From positions 1 through 41,494 of the forward strand of contig JANZZC010000120.1 in NCBI GenBank assembly GCA_026419575.1: a stretch of DNA of 41,494 bases. Reading direction: 5' to 3'. This DNA comes from Thermomicrobium sp. Its GTDB lineage: Bacteria; Chloroflexota; Chloroflexia; Thermomicrobiales; Thermomicrobiaceae. The notes under the pieces were generated by a model. The model was not told the origin of the DNA. It saw nothing but the letters and a program-made list of their open reading frames with translations, and did no database searches. This document shows positions 1 through 41,494 of this stretch, one piece after another; the first letter of the stretch is position 1, and each line of letters starts with the position of its first letter. Position numbers and translations under genes: made by a program.

Positions 1-19
1 AGATGTGTATAAGAGACAG
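1..19 (+). other. Tn5/Nextera mosaic-end adapter (library artefact)
   Basis: The first 19 bases match the transposase mosaic end used in tagmentation libraries (AGATGTGTATAAGAGACAG). Native DNA starts at about position 20. An apparent plus-strand reading frame beginning at position 3 starts with the peptide MCIRDR, a well-known adapter translation artefact. The upstream gene is therefore cut by the contig end and not by a biological event. Confidence 0.97.
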
Positions 20-20
20 A

Positions 21-866
21 CTCATGGATATGGCCGTGCAGGCTGAGCACCGGCTGGTAGCGCTCGATCGCCGCGCGCACGGCGCGACTGCCCACCGGAA
101 CCATGTTCGGCTGCCCGCCGACCATGACGATCGAGAGATCGTCCCGGAGCTGCGGGGCGCTGTCCAGCGTCGAGTCGTACGGCGGACAGTGCAGGTTGAA
201 GATCGCCGGTCGACTGGGGTCGAGCTCCCGCGCCAGTCGCTCGATCCGGGCCGCGAGCTCCTCTTCCGGGAGTTCTCGCGGACTCTTCCACGGCGTCGGG
301 TTCGCCCACGCCAAGCTAAGGAGCTGGTAACCGTCCAGATCGAGCACCGCCCCGTCGGGATTGATCACGACGTCGCTCGCATTCAGAACGTCGTCGATAT
401 CGAACTCGTCGTCGTTGCCCGGCATCACGAAGCAGCGGACACCCGTACCGCGCAAGCGCTCCTCGGCCAGCCGGACCCACCGGGCGACCGACTCGCGCAT
501 GACACGGCGGAACACCGCGTCCGCATAGGCAGGGTCGGCCTCCATGCGGGCGAGTTCGTCCAGGTCGCAACGATAGGGATAGAAACCGTTGAAGCGGATC
601 CGCTTCTCCGCCTCCTCGACCTCGGCGAGGTCGCGCAGCACCTCGTGCCGGCCGAGGAAGGTCATCTCCCAGTGCCCGTCGACCGAGACGATTGGCACGA
701 GCACCTTGCCGGTCAGGTCGCCCCCGAGGATCAAGGTGTCGACCCCGTAGAACTTGGCCGCATTGAGGAACTTGAGGAAGCACCGCTCGGAGCCGTGCAC
801 GTCGCTCGTGTAGTAGAGCGCCAGCCGCGTCGACGCCCGCTCCTTCCCCCGTCGGAACCAGACCAT
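21..866 (-). CDS. Metallophosphoesterase (calcineurin-like), 3' end cut off
   Basis: This is a binuclear metal-dependent phosphoesterase of the calcineurin-like superfamily; the substrate cannot be predicted. The reverse-strand frame opens at ATG 866, preceded by GGGAACGGAG, and stays open for 282 codons into the adapter at the contig start, so the C-terminus is missing. Visible metal-site motifs, in order, are D22-x-H24 (TSDVHG), GGD ending at D50, GND (MPGNDDEFD), an HCPP histidine segment, and GHIHE at 278-282. All five signature blocks are present, so most of the catalytic domain is here. It lies 28 bp downstream of the nucleotidyltransferase-fold gene and is probably cotranscribed with it. 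Cytoplasmic, since no signal peptide is seen. Confidence 0.88.
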
Positions 867-894
867 CGCTCCGTTCCCTCGCTCGCTTCGACCG

Positions 895-1722
895 CTAGTC
901 CCGTCGCACTTCTTCCGGGAGCTCGTACCAACGCTTGCGTTCGCCGATCATCGCGCGCAGCTTCCAGGCGCGACTCTTCGGTGCCTCCTCGACCGCCCGC
1001 CAGAGTTCCTCCAGGCGCCGCAGCGAGACGAACTCGCCCGTCAGCTCTCGCTCCAGCACCAGCGCACGCACCCGCTCGACGTTCTCCTTGGCTGTCCGAT
1101 ACCACCCCCAATCGTTGGCGAGGACCTCGACGATACGCCGGATGTCGATCGTCTCCTCGTCGCCGTAGCCGAGCGGGTGATCGTGCAGGAGCGCGACGAT
1201 GTCGACGAGGTCCTTCTCGTTCGCTTCCCAGATCTGCAACTTGGTGAGCAGCAGATCGGCCAGCGGCAGCGTCCAGCGATCCCGCGTCAACCGCTCGCGC
1301 AGATCGAGCGTATGGCACATCCGCAATTGGTCCAGGAACACGTCGATCTGACGCTCGTGGTGCGGATCCCAGAAGAAAAGCCGCTGATGGCCGTGCAGCG
1401 TGTTGAACTCGCGGTCAGCCTGGTATCCGAGCTCAGCGAAGAGCGCCTCGATCGCACGCTTCTGCGACGAGAGCCCGGCGAGATCGGCGTCGCGGTAGTT
1501 CCGCTGCAAGGCCCGATGCGTCGCGCTCGGCGAGTGCAGGAAGACGGCGACACCACCGAGGGCCCGCAGGATCACCCCGCGCGCCTCCGCTGCATCGAGG
1601 ATCCGCCGCACCTCGTCGCGGATATCGTCGAGCGGAACCGTCGAGACGACCCGTTCCTCCACCGTTTCCCTCCACGCATCCAGAATCAGGCGGAGCTGTC
1701 GATCGGTACGCCGTTCCGGCAT
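895..1722 (-). CDS. Nucleotidyltransferase-fold protein of unknown target
   Basis: A 275-aa protein with the layout of the MNT/Pol-beta-like nucleotidyltransferase fold: a GG pair at residues 56-57 (ALGGVAVFLHS), an aspartate pair at 78-80 (DAD), and a third acidic position near D127 (RQIDVFLD). These could form the metal-binding triad. The rest is mostly helical, with conserved-looking LLTKLQIWE and DLVDIVALL segments. The start at ATG 1722 is chosen because upstream sequence in this frame looks non-coding, although the ribosome-binding site (GAAGGA, about 19 bases away) is poor. Related families are antitoxins or small-molecule nucleotidyltransferases. No toxin partner is visible; the downstream neighbour is a metallophosphoesterase. 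The superfamily call is moderately sure and the function unknown. Confidence 0.7.
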   Translation of the reverse strand: MPERRTDRQLRLILDAWRETVEERVVSTVPLDDIRDEVRRILDAAEARGVILRALGGVAVFLHSPSATHRALQRNYRDADLAGLSSQKRAIEALFAELGYQADREFNTLHGHQRLFFWDPHHERQIDVFLDQLRMCHTLDLRERLTRDRWTLPLADLLLTKLQIWEANEKDLVDIVALLHDHPLGYGDEETIDIRRIVEVLANDWGWYRTAKENVERVRALVLERELTGEFVSLRRLEELWRAVEEAPKSRAWKLRAMIGERKRWYELPEEVRRD

Positions 1723-1924
1723 GCACGATGCGAATCGTGATCCTTCATCACCTGCTCGCTTCGACTCGATCAGCCGGGTCGGGCACGTTTCCCGGGCAAG
1801 TATAGGAAGAATCGTCGGTCTCCACAACACCGCGCCCTGGCGGCCCCGCCAGCCGTGCCCCGCACGGCCGGGCACGCCGGTGGATCTGCGGCACGAGCCG
1901 GTCGCGCGGCGCCCGAGACGGAAC

Positions 1925-1953
1925 GAGGCTGGTGCGGCTCGCGCACCAGCCTC
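1925..1953 (-). terminator. Hairpin terminator downstream of ppdK
   Basis: A perfect 12-bp stem (GAGGCTGGTGCG, 1925-1936, pairing with 1942-1953) encloses a 5-base loop. It starts 25 bp past the ppdK stop, reading on the minus strand. There is no strong T tract, as is common in high-GC genomes, so termination may be partly structural. Confidence 0.7.
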
Positions 1954-1977
1954 TCCTGCTCGTCCGAGCGGACTACG

Positions 1978-4626
1978 TCACACGTCGCCTTCGCGCGGAC
2001 CGAGGGCAGCCTGGGCCGCCGCCAGCCGAGCGATCGGCACACGGTAGGGAGATGCCGAGACGTAGTCGAGGCCGACTTCGTGGCAGAAGCGGATGCTCGC
2101 CGGATCCCCCCCGTGCTCGCCGCAGATCCCGAGCTTGATGTCCGGCCGCGTCGCGCGCCCACCGTCCCGCGCGATCTCGATGAGCCGCCCGACGCCCGCT
2201 CGGTCGAGCGTCTGGAAGGGATCGGCCGGGTAGATGCCGTGCTCGAGATAGTACGGCAGGAACCGCCCGGCGTCGTCGCGCGAAATCCCGAACGTCATCT
2301 GCGTCAGGTCGTTCGTACCGAAGCTGAAGAACTCCGCTTCGCGCGCGACCTCGTGCGCGGTCAACGCGGCACGCGGCACCTCGATCATCGTCCCGACCGA
2401 GTACGGAATCTCACGACCCGCTGCGGCGAAGAGTTCGCGCGCGACCCGGTCGATGATCTCGCGCTGCAGCATGAGCTCGCGGACATCGGAGACGAGCGGG
2501 ATCATGATCTCGGGATGCACGTCGATCCCCTCGGACGCGCACTGCAGCGCCGCGCTGAAGATGGCGCGCGCCTGCATCTCGGTGATTTCCGGCGCCGTGA
2601 TCCCCAGGCGGCACCCGCGGTGCCCGAGCATCGGGTTCGCTTCGGTGAGCGCCTGTACCTTGGCGCGGACCGCCTCCGGCGACACTCCCAGCCGGCTCGC
2701 CATCTCCCGGATCTCTTCGTCGTGCTTCGGCAGGAACTCGTGCAGCGGCGGATCGAGCGTGCGGATCGTCACCGGGAAACCGGCCATCGCCTTGAAGATG
2801 CCGAGGAAGTCTTCGCGTTGCATCGGCTCCAGCTTGGCCAGTGCGGCCCGCCGTTCCTCCGGCGTGGTGGCCATGATCATTTCGCGCATCGCCCAGATGC
2901 GGTCTCCCTGGAAGAACATGTGCTCGGTGCGGCAGAGACCGATCCCTTCGGCCCCGAGCTCGCGCGCCTTGGCCGCGTCCTCCGGCGTGTCGGCATTGGC
3001 CCGGACCCGAAGGCGCCGGAACTGGTCGGCCCATGCCAGGAGCTCCGCCAGGTCACCGCCGACGCTCGGCGGAATGGTCGGTACCTCGCCGAGCATCACT
3101 GCCCCGGTGGACCCGTCGATAGTGATCACGTCGCCGCGGCGAACGACGATGTCCCCGACGCGGAACTCCTGCCGCTCGTAATCGACGACGATCGCCGAGC
3201 AACCGACGACGGCCGGCTTCCCGATGCCGCGCGCCACGACCGCCGCATGGCTCGTCATCCCGCCACGGGCCGTCAGGATGCCGCGCGCGGCCAGCATGCC
3301 GTGGAAGTCGTCCGGGGACGTCTCCAGGCGCACGAGGATCACCGCCTCGCCCCGGTCACCCAGCAGCTTCGCTTCGTCGGCATCGAAGACCACTTTGCCG
3401 CTCGCCGCACCGGGGCTCGCCGGCAATCCCTTCGCGCTCGGTTCGCCCTTCCAGGACGGATCGATCATCGGCTGGAGGAGCTGGTCCAGGTGCTCCGGCG
3501 AGACGCGCAGCACGGCTTCCCGCGGTTCGATCAGCCCCTCGTGCACCATATCGACGGCGATCTTGACGGCGGCTCGTCCCGTCCGCTTGCCGGTGCGCGT
3601 CTGCAGCATCCACAGCTTGCCGCGCTCGACCGTGAACTCGAGATCCTGCATGTCGCGGTAGTGCCGCTCCAGACGATCGGCGACCTCGAGCAGCTGTTCG
3701 TAGGCGCCGCGGAGCAGCGGATCGTTCGCCATCTCCTGGATCGGTTGCGGCGTGCGGATACCGGCGACCACGTCCTCGCCCTGCGCGTTCGTCAGGTATT
3801 CACCGAAGATCCCCTTCTCGCCGGTGCTCGGATTCCGGGTGAAGGCGACACCGGTGGCCGAGTCGGGGCCGAGGTTGCCGAAGACCATCGCCTGGACGTT
3901 GGCAGCGGTGCCGAGATCGTGCGGGATTCCATGGGCGTTCCGGTAGTCGATCGCCCGCCGGTTGTTCCACGATTCGAAGACGGCGAGGATCGCCCGCCGC
4001 AGTTGCTCGAACGGGTCCTGGGGGAACTCGGCGCCGGTCGCCTCGCGAACGATCCGCTTGTACGTCTCCACCAACCGCGCGAGCTCCGCCGCCGGAATCT
4101 CGTAGTCCTGGATCACGCCGATCTCGCGCTTGAGCTCGTCGAGCGCGTCCTCGAAGCGTTCGGAGGGGATATCCAGCACGACTTTGCCGAACATCTGGAT
4201 CAACCGGCGGTAGCAGTCGTAGGCGAAGCGCTCGTTCGAGGTCATCGCAGCGAGGCCGCGGACCGTCTCGTCGGTCAGCCCGACGTTGAGGATGGTGTCC
4301 ATCATGCCGGGCATCGAGAACTTGGCGCCGGAACGGACCGAGACGAGCAGTGGCTGCGCCGGATCGCCGAAGCGCCGACCGATCTGCATCTCGATGTCGC
4401 GCAGGCCCTCCAGCACCTCGTCCCACAGTCCCTCGGGGAACTGCCGCCCGCCCTGCAGATAGGCGACGCAGGCGCGCGTCGTCACGGTGAATCCCGGCGG
4501 GACCGGCAAACCGATCCGCGTCATCTCGGCGAGGTTCGCCCCCTTCCCGCCGAGGAGGTCACGCATCTGCGCGTTCCCTTCCCGGAAGAGGTAGACCCAG
4601 CGTCGTCCGGTCGCCACCGTCGTCAT
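1978..4626 (-). CDS. ppdK: Pyruvate, phosphate dikinase
   Basis: Interconverts pyruvate, ATP and phosphate with phosphoenolpyruvate, AMP and diphosphate (EC 2.7.9.1). It is a cytoplasmic enzyme linking glycolysis and gluconeogenesis. The 882-aa length matches the family (about 870-890). The N-terminal ATP-grasp part begins with the GGKGANLAEM loop. The phosphohistidine domain has GGMTSHAAVVARG with the swivelling catalytic His at residue 460. The C-terminal PEP/pyruvate TIM barrel carries GTMIEVPRAAL, FGTNDLTQM and GICGEHGGDP with its catalytic Cys. ATG 4626 is preceded by GGGAGGGAG, which fits better than an upstream in-frame ATG at 4725 lying inside pcrA. It follows pcrA by 73 bp on the same strand and is closed by a hairpin. 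Confidence 0.97.
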   Translation of the reverse strand: MTTVATGRRWVYLFREGNAQMRDLLGGKGANLAEMTRIGLPVPPGFTVTTRACVAYLQGGRQFPEGLWDEVLEGLRDIEMQIGRRFGDPAQPLLVSVRSGAKFSMPGMMDTILNVGLTDETVRGLAAMTSNERFAYDCYRRLIQMFGKVVLDIPSERFEDALDELKREIGVIQDYEIPAAELARLVETYKRIVREATGAEFPQDPFEQLRRAILAVFESWNNRRAIDYRNAHGIPHDLGTAANVQAMVFGNLGPDSATGVAFTRNPSTGEKGIFGEYLTNAQGEDVVAGIRTPQPIQEMANDPLLRGAYEQLLEVADRLERHYRDMQDLEFTVERGKLWMLQTRTGKRTGRAAVKIAVDMVHEGLIEPREAVLRVSPEHLDQLLQPMIDPSWKGEPSAKGLPASPGAASGKVVFDADEAKLLGDRGEAVILVRLETSPDDFHGMLAARGILTARGGMTSHAAVVARGIGKPAVVGCSAIVVDYERQEFRVGDIVVRRGDVITIDGSTGAVMLGEVPTIPPSVGGDLAELLAWADQFRRLRVRANADTPEDAAKARELGAEGIGLCRTEHMFFQGDRIWAMREMIMATTPEERRAALAKLEPMQREDFLGIFKAMAGFPVTIRTLDPPLHEFLPKHDEEIREMASRLGVSPEAVRAKVQALTEANPMLGHRGCRLGITAPEITEMQARAIFSAALQCASEGIDVHPEIMIPLVSDVRELMLQREIIDRVARELFAAAGREIPYSVGTMIEVPRAALTAHEVAREAEFFSFGTNDLTQMTFGISRDDAGRFLPYYLEHGIYPADPFQTLDRAGVGRLIEIARDGGRATRPDIKLGICGEHGGDPASIRFCHEVGLDYVSASPYRVPIARLAAAQAALGPREGDV

Positions 4627-4699
4627 GACGCTCCCTCCCGCTTCTTCGCTCCGCTGCCCCTCGCACTGGACGAAAACGCGAACGCCCCGTGTCCTTTGT

Positions 4700-7078
4700 C
4701 TACCCGTCGACGACGAGCTTGGCAAGACTCGCGAGCAAGGTCTTCGTGCCGTGCCGCTTGAACTCGACCGTCACCTCTTGATCGCCCGCGCTGTCCCGTA
4801 CCGCCACGACGACTCCGTCGCCGAACCTCGCGTGGAAGACCCGCTGACCCGGGCGGAAGCGCGTGACCGCCGGCGTCGGCGTCGTCCCTGCATCACCGGT
4901 CGACCCACGCTCCGCCAGAATCCCTCTCGGGAACGGCCGCTCCCCGACCGGCAGGCCACGGTTCTCGGCTGGACGCGCCGATCGGCTCGGGCGTTCCGGT
5001 CGCTCGAGGACTTCTTCGGGAAGCGCCTCGAGGAAGTGCGAGGGAACACCGCGTTCCCGCAACCCGAATCGACTCCGGACTTGCGCATAGCTCAGATAGA
5101 GACAGCGCTTCGCCCGCGTGATGCCGACGTAGAAGAGCCGACGTTCCTCCTCGAGCTCCGCCTCGCTCTCGAGCGCCCGCACGTGCGGAAGCAGCCCCTC
5201 CTCGACGCCGATCAAGAACACGACCGGGAACTCGAGTCCCTTCGCCGCATGGAGCGTGAGCAACGTCACCTGATCGCCACCGAACTCGGCCTCGTCGACG
5301 CCCGCGACCAGCGCCGCTTCCTCCAGGAACCGCTCCAACCCCTCCTTCGCCGGGAGCGCGTCGTACCGCTCGAGCACGCTGCGCAGCTGCACGAGGTTCT
5401 CCCAGCGCTCCCGTTCCGTCGGATCGCTCGCCTCGCGATACCGGGCCGCGAGCCCGCTCCGCTCGAGCGCGAGCTCGTAGACGCCGCTCAACGGCTGCAC
5501 CGCGAGCGCACCGCGCAGCCGAACGAGTTCGGACCAGATCTCCCGCAGGCGCTTCTCGGCAGTCGCGGCGAGCACCGGCGGCGCGCAGTCCAGTTCGCCA
5601 GCGAGCGCCAGCAGCGCCTCGGCCGGCGAGCGTCCGACCGCGCTACCCCACCGCTCGAGCTCGCCCACCGTCTTGTCACCGATGCCGCGGCCGAACACCG
5701 TTTCCCGCAGCACCCGCTGCAGACCGAGCCAGTCCTTCGGGTTGGCCAGTACCCGCAAGAGCGCGAGCGCGTCCTTGACCTCCTTGCGCTCGTAGAAGCG
5801 GACACCGCCAACGACCTGGTAGGGAATCTGCGCCCGTACGAGGACCTCCTCGACGGGGCGGCTCTGCGCGTTGATCCGATAGAGAATCGCGATGTCCCGG
5901 TACCGTGCTTCCCCGCGCGCCACGAGCCGGGCGATCTCGCTCACCACCGTCTCCGCCTCGTGTTGCTCGTCCCAGCAGGCCAACAGACGAATCGGTGGCC
6001 CCGGCGGATTGTCCGTCCAGAGCGGGCGCTCGATCCGCTGGCGATTGCGGCGGATCACCGCATCGGCTGCTGCGACGATCTGCGGCGTCGAACGGTAGTT
6101 GCGCCCCAGCCGGATGACCACGGCATCGGGAAAGTCGCGCTGGAACTCCAGGATGTTGCGGATATCGGCCTGGCGCCAACTGTAGATCGATTGGTCGGGA
6201 TCGCCGACCGCGCACAGGTTGCGGTGCGCGCTCGCCAGCTGGCGGACCAGGAGATACTGCAGGTGGTTCGTGTCCTGGTACTCGTCGACCAGGAGGTAGC
6301 GCCAGCGTTCCTGATACCGGGCCAGCAGGTCGGGATCGCGGTCGAACAGTTCGACCGTCATGACGAGGAGGTCGTCGAAATCGACCGCCTGCGAGCGAGC
6401 GAGGAGCGCGGCGTACCGTTCGTAGACCCGGGCAGCGACTTCGTCCCAATAGCTCTGAGCACGCTGGGCGAGCTCGGCCGGGGTCGCGAATGCGTTCTTG
6501 GCCCGGGAGATACGGGCGAGCAAGGCACGCGGCGCGAACCGTTGCGGATCGAGCCCGAGGTCCCGCAACGCCTGCTTGACCACCGCGAGCTGGTCTTCTT
6601 CGTCGTAGATAGCGAACGTCGGATCGAGACCGATCCGACCTCCGTCGCGCCGCAACACCCGTGCGCAGACGCTGTGGAACGTACCGGCCTGCACCAGCGT
6701 CGCCGGCTCCCGCCCGAGGAGCAGCTCAAGCCGCTCGCGGACCTCGCGGGCCGCCTTGTTGGTGAACGTCACGGCGAGCACTTGCCACGGCCTGGCTCGC
6801 CCGCTCGCGATGAGATAGGCGACCCGATAGGTCAGCACCCGTGTCTTGCCGCTGCCCGGGCCGGCCACCACGAGGACCGGCCCGTCGGTCGTGGTGACCG
6901 CCCGGCGCTGGTCGGGATCGAGATGCGCGAGCAACGCCTCGGGATCGCCATCGTACGGCCCCGTGCCGCCGGACGTCGCGTCGGGCTCCGGTCGATCCGT
7001 CAGGAAGCTCCCCTCGGCCGATCCTCGCGCTGCCGCCGGCGAGCCCGGCTGTCTCCACTCTCCTCGCGCTTCCGTCAT
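4700..7078 (-). CDS. pcrA: ATP-dependent DNA helicase PcrA/UvrD
   Basis: A superfamily 1A 3'-to-5' DNA helicase for nucleotide-excision and mismatch repair and for removing recombinase or polymerase from DNA. The 792-aa protein shows Walker A AGPGSGKT at 72-79, motif Ia TFTNKAARE, motif II VDEYQDT, motif III GDPDQSIYSWR, motif IV NYRS, motif V LHAAKGLEFP and motif VI YVGITRAK. The C-terminus ends in a small beta-rich tail (GQRVFHARFGDG...VEFKRHG) like the PcrA Tudor domain that contacts RNA polymerase. About 50 residues of low-complexity sequence precede the first helicase block, so the true start could be slightly internal. Transcription diverges from the CoA-transferase operon. Confidence 0.96.
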   Translation of the reverse strand: MTEARGEWRQPGSPAAARGSAEGSFLTDRPEPDATSGGTGPYDGDPEALLAHLDPDQRRAVTTTDGPVLVVAGPGSGKTRVLTYRVAYLIASGRARPWQVLAVTFTNKAAREVRERLELLLGREPATLVQAGTFHSVCARVLRRDGGRIGLDPTFAIYDEEDQLAVVKQALRDLGLDPQRFAPRALLARISRAKNAFATPAELAQRAQSYWDEVAARVYERYAALLARSQAVDFDDLLVMTVELFDRDPDLLARYQERWRYLLVDEYQDTNHLQYLLVRQLASAHRNLCAVGDPDQSIYSWRQADIRNILEFQRDFPDAVVIRLGRNYRSTPQIVAAADAVIRRNRQRIERPLWTDNPPGPPIRLLACWDEQHEAETVVSEIARLVARGEARYRDIAILYRINAQSRPVEEVLVRAQIPYQVVGGVRFYERKEVKDALALLRVLANPKDWLGLQRVLRETVFGRGIGDKTVGELERWGSAVGRSPAEALLALAGELDCAPPVLAATAEKRLREIWSELVRLRGALAVQPLSGVYELALERSGLAARYREASDPTERERWENLVQLRSVLERYDALPAKEGLERFLEEAALVAGVDEAEFGGDQVTLLTLHAAKGLEFPVVFLIGVEEGLLPHVRALESEAELEEERRLFYVGITRAKRCLYLSYAQVRSRFGLRERGVPSHFLEALPEEVLERPERPSRSARPAENRGLPVGERPFPRGILAERGSTGDAGTTPTPAVTRFRPGQRVFHARFGDGVVVAVRDSAGDQEVTVEFKRHGTKTLLASLAKLVVDG

Positions 7079-7101
7079 ACCGTGCGCTCCCTACGCGCCC
7101 G

Positions 7102-7107
7102 ATTCTA
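7102..7107 (-). promoter_or_regulatory. Possible -10 box for pcrA
   Basis: TAGAAT read on the minus strand lies 24 bases upstream of the pcrA ATG. No good -35 box is seen at the expected distance, so this is a weak suggestion only. Confidence 0.3.
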
Positions 7108-7180
7108 CCCCGGCGCACCGTTCGCCTGAGCATACCCGAGTGGCGCTGCCACGACCCCAGCGAGCGTGCGCTGCTCGTCC

Positions 7181-7209
7181 TTGACAGGCAGACGCTCCCT
7201 TCGTATGAT
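7181..7209 (+). promoter_or_regulatory. Sigma-70-type promoter of the CoA-transferase/UGSC operon
   Basis: TTGACA (7181-7186), a 17-base spacer, then TATGAT (7204-7209) is close to the housekeeping consensus. Transcription would start near 7216, leaving a leader of about 38 bases. That leader contains a short AT-rich palindrome (TTAATCCTTAA, 7226-7236) that could be an operator; this last point is inference. Confidence 0.85.
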
Positions 7210-7253
7210 CGTCCTAGTCGCCGAGTTAATCCTTAAACGGAAAGACCGGTGCG

Positions 7254-7949
7254 ATGGACAGAGTCGTAGCGACCTGTGACGAGGCTGTCGCCGATATCCC
7301 GAACGGCGCGTCGATCATGATCGGCGGGTTCGGTCCGCCCGGCATTCCGGTGAATCTCGTCCGGGCGCTGCGCCGGCGCAAGCTGCGCGACCTCGTCCTG
7401 ATCTACTGCGGCGGCGGCACCGAAGAGGACGGCATCGGGGGACTGATCGCCGACGGGGCCGTCCGGAAGCTGATCTCTTCCTACCCCACCCATCCGGGAG
7501 CGACGGCTGTCCGCGAGAAGTACCTCGCGGGGGAACTCGAACTCGAGGTGCTCCCACAAGGGACGTTCGTCGAACGGATCCGGGCTGGTGGTGCGGGACT
7601 GGGCGGGTTCTACACGCCCACGGGTGTGGGGACGGAGCTGGCGGCCGGCAAGGAAGTCCGGGTGATCGACGGTCGCCCGTACGTCTTCGAGTTTCCCCTG
7701 CGCGCCGATTACGCTTTCATCAAGGCGTACCGGGCCGATCGCTGGGGTAACCTCGTGTACCGGCGGACGATGCGCAACTTCAATCCGATCATGGCGACCG
7801 CGGCACGGATCGTGATCGCCGAGGTCGACGAGATCGTGCCGGTCGGCGCCCTTTCCCCCGAAGAGATCGAAACGCCGTGCATCTTCGTCGATCGCGTCGT
7901 CGAAGCACCGCGCGACTGGGTCCGTCGCGCACCGCCGGACGAACGGTGA
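7254..7949 (+). CDS. 3-oxoacid-type CoA transferase, subunit A
   Basis: Alpha subunit of a two-subunit class I CoA transferase that moves CoA between an acyl-CoA (often succinyl- or acetyl-CoA) and a 3-oxo or short-chain acid. At 231 aa it has the usual length. Family blocks include the N-terminal IMIGGFGPPGIPVNL, the YCGGGTEEDG segment, GGFYTPTGVGTELAAGKE and the YRADRWGNLVYR-type motif near residue 155-170. It is the first gene behind a strong promoter and 11 bp ahead of subunit B. AtoD and ScoA are the nearest described types. The acyl acceptor cannot be read from sequence, so no gene symbol is given. Confidence 0.93.
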   Translation: MDRVVATCDEAVADIPNGASIMIGGFGPPGIPVNLVRALRRRKLRDLVLIYCGGGTEEDGIGGLIADGAVRKLISSYPTHPGATAVREKYLAGELELEVLPQGTFVERIRAGGAGLGGFYTPTGVGTELAAGKEVRVIDGRPYVFEFPLRADYAFIKAYRADRWGNLVYRRTMRNFNPIMATAARIVIAEVDEIVPVGALSPEEIETPCIFVDRVVEAPRDWVRRAPPDER

Positions 7950-7960
7950 GGTGGGAACCT

Positions 7961-8653
7961 ATGCCGTTGACGCGCGAAGGTATCGCCTACCGGATCGCGC
8001 AGGATCTTCCGGACGGGAGCTTCGTCAACCTCGGCGTCGGCATCCCCTCGCTGGTGGCACGCTTCATTCCGCCCGGACGGACGATCCTCATCCATAGCGA
8101 GAACGGTATCCTCGGCGCCGGGCCGAAAGCGCCGCCCGGCCAGGAAGATCCGGACCTGGTGAACGCCAACGGCGACTTCGTCACGCTGGTGCCCGGCGCG
8201 AGTCTGTTCGATCACGCGCTCTCGTTCTCTATCATCCGCGGCGGGCACCTCACGCACGCGGTGCTGGGCGCACTGCAGGTGTCCCGCTGCGGCGATCTCG
8301 CGAACTGGCGCGTGCCCGGGCCACGCGTGCCGGGGGTCGGCGGCGCGATGGACATCGCTGTCGGAGCCCAGCAGGTCTGGGTAGCGACGACGCACACGAC
8401 GGACAGCGGCGAACCGAAAATCGTCGACACGTGCACGTACCCGCTCACGGCAGCACGGTGCGTACGCCGGATCTACACCGATCTCGCGGTCCTTTCGGTC
8501 GAGGGCGAGCGACTGCTCTTGGAGGAAATCGCGCCGGGCGTCACGGTCGAGGAAGTCGTGGCGCGCACGGGAGCGATGCTGACGCTCCCGGCGACCGTCC
8601 GCACGATGGATATCCCCACCGAGTACGCTGGCGCATCCTTGCTCGCCCCGTGA
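7961..8653 (+). CDS. 3-oxoacid-type CoA transferase, subunit B
   Basis: Beta subunit carrying the catalytic glutamate that forms the enzyme-CoA thioester. In this 230-aa protein the glutamate is E47 in HSENGILGAG, the family signature. Other blocks are VNLGVGIP near the N-terminus, GGHLTHAVLGALQV, GVGGAMDIAVGA and a C-terminal LTLPATV segment. ATG 7961 follows GTGGGA. The 11-bp gap to subunit A indicates translational coupling and a heteromeric enzyme. The context (UGSC protein and three SDRs downstream) suggests activation or thiolysis-side handling of a keto acid in a catabolic route; the substrate is unknown. Confidence 0.93.
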   Translation: MPLTREGIAYRIAQDLPDGSFVNLGVGIPSLVARFIPPGRTILIHSENGILGAGPKAPPGQEDPDLVNANGDFVTLVPGASLFDHALSFSIIRGGHLTHAVLGALQVSRCGDLANWRVPGPRVPGVGGAMDIAVGAQQVWVATTHTTDSGEPKIVDTCTYPLTAARCVRRIYTDLAVLSVEGERLLLEEIAPGVTVEEVVARTGAMLTLPATVRTMDIPTEYAGASLLAP

Positions 8654-8707
8654 AGCAGCGGACGGAACGACGGGCTGAAAGCAGCGGAAAGGAGTGGACC
8701 GGACACG

Positions 8708-8977
8708 ATGAGTGCCTCGCCAGCAGTCGTGCAAGAGATCGATCGGGCGCTCGACCGGATCCGTGCCGGGCTCGCGCCGGACGGGTTCGAGCTGCGGGTC
8801 GAGCGCGTGACGGAAGACGGCGTCGTGGAACTCGTGCTGCAGGCGCTTCCTGACGCCTGTCTCGATTGCCTCGTGCCGGACCAGTTGCTCCACGCGATGC
8901 TGCAGCAAGCGATCTCCCCCGTCTATCCCGCATTGCGCGAGGTTCGGCTTGAGAAGCGACTCCCGGAGGAGGGTTGA
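8708..8977 (+). CDS. Small NifU C-domain-like protein with CxxC
   Basis: An 89-aa protein whose pattern resembles the NifU C-terminal (iron-sulfur scaffold) fold. There is an N-terminal helix with IDRALDRIRAGLAPDGFEL, then a beta segment with VVELVLQALPDACLDCLVP containing C-x-x-C, then a helix and a final beta strand. Typical NifU domains read like DGG...CGSC; here DGF and CLDC occupy those places, so cluster binding is plausible but not shown. The dicysteine could instead act as a dithiol redox pair. The start ATG 8708 has GGAAAGGAG upstream. It sits 54 bp after the CoA transferase and 2 bp before the UGSC selenoprotein gene, whose ribosome-binding site lies inside it, so translation is coupled. 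Confidence 0.65.
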   Translation: MSASPAVVQEIDRALDRIRAGLAPDGFELRVERVTEDGVVELVLQALPDACLDCLVPDQLLHAMLQQAISPVYPALREVRLEKRLPEEG

Positions 8978-8979
8978 CC

Positions 8980-9549
8980 ATGCCGGTGCTCGTCGATCCA
9001 ACTGGGCAGACCGGACTCGCCACGAAAGCTCGGGCCGCCCGCACGCGGCGCTCGCTGCGTGGCGCGCGCGTCTGCCTCATCGACAACGGAAAGAAGAACG
9101 CCGATCTCCTGCTCCGCGCCATCGGTGACCTGTTGCGCGAGCGGTACGGCGTCGCCGAAGTCGTGTTGCACCGCAAGCCGAACGCGTCGGTGCCGATCGA
9201 CGCTTCGGCCGTCGCCGAGCTCGCGGAGCGCTGCGACTTCGCGATCGCTGCCGTCGGCGACTGAGGGTCCTGCAGCGCGGCCAGTGTGGCCGATGCGATC
9301 CGCTTCGAGGAGGTCGGGGTCCCGGCGGCACCGATCATCACCGAGGTCTTCCGGACGACGGCGGAGGCGATGGCCCAGACGCAGGGGATGCCAGGCTATC
9401 CCTATGCGGTCATCCCGCACCCGATCAGCAGCTTGAGTCCGGAGGAAGTACGCCAGCGAGCCGAGCAGGTATTGCCCGAGGTGCTGCGGCTCCTGGGTGT
9501 CGAGGAAGCGACCGGGGAGGAACGCCATGAGCGTGCAGCGGACGGCTGA
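8980..9549 (+). CDS. UGSC-family selenoprotein (in-frame TGA read as Sec95)
   Basis: A 189-aa member of the UGSC family, named for a selenocysteine-Gly-Ser-Cys motif, if the TGA at 9262-9264 is read as selenocysteine. Translation from ATG 8980 (ribosome-binding site GGAGGAGGG) gives a flavodoxin- or thioredoxin-like alternation (VCLIDNGKKNADLLL, then CDFAIAAVGD). The TGA codon follows, and then GSCSAASVADAIRFEEVGVP and GMPGYPYAVIPHPIS in the same frame to a real stop at 9547-9549. The codon before and after the TGA, the motif spacing and the conserved C-terminal half all fit the family. A stem-loop just after the TGA fits a bacterial SECIS. The 3' end overlaps the next gene by 23 bases. The family function is not established; a redox role at the Sec and C98 is inferred. 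Recoding depends on selABCD elsewhere in the genome. Confidence 0.88.
9271..9303 (+). promoter_or_regulatory. Candidate bacterial SECIS element
   Basis: Directly after the UGSC TGA, CGGCC (9278-9282) pairs with GGCCG (9288-9292) around a 5-base loop AGTGT. A lower stem can continue with C9276-G9295 and G9275-C9296 across a small internal loop. The loop begins 18 bases after the TGA and has G as its second base. Both agree with the usual bacterial SECIS model (loop roughly 16-37 bases from UGA, G in the first two loop positions). The fold was drawn by eye without energy calculation. Confidence 0.6.
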
Positions 9550-10570
9550 ACCGACGCTGGAGGCCGTGCGGCACGCCCGCGAGGCGATCGAATACTGCTA
9601 CGAGCGCGGTTGGACGGATGGCCTGCCCGTCGTTCCGCCCGCCGAGGAATTTGTCGAGGAGTTCCTGGCGCAGGTCGACCGCGACCCGGACGAGGTCGTC
9701 ATCGAACAGGAACACCTCGGGCGCAAGTGCACGGTCCGTCTCGCGGCAGCCAATGCTGTCATGGCCGGCTGCCGGCCCGAGTACTTCCCGGTCGTCCTCG
9801 CCGCCCTGGAAGCCTTGAACAAGCTCCCGGGCAGCCGGGGATTGCTGCAGAGCACGACCGGACAAGCGGTGCTGGTGATCGTCAACGGACCGATCCGCCG
9901 ACGGCTCGGGTTCAACGCGGCGGACAACGTCTTCAGCCCCGGTGATCGGCCGAACTTGACGGTCGGCCGAGCGATCCGCTTGGTGATCATGAACGCGCTC
10001 GGCATCCGCCCGCACGAGTTCGACCAGTCGACGCAGGGACAGCCCGGCAAACTGAGTCTCTGCATCGCCGAGAATGAAGAGGAGAGTCCCTGGGATCCGC
10101 TGCACGTCGAACGCGGCTTTGCCCGGGAGGAAAGCACGGTCACGGTCGGCTTCGTGCGCGGGACGATGCAGGTCGAGCAGCGCGATTCCAAGCAACCCGA
10201 GGTGATCCTGGAGACGATCGCCGACTCGATGTCCTACGCCGGGACGTACTTCCCGACGCCCCGCGGGCACGCCGGCATCGTCGTCCTCGGTCCCGAGCAC
10301 GCACAGTTCATCGCCGAAGCGGGGTGGAGCAAGGCTCGCGCCCGCGAGTACCTCTGGGAGCACTTCGGGCGACCGGCTGGCGTGCTCCGGCGTCTCGCCA
10401 AAGACGCGTTGCTCGATCCTTCCCTTCCGGACGACGCGTTCGTCCGCTTCGCGCACGCTCCCGAGACGATCCTGCTCGTCGTCGCCGGAGCCCGCAACGC
10501 CGGGATCTCGACCGTCTGCCCGACCTTCATCGGTCAGCAAGTCACCGTGCCGATTCGCGGGAAAGCATGA
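9527..10570 (+). CDS. Conserved partner protein of the UGSC selenoprotein
   Basis: A 347-aa cytoplasmic protein without signal peptide or membrane helices. The N-terminal block YERGWTDGLPVVPP and the following AAANAVMAGCRPEYFPVVL segment are distinctive. To my knowledge proteins with this signature recur next to UGSC genes, but I cannot verify that here. Cysteines occur at EYCYE, GRKCTV, MAGC, LSLC and STVC; the MAGC and STVC positions look the most constrained. The biochemical role is unknown. ATG 9527 has an excellent GGGGAGG six bases upstream and overlaps the end of the UGSC gene by 23 bases, so the two are translationally coupled and probably act together, perhaps as subunits or as enzyme and reductant. 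Confidence 0.75.
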   Translation: MSVQRTAEPTLEAVRHAREAIEYCYERGWTDGLPVVPPAEEFVEEFLAQVDRDPDEVVIEQEHLGRKCTVRLAAANAVMAGCRPEYFPVVLAALEALNKLPGSRGLLQSTTGQAVLVIVNGPIRRRLGFNAADNVFSPGDRPNLTVGRAIRLVIMNALGIRPHEFDQSTQGQPGKLSLCIAENEEESPWDPLHVERGFAREESTVTVGFVRGTMQVEQRDSKQPEVILETIADSMSYAGTYFPTPRGHAGIVVLGPEHAQFIAEAGWSKARAREYLWEHFGRPAGVLRRLAKDALLDPSLPDDAFVRFAHAPETILLVVAGARNAGISTVCPTFIGQQVTVPIRGKA

Positions 10571-10578
10571 CCGTGAGA

Positions 10579-10607
10579 CGAGAACCGGGCGCTCCGCCCG
10601 GTTCTCG
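10579..10607 (+). terminator. Hairpin between UGSC partner gene and first SDR
   Basis: A 13-bp perfect stem (CGAGAACCGGGCG, 10579-10591, with 10595-10607) has a 3-base CTC loop and is followed by the weak T-containing stretch CTTCAT. It begins 8 bp after the partner gene stop and ends 27 bp before the SDR start. It could be a full or partial terminator, or an mRNA-processing or attenuation hairpin, separating the selenoprotein half of the operon from the dehydrogenases. Confidence 0.65.
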
Positions 10608-10634
10608 CTTCATCCGGCCGGAAGGATAGAGTCC

Positions 10635-11449
10635 ATGGCGGACGAACGGTGGCTCGACGGCCTGGTCGCCTTGGTGACCGGTGCCAGACGCGGCGAGCTC
10701 GGTGGCGGCGGTGCGGGAATCGCGCGGGCCTTGGCCAGCCACGGCGCGCAGGTCGTCGTCAACGACGTGACGGAGGAACTGGTCGCCGCGACCGTCGGTC
10801 AGATCCAGCAGCGCGGCGGCATCGCGTGGGGGATCGCCGGTGACGTCTCGGCCCCGCAGGACGCCCAGCGCATGGTCGATGCCACGGTCGAACACTTCGG
10901 TCGGATCGACATCCTTGTCAACAACGCCGCGCTGGGAGGACTGGTGCCGGCGGTCGAGCACTTGCCCGACGAGGTCTGGCAGCGACAGGTCGCGATCGAC
11001 TTGTCGGGACCGTTCTTCATGAGCCGCGCTGCGCTGCGCCACATGGTCCCACGCCGGTTCGGGCGGATCGTCAATATCGGATCGCTCGCCGGTGTCCGCA
11101 CCGGCTTCGTGAGCGGTGCCCCGTACACCACGGCGAAGAGCGGCCTCATCGGATTGACCCGTCAAATGGCGCTCGAGTTCGCCCCTACGGGATCACCGTC
11201 AACGTGCTCTTGCCCACCGGAATCCGCAACCCGGAGATCATGCGACGGCGCCCGGATCTTTTCCAGGGACGAGACGATACGCTCGGACCGCTCGATCCCG
11301 AAGGTGAGTTTGGCAAGCTGGTCACGTTCCTCTGCCGGCGGGATACCGGATTGCTCTCCGGAGCAGCGATCCCGGTAGACCGCGGCCTCGGCAGCACGCT
11401 GGGAAATTTCGTCGAGTACGCGCGTCGGAGCCGCAAGGATACCGGTTGA
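10635..11449 (+). pseudogene. Short-chain dehydrogenase with -1 frameshift (SDR 1)
   Basis: An NAD(P)-dependent SDR whose frame breaks at 11181-11186. The 5' part (ATG 10635, RBS GGAAGGA) contains an enlarged glycine loop (TGARRGELGGGGAGIARAL), DILVNNAALGG, NIGSLAG and the catalytic YTTAK. After MALEFAP the frame shifts. Restoring one C in the GCCCCT run gives APYGITVNVLLPTGIRNPEI and continues to the stop at 11447-11449, with SGAAIPVDRGLGSTLG near the end. The restored length is 271 aa, identical to SDR 3 of this operon. Either the gene is freshly inactivated or the base was lost in sequencing or assembly; the intact remainder favours a very recent or artefactual lesion. The substrate is presumably a hydroxy- or keto-acid or its CoA ester. 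Confidence 0.85.
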
Positions 11450-11473
11450 AGACGGAAGGCGCAGGAGGAGCCT

Positions 11474-12280
11474 ATGCACGTCCAGCAGCGTTGCGACCTC
11501 TCGGGGATGGTCGCACTCGTTACTGGTGCTGGTGGTGGACTGGGACCGACCATCGCCCGAACGCTCGCCGAGGCGGGAGCGAGGATCGCAGTGAACGACC
11601 GAACGCCCGAACGGACCGCCGCTGTCGTCGAGCGACTCCGGGAGGCCGGTTGCGCCGCGGAAGGGTTTCTGGCCGACCTGACCGATTCCGCGCAGGTCGA
11701 CCGCCTCGTCCAGGAAGTGGTCGACCGGTACGGACAGCTGGACATCCTGGTGAACAAGGCGGAAGCGCACGGCAGCGGCCGCCGCTCGGACGAAGTCACC
11801 GACGAGGAGTGGGAGTCGGTACTCGCGGTCAACGTCCATGCTGCCTTCTACCTGAGCCGAGCTGCCGTCCGCCGGATGCGCCAGCGCCGCTTCGGTCGCA
11901 TCATCCACGTGTCGAACATCGTGGCGACCCGCACCAGCGTCCTCAACGGCGTCGCCTACGTCGCGACCAAGGAAGCGCTCTACGGCCTCACCCGGCATCT
12001 CTCGATCGAAGTCGCGCAACACGGGATCACCGTGAACGCTGTCCTGCCCGGCTTCGTCGCCACACCGATACTGGTCGAGCGCTGGGGGGACGAGCGGATC
12101 CGACAGCTCGCCGAGACGATTCCCGCGTTGCGCGCCGGCACTCCGGAGGAGGTCGCCGCGCTCGTCGCCTTTCTCGCCAGTCGCGAAGCCGGGTACATCA
12201 CGGGCGCGGCCATCCCGATCGACGGTGCGGTCTCGATCGTCCCCGGCGGGCGAAGCGACCCGTCGGCAGCGTTCGCATGA
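11474..12280 (+). CDS. Short-chain dehydrogenase/reductase (SDR 2)
   Basis: A 268-aa classical SDR oxidoreductase with a Rossmann fold. The cofactor loop is a normal TGAGGGLGPTIARTL. The catalytic Ser is in HVSNIVA and the Tyr-Lys pair in YVATKEALYGL. The structural NNAG motif is altered to NKAEA, replacing the second Asn by Lys, which is unusual. The C-terminal part has GITVNAVLPGFVATPI and YITGAAIPIDG as in 3-oxoacyl-ACP (FabG-like) reductases. Start ATG 11474 follows AGGAGGAG; it lies 24 bp after SDR 1 and 22 bp before SDR 3. It is likely a catabolic alcohol or 3-hydroxyacyl dehydrogenase working with the CoA transferase, with specificity unknown. Confidence 0.9.
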   Translation: MHVQQRCDLSGMVALVTGAGGGLGPTIARTLAEAGARIAVNDRTPERTAAVVERLREAGCAAEGFLADLTDSAQVDRLVQEVVDRYGQLDILVNKAEAHGSGRRSDEVTDEEWESVLAVNVHAAFYLSRAAVRRMRQRRFGRIIHVSNIVATRTSVLNGVAYVATKEALYGLTRHLSIEVAQHGITVNAVLPGFVATPILVERWGDERIRQLAETIPALRAGTPEEVAALVAFLASREAGYITGAAIPIDGAVSIVPGGRSDPSAAFA

Positions 12281-12302
12281 GTTCGCAAGAGAGGAATAAG
12301 CG

Positions 12303-13118
12303 ATGGGACGACTCACCGGTCTCGTTGCGCTCGTCACCGGAGCCGGTGGCGGGGAACTGGGCGGCGGTGGTGCCGGCATCGCGCGGGCGCTCGCACAGGA
12401 GGGTGCCGTCGTCGCGGTGAACGATCTGGCGGAAGAGTACGCGCAGGCGACGGTCGAGCAGATCACCGGGCAGGGGGGAACAGCCTTCGTTCTCGCAGGC
12501 GATGTGTCCGATCCCCGACGCGCCCAGGAGATGATCGAGACCGTCGTCGAGCGGTACGGTCGTCTCGACATCCTGGTGAATAACGCCGCGCGACTCGGAC
12601 GGTCGCCCGCAGTCGAGCGGATGTCGGACGAGGAATGGCACAGCTACATCGCGGTCAATCTCTCCGGACCGTTCTTCATGAGTCGCGCAGCGCTGCCGCA
12701 CATGATGCGGCAGCAGTACGGTCGTATCGTCAACATCGGTTCGCTAGCCGCGCTCCGGGCCAGTCTGAACGGCGGAGCTGGGTACACCGCCTCCAAGCGA
12801 GGCCTCCTCGGCTTGACGCGACAGCTGGCCGCGGAGTTCTACGCCTACAACATCACGGTCAATGCCGTGCTGCCGGCTGGGATCCTGAGCGGTCGCATGC
12901 GGGCCGAGATGGGAGAACGCGCCGAGGCGTTGGTCGCTGCCCGCCGCTGGGCGCTGCCGGATGATATCGGCAAGATCTGCGCGTACCTCGCGAGCCCCGA
13001 AGCGCACCTGATCTCCGCCGCCGTCATCGTCGTACCCGGCGCCAATGCGACCGGCCTCGGCGACTTCGCGCAGTACCGCGCTATGGCTCGGCAGATCGGG
13101 AAAGACATCGGCGAGTGA
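12303..13118 (+). CDS. Short-chain dehydrogenase/reductase (SDR 3), expanded glycine loop
   Basis: A 271-aa SDR closely resembling SDR 1. The nucleotide-binding loop is TGAGGGELGGGGAGIARAL, about seven residues longer than the common TGxxxGIG loop. It has DILVNNAARLG, a conserved LSGPFFMSRAALPHM stretch, NIGSLAALRA and the catalytic YTASK. The C-terminal region (SAAVIVVPGANATGLGDF) diverges from FabG, lacking the usual GxDGG ending. ATG 12303 has GAGAGGAAT upstream. SDR 1 and SDR 3 appear to be paralogues from a local duplication with SDR 2 between them. It is followed by a strong hairpin that closes the operon. The dehydrogenase class is certain, the substrate unknown. Confidence 0.9.
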   Translation: MGRLTGLVALVTGAGGGELGGGGAGIARALAQEGAVVAVNDLAEEYAQATVEQITGQGGTAFVLAGDVSDPRRAQEMIETVVERYGRLDILVNNAARLGRSPAVERMSDEEWHSYIAVNLSGPFFMSRAALPHMMRQQYGRIVNIGSLAALRASLNGGAGYTASKRGLLGLTRQLAAEFYAYNITVNAVLPAGILSGRMRAEMGERAEALVAARRWALPDDIGKICAYLASPEAHLISAAVIVVPGANATGLGDFAQYRAMARQIGKDIGE

Positions 13119-13121
13119 CCA

Positions 13122-13153
13122 CGCGGCTCCGCGTCGCAGGACGCGGAGCCGCG
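13122..13153 (+). terminator. Hairpin terminator at the end of the SDR operon
   Basis: A 14-bp perfect stem (CGCGGCTCCGCGTC, 13122-13135, with 13140-13153) has a GCAG loop and starts 4 bp past the SDR 3 stop. No T tract follows. Confidence 0.75.
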
Positions 13154-13173
13154 CCCGAGACGTCGCTGCGCGG

Positions 13174-13203
13174 TTGACGCGACGGAACACCGCATGGTAG
13201 ACT
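13174..13203 (+). promoter_or_regulatory. Promoter of tRNA-Met
   Basis: TTGACG (13174-13179), an 18-base spacer and TAGACT (13198-13203) lie just upstream of the tRNA. The same TAGACT and 18-base spacing precede the tRNA-Ala gene. Confidence 0.75.
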
Positions 13204-13219
13204 CGTCCCTGGGAAACGA

Positions 13220-13291
13220 GCCGGTGTAGCTCAACGGTAGAGCAGGGGACTCATAAGCCCTGGGTTGGTGGTTCGAATCCGCCCACCGGCA
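13220..13291 (+). tRNA. tRNA-Met (CAT)
   Basis: Cloverleaf drawn by eye: acceptor GCCGGTG (13220-13226) pairs with CACCGGC (13284-13290), discriminator A13291. The D arm is GCTCAACGGTAGAGC. The anticodon loop CTCATAA gives CAT, and the T arm contains GGTTCGAATCC. CCA is not encoded. CAT could in principle be elongator Met, initiator or lysidine-modified Ile. The first acceptor pair is matched (G-C), which argues against an initiator. Confidence 0.92.
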
Positions 13292-13298
13292 CTGCCGC

Positions 13299-13329
13299 GA
13301 GCGGCGCGACTGCGCCGCTCGTTCGTTTT
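13299..13329 (+). terminator. Rho-independent terminator of tRNA-Met
   Basis: GAGCGGCGC (13299-13307) pairs with GCGCCGCTC (13312-13320) around a GACT loop, followed by the T-rich tail GTTCGTTTT. This is the most classical terminator in the window. Confidence 0.85.
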
Positions 13330-13375
13330 GCCGAGAATCGTACCGGAGACCTGCGCAGCAGCGAAGGGACTCGCC

Positions 13376-15352
13376 GTGTCGCCCCGGCAACCCGCCGCGT
13401 CGAGCCTCCTCCTCCGCGCGATCCGCACCGCCTTGGAAGCGGCTGGACTCTCTCCGGCCGACCGTCTCGTCGTCGGTTTCTCGGGCGGACCCGATTCTCT
13501 GGCCCTGCTCTGGGGTCTGCAGCATCTGGCCCGGCAAGGAAGGGGGCCGCAGCCGATCCCGGTGCACGTCGATCACCAGCTTCACCCCGATTCGAGCGCG
13601 CTCGCCCAGCGAGCCGCCGATATCGGCAAGAAGCTCGGGCTCGCCGTGCTCGTCCGCACGGTCGACGTCGCGGTCTGGCCGGAGCTCCGCGAGGGTGGCA
13701 CCGAGGCGGGGGCGCGCGCTGCTCGCTACGCCGCGCTGGCCCGCGTCGCCGCGGACCACGGAACCGACTGGATCGCCGTGGGGCACACGCGCGACGACCA
13801 AGCGGAAACCCTGCTCCTCCGCCTGCTGCGGGGTGCCGGGCTGGACGGTCTGGCGGGCATGCGTCCCGTCACCGAGCTCCGCCTGCCGCTCGATCCGGCG
13901 CACCGGGAATTCGCGTCGATCCGTATTCTCCGGCCGCTCCTCAAGGTTCGGCGTCACACGATCGTCGCCGCGCTCGCGACGCTGGGGTTGGAGCCGATCC
14001 ACGATCCCACCAACGTCTCGCTCGCGTTCGAACGGAACGCCGTTCGCCAGCGGCTCGTCCCCGTGTTGGAGGAACTCCGTCCGGGCGCGGTCGAGACGTT
14101 GGCGCAGGTGGCCGAACAGTTGCAAGAAGACGCCCAGTATCTCGCCGAGCGCGCCGCGGCTGCGTTCCGCGAGACCGTGCGGTTCGTCGAAGTGTTCGCG
14201 ACGATCGACCGGCAGCGCTTCGGTGGACTGTCACCGGCGCTCCAGCGCCGCGTCATCCAACAGCTCGTCCGGGAACGCGTCGATCCCACCTGGGCGCTCG
14301 CGCGCGAGCGACTGCTCGCCGTGCGTCACGCGCTCGCGCGCGCGCGCCCGGGGACCCGCATCGAACTCGGTCGCGGTATCGCGATCGCGATCGGTTACAC
14401 TGAGGCAGTCCTCGGTCCGGCCGACCGGATCGAGGACTTCGCGCGGCGGCGATCCGGGCAACCGTTGCTGACGCCCGGGAGCGTCGTCCCGCTCAGGACC
14501 GGGCTCACGGTGCCGCTCGCCAACGGCTGGAGACTGGTCGTGCGCACGGCGACGGAAGGACGTTGGGTCCTGCGCACGCGGCGCAGCGGCGACCGGTTTG
14601 TCCGCCCGGACCTCGGCCCGGTTCGCTTGCAGGATTGGCTTGTGAACGAGAAGGTGCCAGGCTACCTGCGGGACTGGCTCCCGTTGATCGCCGACGACGG
14701 GGTTGTCTGGTGGATCGCCGGGCTGTCCGGGGAGCGTTTCGCGACGGCCGACGGCACGCTCGCTGTGGAAGTGCAGCGATACGAGGAGGAACGACCGGTG
14801 AGCGAGACACGCGAGACGACCATTCCAGGCGAACTGGAACGCGTCCTCATCGACGAGGTGACGTTGCAGCAACGGGTGGCCGAACTCGGTCGCGAGATCG
14901 CCCAAACATACCGCGGCCAACGGCCGGTCCTCGTCGGTGTTCTGACGGGCGCGTTCGTCTTCATGGCCGACCTGATCCGCCACCTCCCGATCGACCTCGA
15001 CGTGGACTTCATGGCCGTCTCCAGTTACGGACAAGCGACCGTGACGTCCGGGGTCGTACGCATCATCAAGGACCTCGACCGGCCGATCGAGGGACGCGAC
15101 GTGCTCCTCGTGGAGGACATCGTCGACAGCGGGTTGACGCTGCAGTACTTGCTCGACGTCCTGCGGCGACGCAACCCACGGAGCCTGCGCGTCGTCGTCC
15201 TGCTCCGCAAGCAGAAGCCACAGGCGATCGAGGTCCCGGTCGATTGGGTCGGCTTCGAGATTCCCGACGAGTTCGTCGTCGGGTACGGGCTGGATGCTGC
15301 GGGACGCTTCCGGAACCTGCCCTTCATCGCCGTCTACCGGGCACGCAGCTGA
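13376..15352 (+). CDS. tilS-hpt: TilS-HPT fusion: tRNA(Ile)-lysidine synthase / hypoxanthine phosphoribosyltransferase
   Basis: A 658-aa bifunctional protein. The N-terminal half is TilS, which converts the CAT-anticodon cytidine of tRNA-Ile2 to lysidine; its PP-loop SGGPDS is at residues 36-41, with HVDHQLHPDS and GHTRDDQAETLLLRLLRG following. From about residue 475 comes a complete hypoxanthine(-guanine) phosphoribosyltransferase for purine salvage, with VLTGAFVFMADL, SSYG and the PRPP loop VLLVEDIVDSGLTL. There is no stop between the two. At the junction a GTG codon (14798-14800, residue 475) is preceded by GAGGAGGAA, so free HPT could also be made. The start GTG 13376 with AAGGGA is preferred because an earlier TTG lies inside the tRNA. 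The order tilS-hpt-ftsH is conserved in Firmicutes, and TilS/HprT fusions are known in some lineages. Confidence 0.93.
   Translation: MSPRQPAASSLLLRAIRTALEAAGLSPADRLVVGFSGGPDSLALLWGLQHLARQGRGPQPIPVHVDHQLHPDSSALAQRAADIGKKLGLAVLVRTVDVAVWPELREGGTEAGARAARYAALARVAADHGTDWIAVGHTRDDQAETLLLRLLRGAGLDGLAGMRPVTELRLPLDPAHREFASIRILRPLLKVRRHTIVAALATLGLEPIHDPTNVSLAFERNAVRQRLVPVLEELRPGAVETLAQVAEQLQEDAQYLAERAAAAFRETVRFVEVFATIDRQRFGGLSPALQRRVIQQLVRERVDPTWALARERLLAVRHALARARPGTRIELGRGIAIAIGYTEAVLGPADRIEDFARRRSGQPLLTPGSVVPLRTGLTVPLANGWRLVVRTATEGRWVLRTRRSGDRFVRPDLGPVRLQDWLVNEKVPGYLRDWLPLIADDGVVWWIAGLSGERFATADGTLAVEVQRYEEERPVSETRETTIPGELERVLIDEVTLQQRVAELGREIAQTYRGQRPVLVGVLTGAFVFMADLIRHLPIDLDVDFMAVSSYGQATVTSGVVRIIKDLDRPIEGRDVLLVEDIVDSGLTLQYLLDVLRRRNPRSLRVVVLLRKQKPQAIEVPVDWVGFEIPDEFVVGYGLDAAGRFRNLPFIAVYRARS
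14783..14800 (+). promoter_or_regulatory. Internal ribosome-binding site and GTG start for free HPT
   Basis: GAGGAGGAA (14783-14791) lies 6 bases ahead of GTG 14798, in frame with the HPT domain. It would give a stand-alone HPT of 184 aa, the normal family length, from inside the fusion gene. Confidence 0.6.
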
Positions 15353-15395
15353 ACGTGATCGTCCTGCGCGCTCCGGCCACGGTTTCCAGCCGACA

Positions 15396-15456
15396 CCGGT
15401 GCACGTCGACGCACCGGAGTTCCCTCCGCACCACCCCGGTGCACACAGCGCACCGG
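15396..15456. repeat. Two tandem hairpins with identical stems upstream of ftsH
   Basis: CCGGTGC (15396-15402) pairs with GCACCGG (15411-15417). The same stem recurs exactly 40 bases later (15436-15442 with 15450-15456), with unrelated 8- and 7-base loops. This gives four copies of one heptamer in alternating orientation, 44 bp past the tilS-hpt stop. It may be a double terminator or a pair of operators for ftsH. The rest of 15353-15639 holds no gene, only the ftsH promoter. Confidence 0.7.
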
Positions 15457-15571
15457 TACCGAAGTGCCAGCCGTCGCCGCTCTCCGCCTGCCGATCCATA
15501 TCCCCGGGAGGCGTCGTTCTCCCGCTCCGCCAGGCACACGGAGCCGCGGAACGGTCGGGGCGTCCCCCGCT

Positions 15572-15580
15572 TGCTATAAT
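15572..15580 (+). promoter_or_regulatory. Extended -10 promoter of ftsH
   Basis: TGCTATAAT is a perfect -10 hexamer (15575-15580) with the TG extension. The -35 region at 17 bases is GC-rich and poor, typical for extended -10 promoters. It lies 60 bases upstream of the ftsH ATG. Confidence 0.8.
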
Positions 15581-15639
15581 CGGGGACGCCCGCGGGAAGT
15601 CGCGACGCCCTGGGCCGACGAAATGTGGAGGCTACCCCG

Positions 15640-17592
15640 ATGGCTGACAACAAGTGGTTGCGCAACGGTTTCGTCTGGATGATTTTGATCATCGCCGCGA
15701 TCGCCGTGTGGGTCACGTTCGTACAAGGCGGCCACGGCGGATCGTCGCTGACGACGCAGGAACTCGCAGCCGACATCAAGGCGGGCAAGGTCGAGCGCTT
15801 GGTGATGACGAGCGGGTCCGACGAAGTGCAGGTGCACTATCTCGGTTCGCAGGAAATCCGGACGCTGCGCCTTCCGACGAACGTCGATATCTTCGAGTTG
15901 CTCCGGACCTACGGGATCGATCCGCAAACCGTCACCATCGACACGAAGGCAGCGAGCCAATGGGGGAACTGGATCGGCACGCTGACCTTCCTGTTGCCGA
16001 CGATCTTCCTGATCGGCGTGATCATCTTCATGATGCGCCAGGCCCAGGGGACCAACAATCAAGCGCTCTCCTTCGGGAAGAGCCGCGCGCGCGTCTTCAC
16101 CAGCAATCGTCCGACCGTGACCTTCGATGACGTGGCCGGAGTCGACGAGGCGAAGGAGGAACTCCAGGAGATCGTGGAGTTCCTGAAGTACCCCGAGAAG
16201 TTCGCGGCACTGGGTGCCCGCATCCCACGCGGCGTGCTCCTCGTCGGCCCGCCGGGGACGGGCAAGACACTGCTCTCCCGCGCGGTCGCTGGCGAGGCTG
16301 GCGTACCCTTCTTCAGCATCAGCGGTTCCGAGTTCGTGGAGATGTTCGTCGGCGTTGGCGCCAGCCGCGTCCGCGACCTCTTCGATCAGGCCAAGCGCAA
16401 CGCACCGTGCATCGTGTTCATCGACGAGATCGATGCCGTCGGACGACAGCGGGGCGCGGGCCTCGGCGGAAGCCACGACGAGCGCGAGCAGACGCTCAAC
16501 CAGATCCTCGTGGAGATGGACGGCTTCGATTCCAGCACCAACGTGATCGTGCTCGCCGCGACCAACCGACCCGACGTGCTCGACCCGGCGCTCCTGCGTC
16601 CAGGACGGTTCGATCGCCAGGTCGTGCTCGATCGACCCGACCTGCACGGCCGGCTGGCGATCCTCAAGGTGCACACGCGCGGCAAGCCGCTCGAGAGCGA
16701 CGTCGATTTAGAGGATCTGGCGCGTCAGACACCCGGGTTCTCGGGTGCCGATCTGGAGAACCTGGTCAACGAGGCAGCGATCCTGGCGGCGCGGCGCAAC
16801 AAGAAGACGATCGGCCGCCGCGAGCTCTACGAGGCGATCGATCGGGTCGTCGCGGGTCCGGAGCGCAAGAGCCGACGCATCAGCGAACGCGAGAAGCTCA
16901 TGACCGCCTATCACGAGGCCGGGCATGCGCTGGTCGCCCGCATGCTGCCCCACGCGGATCCGGTGCACAAGGTCTCCATCGTCGCCCGCGGCATGATGGG
17001 CGGGTACACGCGCGTGCTGCCGGAAGAGGACCGCTTCTTCTGGACGAAGAAGCAGTTCGAGGCGCAGCTCGCCGTCTTCATGGCGGGCTTGGTCGCGGAA
17101 GAACTGGTTTTCCAGGAGATCTCCACCGGTGCCGCCAACGACATCGAACGGGCGACGACGCTCGCCCGCCGCATGGTCACCGAGTTCGGCATGAGCGAAC
17201 GCCTCGGTCCGCTCGCGTTCGGTCGCAAGGAGGAACTCGTCTTCCTCGGCCGGGAGATCGCCGAACAGCGCAACTACAGCGATCAGGTGGCGTACGAGAT
17301 CGACCAGGAAGTGCGCCGGCTCATCGACCAGGCGTACCGCACCGCCAAGGACATCCTCATGCAGCACATGGACAAGCTGGAGAAGATCGCGACCCTGCTC
17401 GTCGAGAAGGAGACGCTCGAAGGGCACGAGATCGAGGCGCTCTTCGACGAGCCGCGGCCGCGTCCGGAACTCGTCGGCCCGCCGGTGACCAAACCGGCCG
17501 CGCTGATGAACGCCGCGCAGCCACGGCCGGACACGGCGCAGGAAACCCGGCCGGCGCCGGCACCGCAGATCCGACCGCAACCGGCATCCTGA
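15640..17592 (+). CDS. ftsH: ATP-dependent zinc metalloprotease FtsH
   Basis: A membrane-anchored AAA+ protease that extracts and degrades membrane and short-lived cytoplasmic proteins. The 650-aa protein has a first membrane helix at about 11-28, an extracytoplasmic domain to about 110, and a second helix near 115-135 ([17 protein letters not shown]). Walker A GPPGTGKT is at 203-210, Walker B FIDEID at 260-265, and the second region of homology is [19 protein letters not shown]. The zinc site is HEAGH at 425-429. The C-terminal tail is proline/alanine-rich. ATG 15640 is preceded by TGGAGG with 8-base spacing. It has its own promoter despite following tilS-hpt, and ends at a bidirectional hairpin. 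Confidence 0.97.
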
Positions 17593-17619
17593 ACGTCGAG
17601 TCCCGAGATCGCTCGACCG

Positions 17620-17649
17620 GACCGGGTGGGGTGTTTTCCCCACCCGGTC
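17620..17649. terminator. Bidirectional terminator after ftsH
   Basis: A 12-bp perfect stem (GACCGGGTGGGG, 17620-17631, with 17638-17649) has a TGTTTT loop. It sits between two convergent genes, 27 bp after the ftsH stop and 8 bp before the stop of the opposite small gene. Confidence 0.8.
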
Positions 17650-17657
17650 TCGTTCCG

Positions 17658-17921
17658 TCAGAGCTCGTGGCTGCGGCCCGCGGTCTCGAACGGGAGCGGA
17701 CAATCGACGCGAATGACTTCCTCGTAGGTGAACCAAGCGCTCGACAGGATTGGACGGTACCCGGAATGCCGGAGGAGCTGCTCGGCGTCACGGGCAGTCA
17801 ACCGGACCAACCGCCCACCGCATCCGTGGCGGAGGTAGTACCGCCCCTCCTGGTCGCGGAACAGGAGGACCTCGGGTCGACCGTTGCGCCGACCGACTGG
17901 CTGGAACGTCCGTCTCTCCAT
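17658..17921 (-). CDS. Small hypothetical protein (87 aa)
   Basis: A short soluble protein of unknown function with an excellent ribosome-binding site (GGAAGGAGGG) before ATG 17921. Sequence features are a basic N-terminus, a LLFRDQEGRYYLRHGCGGRLVRL segment broken by a Gly-Cys-Gly-Gly turn, and an aromatic-rich C-terminal half (AWFTYEEVIRVDCPLPF). Two cysteines are present. It is convergent to ftsH and shares its terminator. Codon use is in keeping with its neighbours, with G/C-rich third positions, so I take it as real. No family was recognised. Confidence 0.65.
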   Translation of the reverse strand: MERRTFQPVGRRNGRPEVLLFRDQEGRYYLRHGCGGRLVRLTARDAEQLLRHSGYRPILSSAWFTYEEVIRVDCPLPFETAGRSHEL

Positions 17922-18032
17922 CGGCGCCCTCCTTCCTGTACCGGTGAGACCCGAGCCGTACAACTGCGCCGAGCGATACGACACGAGCCGGCCGCTCGAT
18001 GGATCGTGCGCTCGGTGGTCATGGGGAAAACA

Positions 18033-18108
18033 TGGTGGAGGCAGGGGGACTCGAACCCCCGACCTCGACAGTGCGATTGTCGCGCTCTCCCAGCTGAGCT
18101 ATGCCCCC
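18033..18108 (-). tRNA. tRNA-Ala (CGC)
   Basis: Read on the minus strand: acceptor GGGGGCA pairs with TGCCTCC and includes the G3-U70 wobble that identifies alanine tRNAs. The D arm is GCTCAGCTGGGAGAGC. Anticodon stem CGACA/TGTCG carries loop ATCGCAC, hence anticodon CGC. The T arm is GGGGGTTCGAGTCCCCC. CCA is encoded (18033-18035). Confidence 0.95.
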
Positions 18109-18124
18109 ACGTTCGCCACCGGCA

Positions 18125-18154
18125 AGTCTACCCGCTCGCGGAGCAGTCTGTCAA
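18125..18154 (-). promoter_or_regulatory. Promoter of tRNA-Ala
   Basis: On the minus strand TTGACA (18154-18149), an 18-base spacer and TAGACT (18130-18125) lie 17 bases upstream of the tRNA. Confidence 0.85.
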
Positions 18155-18464
18155 GGGAAGGCCGTCGCGGAAGCCCCGGCAGCTGGACCGCTCGGGGCGA
18201 CCGTGGACGAGGGGCGCACCACGTTCTTCTCGCCCAGAGCGCGCGGCTCCTCCGTTCCTCCCGCCTCGGCTCGTCCGGCCGGTGCAGCGTCCCCCAGGTG
18301 ACCGAGCACGCTCCGCCAGGCGAGCGACGGGCGGGCGCCCCGACAGCCGTCGGGAACGCACCGCGGAGCGCATTCATCGGGATCCGTGCAGATCCCCGCG
18401 CTACTGCGACTCGAGACAGCCGCCCCGAGGATGACACCCGTACCACGAGCGCGCATCGTTCCCC

Positions 18465-18493
18465 TGGACAGACAGCGCGGAGGGCGCTATACT
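18465..18493 (+). promoter_or_regulatory. Promoter of tRNA-Gly
   Basis: TGGACA (18465-18470), a 17-base spacer and TATACT (18488-18493) lie 18 bases before the tRNA. Confidence 0.82.
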
Positions 18494-18511
18494 AGTAAGC
18501 GAAAAGCGAGC

Positions 18512-18587
18512 GCGGGAGTAACTCAGCTGGTAGAGTGCCGGCTTCCCAAGCCGGTTGTCGCGGGTTCGAATCCCGTCTCCCGCTCCA
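18512..18587 (+). tRNA. tRNA-Gly (CCC)
   Basis: Acceptor GCGGGAG pairs with CTCCCGC (18577-18583), discriminator T, and CCA is encoded (18585-18587). The D arm is ACTCAGCTGGTAGAGT. Anticodon stem CCGGC/GCCGG carries loop TTCCCAA, so the anticodon is CCC. The T arm is CGGGTTCGAATCCCG. Confidence 0.95.
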
Positions 18588-18591
18588 GCGC

Positions 18592-18617
18592 AGCCGGGCG
18601 GACTACCTCGCCCGGCT
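18592..18617 (+). terminator. Terminator of tRNA-Gly
   Basis: AGCCGGGCG (18592-18600) pairs with CGCCCGGCT (18609-18617) around an 8-base loop, followed by CTCGCTTCTTC. The rest of the stretch up to 18786 shows nothing recognisable. Confidence 0.7.
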
Positions 18618-18786
18618 CTCGCTTCTTCGACGGTTCACCTGACCTCGTTCCGCCAGTACCGACCGGACGCGGCTACCGGCACGACCCGTCGGTCGGCCAG
18701 CCGAGCGAGCGCAGTCGAGCGGCACCCTCCCGATCGCGCCAGCCCCGAGCGCGCATCGCCCTGCTCGTCCTCCGCATCGCGTGCGA

Positions 18787-19980
18787 TCAGGCATCGAGCG
18801 GCTGGTGGAGGGGGCCGAGCAGCTCTTCCGCTCGCGGCCGTGTCCGCTCCAGTGCCGCGCCGGGGTCCACGACCAAAGCGTTCACCACACCGTAGACCTC
18901 CCGCAGGACGGCCTCCAGCAGAACGGACCGGGCGCTCCGCCCGAAGTCGCCGCCGATCGCCCGGCGCTCGCCGAACGGCGGCGCGGCGAGGACTCGCCGG
19001 CACAACTCGGCGTACCGGGTGGCGACGAGCGGCTGCAGGAGCGCACCGAGACGATGCCACCGCTCGTCACCATCGGAGACGTTCAGGCGAAAGACGGGCG
19101 GAAGCACCTCCCCAGCTCCACCCAACGATGCCGCCATCCGCTCCGCCATCTCGTCGGCGAATCGCTCCGGATCCAAGACCCAGAGGCCAGCAGCGGTCAG
19201 AATCGCCTCCGCGAGATCGTCACGCGGATAGGTATCGAGCCGGCCGGCTCCTTCCTCGCGCAACGGAGCGCGCCGCCTCGGGCGTCCCTGCTTCAGTGCG
19301 AGTTCCATGACCTGCTCCACTCCCCAGAGCTCCTGCCAGATGGCCTCCAGAAAGAGCGCGTTCTCCGGAACCGCCGACTCCAACGCCGCGCACGCCGCGA
19401 CCAACTCCTGACCGGTCTCCGGATCGAGCGACAACGGGTGAGGGAGGAGTTCCCGCAGATGCCAGAGCAGCGGCCAGTCGAGCGCGAACCGCGCCGGGAG
19501 CGGCTCCACACCGACTCGACTCTCCGTGTCGCTGGCCAGGAACGCGAAGGTGCAGAGCGCGAGGCTCCAGCGATTGACGCGCCGGATCACCTCCCACGGT
19601 ACCGCCAGCGTCGCCGCTCCGGGCACGCGCAGTCCCTCCCGGCGCAGGAGCCCCAGGACGAGCCAGGGCTCGATCCCGACCAGTCCTGCCCAGTGCAATG
19701 CAGCCGAGGTCGTCGCCAGCGGTCCGAGCTGCGCGGTGATCTCGGCCAAATAGTCGATCGCTCGTGCGTCCAGCGGTTTCCCTACCTCGCTCTCGAGCCC
19801 GCACCGGCGCAGTGCGAGGACCGGATCCCAGCGGCCATCGCTCGCGCGCCACTGCTGACCAGCCACGATGAGCTCCAGGATCATCTGCCCGCGGCGACGG
19901 TCCTGCTCGAGTTCCTCCGTGATAGCGACGATCATCCGGCCCGCCAGCTCGCCGACCTTCTGCCGCCAGTGATCGGTCAC
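18787..19980 (-). CDS. Hypothetical protein, paralogue A of a tandem pair (397 aa)
   Basis: A helix-rich soluble protein of unknown function. GTG 19980 with GGGGGA upstream gives MTDHWRQKVGELAGRMIV as the start. It shares blocks with the upstream gene: QLGPLATTSAALHWAGLVGIEPW here corresponds to QLAPLSETQAAIALVSALGLEPW there. LVATRYAE and VLLEAVLREVYGVVNALV near the C-terminus also have counterparts. The two therefore descend from one ancestor. No signal peptide or membrane helix is visible. It follows paralogue B by 29 bp. No catalytic motif stands out; the acidic and tryptophan-rich helices could suggest a binding role, but this is speculation. Confidence 0.75.
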   Translation of the reverse strand: MTDHWRQKVGELAGRMIVAITEELEQDRRRGQMILELIVAGQQWRASDGRWDPVLALRRCGLESEVGKPLDARAIDYLAEITAQLGPLATTSAALHWAGLVGIEPWLVLGLLRREGLRVPGAATLAVPWEVIRRVNRWSLALCTFAFLASDTESRVGVEPLPARFALDWPLLWHLRELLPHPLSLDPETGQELVAACAALESAVPENALFLEAIWQELWGVEQVMELALKQGRPRRRAPLREEGAGRLDTYPRDDLAEAILTAAGLWVLDPERFADEMAERMAASLGGAGEVLPPVFRLNVSDGDERWHRLGALLQPLVATRYAELCRRVLAAPPFGERRAIGGDFGRSARSVLLEAVLREVYGVVNALVVDPGAALERTRPRAEELLGPLHQPLDA

Positions 19981-20009
19981 AGCTATCCCCCGTCCCAGCG
20001 TACATCCAC

Positions 20010-21176
20010 CTACCGACCGAACTCCTCGAACCCGTCGCGCGCCCAGCGTTGGAACTCGGCGTGCAGGTCCCCGTACCGCTCGAGCCATTCCTCCGACTCG
20101 AGCACCATCGCCCGGACGGCGCCAGCGAGTTCGCGCAGGATGCCTTCGAGGAGAAGGAGTCGCCAGGCCGTCTCCGCTGCCGGCTCCGGCAGGCTTCCGG
20201 TGATCGCCCAGGTGATCCCCAGCGACCGCGCGACCTGCCGTGCGTAGCGGGTCGCCAGCAACCCGTCGAGCGCAGCGCGAGCTCCGTCCCACGCAGCACG
20301 CAGCTCGTCTCCTGCCAGCACCTCCGGGACGTCGCGCCGCCAACCCTCGACGAGCCCTACGGCGACACGCAGGAGATTCCACAGGACTGCATCGGCCGGA
20401 TCGAGCGCCTCCGGGAAGTGCCATGGGTGCCACGGCCCAGGCTTCCGAGCACGCACCGGAGAACGGCGCGGCTCGCCGAAACGGTCCACCCAGGCCAAGG
20501 ACATCCTCTCGATCAGGAAGCCGTCGGTGTTCTCTCCCGCTTCCCAGCTGTCGACGGCGGCGACGAACTCGTCGCGGGCCGCTTCGGGTAAGGCCAGCGC
20601 GTGCGGGATCCGGTGGCGCAACGCCAGCATGATCGGCCACACGGCGAGCTCCCGCGGCGAAGGCATCTCTTCGTCCGGCGACAGCTCGAACAGCTGCTTG
20701 CCGACGATGTCGATCACCTGGAGCCCGAGCGCCCAATCCCCCATCCGGCCGATCGCGGTCCGCGGGACCTCGATGTCGAGCGGATCCGCCGGGTCACGCT
20801 GAACCCGCTTCGGGACGATCTGCGCCCAGACGTACCACGGTTCCAGGCCGAGCGCGCTGACCAGAGCGATCGCCGCTTGCGTCTCGGACAACGGAGCGAG
20901 CTGATCGATGAGGTCCTGGAAGAAGTGGATGCCGAACCGCTCCTGGTAGAGCCGGAAGAAATCTCCGCGCGGCATCTGGGTCACCGGATCGACCAGTGAG
21001 GGATCGACCTGTCGGACGATCCGCGCCAGATCAAGATGCTGCTGGCGAGCGCGCCAGCGCTCCCCGGCCTCCATGATCTCGCGCAGCATCCCGGGGCGCT
21101 CCGACCCACGCTGCCGCAGCCACAGCCCCATCGCGAACGCATGGCCCAGGATCACGAATTGACCGTGGTCACCCAT
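20010..21176 (-). CDS. Hypothetical protein, paralogue B of a tandem pair (388 aa)
   Basis: First gene of a two-gene minus-strand operon. ATG 21176 has a strong GGAAGGAGGAG ribosome-binding site; an open frame extends further upstream but looks non-coding. The protein is helical, with MGDHGQFVILGHAFAMGLWL at the start, a FFRLYQERFGIHFFQDL segment, LGLEPWYVWAQIV, an aromatic GPWHPWHFPEALDPADAV stretch and LLLLEGILRELAGAVRAMV near the end. The last blocks correspond to those of paralogue A, while the middle parts differ strongly. I did not recognise a family. The 198 bp between this gene and the divergent enoyl-CoA hydratase gene would hold the promoters, but no clear consensus was found. Confidence 0.75.
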   Translation of the reverse strand: MGDHGQFVILGHAFAMGLWLRQRGSERPGMLREIMEAGERWRARQQHLDLARIVRQVDPSLVDPVTQMPRGDFFRLYQERFGIHFFQDLIDQLAPLSETQAAIALVSALGLEPWYVWAQIVPKRVQRDPADPLDIEVPRTAIGRMGDWALGLQVIDIVGKQLFELSPDEEMPSPRELAVWPIMLALRHRIPHALALPEAARDEFVAAVDSWEAGENTDGFLIERMSLAWVDRFGEPRRSPVRARKPGPWHPWHFPEALDPADAVLWNLLRVAVGLVEGWRRDVPEVLAGDELRAAWDGARAALDGLLATRYARQVARSLGITWAITGSLPEPAAETAWRLLLLEGILRELAGAVRAMVLESEEWLERYGDLHAEFQRWARDGFEEFGR

Positions 21177-21374
21177 CGGGCTCCTCCTTCCCGGACGAAC
21201 CGCTGAACCGTTTCCTCCTCGACCAGCATGTCCCAGGCGAGGGAAGACAGTCGTTCCCGTCCGACAGCGGTCGCGGATGTTCCAGATAATCGAGTGGTCT
21301 GTGCCATACTCGCGTCCGAGCGAACGAGCCACGCGAGGATCGCTGCGCATCGTCAGCTGAGGGGGTTTTCGCGT

Positions 21375-22151
21375 ATGAACGAACCGGTTCTCCTCGTCCG
21401 ACGCGATGGCGACGTGGTGACGCTGACCCTGAACCGCCCGGATGTGCGCAACGCGCTCGATCGCGAGCTCTCGCGCGCGCTCGCTGCTGCCGCCAAAGAC
21501 CTCGCCCGGGACGAAACCCTCCGGGCTCTCATCGTGCGGGGCGCCCCACCGGCGTTCTGCGCAGGTGCCGATCTCAGGGAACGCCTCGGGATGACACCGG
21601 AGGAACGAGCGGAGCATACCGAGGCGATCGCCGCGGCCGTCGAAGCCGTGGCCGGGATCCCTGTGCCGACGATCGCCGCGATCTCCGGCGCCTGTCTGGC
21701 CGGGGGAGCGGAGCTCGCGCTGGCCTGCGACCTCCGCTTCGCCGACACGTCCGCCCGGCTCGGGTTTCCCGAGGTACGTCGAGGGATCTTTCCGGGAGCC
21801 GGTGGTCTCCTGCGCCTGCCGCAGCTGATCGGTCCCGCCCGAGCCGCCGACCTCCTCCTCTCCGGTCGGATCGTCGACGCCGAGGAAGCGTTCCGGCTCG
21901 GTCTGGTCGACCGCTTGTGCGCCCCGGGCGAACTGGACGAGCGGCTACGCGAGTGGCTGGCGGAACTCCGTCAGGCCGCACCGGCTGCCGTGCGCGCCAC
22001 CAAAGCGGCGCTCCGGCGAGCGCTCGCCGGTGACGCGGTCACGCTCGCCGACATCCGCGCACTCCGCCGTGCGCTCGACCGGAGTCCGGAGTACGAGGAA
22101 GGCCTCCGCGCCTTCGCCGAAAAGCGTCCCCCGCGCTGGGCTCAGGGCTGA
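21375..22151 (+). CDS. Enoyl-CoA hydratase/isomerase family protein
   Basis: A 258-aa crotonase-fold enzyme that hydrates or isomerises acyl-CoA double bonds, as in beta-oxidation or branched-chain amino acid breakdown. Oxyanion-hole segments are AFCAGADLRE and ISGACLAGGAELALACD. The catalytic glutamate is expected in FPEVRRGIFPGAGG, where E is present. The second catalytic acid of typical hydratases is less clear, so isomerase or methylglutaconyl-CoA-type activity is possible. ATG 21375 is preceded by GAGGGGG; a longer upstream frame is unlikely. Its last 10 bases overlap the convergent lipoprotein gene. Confidence 0.92.
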   Translation: MNEPVLLVRRDGDVVTLTLNRPDVRNALDRELSRALAAAAKDLARDETLRALIVRGAPPAFCAGADLRERLGMTPEERAEHTEAIAAAVEAVAGIPVPTIAAISGACLAGGAELALACDLRFADTSARLGFPEVRRGIFPGAGGLLRLPQLIGPARAADLLLSGRIVDAEEAFRLGLVDRLCAPGELDERLREWLAELRQAAPAAVRATKAALRRALAGDAVTLADIRALRRALDRSPEYEEGLRAFAEKRPPRWAQG

Positions 22152-22963
22152 CCGTCGGCGACCGTGAAGGTCAGCTCCATATCGTTCACGACGAGCGTGT
22201 ACTCGCCGGGCGGGAATGCCCCGAGCGGGATGGTCGTCGTGAACGGGCGCAACACCTGCGCGCACACGAGGTCACGCGGCCGTTGCCACTCCACCTGAAC
22301 CGTGACGCGCTGCCCCTCGACGACGATCGTCGGGTCTTCGACGAGCTCGGCGCACGCGTCGGGGAGCGATCCCTGAACGTCGATCTCCACCTGGGCAGGA
22401 ACGCCTTCACCGACCCGTACCTCGACCTGCTCGACCATCGCCAGCCCGTATTCCAGCGCGTTCGTCCCCGGCTCCTGCGATCCTGCCACGTCTTCCTCCG
22501 GCACGATCTCGACCCCGTTCAACTCCACGACGAAACCGCCGTGCAGCGTCATACCCAGCGGTACGGTGACCGTCCCCTCGCGGATCACTTGGGCACAAGC
22601 GAGCCCGACCGGTCGTTCACCCCAGAGTTCCACGACGACGCGAGCGCCGTCGCGGCTCACCGCCCACCGGGGCTCGGTGCAGGCATCGGGGAGCGTGACG
22701 TCGACGACCAGCTCCGCCTGGTTCGTCCCAACCTCCTGCAACGTCGACCGTCGGATTACGAGCTCGACCCGCTCCGTCGCCGGTGTCGGCTGTGCGGGCG
22801 GCGAACTCGTCGGCGTCACCACGCTCCGCACCGGCTGGATCGGTGTCGCGACCGGAGACGGACTGCTACCGCCGCTGCACGCGATGCCCCACCAAGCGAG
22901 CAGGAACCCGCACAAGGCGCCCCGCACCATTCGACGCTGCCACCGCGACCACGAACCGACCAT
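22142..22963 (-). CDS. Putative lipoprotein with two repeated domains
   Basis: A 273-aa exported protein. A basic N-terminus and hydrophobic stretch (GALCGFLLAWWGIAC) end in a lipobox-like GIAC, so it is probably membrane-anchored through a lipid on that Cys. A Ser/Pro/Thr-rich linker follows. Two homologous domains of about 95 residues come next, each with a LPDAC block and a second Cys in ACAQVIREGTVTVPLG or VCAQVLRPFTTTIPLG. One disulfide per domain is likely. ATG 22963 has GGGGGAAG upstream. The function is unknown; the beta-rich pattern suggests an extracytoplasmic binding or adhesion role. Its 3' end overlaps the enoyl-CoA hydratase gene. Confidence 0.82.
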   Translation of the reverse strand: MVGSWSRWQRRMVRGALCGFLLAWWGIACSGGSSPSPVATPIQPVRSVVTPTSSPPAQPTPATERVELVIRRSTLQEVGTNQAELVVDVTLPDACTEPRWAVSRDGARVVVELWGERPVGLACAQVIREGTVTVPLGMTLHGGFVVELNGVEIVPEEDVAGSQEPGTNALEYGLAMVEQVEVRVGEGVPAQVEIDVQGSLPDACAELVEDPTIVVEGQRVTVQVEWQRPRDLVCAQVLRPFTTTIPLGAFPPGEYTLVVNDMELTFTVADGQP

Positions 22964-22981
22964 CTCTTCCCCCTTGCTCCT

Positions 22982-23001
22982 TCGTCTCGTCAATGAGACG
23001 A
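22982..23001. promoter_or_regulatory. Small palindrome between divergent genes
   Basis: TCGTCTC and GAGACGA flank a 6-base centre in the 102-bp gap between the divergent lipoprotein and MBL-hydrolase genes. This is a possible operator; the evidence is only symmetry and location. Confidence 0.35.
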
Positions 23002-23065
23002 TCGACGGTGCGATCCGGTTCCGAGAGGGGATCGACCGAGAGCGTCAGCAGGGAGGTACCCGGCG

Positions 23066-23923
23066 ATGCCTACCCGCACGATCGAACTCGAGACGTACAC
23101 GATCGAGCCGCTGGTGGACGCCGAGGGCGCGTTCTTTCCGATCCAGGTCGTCTTCCCCGACGTCCCGAAGGAAGCTTGGGAACACTACCGAGCTCGGTAC
23201 GCCCGGAGCTTCGCCGGCTCGGACTTCCTCTACACCTACGTGACGTGCTACCTCGTGCGCGGGAACGGCCGGATCGTTCTCGTCGACGGCGGGATCGGTC
23301 CCGGGCCGGCCCCGCTCTTCGGGAACGCGCGCGGCGCGCTGCTCGACCGCTTGGCTGCCCGTGGGATCCGGTCGGAGCAGGTCGACACGGTGATCCTGAC
23401 CCATCTCCACCCCGACCACGTCGGCTGGGCAGCGATCGACGGCCGCCCGACGTTCCCTCGTGCCCGCTACGTGACGAGCCGGACGGAGGCGGAGACCTTC
23501 CATCGCCCCGATGTCCGGGAAGCGATGCAAGCCCTCGTGCCGGGGTACCTCGAGACATGTCTCGATCCGCTCGAGCGGACCGGCGTTCTCGAGACGATCG
23601 ACGGCGAGACCGAACTGGCCCCGGGCCTCCGTCTCGCGCCGGCTCCGGGACACACGCCCGGCATGGTGCGCGTCGAGATCACCGACGGCGAGCGGGCACT
23701 CTGGATCGTCGCCGACACCTTCACGCACCCGGTGCAAGTCGCGGAGCCGGATTGGTGCTCGGCCTTCGACATGATCCGAGAACTCGCCGTCGCGACACGC
23801 CGGGCGACGATCGACACTGCCGCCCGTGGAGGCATCGCCCTCCTGGCGGCGCACTTCCCCCCGTTCGCCGGAACGCTCGAACGCGATGCGGAGCGATGGG
23901 TCTGGAGAGGCTCCGGTGCTTAG
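23066..23923 (+). CDS. MBL-fold metallo-hydrolase
   Basis: A 285-aa metallo-beta-lactamase-fold hydrolase. The zinc-site signature is THLHPDHVGW, with further ligands expected in APAPGHTPGM (His), IVADTFTHP (Asp) and AAHFPPFAG (His). Such proteins with an N-terminal VDGGIGPG block are often lactonases or related thioester hydrolases; the substrate here is not determined. It is cytoplasmic, with no signal peptide. ATG 23066 follows GGGAGG. The stop overlaps the convergent J-domain gene by 4 bases. Confidence 0.9.
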   Translation: MPTRTIELETYTIEPLVDAEGAFFPIQVVFPDVPKEAWEHYRARYARSFAGSDFLYTYVTCYLVRGNGRIVLVDGGIGPGPAPLFGNARGALLDRLAARGIRSEQVDTVILTHLHPDHVGWAAIDGRPTFPRARYVTSRTEAETFHRPDVREAMQALVPGYLETCLDPLERTGVLETIDGETELAPGLRLAPAPGHTPGMVRVEITDGERALWIVADTFTHPVQVAEPDWCSAFDMIRELAVATRRATIDTAARGGIALLAAHFPPFAGTLERDAERWVWRGSGA

Positions 23924-24369
23924 CGGAGGGCGCCGAAGAGACCGTTCACCGCGCTGGTGGCCAGGAGCAAGAGCACGAGGGTCGCCACGAAGATGACGGT
24001 GACCGCGAGGAGTTGCACGAAGGCAGCGAGGTCGTGCGCCAAGGTCGACCGGATCCGCCGTCCCGGTGCTGGACGAACCGTAGCCGGACTGGGTCCGGTG
24101 TACCGTTGGAACAGCAGGTCCGCCACCGCGCGCTGGCGGAGCTGCTCGTCGTAGGCGCGTCGGCGCTCGGGGTCGCTCAGGACCGCGTAGGCAGCGTTGA
24201 GGAGCTTGGCCCGTTCCTCGGCGATCCGTCGCTTCTCGGGGTCGCGTACCCGATCCGGATGCGTCGTGCGCATGAGTTGCCGGTAGGCACGGCGGATCTC
24301 CTCGAAGGTTGCCGTGACCGGCACACCGAGGATCTGGTAATAGTCCATCGTCGGGTCGTATTCCGTCAT
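23920..24369 (-). CDS. Membrane-anchored J-domain (DnaJ-like) protein
   Basis: A 149-aa protein with an N-terminal J domain (about residues 9-70: DYYQILGVPVTATFEEIRRA, HPD at 37-39, AYAVLSDPERRRAYDEQ) that should stimulate an Hsp70 ATPase. A basic linker follows, then a C-terminal transmembrane helix (LLAVTVIFVATLVLLLLAT, near 120-140). There is no zinc-finger or substrate-binding DnaJ region, so this is a type III J protein tethered to the membrane. Starts at 24369 or 24348 are both possible; 24369 is preferred. It is transcribed divergently from the M20 peptidase gene. Confidence 0.88.
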   Translation of the reverse strand: MTEYDPTMDYYQILGVPVTATFEEIRRAYRQLMRTTHPDRVRDPEKRRIAEERAKLLNAAYAVLSDPERRRAYDEQLRQRAVADLLFQRYTGPSPATVRPAPGRRIRSTLAHDLAAFVQLLAVTVIFVATLVLLLLATSAVNGLFGALR

Positions 24370-24510
24370 CCGTCGCATCCGGTTCGCACCGTCCGACCCG
24401 ACAATTCTAGGAGCGCTCGGCACGGTCGGCCACGCCCGGCAGCGACCGCGGTTTCGCTGGACTCGAGCGGCGGTTCCTGCGATCCTGGAGCGCGACGGAA
24501 GGAGGAACTC

Positions 24511-25860
24511 GTGACGGACTGGGGCATCGACTGGAGCGCGGTTCGCGACGAGGTGACCCGTCATCTCCAGGCACTGATCCGCTTCGAGACTGTCAATCCA
24601 CCGGGAAACGAGACGCCGCTGGCGGAGTATCTCGCGGACGTTCTCAGGCGCGAGGGCATTCCTGCCGAGGTGGTCGAGAGCGCACCTGGGCGCGGGAACC
24701 TCGTCGCGCGCCTCCGCGGGAGAGGTCGCGGACGACCCTTGCTCCTCATGGCGCACAGCGACGTCGTCAGCGTCGAGCGCGAGAAATGGTCGCGCGACCC
24801 CTTCGGCGGCGAACTGGTCGACGGTCGGGTCTGGGGGCGCGGGGCGGTCGACACCAAGGGGCTGGTCGCCTGCGAGCTCAGCGTGATGTTGCTCCTCCGA
24901 CGCCTCGGTCTCCCCCTGGAACGCGACGTCATCTTCGCGGTGTTCGCCGACGAGGAAGCGGGAGGGCAGTTCGGTGCGTGCTGGATGTGGGAGCACCATC
25001 GCGACCTCATCGATGCCGAGTTCGCGATCAACGAGGGCGGCGGCATGGCACTGGAACTCGGCGGTCACCGCTTCTACCTCTGCCAGACCGGCGAGAAAGG
25101 CGCTGCCCGCCTGCGTCTCGTCGCGCGCGGCGAACCGGGGCATGCCTCGATGCCGATGCCGAACACCGCGATGCAGCATGCGGCCCGGGCCATCCTCACC
25201 CTGAGTACGCACACCTTCCCGACTGTCCTCACGCCGACCGTGACGCGCTTTCTCCGCGAGATCGCGCAGACGCTCGGCGGTACCGTGCGGGCGCAGATCG
25301 AGTCGGCGCTGGCCGATCCGACGTGGGAGCGGCTCGCTGCCCTGCCGATCGGTGCAGGCGAGCGGCGGCTCCTCTACGCGATGACCCGCAGCACTGCCGT
25401 ACCGACGATCGTCCGCGGCGGCCATCGCATCAACGTCATCCCCTCCGAGGTCGTCGTCGAAGTCGACGGGCGGATCCTGCCCGGACAAGACCCCGAGGCG
25501 TTCGCTTCCGAGGTACAGCGGCTGGTCGGGCCGAACGTCGAAGTCCAACTGACGACGCGCGGACGCGGCCTCGAGGCCGATCCGGATTCCCCGCTCTTCC
25601 GGACGATCTGCGAGACGATGGCGGACCTGGATCCCGGTGCGCGCGTCGTGCCGTACCTGGTCCCCGGCGGTACTGACGCCAAGTGTCTACCCGGGATCAA
25701 GGTGTACGGTTTCATGCCGATGCGCGACCATCCGGAGGAGTTCGACCTGGCGCACGCGCACGACGAGCGCATCTCGGTCTCCACCCTCGAGTTCGCCACG
25801 CGCGCGCTCTTCGAGATCGTGGCACGTTTCTGCGCTTCGCGAGTCGAGAGCCGAGCATGA
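24511..25860 (+). CDS. M20 family metallopeptidase
   Basis: A 449-aa di-zinc amidohydrolase/exopeptidase of the ArgE/DapE/carboxypeptidase G2 family. Metal and catalytic residues are seen in LLMAHSDVVSVE (His and catalytic Asp), GRGAVDTKG (bridging Asp), FADEEAGG (catalytic Glu), and late HPEEFDLAHAHDE (His). The dimerisation domain contains GEPGHASMPMP. GTG 24511 has GGAAGGAGG upstream. The natural substrate cannot be told; related proteins are annotated as acetylornithine deacetylases or dipeptidases. Its TGA overlaps the ATG of the following HAD gene (ATGA), so the two are translationally coupled. Confidence 0.93.
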   Translation: MTDWGIDWSAVRDEVTRHLQALIRFETVNPPGNETPLAEYLADVLRREGIPAEVVESAPGRGNLVARLRGRGRGRPLLLMAHSDVVSVEREKWSRDPFGGELVDGRVWGRGAVDTKGLVACELSVMLLLRRLGLPLERDVIFAVFADEEAGGQFGACWMWEHHRDLIDAEFAINEGGGMALELGGHRFYLCQTGEKGAARLRLVARGEPGHASMPMPNTAMQHAARAILTLSTHTFPTVLTPTVTRFLREIAQTLGGTVRAQIESALADPTWERLAALPIGAGERRLLYAMTRSTAVPTIVRGGHRINVIPSEVVVEVDGRILPGQDPEAFASEVQRLVGPNVEVQLTTRGRGLEADPDSPLFRTICETMADLDPGARVVPYLVPGGTDAKCLPGIKVYGFMPMRDHPEEFDLAHAHDERISVSTLEFATRALFEIVARFCASRVESRA

Positions 25861-26918
25861 CGCTCCTCGTCCTCTTCGACATCGACGGGACACTGCTCCG
25901 TGCCGGTGACCCTGTCCATGCCCGCGCCATACAGGAGGCACTGGAGACGATCGCTGGCGAAGCGTTCCCCCTCGACGGTATCCCGTTCGCCGGCTTGCTC
26001 GACCGCGAGATCGCGCGGCTGGCCCTCGAGCGGCACGGCTTCGACCGGCCGACGATCGCCCGCCTGCTGCCGGAGATCATGGTTCGGATGGGCGAGCGCT
26101 ACCAGCAGCTGGTCAGGCATGAGGAACGCGAAACGTGGGTGCTTCCCGGCGTCCGGGAACTGATCGAGCGCCTGTGGGCACGCGGCCACGTGGTCGGTGT
26201 CCTCACCGGGAACGCGCGAGCGGTCGCTCGAGCCAAACTCGCCGCCGCCGGACTCGACCGGATGCTTCCTTTCGGGGCGTACGGCGACCAAGCCGACGAG
26301 CGGCACGAGCTGGTCGCTCGTGCCCGGGAGGAAGCTCGCCGACGGTACCGACTGGACATTCCCCTCGAGAGGACCATCCTCGTCGGCGACACGCCGCGCG
26401 ATATCGCCGCAGCGCACGCGAGCGGGGCACGCATCCTCGCGGTCGCCACCGGCCGGTTCGGGGTCGAAGCACTTCTGGAACACGGGGCCGATGCCGTCCT
26501 CCCTGACCTCCGCGACACCGAGCGGGCTCTCGCGCTCCTGGAAACGATCGTGGTCAACGACAGGAGATCCGACAACAGGAGGTTGCTGGACGAGCGGGCC
26601 AACGGGTATCGTGGTGAGCGAGATCGAGCGGGAGGGAGCGCAGTGGCTGAGACGCATCCGTTCCGACTGCACCCGGACGAAGTCGCGCGACGAGCCCGTC
26701 AGTTCTTCGAGGAGCAACTCGGGATTCCGCTGGTGCGGGATCTCGCTGGCTACATGCGCTTCGAGGATCCGCACGGGTTCGTCGAAATCGACATCCGCGG
26801 GGACGCCAACAACCAGTCGCGTGTCACGTTCCAGTACCAGGGATACGAGCAGGAAGTCCACCAGTTCCGGCGTCTCCTCGCCGAGCAGGCCCAGGAGGAG
26901 ACTCGGCAGAGCGAATGA
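25857..26918 (+). CDS. HAD phosphatase, in frame with a C-terminal 91-aa unknown module
   Basis: Residues 1 to about 225 form a HAD-superfamily phosphatase resembling phosphoglycolate phosphatase: the nucleophile motif FDIDGTLL at the start, the VLTGN motif II, and GDTPRDIAAAH motif III/IV. A polar, arginine-rich stretch follows, then from residue 263 a separate small module (THPFRLHPDEVARRARQFF, RFEDPHGFVEIDIRGDANNQ) ending at 26918. The frame is unbroken, giving 353 aa in total. However, GTG 26643 has a strong GGGAGGGAG just before it, so the module may be an independent gene whose upstream neighbour lost its stop. The linker looks more like intergenic DNA than a designed hinge. Start ATG 25857 overlaps the M20 stop. 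Confidence 0.8.
   Translation: MTLLVLFDIDGTLLRAGDPVHARAIQEALETIAGEAFPLDGIPFAGLLDREIARLALERHGFDRPTIARLLPEIMVRMGERYQQLVRHEERETWVLPGVRELIERLWARGHVVGVLTGNARAVARAKLAAAGLDRMLPFGAYGDQADERHELVARAREEARRRYRLDIPLERTILVGDTPRDIAAAHASGARILAVATGRFGVEALLEHGADAVLPDLRDTERALALLETIVVNDRRSDNRRLLDERANGYRGERDRAGGSAVAETHPFRLHPDEVARRARQFFEEQLGIPLVRDLAGYMRFEDPHGFVEIDIRGDANNQSRVTFQYQGYEQEVHQFRRLLAEQAQEETRQSE
26583..26645 (+). promoter_or_regulatory. Possible promoter and internal start for the 91-aa module
   Basis: TTGCTG (26583-26588), an 18-base spacer and TATCGT (26607-26612) are followed by GGGAGGGAG and GTG 26643, all inside the HAD reading frame. If used, they yield a 91-aa protein from 26643 to 26918 on its own. 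The boxes are only moderate matches. Confidence 0.45.
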
Positions 26919-26928
26919 GCGTCCACGG

Positions 26929-26964
26929 CCGGTAGCGGCGACCGCGGGGCACGACCGCTACCGG
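26929..26964 (+). terminator. Hairpin after the HAD gene
   Basis: CCGGTAGCGG (26929-26938) pairs with CCGCTACCGG (26955-26964) around a 16-base loop, 10 bp past the stop. It has no T tract, and the rhomboid gene starts 35 bp later. Confidence 0.6.
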
Positions 26965-26999
26965 TCGGAGTATCGCCTGGAGTCGGGGAGCGAGCGCGG

Positions 27000-27755
27000 A
27001 TGTTTCCGATCGGTGACGACAACAGCGGGCGACAGTCCTTTCCGTTCGTCAACCTGACGCTCATCGGGATCAACGTCGCGGTGTTCCTCTACCAGCTGAC
27101 GCTCCTCGCCCAGTCTCCGCAGCGTCTGGAGACTTTCGTCTTCAAGTACGGCGCGATTCCCTACGAGTTGACCAGAGGCGTCGATCTCCCGCCAGCGGTC
27201 GGGTTCCCGGTGTACCTCACGGTCGTCACCTCGATGTTCCTCCACGGAGGCTTCGCACATCTCATCGGCAACATGTGGTACCTCTACATCTTCGGCGACA
27301 ACGTCGAGGACTCGATGGGGCATTTCCGCTACCTGCTGTTCTACCTCCTGGGCGGTGTCGCTGCGGCCTGGACGCAGACGCTCCTCGATCCCGCCTCGCG
27401 CATCCCGATGGTCGGCGCATCCGGCGCGATCTCCGCGGTCATGGGTGCCTACCTCGTCCTCTATCCTGGAGGGCTCGTGCGCACCGTCACCTTCTTCGGC
27501 TTCATCCCGATCTTCTTCTATCTCCCCGCCCTCATCTTGATCGGGCTCTGGTTCGTCTTCCAGTTCTTCGCGGGTCTCGCCTCGCTCGGCGTTCCGACGG
27601 CGCCGACCGGCGGCGTGGCGTACTGGGCGCACATCGGTGGTTTCGTCGCCGGACTCGTCCTGGTCTGGTTCTTTCGCGACCCGGAACGGGTCGAGCGCCA
27701 GCGAGCGGCCCGTCGCCTCCACCGGGCGTTCCAACGGCTGGAACGCGGCTGGTGA
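27000..27755 (+). CDS. Rhomboid family intramembrane serine protease
   Basis: A 251-aa polytopic membrane protease that cleaves transmembrane segments within the bilayer. The catalytic serine is S131 in GASGAIS and the histidine H211 in AHIGGFVAG. The oxyanion-side HLIGNMWYLYIFGDNVED block follows the second helix. About six membrane helices are visible (for example NLTLIGINVAVFLYQL near 18-35 and LVRTVTFFGFIPIFFYLPAL). The short N-terminal region holds only a FPIGDDN-type start, and the C-terminus is basic and cytoplasmic. ATG 27000 follows GGGGAGCGAG. It is convergent with the methyltransferase gene. Confidence 0.94.
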   Translation: MFPIGDDNSGRQSFPFVNLTLIGINVAVFLYQLTLLAQSPQRLETFVFKYGAIPYELTRGVDLPPAVGFPVYLTVVTSMFLHGGFAHLIGNMWYLYIFGDNVEDSMGHFRYLLFYLLGGVAAAWTQTLLDPASRIPMVGASGAISAVMGAYLVLYPGGLVRTVTFFGFIPIFFYLPALILIGLWFVFQFFAGLASLGVPTAPTGGVAYWAHIGGFVAGLVLVWFFRDPERVERQRAARRLHRAFQRLERGW

Positions 27756-27767
27756 ACGGCAACAGGC

Positions 27768-28322
27768 TCAACCGGCAGTCGCGCGTTCGTGCGCGAGGAG
27801 CCACGCCTTGAGCGCGAGCCCAGCCGCGTACCCGCGGAGCTCTCCTCGTGCGCCGATCACCCGGTGACAGGGGATGACGATCGGGAGCGGGTTCGCCGCG
27901 AGCGCCGCCGCCACTGCGCGCACCGCCTCCGGCTGCCCGGTCGCCGCGGCGAGCCGACGATACGACCAGGTCGTCCCGTAAGGAATGCGACGGACCTGTT
28001 CCCAGACCTGCAGCTGAAAGGGCGTCCCACGGGGATCGAGCGGCACGTCGAACCAGCGCCGCCGACCCGCGAAATATTCGGCGAGCTGCCGGCAGGCGTC
28101 CGCGAGCGAAGCCTCGTCGCGCTCCAGCGTCACCGGCGGCCGCCCTCGTCCGGCCAGCCGTCCGAACAGGCGCCGCTCGACGGCCGCGCGATCCTGGCCA
28201 GGCAGCGCCACTGCGAGCAGCCCCACCGACCACCCGTAGAGCTGGAGCGGGCCGATCGGGCTCGGGCACTCCGCCGTCCGGACGACGATACGGTCGACGC
28301 CGCGTCCGCGCTCCTGCGTCAT
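27768..28322 (-). CDS. ogt: Methylated-DNA-protein-cysteine methyltransferase
   Basis: A suicide DNA-repair enzyme that transfers the alkyl group from O6-alkylguanine to its own cysteine. The 184-aa protein has a variable N-terminal ribonuclease-like domain and a C-terminal domain with PFQLQVWEQVRRIPYGTTWSY. The PCHRVIG active site has C152 as the acceptor, and a GYAAGL-xx-K segment follows. The residues before the active site (AVAAALAANPLPIVI) replace the common glycine-containing AVGxAxGxNP helix with alanines, a mild deviation. The start ATG 28322 overlaps the stop of the YibE/F gene by 4 bases (ATGA), so it is the last gene of the ABC-exporter operon. Confidence 0.93.
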   Translation of the reverse strand: MTQERGRGVDRIVVRTAECPSPIGPLQLYGWSVGLLAVALPGQDRAAVERRLFGRLAGRGRPPVTLERDEASLADACRQLAEYFAGRRRWFDVPLDPRGTPFQLQVWEQVRRIPYGTTWSYRRLAAATGQPEAVRAVAAALAANPLPIVIPCHRVIGARGELRGYAAGLALKAWLLAHERATAG

Positions 28323-29473
28323 CGGTGTGCGTGCCCATGCTGGCCCGCGTGCTCGAGTTCCGCCACCGGCGTCCGCACCGCGAGCCAGGCTGCGAATCCG
28401 GTCGTCAACGGTACCGCGGCGATCAAGCCCAGACTGCCGACGAGCGTCTGGACGATCTCCTGGGCGACGAGCTCGCGGTTGACGATCCAGAGCAACGGCT
28501 CGTCCAGTTGGCTGAAGAGCAGCAGGAGCGGTAGCGCCGCACCGGCATAGGCGAGCACGAGCGTATTGACCGTCGCCGCGATGTGATCCTGGCCCACCCG
28601 GACACCGGCGGCGAAGAGTTCCCAGCCGGTCAACGCCGGATTGGCGCGCCGGAGTTCGAAGACGAGCGAACTCTGCGAGACCGTGATGTCGTCGAGGACA
28701 CCGAGGGCACCGACGAGCATGCCCGCCAGCAGCAAGCCGCGCGGGCTCACCGCTCGCTCCCCGAGCACGACGTGAAGGAAGCTGGACTCCTCATCGGCGA
28801 GACCGGTGAGGCCTGCGGCGGCGACGAACAGCGCCGCCAGTGCCCCGGTCAGGACGAGGCTCACGCTCGTACCGGCCATCGCCGCCAGGGCCATCCGGCC
28901 CACCCCGTGCGTCACGGTGAGGGTGACCATGAAGACGACGAACGAGACCGCGATGGCGACCGGTACCGGAGGATACCCCCGCAGGATCAGCGGCACGAGC
29001 ACCCAGATCAGGACGACGAAGGTGATGGCGAGACCGACCAGCGCGCGCAACCCTTTCCAGCGGCCGAGCGCGACGATCGCTCCCGCGAACAGCACGGCCA
29101 ACACCGCGAGCGGCGTGCTGCGGTCGCGGTCGAGCAGGGTGTAGGCACGACTCCCGTCCGGGCCGGTCGAGACCGAGAGGAACAGACGATCGCCGGGCGC
29201 GAATCGCTGGCCGGCGGTGTTGAGATCGCGCACCCCGACCGTGATCTCGACGGTCTGCCCCGCCTCCGCGCCGTTGGTGAGCTCGACAAGCAGGCGCTGG
29301 TACGGCTGCGTCACCGGGCCGACCGTCGTCGTCCCCTCCTCGAGCACGGCGACGACTCGAGCCGTGACAGTGACCGGGGTCGAAAACGCGCCCGTCTCCT
29401 GCGCCTCGACCGGGCGCGGCAGCAACGCGGCAACGACGAGAACGAGCCCCAACCCGACGAGACGACCGATCAT
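28319..29473 (-). CDS. YibE/F family membrane protein
   Basis: A 384-aa integral membrane protein. An N-terminal signal or anchor helix (VGLGLVLVVAALLPRPVEA) precedes an extracytoplasmic beta domain of about 100 residues. At least seven transmembrane helices follow, in the pattern of the YibE_F family (RALVGLAITFVVLIWVLVPL, HGVGRMALAAMAGTSVSL, GALGVLDDITVSQSS, GQDHIAATVNTLVLAYAGA). The family has no proven function; some members are called multitransmembrane transport proteins. The extreme C-terminus is histidine-rich (HAGQHGHAHR), a possible metal contact. It lies 13 bp after the permease gene, and overlaps ogt. Confidence 0.88.
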   Translation of the reverse strand: MIGRLVGLGLVLVVAALLPRPVEAQETGAFSTPVTVTARVVAVLEEGTTTVGPVTQPYQRLLVELTNGAEAGQTVEITVGVRDLNTAGQRFAPGDRLFLSVSTGPDGSRAYTLLDRDRSTPLAVLAVLFAGAIVALGRWKGLRALVGLAITFVVLIWVLVPLILRGYPPVPVAIAVSFVVFMVTLTVTHGVGRMALAAMAGTSVSLVLTGALAALFVAAAGLTGLADEESSFLHVVLGERAVSPRGLLLAGMLVGALGVLDDITVSQSSLVFELRRANPALTGWELFAAGVRVGQDHIAATVNTLVLAYAGAALPLLLLFSQLDEPLLWIVNRELVAQEIVQTLVGSLGLIAAVPLTTGFAAWLAVRTPVAELEHAGQHGHAHR

Positions 29474-29486
29474 CCGTGCTCGACCG

Positions 29487-32462
29487 TCACTCGTACCGCA
29501 ACGCCTCGACGATCGACACGCGGGAGGCCTGCCGGGCCGGCACGTACGCCATGAGCAGGGCGACCGCGAGTGCCAACCCAGCGAACAGCGCGAGCTGATC
29601 CCACGGAATCACCAGGGAAAATCCTTCCAACCGGCCAGCGAGGTCCTCCTCGCCGGTCACCACGTTCCGGGCGAGGAGGACGCCGAGCGATGTCCCCCCG
29701 ACGATCCCTGCACTCGTAACCAGCGCCGACTCGAGCAAGAACCCCAACGCGACCATCGCCCTTCGGTAGCCGATCGCTCGCAGCGCCCCGATCTGATGGC
29801 GCCGCTCGATCACCGCACGGTAGGAGACGACCCCGAGCGCCGCGATGCCCACGATGAGTCCCAGCGCCATGAAACCCTGGATGATGCGGATGAAGCCGCG
29901 GATGATCGCGGTCGCTCGTCCAATGAGATCCGCGGTCGCCTCGGCTTGAGCACCGTACGGCAGCAAGGCCGCTTCGACCTGCCGCGCGAAGCTGCGGGCA
30001 TCGACTCCGGGAGCGAGACGGAACTCGTACTCGATCGTCGAAGGCCGGGCGAAGACCTGACCCACCACCTGCTCAGCGACGTACAGCCCGGTGAGCAAAG
30101 AGACGCGCCCATCGACCACACCGATCACTCTGACGGTCGTCGTACGCCCACTGGCATTGTCCCGGAGCTCGAGTGCGATCGGCTGGAACCGGCCGTCGCT
30201 CGAGCGCAGCTCGGGGAGATACAGGTTCATCGGGTCTCCCCCTCGCTGCTGGAGGACGTTGCTGTCGACGATCGCCAACGTGGGATCGGCGGCGACCGCT
30301 TCCCATGCGGCGCGGTCGGTCGGATAGTCCGCGCTGCGCAGCTGCAGAGGCGCCTCCACATGGGTCGCGAAGGCCGCGTCGATGCCCCGTACCGGGTAGC
30401 GCGCCCACTCGTCGGCCGACGTACCGGCGACCCGCACGCCGACCCGCGGCCACGAAACGCTCGAGACCCGACCGCTCGCCACGATCGGGGCGACATCGAC
30501 ACCCGCTTCCCGCAGCGCGGCGGCGAGGTCCGCGATCGGCTGGGTCCCGACCTGCGTCACTTCGACGTCCCAGCCTGCATCAGCCAGTGGACCAGCGAAG
30601 AGCGCGACGACGTTGGAGTAGATGGTCGACATCACGACGAGCGCGAACAGGATGAGGCTGAACATGGCGATCGTGAGTCCCGTTCGGCCGCGGGAAGCCA
30701 TCGGATAGGCGACCGCGATGCGCACCGCCGGCAGCCAGTGCCGGAACGCTCGTCCCAGCCGTCCGACGAGTCCGACCGCAACCTCGATGTTCCAGACGAC
30801 GAAGACGGTGAGCGCCGCGACCATCATCAGCCCGGCGAGCACGAACAATTCGAACCCGCCGCTCATCGTCCCGAAGAGCCGATCGTGCCAGCGCTCGGGG
30901 AGCAGCCAATAGCCCAGCACGAGCAGAGCGGCGACACTGTAGAGCGGACGTGCCGGCACGCCGAAACGGCGGAGCACCGCCGCAGCGCTGAGCGGGAGGA
31001 GCGAAATGCCGAGCCCGAACCAGCCGAGGCTCTCCTGGCGCCACCCGAGCCAGCAGAAGGCGCTCCCGGCGACGAGTCCGAGCAGCCCGGCGATCAGCCA
31101 GCGGCGGCTGGCTCGTGGCAGTTGCGGCTCCGGGAGATCCCGGATCGCGGTGACGATGTTGAGGCGGCTCACGCGCCAAGCTGCGAGGACCACGGTGACG
31201 AAAGTGACGACGACACCCATGAGATAGGCCAACACCAAATCTCGTGGGCGCCAGGACGGCTCGATCGTGAAGAATTCGCCGACCAACCGGCCCATGAAAC
31301 CCGCGATCGCATAGGCCACGGCCACACCGGCGACGGCGCCGACCAGAGCCGCGACCAGGTTGTACGCCATCCCCTCGAGGGCGAAGAGCGCGACGAGGTG
31401 CCAGCGCTTCATACCCAGTGCGCGCAACGTGCCCATTTCCGTCTTCCGCTCGGCCGCGAGCAACGCGAAGATGAGGAAGATGAGCAGGATACCCGCTGCG
31501 ACCGAAAAGAGACCGGACAAGAGGAACAAGTTCGTGAACGCCTCGCCCGCCTGCTCGGCTTGCTCCACCGCCCGCTGCTTGACCGGAACCGCTCGGTACG
31601 GTGTCCCTTCGAGCGCAGCGTTGGCGGCTGCCGTCACCGCCTCGCTGTCGTGCAATCCGTTCCGGTTGCTCAGCGCGACGAAGCTGACCTGATCGGAGAC
31701 ACCGAGAAGCGCCGCCGCCCGGTCGAGCGGTATGGTGAGTCCCCCGGCGTCGCCGACGTTCAGCGTGCCGGTGAAGAAGCTGTCCGGCGCGATCGCGGCG
31801 ACCCGCACCTCGATCGACTTCCCCTGAACGAAGACCTGCAAGCGGTCGCCGACGGCCGCGTCGAGCCGCTTGGCTGCCTCCGCCCCGAGGACGACCTCGT
31901 CTTCGGCGAGACTCGCCAGATCGATCGCGCGCCCGTCCCGGTCTACCAATCCCCCCACCGCAGCGAGCCGATCCGGGGCGACGCCGATCAGGTTGAGCGC
32001 GGGCTCGCTCAGCTTGGTACGGAGATCGATCGCAGCGACCGGCTGCCAGAGAATCGGGATGACGGCGACCAGCCGCGGCTCTCGCGCCCGGAGCGCATCC
32101 AACTGCTCGACGACACTCGCCGGGAGGTACACGCCCGGCTGCGGGCCGGCGAAGCGCGCGTCTCCGCTCGCTTGGACGACGAGCTCGTCGGCCGGTCCGG
32201 CGAGCCGCAGGACCTGTCCGGTGATGCTGCGCTGGAGCGTGGTGCCGGTCGTCAGCGAAGCGGAGAAGATGAGCGTGCTCAGCATGAGTCCGATGACGAC
32301 CAGCACGGTCTGGACAGGTCGACGCGGGATGTTGCGCAGCGCCATCCGTCCGAGCTCCGGGCGTCGCACCCAGAGCACGATGGTTACGACGGCGATGAGG
32401 CCGAAGAGGACGAGCAGAACGCGGAGAACGAGCGCGAGCGAGACGCCGAAGACCTCGTTCAT
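29487..32462 (-). CDS. FtsX-like ABC transporter permease
   Basis: A 991-aa membrane subunit of a type VII (MacB/LolCDE-like) ABC system. It has an N-terminal helix (LRVLLVLFGLIAVVTIVLW) and the RNIPRRPVQTVLVVIGLMLST block, large extracytoplasmic portions, and two FtsX domains. The first is near residues 270-400 (LFSVAAGILLIFLIFALLAAERKTEMGTLRALGMKR-type pattern), the second at the C-terminus (VIERRHQIGALRAIGYRR). Extra central helices make it longer than LolE. Such permeases perform mechanotransmission, moving lipoproteins, peptides or lipids, or triggering envelope enzymes; the cargo is unknown. It starts 6 bp after the ATPase gene, so both form one transporter. Confidence 0.93.
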   Translation of the reverse strand: MNEVFGVSLALVLRVLLVLFGLIAVVTIVLWVRRPELGRMALRNIPRRPVQTVLVVIGLMLSTLIFSASLTTGTTLQRSITGQVLRLAGPADELVVQASGDARFAGPQPGVYLPASVVEQLDALRAREPRLVAVIPILWQPVAAIDLRTKLSEPALNLIGVAPDRLAAVGGLVDRDGRAIDLASLAEDEVVLGAEAAKRLDAAVGDRLQVFVQGKSIEVRVAAIAPDSFFTGTLNVGDAGGLTIPLDRAAALLGVSDQVSFVALSNRNGLHDSEAVTAAANAALEGTPYRAVPVKQRAVEQAEQAGEAFTNLFLLSGLFSVAAGILLIFLIFALLAAERKTEMGTLRALGMKRWHLVALFALEGMAYNLVAALVGAVAGVAVAYAIAGFMGRLVGEFFTIEPSWRPRDLVLAYLMGVVVTFVTVVLAAWRVSRLNIVTAIRDLPEPQLPRASRRWLIAGLLGLVAGSAFCWLGWRQESLGWFGLGISLLPLSAAAVLRRFGVPARPLYSVAALLVLGYWLLPERWHDRLFGTMSGGFELFVLAGLMMVAALTVFVVWNIEVAVGLVGRLGRAFRHWLPAVRIAVAYPMASRGRTGLTIAMFSLILFALVVMSTIYSNVVALFAGPLADAGWDVEVTQVGTQPIADLAAALREAGVDVAPIVASGRVSSVSWPRVGVRVAGTSADEWARYPVRGIDAAFATHVEAPLQLRSADYPTDRAAWEAVAADPTLAIVDSNVLQQRGGDPMNLYLPELRSSDGRFQPIALELRDNASGRTTTVRVIGVVDGRVSLLTGLYVAEQVVGQVFARPSTIEYEFRLAPGVDARSFARQVEAALLPYGAQAEATADLIGRATAIIRGFIRIIQGFMALGLIVGIAALGVVSYRAVIERRHQIGALRAIGYRRAMVALGFLLESALVTSAGIVGGTSLGVLLARNVVTGEEDLAGRLEGFSLVIPWDQLALFAGLALAVALLMAYVPARQASRVSIVEALRYE

Positions 32463-32468
32463 CGTCGC

Positions 32469-33227
32469 CTACTCCCCGTCCCCGGTAGCACCGAGGTTCG
32501 CCCGGCCGTCGTCGACGATGCGGCCATCGCGCATTTGGACGATACGGTCGCACATCGCGCCGATGCGCGGATCGTGCGTCACGATCACGAAGGTCTGACC
32601 GTTCTCCCGATTGAGGCGGCGCAGCAACGCCATCACCTCGTCGGCTGTCTCGGTATCGAGGTTACCGGTCGGCTCGTCGGCCCAGATGATGTCCGGCTGG
32701 TTGACGAGCGCCCGCGCGATCGCCACGCGCTGCTGCTGTCCACCGGAGAGCTCGTTCGGCTTGTGCCCGGCGCGGTCGGCGAGCCCCACCTGCTCCAGCA
32801 CCTCCATTGCCCGCCGTCGCGCTTCGCCCGGTCGGACACCAGCGAGCAACGCAGGCAGCTCGACGTTCTCGAGCGCAGTGAGCACTGGGATCAAGTTGAA
32901 GAGCTGGAAGACGAAACCCATGTGCCGGGCACGGAAGGTAGAGCGCACGTCGTCAGCGAGCTTGGCGAGCTCCTTGCCGGCGATGAGCACCTGACCCTCG
33001 TCGATCGTGTCGAGCCCGGAGAGGCAATTGAGGAGCGTTGTCTTGCCGCTCCCGGACGGCCCCATCACCGCCACCATCTCACCGCGCAGGACGGTCAGCG
33101 AGACGCCCCGCAGCGCCTGCACCTTGATCCGTCCGGTATCGTAGATCTTCACGACGTTCCGCGCCTCCACGATCGCTGGGCGCTCGCTCCCCTTCTCGGT
33201 TCCGATCGGCTGTACCACGGTTTCCAC
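32469..33227 (-). CDS. ABC transporter ATPase (MacB/LolD-type)
   Basis: The 252-aa nucleotide-binding subunit for the adjacent FtsX-type permease. Walker A GPSGSGKT is at 56-63. The family-typical Q-loop [19 protein letters not shown] and signature LSGGQQQR follow. Walker B is [12 protein letters not shown] and the switch histidine is in [11 protein letters not shown] 33227 with GGGAGGAAT upstream is the better start; an upstream ATG in the same frame would add a basic, non-conserved extension. It is the first gene of the four-gene minus-strand operon ATPase, permease, YibE/F, ogt. Confidence 0.95.
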
Positions 33228-33467
33228 AGCGAGATTCCTCCCTTCAGGCGCTCGCGCGCCGGAACGTCTCGATGGTACCACTCGCGATCGCCCGACTCCG
33301 CCGATCCGGCTGTTCGACGGAACCTTCTTTCGTGTAGTTCGTCTACGCACGGAGCGTTACCGGTCCGTAAACGCGCGATGATACGGCCGCGACGACGGAC
33401 GGGAGGAAGCCAGCCAGCGTCACCCACCGAAGTGCAGCACGACGGTGCTCCGAATGCCAGGAGCCGC
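33228..33467. other. Intergenic region upstream of the ABC operon
   Basis: A 240-bp gap should hold the ABC operon promoter (minus strand). A small imperfect inverted repeat (CGTGTAG, then CTACGCAC) lies at about 33331-33350. I see no convincing -35/-10 pair or gene. Confidence 0.4.
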
Positions 33468-34025
33468 TCACGCTCCAGCTGGTCCGCGCTCGTCGCCCGC
33501 CTCTCGCGCCAGCGCTGCTCGCCGCAGCGACTCGGCGACTTCGACGACGCGATCCAGAGGCTGGTCGAGCGCATCCCAGGCGATCACGATCGGCGTCCCG
33601 TAGCGTTCGATCAGTTCCTCGGCGGCCCGACGCCGCACCGGGTCCAAGGCGGCCGCGAAGCGCTGCGGCCGGTACACGTGGACGAGCAGCCGTCGCCCTC
33701 TCGTGGTGTGCGCTTCGACGCGCCGCACGTCCCGCCAGCTGATCCGACCGGCATGCACGAAGGAAGCCCGATCGATCAATCCCTCGGGATCCAACTCGAG
33801 CACCGGCGTCCGGTCGAACGCGGCCAGCAGCGTGAGGAGACCGGCGAAAATGAGGAAGATCGCCATGGAAATGGCGAACAGACGCTCCACCCAGGCCCCG
33901 GCGACCACAGCGAACCAGACGGCAACCGGCAAGAAGGCGAGCGCCAGCCCGCCGAGGAGAGCCGTCCGCACGCGACTCCTGCGCACTACCAGCCGAGGAG
34001 AAGACGCCGCCGCTCCGTTTCCCAT
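33468..34025 (-). CDS. STM3941-like two-helix membrane protein
   Basis: A 185-aa protein with two adjacent transmembrane helices (ALLGGLALAFLPVAVWFAVV and LFAISMAIFLIFAGLLTLL) followed by a cytoplasmic PH-like beta domain. The pattern LELDPEGLIDRASFVHAGRI, ISWRDVRRVE, YGTPIVIAWDALDQPLDRV resembles the STM3941 family, whose role is unknown. ATG 34025 has GGAGGAAC upstream. It is transcribed alone, away from the M42 peptidase gene; the 270-bp gap between them carries only promoters. Confidence 0.72.
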   Translation of the reverse strand: MGNGAAASSPRLVVRRSRVRTALLGGLALAFLPVAVWFAVVAGAWVERLFAISMAIFLIFAGLLTLLAAFDRTPVLELDPEGLIDRASFVHAGRISWRDVRRVEAHTTRGRRLLVHVYRPQRFAAALDPVRRRAAEELIERYGTPIVIAWDALDQPLDRVVEVAESLRRAALAREAGDERGPAGA

Positions 34026-34226
34026 CGTCGCGTTCCTCCGGATCGCATCGCTCGCGTCGGGGGAAGTGTCGAGCGTCCGAGCGCGGCAGGCAAGACGATC
34101 GCTGGACATGGCTCGGCAGCGGGTGCCCCTATGGACGTCGCGGTGAGCGAGACGCAGCCGCGATGCTCGGGGCGATGCCGTCCGCTCGATTCCCTACGAG
34201 ACAGCGCGAGGACACCGTACGAGGGA

Positions 34227-34256
34227 CTGACGACAGCCGCCGGAGCGCGGTATCCT
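34227..34256 (+). promoter_or_regulatory. Possible promoter of the M42 peptidase gene
   Basis: CTGACG (34227-34232), an 18-base spacer and TATCCT (34251-34256) lie 40 bases upstream of the ATG. This is only a moderate match to the sigma-70 consensus. Confidence 0.45.
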
Positions 34257-34295
34257 GGCGCAAGCGACTCTGAGGGTAGATCGAGGAGCTCGACG

Positions 34296-35345
34296 ATGCG
34301 TGAACGGATCGCCGAAGTGCTGACCGACCTCATGGCCCTCCCCGGGCCGACCGGGCAGGAGGAGCCGGTTCTCGCCTGGCTGGAGCGCGCCTGGGCACCG
34401 CACGTCAAGCGACTCTGGCGCAGCCGCATCGGCAATCTGCTCGCCTACGTCGGCGGCTCCGGACCTCGACTTCTCCTGACGGCACATGCCGACGAGCTGA
34501 GCTTCGTCGTCCGCTCGATCGATCAGAGCGGCCTGCTCTGGCTCACCACCGGGCAAGTCCGCGGTGAGCCGCACGAGCGTTTTCCGGTCGGACAGCCCGC
34601 GCTCGTCGTCGGCCGGGGTCTCGCCGTCGAGGGCGTCTTCGTGACCGCGACCGGTCACGTAGTGCCGGAAGAGCGGCGGAGCAAGCCGGTGACGTTCGCC
34701 GATCTCCTCGTCGACATCGGTGCGAACTCGAAGCAAGAGGTCCTCGAGCGAGGGATCACGGTCGGCGCCAGCGTCATCTGGAACCCTCCGGCCCGGCGGC
34801 TCGGACCGCGCCTGTACGGGAAAGCGATCGACGATCGCGTGGGACTCGCGCTCATGACGCTGCTCGTACGGCAGATCGACCCTCAGCAACTCAACTGCGC
34901 CCTCTACCTGGCGGCGACGGTGCAGGAGGAGAACGGGCTGCTCGGCGCGAGCTCCCTCCGGGCCGACCTCGACGTCGACTGGGCGGTGGCGCTCGACGTG
35001 GGATTGGTCGGCGACCTGCCGACGATCGGCGAGCAATGGATGCCAGCGGTCCTCGGGGGCGGCCCCCAGCTGGTGCACAAGGACGCTGCGACGCACTACG
35101 ACCGACGTCTGCTGTGGCGCCTGGCCGAACTCGCGCACCGAACCGGTATCCCGGTCCAGCACGTCGTCTTCGAACGCTACGGCAGCGACGGGGCAGCGCT
35201 CATCCGCCAAGGGATACCGACCGCGCTCCTGGCGATCGGCGCGCGGCATACCCATGCCCCGTTCGAGGCGGTCGATCTCTCCGATGCCGAAGCGACGTTG
35301 CTCTTGCTCGAGCAGCTCGTCTACGAAGGGCCGGCGGAGTCCTGA
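34296..35345 (+). CDS. M42 family metallopeptidase (tetrahedral aminopeptidase type)
   Basis: A 349-aa di-metal aminopeptidase of the M42 family (glutamyl-aminopeptidase, TET or deblocking type), which trims peptides released by proteases. Metal and catalytic residues are visible in LLTAHADELSF (His-Asp), YGKAIDDRVG (bridging Asp), TVQEENGLLG (Glu-Glu), ALDVGLVGD (Asp) and GARHTHAPFE (His). ATG 34296 is preceded by GAGGAG. It is convergent with the enoyl-reductase-like gene with 13 bp between stops. Oligomeric TET particles are typical; cytoplasmic. Confidence 0.93.
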   Translation: MRERIAEVLTDLMALPGPTGQEEPVLAWLERAWAPHVKRLWRSRIGNLLAYVGGSGPRLLLTAHADELSFVVRSIDQSGLLWLTTGQVRGEPHERFPVGQPALVVGRGLAVEGVFVTATGHVVPEERRSKPVTFADLLVDIGANSKQEVLERGITVGASVIWNPPARRLGPRLYGKAIDDRVGLALMTLLVRQIDPQQLNCALYLAATVQEENGLLGASSLRADLDVDWAVALDVGLVGDLPTIGEQWMPAVLGGGPQLVHKDAATHYDRRLLWRLAELAHRTGIPVQHVVFERYGSDGAALIRQGIPTALLAIGARHTHAPFEAVDLSDAEATLLLLEQLVYEGPAES

Positions 35346-35358
35346 CGCCCGCGGCGGC

Positions 35359-36150
35359 TCAGGGAACCAGGGACTCCCCGCCGTCCACCTTGATGACGTT
35401 CCCGGTGATCCACGTCAACCCGGGCATGCTCAGCGCACGAATGGCACGCGCGATGTCCTCCGGTGCAGTCAGTCGCCCGCTCGGGTTTCGCCGCTCCGCC
35501 TCGCGGAGCATCTCTTCGGCGCCAGGAATCTTGGCCTGCGCGGGAGTGGGCGTCACGCCGGCCTGGATCGCGTTCACCGTGATCCCGTACTTGGCCAGTT
35601 CGACCGCGAGCTGCCGCACGTGCGACTCCAGCGCAGCCTTGGCCGCCGACACCGGCCCGTAGCCGCGCCAGACCCGGGTCGAACCCTCGCTCGTCATCGC
35701 GAAGATCCGCGCGTCGCGCTCGAAGAGCCCGGCGTGGAAGAGGTCCTGCGTCCAGTAGACGAGCGAGTTGGCCATGACGTCGAGCGTCATCTCGAGCTGC
35801 TTCTGCGTCACTTCCTGTGCCGGATCCTCGTCGATGTACGGACGCAGCGTGCCGAAAGCGAGCGAGTGCATGAGCACGCGCACGCGCGCACCGCGTTCGC
35901 GCAGCGCTGCCGTGACCTGCTGGCGCGTCTCGGCATCCGCCGCATTGGCGTTGACGAAGAGCGCCTGCACGCCTGCCGACTCGACGTCCGCCTTCACCGC
36001 TTCGGCCATCGGTAGCGTCGCTCGACGATCGAGGTGAACGCCGCAGATATGCATGCCAGCGCGGGCGAGCTCGCGCGCGGTCGCCGCGCCGAAACCGCTC
36101 GACGCTCCCAGAATGACCGCCCAGTACCCGGTGAAGCCTTCGTTCCCCAT
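35359..36150 (-). CDS. Enoyl-ACP reductase-like SDR (FabI/FabL type)
   Basis: A 263-aa divergent short-chain dehydrogenase. The catalytic pair has the wide spacing of enoyl-ACP reductases: Y164, six residues, K171 (YGPVSAAK). The normal SDR spacing is three residues. It also has ILGASSGFGAATARELARAG for the cofactor, LMHSLAFGTLRPY in place of the SDR NNAG block, and GITVNAIQAGVTPTPA and ITGNVIKVDGGES near the end. This suits reduction of enoyl-ACP or enoyl-CoA in fatty acid elongation; FabL is the closest described type. ATG 36150 has GGAAGGGCAG upstream. It follows the histidine kinase gene by 67 bp. Confidence 0.85.
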   Translation of the reverse strand: MGNEGFTGYWAVILGASSGFGAATARELARAGMHICGVHLDRRATLPMAEAVKADVESAGVQALFVNANAADAETRQQVTAALRERGARVRVLMHSLAFGTLRPYIDEDPAQEVTQKQLEMTLDVMANSLVYWTQDLFHAGLFERDARIFAMTSEGSTRVWRGYGPVSAAKAALESHVRQLAVELAKYGITVNAIQAGVTPTPAQAKIPGAEEMLREAERRNPSGRLTAPEDIARAIRALSMPGLTWITGNVIKVDGGESLVP

Positions 36151-36217
36151 GCTGCCCTTCCCGTTCCCACGCCACCGTTCGTGTCGCCTGCAGTATCCGC
36201 GTCCGAGCCCACCAGCG

Positions 36218-37927
36218 TCAACTCGTGACGGTGGCGCGGTCGACCACTTGCCCCTCCGGAACGAAGCGAACCCGCACGAGCGTTCCACCGTCCGCCGCCG
36301 GACCGATCTCGAGTTCGCCGCGGAGATCGACCTCGACGAGCGTCCGCGCGATCTGGAGCCCGAGACCGCGCCCGCGCAGGGGGTCGAAATCGACCGGCAG
36401 CCCACGACCGTCGTCCTCGACCTCGAGCACGGCCCGTTCGCCCTCGGCACGCACGCGGACCGCGAGTCGGCCTGGACCGTCCTGGAAACCGTGGCGCACC
36501 GCATTGGTCACGAACTCGTTGAGCAAGAGCGCCAGCACGGTCGTCTGCCGCGAGGAGACCGCGACCTCGTCCCCCTCGATCGTCCACGCCACTGGGACGT
36601 CGTCTCCGTACAGCGAGTGGACCGCCTGCGTGACGACGATACGAGCCAACTCCACCAAGGAGACCTCCGGCATCTCCCGCCCGCTCAGGAGATCGTGCAC
36701 GACGGTGAGACTGCGGATACGGCTCACCGCGTCCTGGAGCACCGCGCGTGCCTCCGGCCCTGCTCGCCGGGCTTGGAGGGAGAGCAAGGCGGCGACCGTC
36801 TGCAGGTTGTTGCGGACACGGTGGTGGAGCTCGCGGAGCAGCGTCGAAGCGCGCGCCAGACCGCGCCGCGCTTCCTCGTAGAGTTCCGCGTTCTCGATCG
36901 CGATAGCCGCCGTATCGGTGAACGCGTGCAGGAGCCCGGTCTGCGCCGGTTGCGTCGTCCCGAGCGGGTAGGCGAGACACAGCGCCCCCACGGCCCGACG
37001 CCCAGTGATCATCGGGAGGGCATACACTGCCACGCCGACCTCGTCCAGCTCGCGCCAGACGGCGGCTCCCGAGTCCAGCACGTCCTGCACGACGCCGCGC
37101 AAGGCTCGTTCCACCAGCACATCGTGCCGCTGCGCCCAGTCGAGCGGCGCCGCCCGCAGCAGTTCGAGCCCGCCGCCCTTGGAACGCGACTGGCGGAAGA
37201 TCGCGACACCGCGCGCTCCCGACAGCTCGATCGCGCGGCCGGCGATCGTGGCCAGAAGTTCGTCGAGATCGAGCGTCGAGGCGATGGCGCGCCAGAGCTG
37301 CTGCAGGAGCTCCAGCTGGGCGATGCGGCGTCGCAGCTCCGCGTCAGTCTCGCTGTACAGCATGGCGTTCTCGATCGCGATCGCGATCTCGCCGGCAGCC
37401 GTCTCCAGGAAGTCGATCTCCTCCGGCCAGAACTCGCGCGGCTCGAGGGTCAAGATGTTCAGCACACCGAGCAAGCGACCCGGTTGCCGCGCGATGAGCG
37501 GCACCGAGACCTGGCTGGCGAACGGTCGATCGTCGACGTGCGGGTAGTCGACGTATGCCGGATGGCGCGGCGCATCGAAGGCGATCTGGAGGCGACGCGT
37601 GAGCGCTGCCTGTCCGGTGATCCCAACCCCGAGCGGCAACGTGAACCGGCCGGCCCGATCGGGCGCCACCCCATCGACCGCCCGGAGCGTCAGCGTCCCG
37701 GACGACTCGTCGTAGAGGAAAATGCCGCAAGAATCGGCGCGCATCGTCTCGCGCAGCACCCGCGCCACGGTGCTCAACATCTCGTCCAGGTCGAGGCTAC
37801 TCGTGGCCGCGCGCGTGATCCAATGGAGCGCTTGCAGCCGCCCGACCGGTCCAGCCAGGACCCGGCGGCTCGGATCGACGGGAGCTTTCAAGAGTTCAGC
37901 GAGCGTTTCCCATTCGTTGTCGAGCAT
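36218..37927 (-). CDS. GAF-GAF sensor histidine kinase (HisKA_2 type)
   Basis: A 569-aa soluble two-component kinase. It has two GAF domains (about 20-190 and 205-345, the first with SCGIFLYDES and GITGQAAL, each ending in an AIAIENA helix). A HisKA_2 phosphoacceptor helix (LRELHHRVRNNLQTVAALLS, near residue 360) and a HATPase domain (NEFVTNAVRHGF, EDDGRGLP, GRGLGLQIARTLVE) follow. No transmembrane helix is present, so it senses an intracellular ligand, light or redox signal. No response regulator is adjacent. ATG 37927 is preceded by GGGGGA only one base away and GGAGG further up, so the start is tentative. It diverges from herA. Confidence 0.9.
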   Translation of the reverse strand: MLDNEWETLAELLKAPVDPSRRVLAGPVGRLQALHWITRAATSSLDLDEMLSTVARVLRETMRADSCGIFLYDESSGTLTLRAVDGVAPDRAGRFTLPLGVGITGQAALTRRLQIAFDAPRHPAYVDYPHVDDRPFASQVSVPLIARQPGRLLGVLNILTLEPREFWPEEIDFLETAAGEIAIAIENAMLYSETDAELRRRIAQLELLQQLWRAIASTLDLDELLATIAGRAIELSGARGVAIFRQSRSKGGGLELLRAAPLDWAQRHDVLVERALRGVVQDVLDSGAAVWRELDEVGVAVYALPMITGRRAVGALCLAYPLGTTQPAQTGLLHAFTDTAAIAIENAELYEEARRGLARASTLLRELHHRVRNNLQTVAALLSLQARRAGPEARAVLQDAVSRIRSLTVVHDLLSGREMPEVSLVELARIVVTQAVHSLYGDDVPVAWTIEGDEVAVSSRQTTVLALLLNEFVTNAVRHGFQDGPGRLAVRVRAEGERAVLEVEDDGRGLPVDFDPLRGRGLGLQIARTLVEVDLRGELEIGPAADGGTLVRVRFVPEGQVVDRATVTS

Positions 37928-37960
37928 TCCCCCAGATCCGCCTCCGTCGGTTTCTTTCCA

Positions 37961-37969
37961 TGGTACAAT
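37961..37969 (+). promoter_or_regulatory. Extended -10 promoter of the herA operon
   Basis: TGGTACAAT combines a TG extension with a five-of-six -10 hexamer (TACAAT, 37964-37969), 38 bases before the herA ATG, with no good -35. It supports translation from 38008 over an earlier ATG at 37960. Confidence 0.6.
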
Positions 37970-38007
37970 CCGCTGCGCGGAGACGGCAGGGTGCGAACGG
38001 ACGTGGC

Positions 38008-39648
38008 ATGGTAGAGGTCGAGGCACAGCGACCCGACGAGCCAGCGAGCCTCGGAACGGAGTTCCTCGGTGTCGTCACCGGGGGAAGCTTCAGCGAGGGA
38101 CTCCGCGTCCGCCTGGCGGACCCGGCGCTCGTCGAACGCCTGCGGGTCGGCAGTTTCGTCGTTCTCGAGGGTGACCGGCACCGCTACTTCGGCATGGTCA
38201 CCGATCTGTCGCTGGATACCACCGACCCAGCGCTCACGGTCGATCCTCCGCTGCATTCTCCCTTCGTGAACCGCATCCTGCGCGGCACGCAAGCTTTCGC
38301 GACGGCGGAAATCCGTCCGTCGCTCGAACTGGAGCACGGACGGGAGGAGCCGCAACCCGCCCGGACCATCCCGCCGCATTTCGCGCACCTGCGGCTAGCG
38401 ACGCCCGACGACTTCGCGGCCGTCTTCGGTCGCGAGGACCGGACGCGGTTCGCCCTCGGCACGCCGCCGGCCATGGACATCCCCGTCCCGATCGACCTGG
38501 CCGAGCTGGTCAAGCGCTCGAACGGGGTCTTCGGGCAGAGCGGGAGCGGCAAGAGCGTGCTCACCCGCTTGCTGCTCATCGGCCTCATTCTCGCCGACGA
38601 GGTCTCGGTCCTGCTCTTCGACATGCACAACGAGTACGCCCGCGCACCGGCCGACCAACCCCAGCTGATCGGGCTCCTCGAGCTGTTCGGCGCCACCCGC
38701 GTCCAGGTCTACACCTTGGACGACCGGACCGAGCGAAGCGCGAGCGCCCGCACGATCCGCATCGGTCTCGACCAGATCGAACCGGAAGACATCGAGTTGC
38801 TCGCCGAGGAACTCAACCTGAATCCGACCTTCGCCACGGTGGCGCACCACCTCTCGGCACGCTACGGACGATCCTGGATCCAGCGGACACAGGAGTTCGA
38901 CCAGGACGCGGTGAAGGAGTTCTGCGCGGCGACCGGCGTCGCCGAGGCCTCGGTGAACGCGCTGCGCTCCAAGCTGGGTCGGCTCGTCCGCCGGCCCTAC
39001 ATCTCGCCGACGCTCGACGCCTCCGTCATCGACGACATCATCGCCAAACTCCAGCGCGGAACGCACGTCATCGTCCAATTCGGCCGCAACGACTCGTTCC
39101 TCGACTACATGCTGGTCGCAAACCTGCTCACGCGACGCATCCACGCTCGGTACACCGAAGACGTCCTCCAGGCGCAACTCGTCGGCAGCGCAGGCACGGT
39201 GCGTCCGCTCGTCATCGTCTTGGAAGAGGCGCACAAGTTCCTCACGCCGGAGGCCGCGCGTCAGTCGATCTTCGGAACGATCGCGCGGGAGATGCGCAAG
39301 TACCGCGTGACGCTGCTCATCGTCGACCAGCGGCCGTCGAGCATCGACCGGGAAATCCTGTCCCAGCTGGGCACCAAGATCATCGGGCCGCTGAGCGACC
39401 AGCAGGACATCGAGGCCGTCCTCACCGGTGTCGCCGACCGTTCGGGACTCCGCAACCTTCTGGCGAATCTGAACCCGCGCCAGGAGTGCGTCATCGTCGG
39501 GCATGCCGTCCGCATGCCGGTCGCCATCCGTACCCGGCAGTACCGGCGGGACGACTTGCTGGAGCTCGTGCGTTCGCGTTCCCCTGCGCTCGCCGACGGG
39601 CCGACCGCCGCGGACGAAGCGTTCCTGCGTCTCGTGACCGGACAGTGA
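38008..39648 (+). CDS. herA: HerA-type DNA-translocating ATPase
   Basis: A 546-aa FtsK/HerA-superfamily hexameric ATPase involved in DNA end processing. The N-terminal HAS-barrel (FLGVVTGGSFSEGLRVRL, SFVVLEGDRHRYFGMVTDL) precedes the RecA-like core. Walker A is GQSGSGKS at 176-183, and Walker B with the catalytic Glu is VIVLEEAHKF at 402-411. A later RVTLLIVDQRPSSIDREILSQ segment carries the arginine-finger and sensor region. ATG 38008 is chosen on promoter position. The usual HerA partner is the NurA nuclease, but here the next gene, 10 bp downstream, is an SbcD/Mre11-type nuclease. Confidence 0.93.
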   Translation: MVEVEAQRPDEPASLGTEFLGVVTGGSFSEGLRVRLADPALVERLRVGSFVVLEGDRHRYFGMVTDLSLDTTDPALTVDPPLHSPFVNRILRGTQAFATAEIRPSLELEHGREEPQPARTIPPHFAHLRLATPDDFAAVFGREDRTRFALGTPPAMDIPVPIDLAELVKRSNGVFGQSGSGKSVLTRLLLIGLILADEVSVLLFDMHNEYARAPADQPQLIGLLELFGATRVQVYTLDDRTERSASARTIRIGLDQIEPEDIELLAEELNLNPTFATVAHHLSARYGRSWIQRTQEFDQDAVKEFCAATGVAEASVNALRSKLGRLVRRPYISPTLDASVIDDIIAKLQRGTHVIVQFGRNDSFLDYMLVANLLTRRIHARYTEDVLQAQLVGSAGTVRPLVIVLEEAHKFLTPEAARQSIFGTIAREMRKYRVTLLIVDQRPSSIDREILSQLGTKIIGPLSDQQDIEAVLTGVADRSGLRNLLANLNPRQECVIVGHAVRMPVAIRTRQYRRDDLLELVRSRSPALADGPTAADEAFLRLVTGQ

Positions 39649-39658
39649 GGCGGAAGGC

Positions 39659-40939
39659 ATGCCGCTCCGCTTGCTCCACTTCGCCGATCTCCACCTCGGT
39701 GTCGAGACCCACGGGACCTTCCGTCCGGAGCTCGGCCACAGTAGCCGCGTCCAGGACTTTCTCGATTCCTTCGATCAGATCATCGAGGCAGCGCTCGCCG
39801 AGCCAGTCGACGCCGTCCTCTTCGCCGGCGATGCCTTCAAGAACGCCGACCCCAGCCCCACGTTGCAGCGGCACTTCGCCTCCCGCATCCAACGGCTTCT
39901 CGCCGCCGGTATCCCGATCGTGCTGTTGGTCGGGAACCATGATCGTCCGCGGACGCTGACCCGCTCGACGCCGATGGACATCTACGCAGCGCTGCGCCTA
40001 CCGGGTGTGCGCGTCGCCAACGCCATCGAGCTAATCACGCTCGAGACCCGGAGCGGGCCGCTCCAGGTGGTGACGCTGCCGTGGATCCCCGCGAGCGCCC
40101 TCTCGGTGAAAGACGACCTGCGCAATGCCTCTCCGGCCGAACTCGAGCGGCAGTTCAAAGAGATGATCGGGCGCGCGGTGCGCGGCTGCCTCGACCGTCT
40201 CGACCCGGCCGCTCCGGCCGTCTTCCTCGGTCACCTCTCGATGGAGGGGGGACACTTCGGCTTCGAGCGCAACGCCTCGCTCGGTACCGACCCGCTCTTC
40301 GCGCTCGACGAACTCGGCCTCGATCGGGCGCCGCTCGATTACGTCGCGCTCGGTCACCTGCACTCGCACCAGGTGCTGCACCACCGCCCGCCGGTCGTCT
40401 ACGCTGGCAGCGTCGAACGGATCGACTTCGGGGAGGAACACGAGGAGAAGGGCTTCGTCCTCGTGACGATCGAGGACGGCTCCCATCCCCGCCGGACCGA
40501 TTGGGAGTTCCGACCGCTGCGCACTCGCCCGATGCGGTCGCTCCGCTTCACGCTCGCGAGCGAGGTGCCGATGGACGAACTCCGCCGTGTCCTGGAGCGT
40601 CGGGCTGCCGATCTGGCGAACGCGATCGTGCGCCTCTCTCTCCACGTTCCCTCGGAGCGTACCAGTGCGATCCGCGTCAACGAAGTCCGCCGCTGGTTGC
40701 TCGAGCTGGGCGCCGCCTACGTCGCTGGCATCGTGCTCGAGACCGAGCGCAGCAGTCGTGCTCGCGTGAACCTCTCGCGCGACGCGCGGCACGATCCCGT
40801 CGCGCTGCTCGAGCAGTGGGTACGTCTGCAGCAGCTCCCCGACGATTTCGCCCGCGCCGTCGTCGCGCACGGGCGGGAACTGATCGCGCGGGCCGACGGC
40901 GGGGAGACGCCGGGGAACCGAGAACCCGGTCAGAGATAG
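39659..40939 (+). CDS. SbcD/Mre11-family DNA repair exonuclease
   Basis: A 426-aa metallophosphoesterase nuclease. The phosphoesterase motifs are FADLHLG (Asp10, His12), LFAGDAF, LVGNHDRP, FLGHLSMEG and ALGHLHSHQ, in the order seen in Mre11 and SbcD. The C-terminal third is a capping domain. Members cut DNA ends or hairpins, usually with the Rad50/SbcC ATPase; no such gene is in this window. The start ATG 39659 lies 10 bp behind herA with GGCGGAAGG, so both are cotranscribed and probably cooperate in double-strand-break resection. The 3' end overlaps the convergent S9 peptidase gene by 10 bases. Confidence 0.92.
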   Translation: MPLRLLHFADLHLGVETHGTFRPELGHSSRVQDFLDSFDQIIEAALAEPVDAVLFAGDAFKNADPSPTLQRHFASRIQRLLAAGIPIVLLVGNHDRPRTLTRSTPMDIYAALRLPGVRVANAIELITLETRSGPLQVVTLPWIPASALSVKDDLRNASPAELERQFKEMIGRAVRGCLDRLDPAAPAVFLGHLSMEGGHFGFERNASLGTDPLFALDELGLDRAPLDYVALGHLHSHQVLHHRPPVVYAGSVERIDFGEEHEEKGFVLVTIEDGSHPRRTDWEFRPLRTRPMRSLRFTLASEVPMDELRRVLERRAADLANAIVRLSLHVPSERTSAIRVNEVRRWLLELGAAYVAGIVLETERSSRARVNLSRDARHDPVALLEQWVRLQQLPDDFARAVVAHGRELIARADGGETPGNREPGQR

Positions 40940-41494
40940 GTGCGGAACCAGCGTACCTCGTGCGCGAGGTGTTCCAGGCGGTGGCGCGGCCGCCCGCTGC
41001 GGGTCAGGTTGTGCCCTTCGCCCGGGAAGCGGACGAGCTCGACGACCCGTCCCAGACGGCGAATCCAAGCGAAGAGCTCCTCGGCCTGCCCGATCGGGCA
41101 GCGCCAGTCCTCTTCGGCGTGGAGGAGGAGCAGCGGAGTACGGATGTTCGGCGCGTAGGTCAACGGCGAGAGACGCCGGTAGCGCTCCGGATCTTCCCAC
41201 GGCGCTGCGCCGATTTCCCATTCGCTGAAGTAGACGCCGATATCGCTCGTGCCGTACATGCTGAGCAGATCGGAGACGCACCGCATCGAGACCGCCGCCT
41301 TGAAGCGGTCGGTATGTCCAACGATCCAGTTGGTCATGTAGCCGCCGTAGGACCCGCCGCAGACGCCGAGACGGTCGGGATCCGCCCATCCCTGTGCGAG
41401 GACCGCATCGACCGCTGCCATGAGGTCGGGCATATCGGCTTCGCCCCAGGCGCCGCGTGTACAGGCGAGGAATTCTTCGCCGTAGCCTTGACTG
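40930..41494 (-). CDS. S9 family peptidase (prolyl oligopeptidase-like), 5' end cut off
   Basis: The C-terminal 187 residues of an alpha/beta-hydrolase peptidase of the acylaminoacyl-peptidase/DPP type. The catalytic serine is in GVCGGSYGGY, the aspartate in LLHAEEDWRCPIGQAEE, and the histidine in FPGEGHNLTRSGRPRHR. Upstream in frame the sequence SQGYGEEFLACTRGAWGEAD, typical of the region before the serine loop, runs off the window, so the beta-propeller half and the start are missing. It is a cytoplasmic or exported oligopeptidase; no leader is visible. Confidence 0.93.
   Translation of the reverse strand, partial: SQGYGEEFLACTRGAWGEADMPDLMAAVDAVLAQGWADPDRLGVCGGSYGGYMTNWIVGHTDRFKAAVSMRCVSDLLSMYGTSDIGVYFSEWEIGAAPWEDPERYRRLSPLTYAPNIRTPLLLLHAEEDWRCPIGQAEELFAWIRRLGRVVELVRFPGEGHNLTRSGRPRHRLEHLAHEVRWFRTYL

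Follow-up and report, generated by a model that had tools for sequence, protein, structure and literature searches.

Does a TGA that interrupts an otherwise open reading frame in Thermomicrobium specify selenocysteine (Sec), and what could the resulting protein do? The frame occupies 8980-9549 of the window, by which the whole analysed stretch of 41,494 nucleotides is meant, and an earlier note on this DNA had taken it for a UGSC selenoprotein of unknown function. UGSC selenoproteins were described from metagenomes by 2008 and curated families exist (PMC2398784, PMC13188914), and UGSC is among the commonest environmental selenoprotein families, the GOS survey having returned 255 sequences (PMC2398784). 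Some UGSC selenoproteins are reported to use a different Sec codon (PMC5330540).

The UGSC gene and its selenocysteine codon

The frame holds a single internal TGA, codon 95, which is followed directly by Gly-Ser-Cys, and it closes with a terminal TGA at 9547-9549 (Table 1). The read-through protein matches the UGSC profile PF24696 with 209.2 bits (cut-off 25) over profile positions 2-171 of 172, and NCBIfam NF041046 with 164.5 bits (cut-off 125), and both matches cover the protein on either side of the TGA. The motif U95 G96 S97 C98 stands at the family position, and in an alignment of 16 UGSC members the U/C, G and C columns are invariant and the S column nearly so. The sequence and the full-length family match thus confirm that the frame is open except for a TGA at the U of U-G-S-C, as the earlier note had described it.

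Among 158 genomes of the class, a UGSC search returned seven matches over the cut-off and one weak match, and a TGA lies inside the match in all eight genomes. The gene is present in five of the seven sampled Thermomicrobium genomes (source genome included), and every one of these five, Thermomicrobium sp. CFH 73360 among them, has TGA at the Sec codon. Synonymous divergence (dS) among the five genes is about 0.5-2, the closest pair excepted, while dN is low on both sides of the TGA and no higher after it than before; the differences after the TGA fall mainly at third codon positions, for example 9/7/43 at positions 1/2/3. These substitution patterns indicate that the gene is under purifying selection both before and after the TGA. 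Furthermore, they bear out the earlier argument that a chance stop mutation would be improbable; the part past the TGA is conserved in close relatives.

The DNA had been guessed to come from Chloroflexota, and the GTDB classification agrees; Thermomicrobium sp. CFH 73360 and bacteria HR27 and HR28 are its nearest relatives with a name. The claim of a selenoprotein in this lineage stands as well, although Sec use as such is not new there, since many relatives in the order carry tRNA-Sec.

Table 1. Coordinates of the features discussed, in the window unless another locus is named.
Feature	Position	Strand	Basis
CoA-transferase subunit A	7254..7949	+	TIGR02429 283.5 bits; order kept in congeners
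CoA-transferase subunit B	7877..8653	+	TIGR02428 287.3 bits; order kept in congeners
NifU-like protein, 89 aa, CLDC motif	8708..8977	+	PF01106 20.5 bits, below cut-off 27
UGSC selenoprotein gene, 189 aa with Sec95	8980..9549	+	PF24696, NF041046, TGA conservation, low dN/high dS
UGA, selenocysteine codon	9262..9264	+	sequence; TGA conserved in relatives, TGC in Cys forms
SECIS-type apical stem-loop, six pairs, GUG loop 9284-9286	9278..9292	+	pairing, covariation, codon identity
Constant partner, 347 aa, family-less	9527..10570	+	beside UGSC in all loci; fusions
Putative selC integration-site region of a congener	L115 (G121:C33) 216-277, 7918-9357, 9411-9504

A SECIS-type hairpin downstream of the UGA

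Bacterial SECIS elements are recognised as a hairpin just past the UGA whose small apical loop has a G near its start, and this arrangement is found here, with the hairpin beginning 13 nt and its GUG loop 19 nt downstream of the UGA. The six apical pairs are kept in 100% of 16 distinct sequences, including proteobacterial Sec forms. Three of the pairs are changed on both sides, and these double compensatory changes all belong to one split, Thermomicrobium versus Proteobacteria, which makes them one comparison over three pairs with few independent events. The covariation score was reached by none of 500 shuffles, and when the structure was slid, no more than 50% of cells were paired. Similarly, the genus shares seven consecutive identical codons (codons 100-106) at the expected SECIS apical stem (permutation p 0.004). 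When the region was recoded synonymously, 16% of the versions were as stable and 6.5% retained the six pairs, which makes the hairpin only mildly unusual by this measure. The folding energy of the region is unremarkable against dinucleotide shuffles (z +1.0), and the SECIS claim is therefore based on covariation and codon identity.

Selenocysteine machinery in the source genome

The earlier note had proposed a search of the same genome for selA, selB, selC and selD, which gave three of the four genes in full or truncated form and the fourth as a partial copy. The assembly comprises 2.7 Mb in 174 contigs and is 90.9% complete. It contains selB (contig C154, 368 bits), selA (C66, 348 bits, truncated by the contig end) and selD (C17, L026, 358 bits); the last has an in-frame TGA within ASCAGUAGK, and the selenophosphate synthetase SelD is probably itself a selenoprotein. 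Contig C66, which cuts selA, starts with AGATGTGTATAAGAGACAG (L020 1-19), a Nextera mosaic end that was not trimmed from the assembly.

No intact selC turned up among the 174 contigs. A partial copy with anticodon UCA, which starts at the anticodon arm and includes the 3' end, lies at C18:17862-17931 (L113), and the 5' arm, looked for in the rest of the genome, had chance-like matches only. Taken by itself the tRNA-Sec model is misleading here, its best over-cut-off match in this genome being tRNA-Ser(GGA). Congeners have an intact selC, and in one of them (G121) an integrase gene adjoins it, with a partial selC copy of 62 bp at a distance of 9.1 kb. In the source genome, the sequence 3' of the partial copy resembles the selC flank of another congener (G122, L043), and the opposite flank is 2.1 kb of unrelated DNA that runs to the contig end. 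In Thermomicrobium, selC has the look of an integration site. The partial copy probably marks the distal end of an element inserted in selC, which would account for its truncation, and the intact gene would then lie in an assembly gap beside that element.

Given the TGA kept in five of five genes, the two-sided purifying selection, the SECIS-type covariation and the presence of selA, selB and a Sec-containing selD, it is close to certain that 8980-9549 encodes a true UGSC-family selenoprotein. That a Cys-type gene has instead gained the TGA by nonsense mutation or through a sequencing error, a reading to which the lack of an intact selC in the assembly lends some support, is scarcely credible and was dropped, because the TGA is conserved together with the downstream frame in five genomes including CFH 73360, dS rises to about 2 while dN past the TGA stays low, the hairpin covaries and selA, selB and selD are in the genome.

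A constant partner and a conserved neighbourhood

The gene that follows encodes a partner which matches nothing in Pfam or NCBIfam. The two genes overlap by 23 nt, and translation of the partner may therefore depend on ribosomes that pass the UGA. A homologue of the partner stands beside UGSC in 24 of 24 genome loci and six of six plasmid loci, 30 of 30 overall, and these include close kin, the independent number being smaller than 30. The loci span Thermomicrobium, Alpha- and Betaproteobacteria, Actinomycetota and haloarchaea. The partner is mostly downstream of UGSC and is upstream in Arthrobacter, Variovorax and Roseovarius.

The two proteins are also found fused. In one locus (L038) a single frame encodes both UGSC and partner, and L064 and L081 likewise hold UGSC-like Sec sequences joined to partner-like ones. 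A UGSC/Unknown_1 fusion in the GOS study likewise joins UGSC to a second conserved domain (PMC2398784), and at a guess Unknown_1 could be the 347-aa partner. In both L064 (4505-5923 with 5920-7571) and L081 (488-2230 with 2284-3436) the fused gene, with a TGA of its own, stands immediately ahead of a separate UGSC and partner pair, so that two forms of the system lie in tandem.

A second kind of fusion concerns the NifU-like protein, whose gene directly precedes UGSC in congeners as well. The UGSC protein of Arthrobacter carries a NifU-like domain at its C-terminus (PF01106, 27.2 bits), and in a single BLASTP comparison this domain is homologous to the NifU-like protein of the window (E 4e-7). 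The latter is a probable third component of the system. Neither the constant, sometimes fused partner nor the correspondence between the NifU-like gene and the Arthrobacter domain was found stated elsewhere.

Throughout the genus the order is CoA transferase A, CoA transferase B, NifU-like, UGSC and partner, then short-chain dehydrogenases. Carboxylate-uptake proteins and CoA transferases are found near many UGSC loci, and tripartite tricarboxylate transporter binding proteins near most of the proteobacterial ones. The tripartite tricarboxylate binding protein family is very large in Burkholderiales, so its members are a weak clue here, and the CoA transferases, also common genes, are another. 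In Arthrobacter (with trxA), Variovorax and Roseovarius a thioredoxin reductase gene (trxB) lies near the UGSC-partner pair; within the flanks seen, it is beside plasmid Cys forms only and beside no Sec locus. No earlier mention of this association was found.

Compared with the known UGSC family (PF24696/NF041046, the 'UGSC-containing protein' of GOS), the Thermomicrobium gene is alike in its full-length match, its Sec at the U position, its Sec and Cys forms and its SECIS-type hairpin. Nothing essential differs, and the cluster adds the NifU-like gene and the CoA transferase. The selenoprotein is of an already known kind, and the gene is a new UGSC member in Thermomicrobium.

Homology to glycine reductase selenoprotein B

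Eight of 16 UGSC proteins match the GrdB profile TIGR01917 (best E 3.1e-6), and the matches cover profile positions 332-407 of 431, which is the Sec region. A profile comparison of the UGSC and GrdB alignments gave a probability of 94.9 and an E of 4e-8, with the Sec-Gly pairs aligned. The matches come from relatives only; the UGSC protein of the window has none to the GrdB models at E 10. Taken together, the profiles indicate that the Sec region of UGSC is homologous to the Sec-bearing end of glycine reductase selenoprotein B. A term search of the accessible literature returned only surveys naming both families and no statement of a relation between UGSC and GrdB or glycine reductase.

The Sec region shared with GrdB (PF07355/TIGR01917) and PrdB consists of UxxC, then a GIP-x-I strand and a P/HP motif. 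Sec incorporation is common to these systems, and thioredoxin genes near some UGSC relatives are a further likeness. In contrast, UGSC is without most of the N-terminal part of GrdB and reaches at best 26 bits against the full-length GrdB cut-off of 602. No PF07355 match was found in the source genome and no Grd subunit genes were recognised among the UGSC neighbours, and, unlike the components of glycine and proline reductase, the partner resembles no known family.

The AlphaFold model of UGSC (mean pLDDT 86.5) is an alpha/beta sandwich with the Sec just before helix 96-111, and in fold searches it was matched best by flavodoxin-like, receiver and similar folds (Foldseek E 3.6e-4; Z of about 9-11 at best). 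This predicted arrangement is very common and says little about function. For the partner, a model of moderate confidence (pLDDT 74) gave nothing significant, with best E values of 0.02-0.06 and Z at most 5.1. A sequence search among solved structures for relatives of UGSC, the partner and the GrdB Sec region found none.

A proposed reductase and its alternatives

The 'unknown function' of the earlier note can be narrowed by the GrdB homology, the gene neighbours and the fusions. The overall proposal, to which a probability of about 0.5 is given, joins a true selenoprotein to a thioredoxin-linked reductase complex acting on an organic acid. SelA, SelB, SelD and tRNA-Sec would decode UGA 9262 as Sec, directed by the downstream hairpin. 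In a small reductase, UGSC would be the subunit with the catalytic selenol, the partner the putative substrate-binding part and the NifU-like CxxC protein a possible electron or metal carrier. The selenolate might attack or reduce a small carboxylic acid or derivative, with both the substrate class and the direction of the reaction being presumptive, and a selenenyl-sulphide with the Cys of U-x-x-C would then form. Thioredoxin, the presumed reductant, and thioredoxin reductase would reset the enzyme, and the adjacent CoA transferase may pass the product on to CoA-thioester metabolism. More broadly, and tentatively, UGSC, partner and NifU-like protein could constitute an undescribed reductase on an organic acid, a minimal cousin of glycine and proline reductase that thermophilic and aerobic bacteria share with haloarchaea, using Sec or Cys according to lineage.

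The carboxylate metabolism genes nearby would also suit a non-reductive enzyme, a lyase, hydrolase or isomerase working on an organic acid, with Sec as the nucleophile and with a partner distantly related to fumarase or cyclic amide hydrolases. Fumarate hydratases and cyclic amide hydrolases are indeed the top fold matches of the partner; however, all fall below significance (E > 0.01), and the trxA and trxB neighbours together with the GrdB homology point to redox chemistry, which leaves this function unlikely. It is improbable, too, that UGSC is, as suggested by the GOS authors, a generic thioredoxin-like thiol oxidoreductase that reduces peroxides or disulphides, and that its neighbours do not make one enzyme. 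U-x-x-C is a usual redox motif, but the UGSC model is flavodoxin-like or receiver-like with no thioredoxin fold among the matches listed, the sequence homology is to GrdB, and the constant partner and the fusions argue for one enzyme.

The part worth following is this functional frame. The constant partner, the two kinds of fusion and the GrdB homology together make a testable enzyme complex of a UGSC family that has no assigned function.

Sec and Cys forms among relatives

Among 24 relatives from a genome-contig search, the site is TGA in 22 and TGC in two (Sphingomonadales, Sphingobium); one locus (L082) has UGAC in place of UGSC. Plasmid UGSC genes have Cys in Natrinema, Arthrobacter, Variovorax and Roseovarius and TGA in Acidovorax and Paracoccus. 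The comparison with Cys forms that the earlier note had suggested places Cys at the TGA position in two genome relatives and four plasmids, and its statement that the family holds both Sec and Cys forms proves correct. The Thermomicrobium branch has 30-38% identity to proteobacterial members, and the UGSC tree gave no resolved position for it and hence no direction for the Sec/Cys change. The UGSC contig of G073, 'Chloroflexi bacterium Tous12m' (L066, L037), groups with Burkholderiales loci at a very short tree distance and is probably mis-binned.

The Cys forms in cultivated Sphingobium wenxiniae, Arthrobacter and Roseovarius make the system accessible without selenium genetics. The conjugative IncP plasmid p2-T1 of Acidovorax carries a TGA-type UGSC gene (L121 7905-8504), which is annotated as a short hypothetical protein stopping at the TGA.
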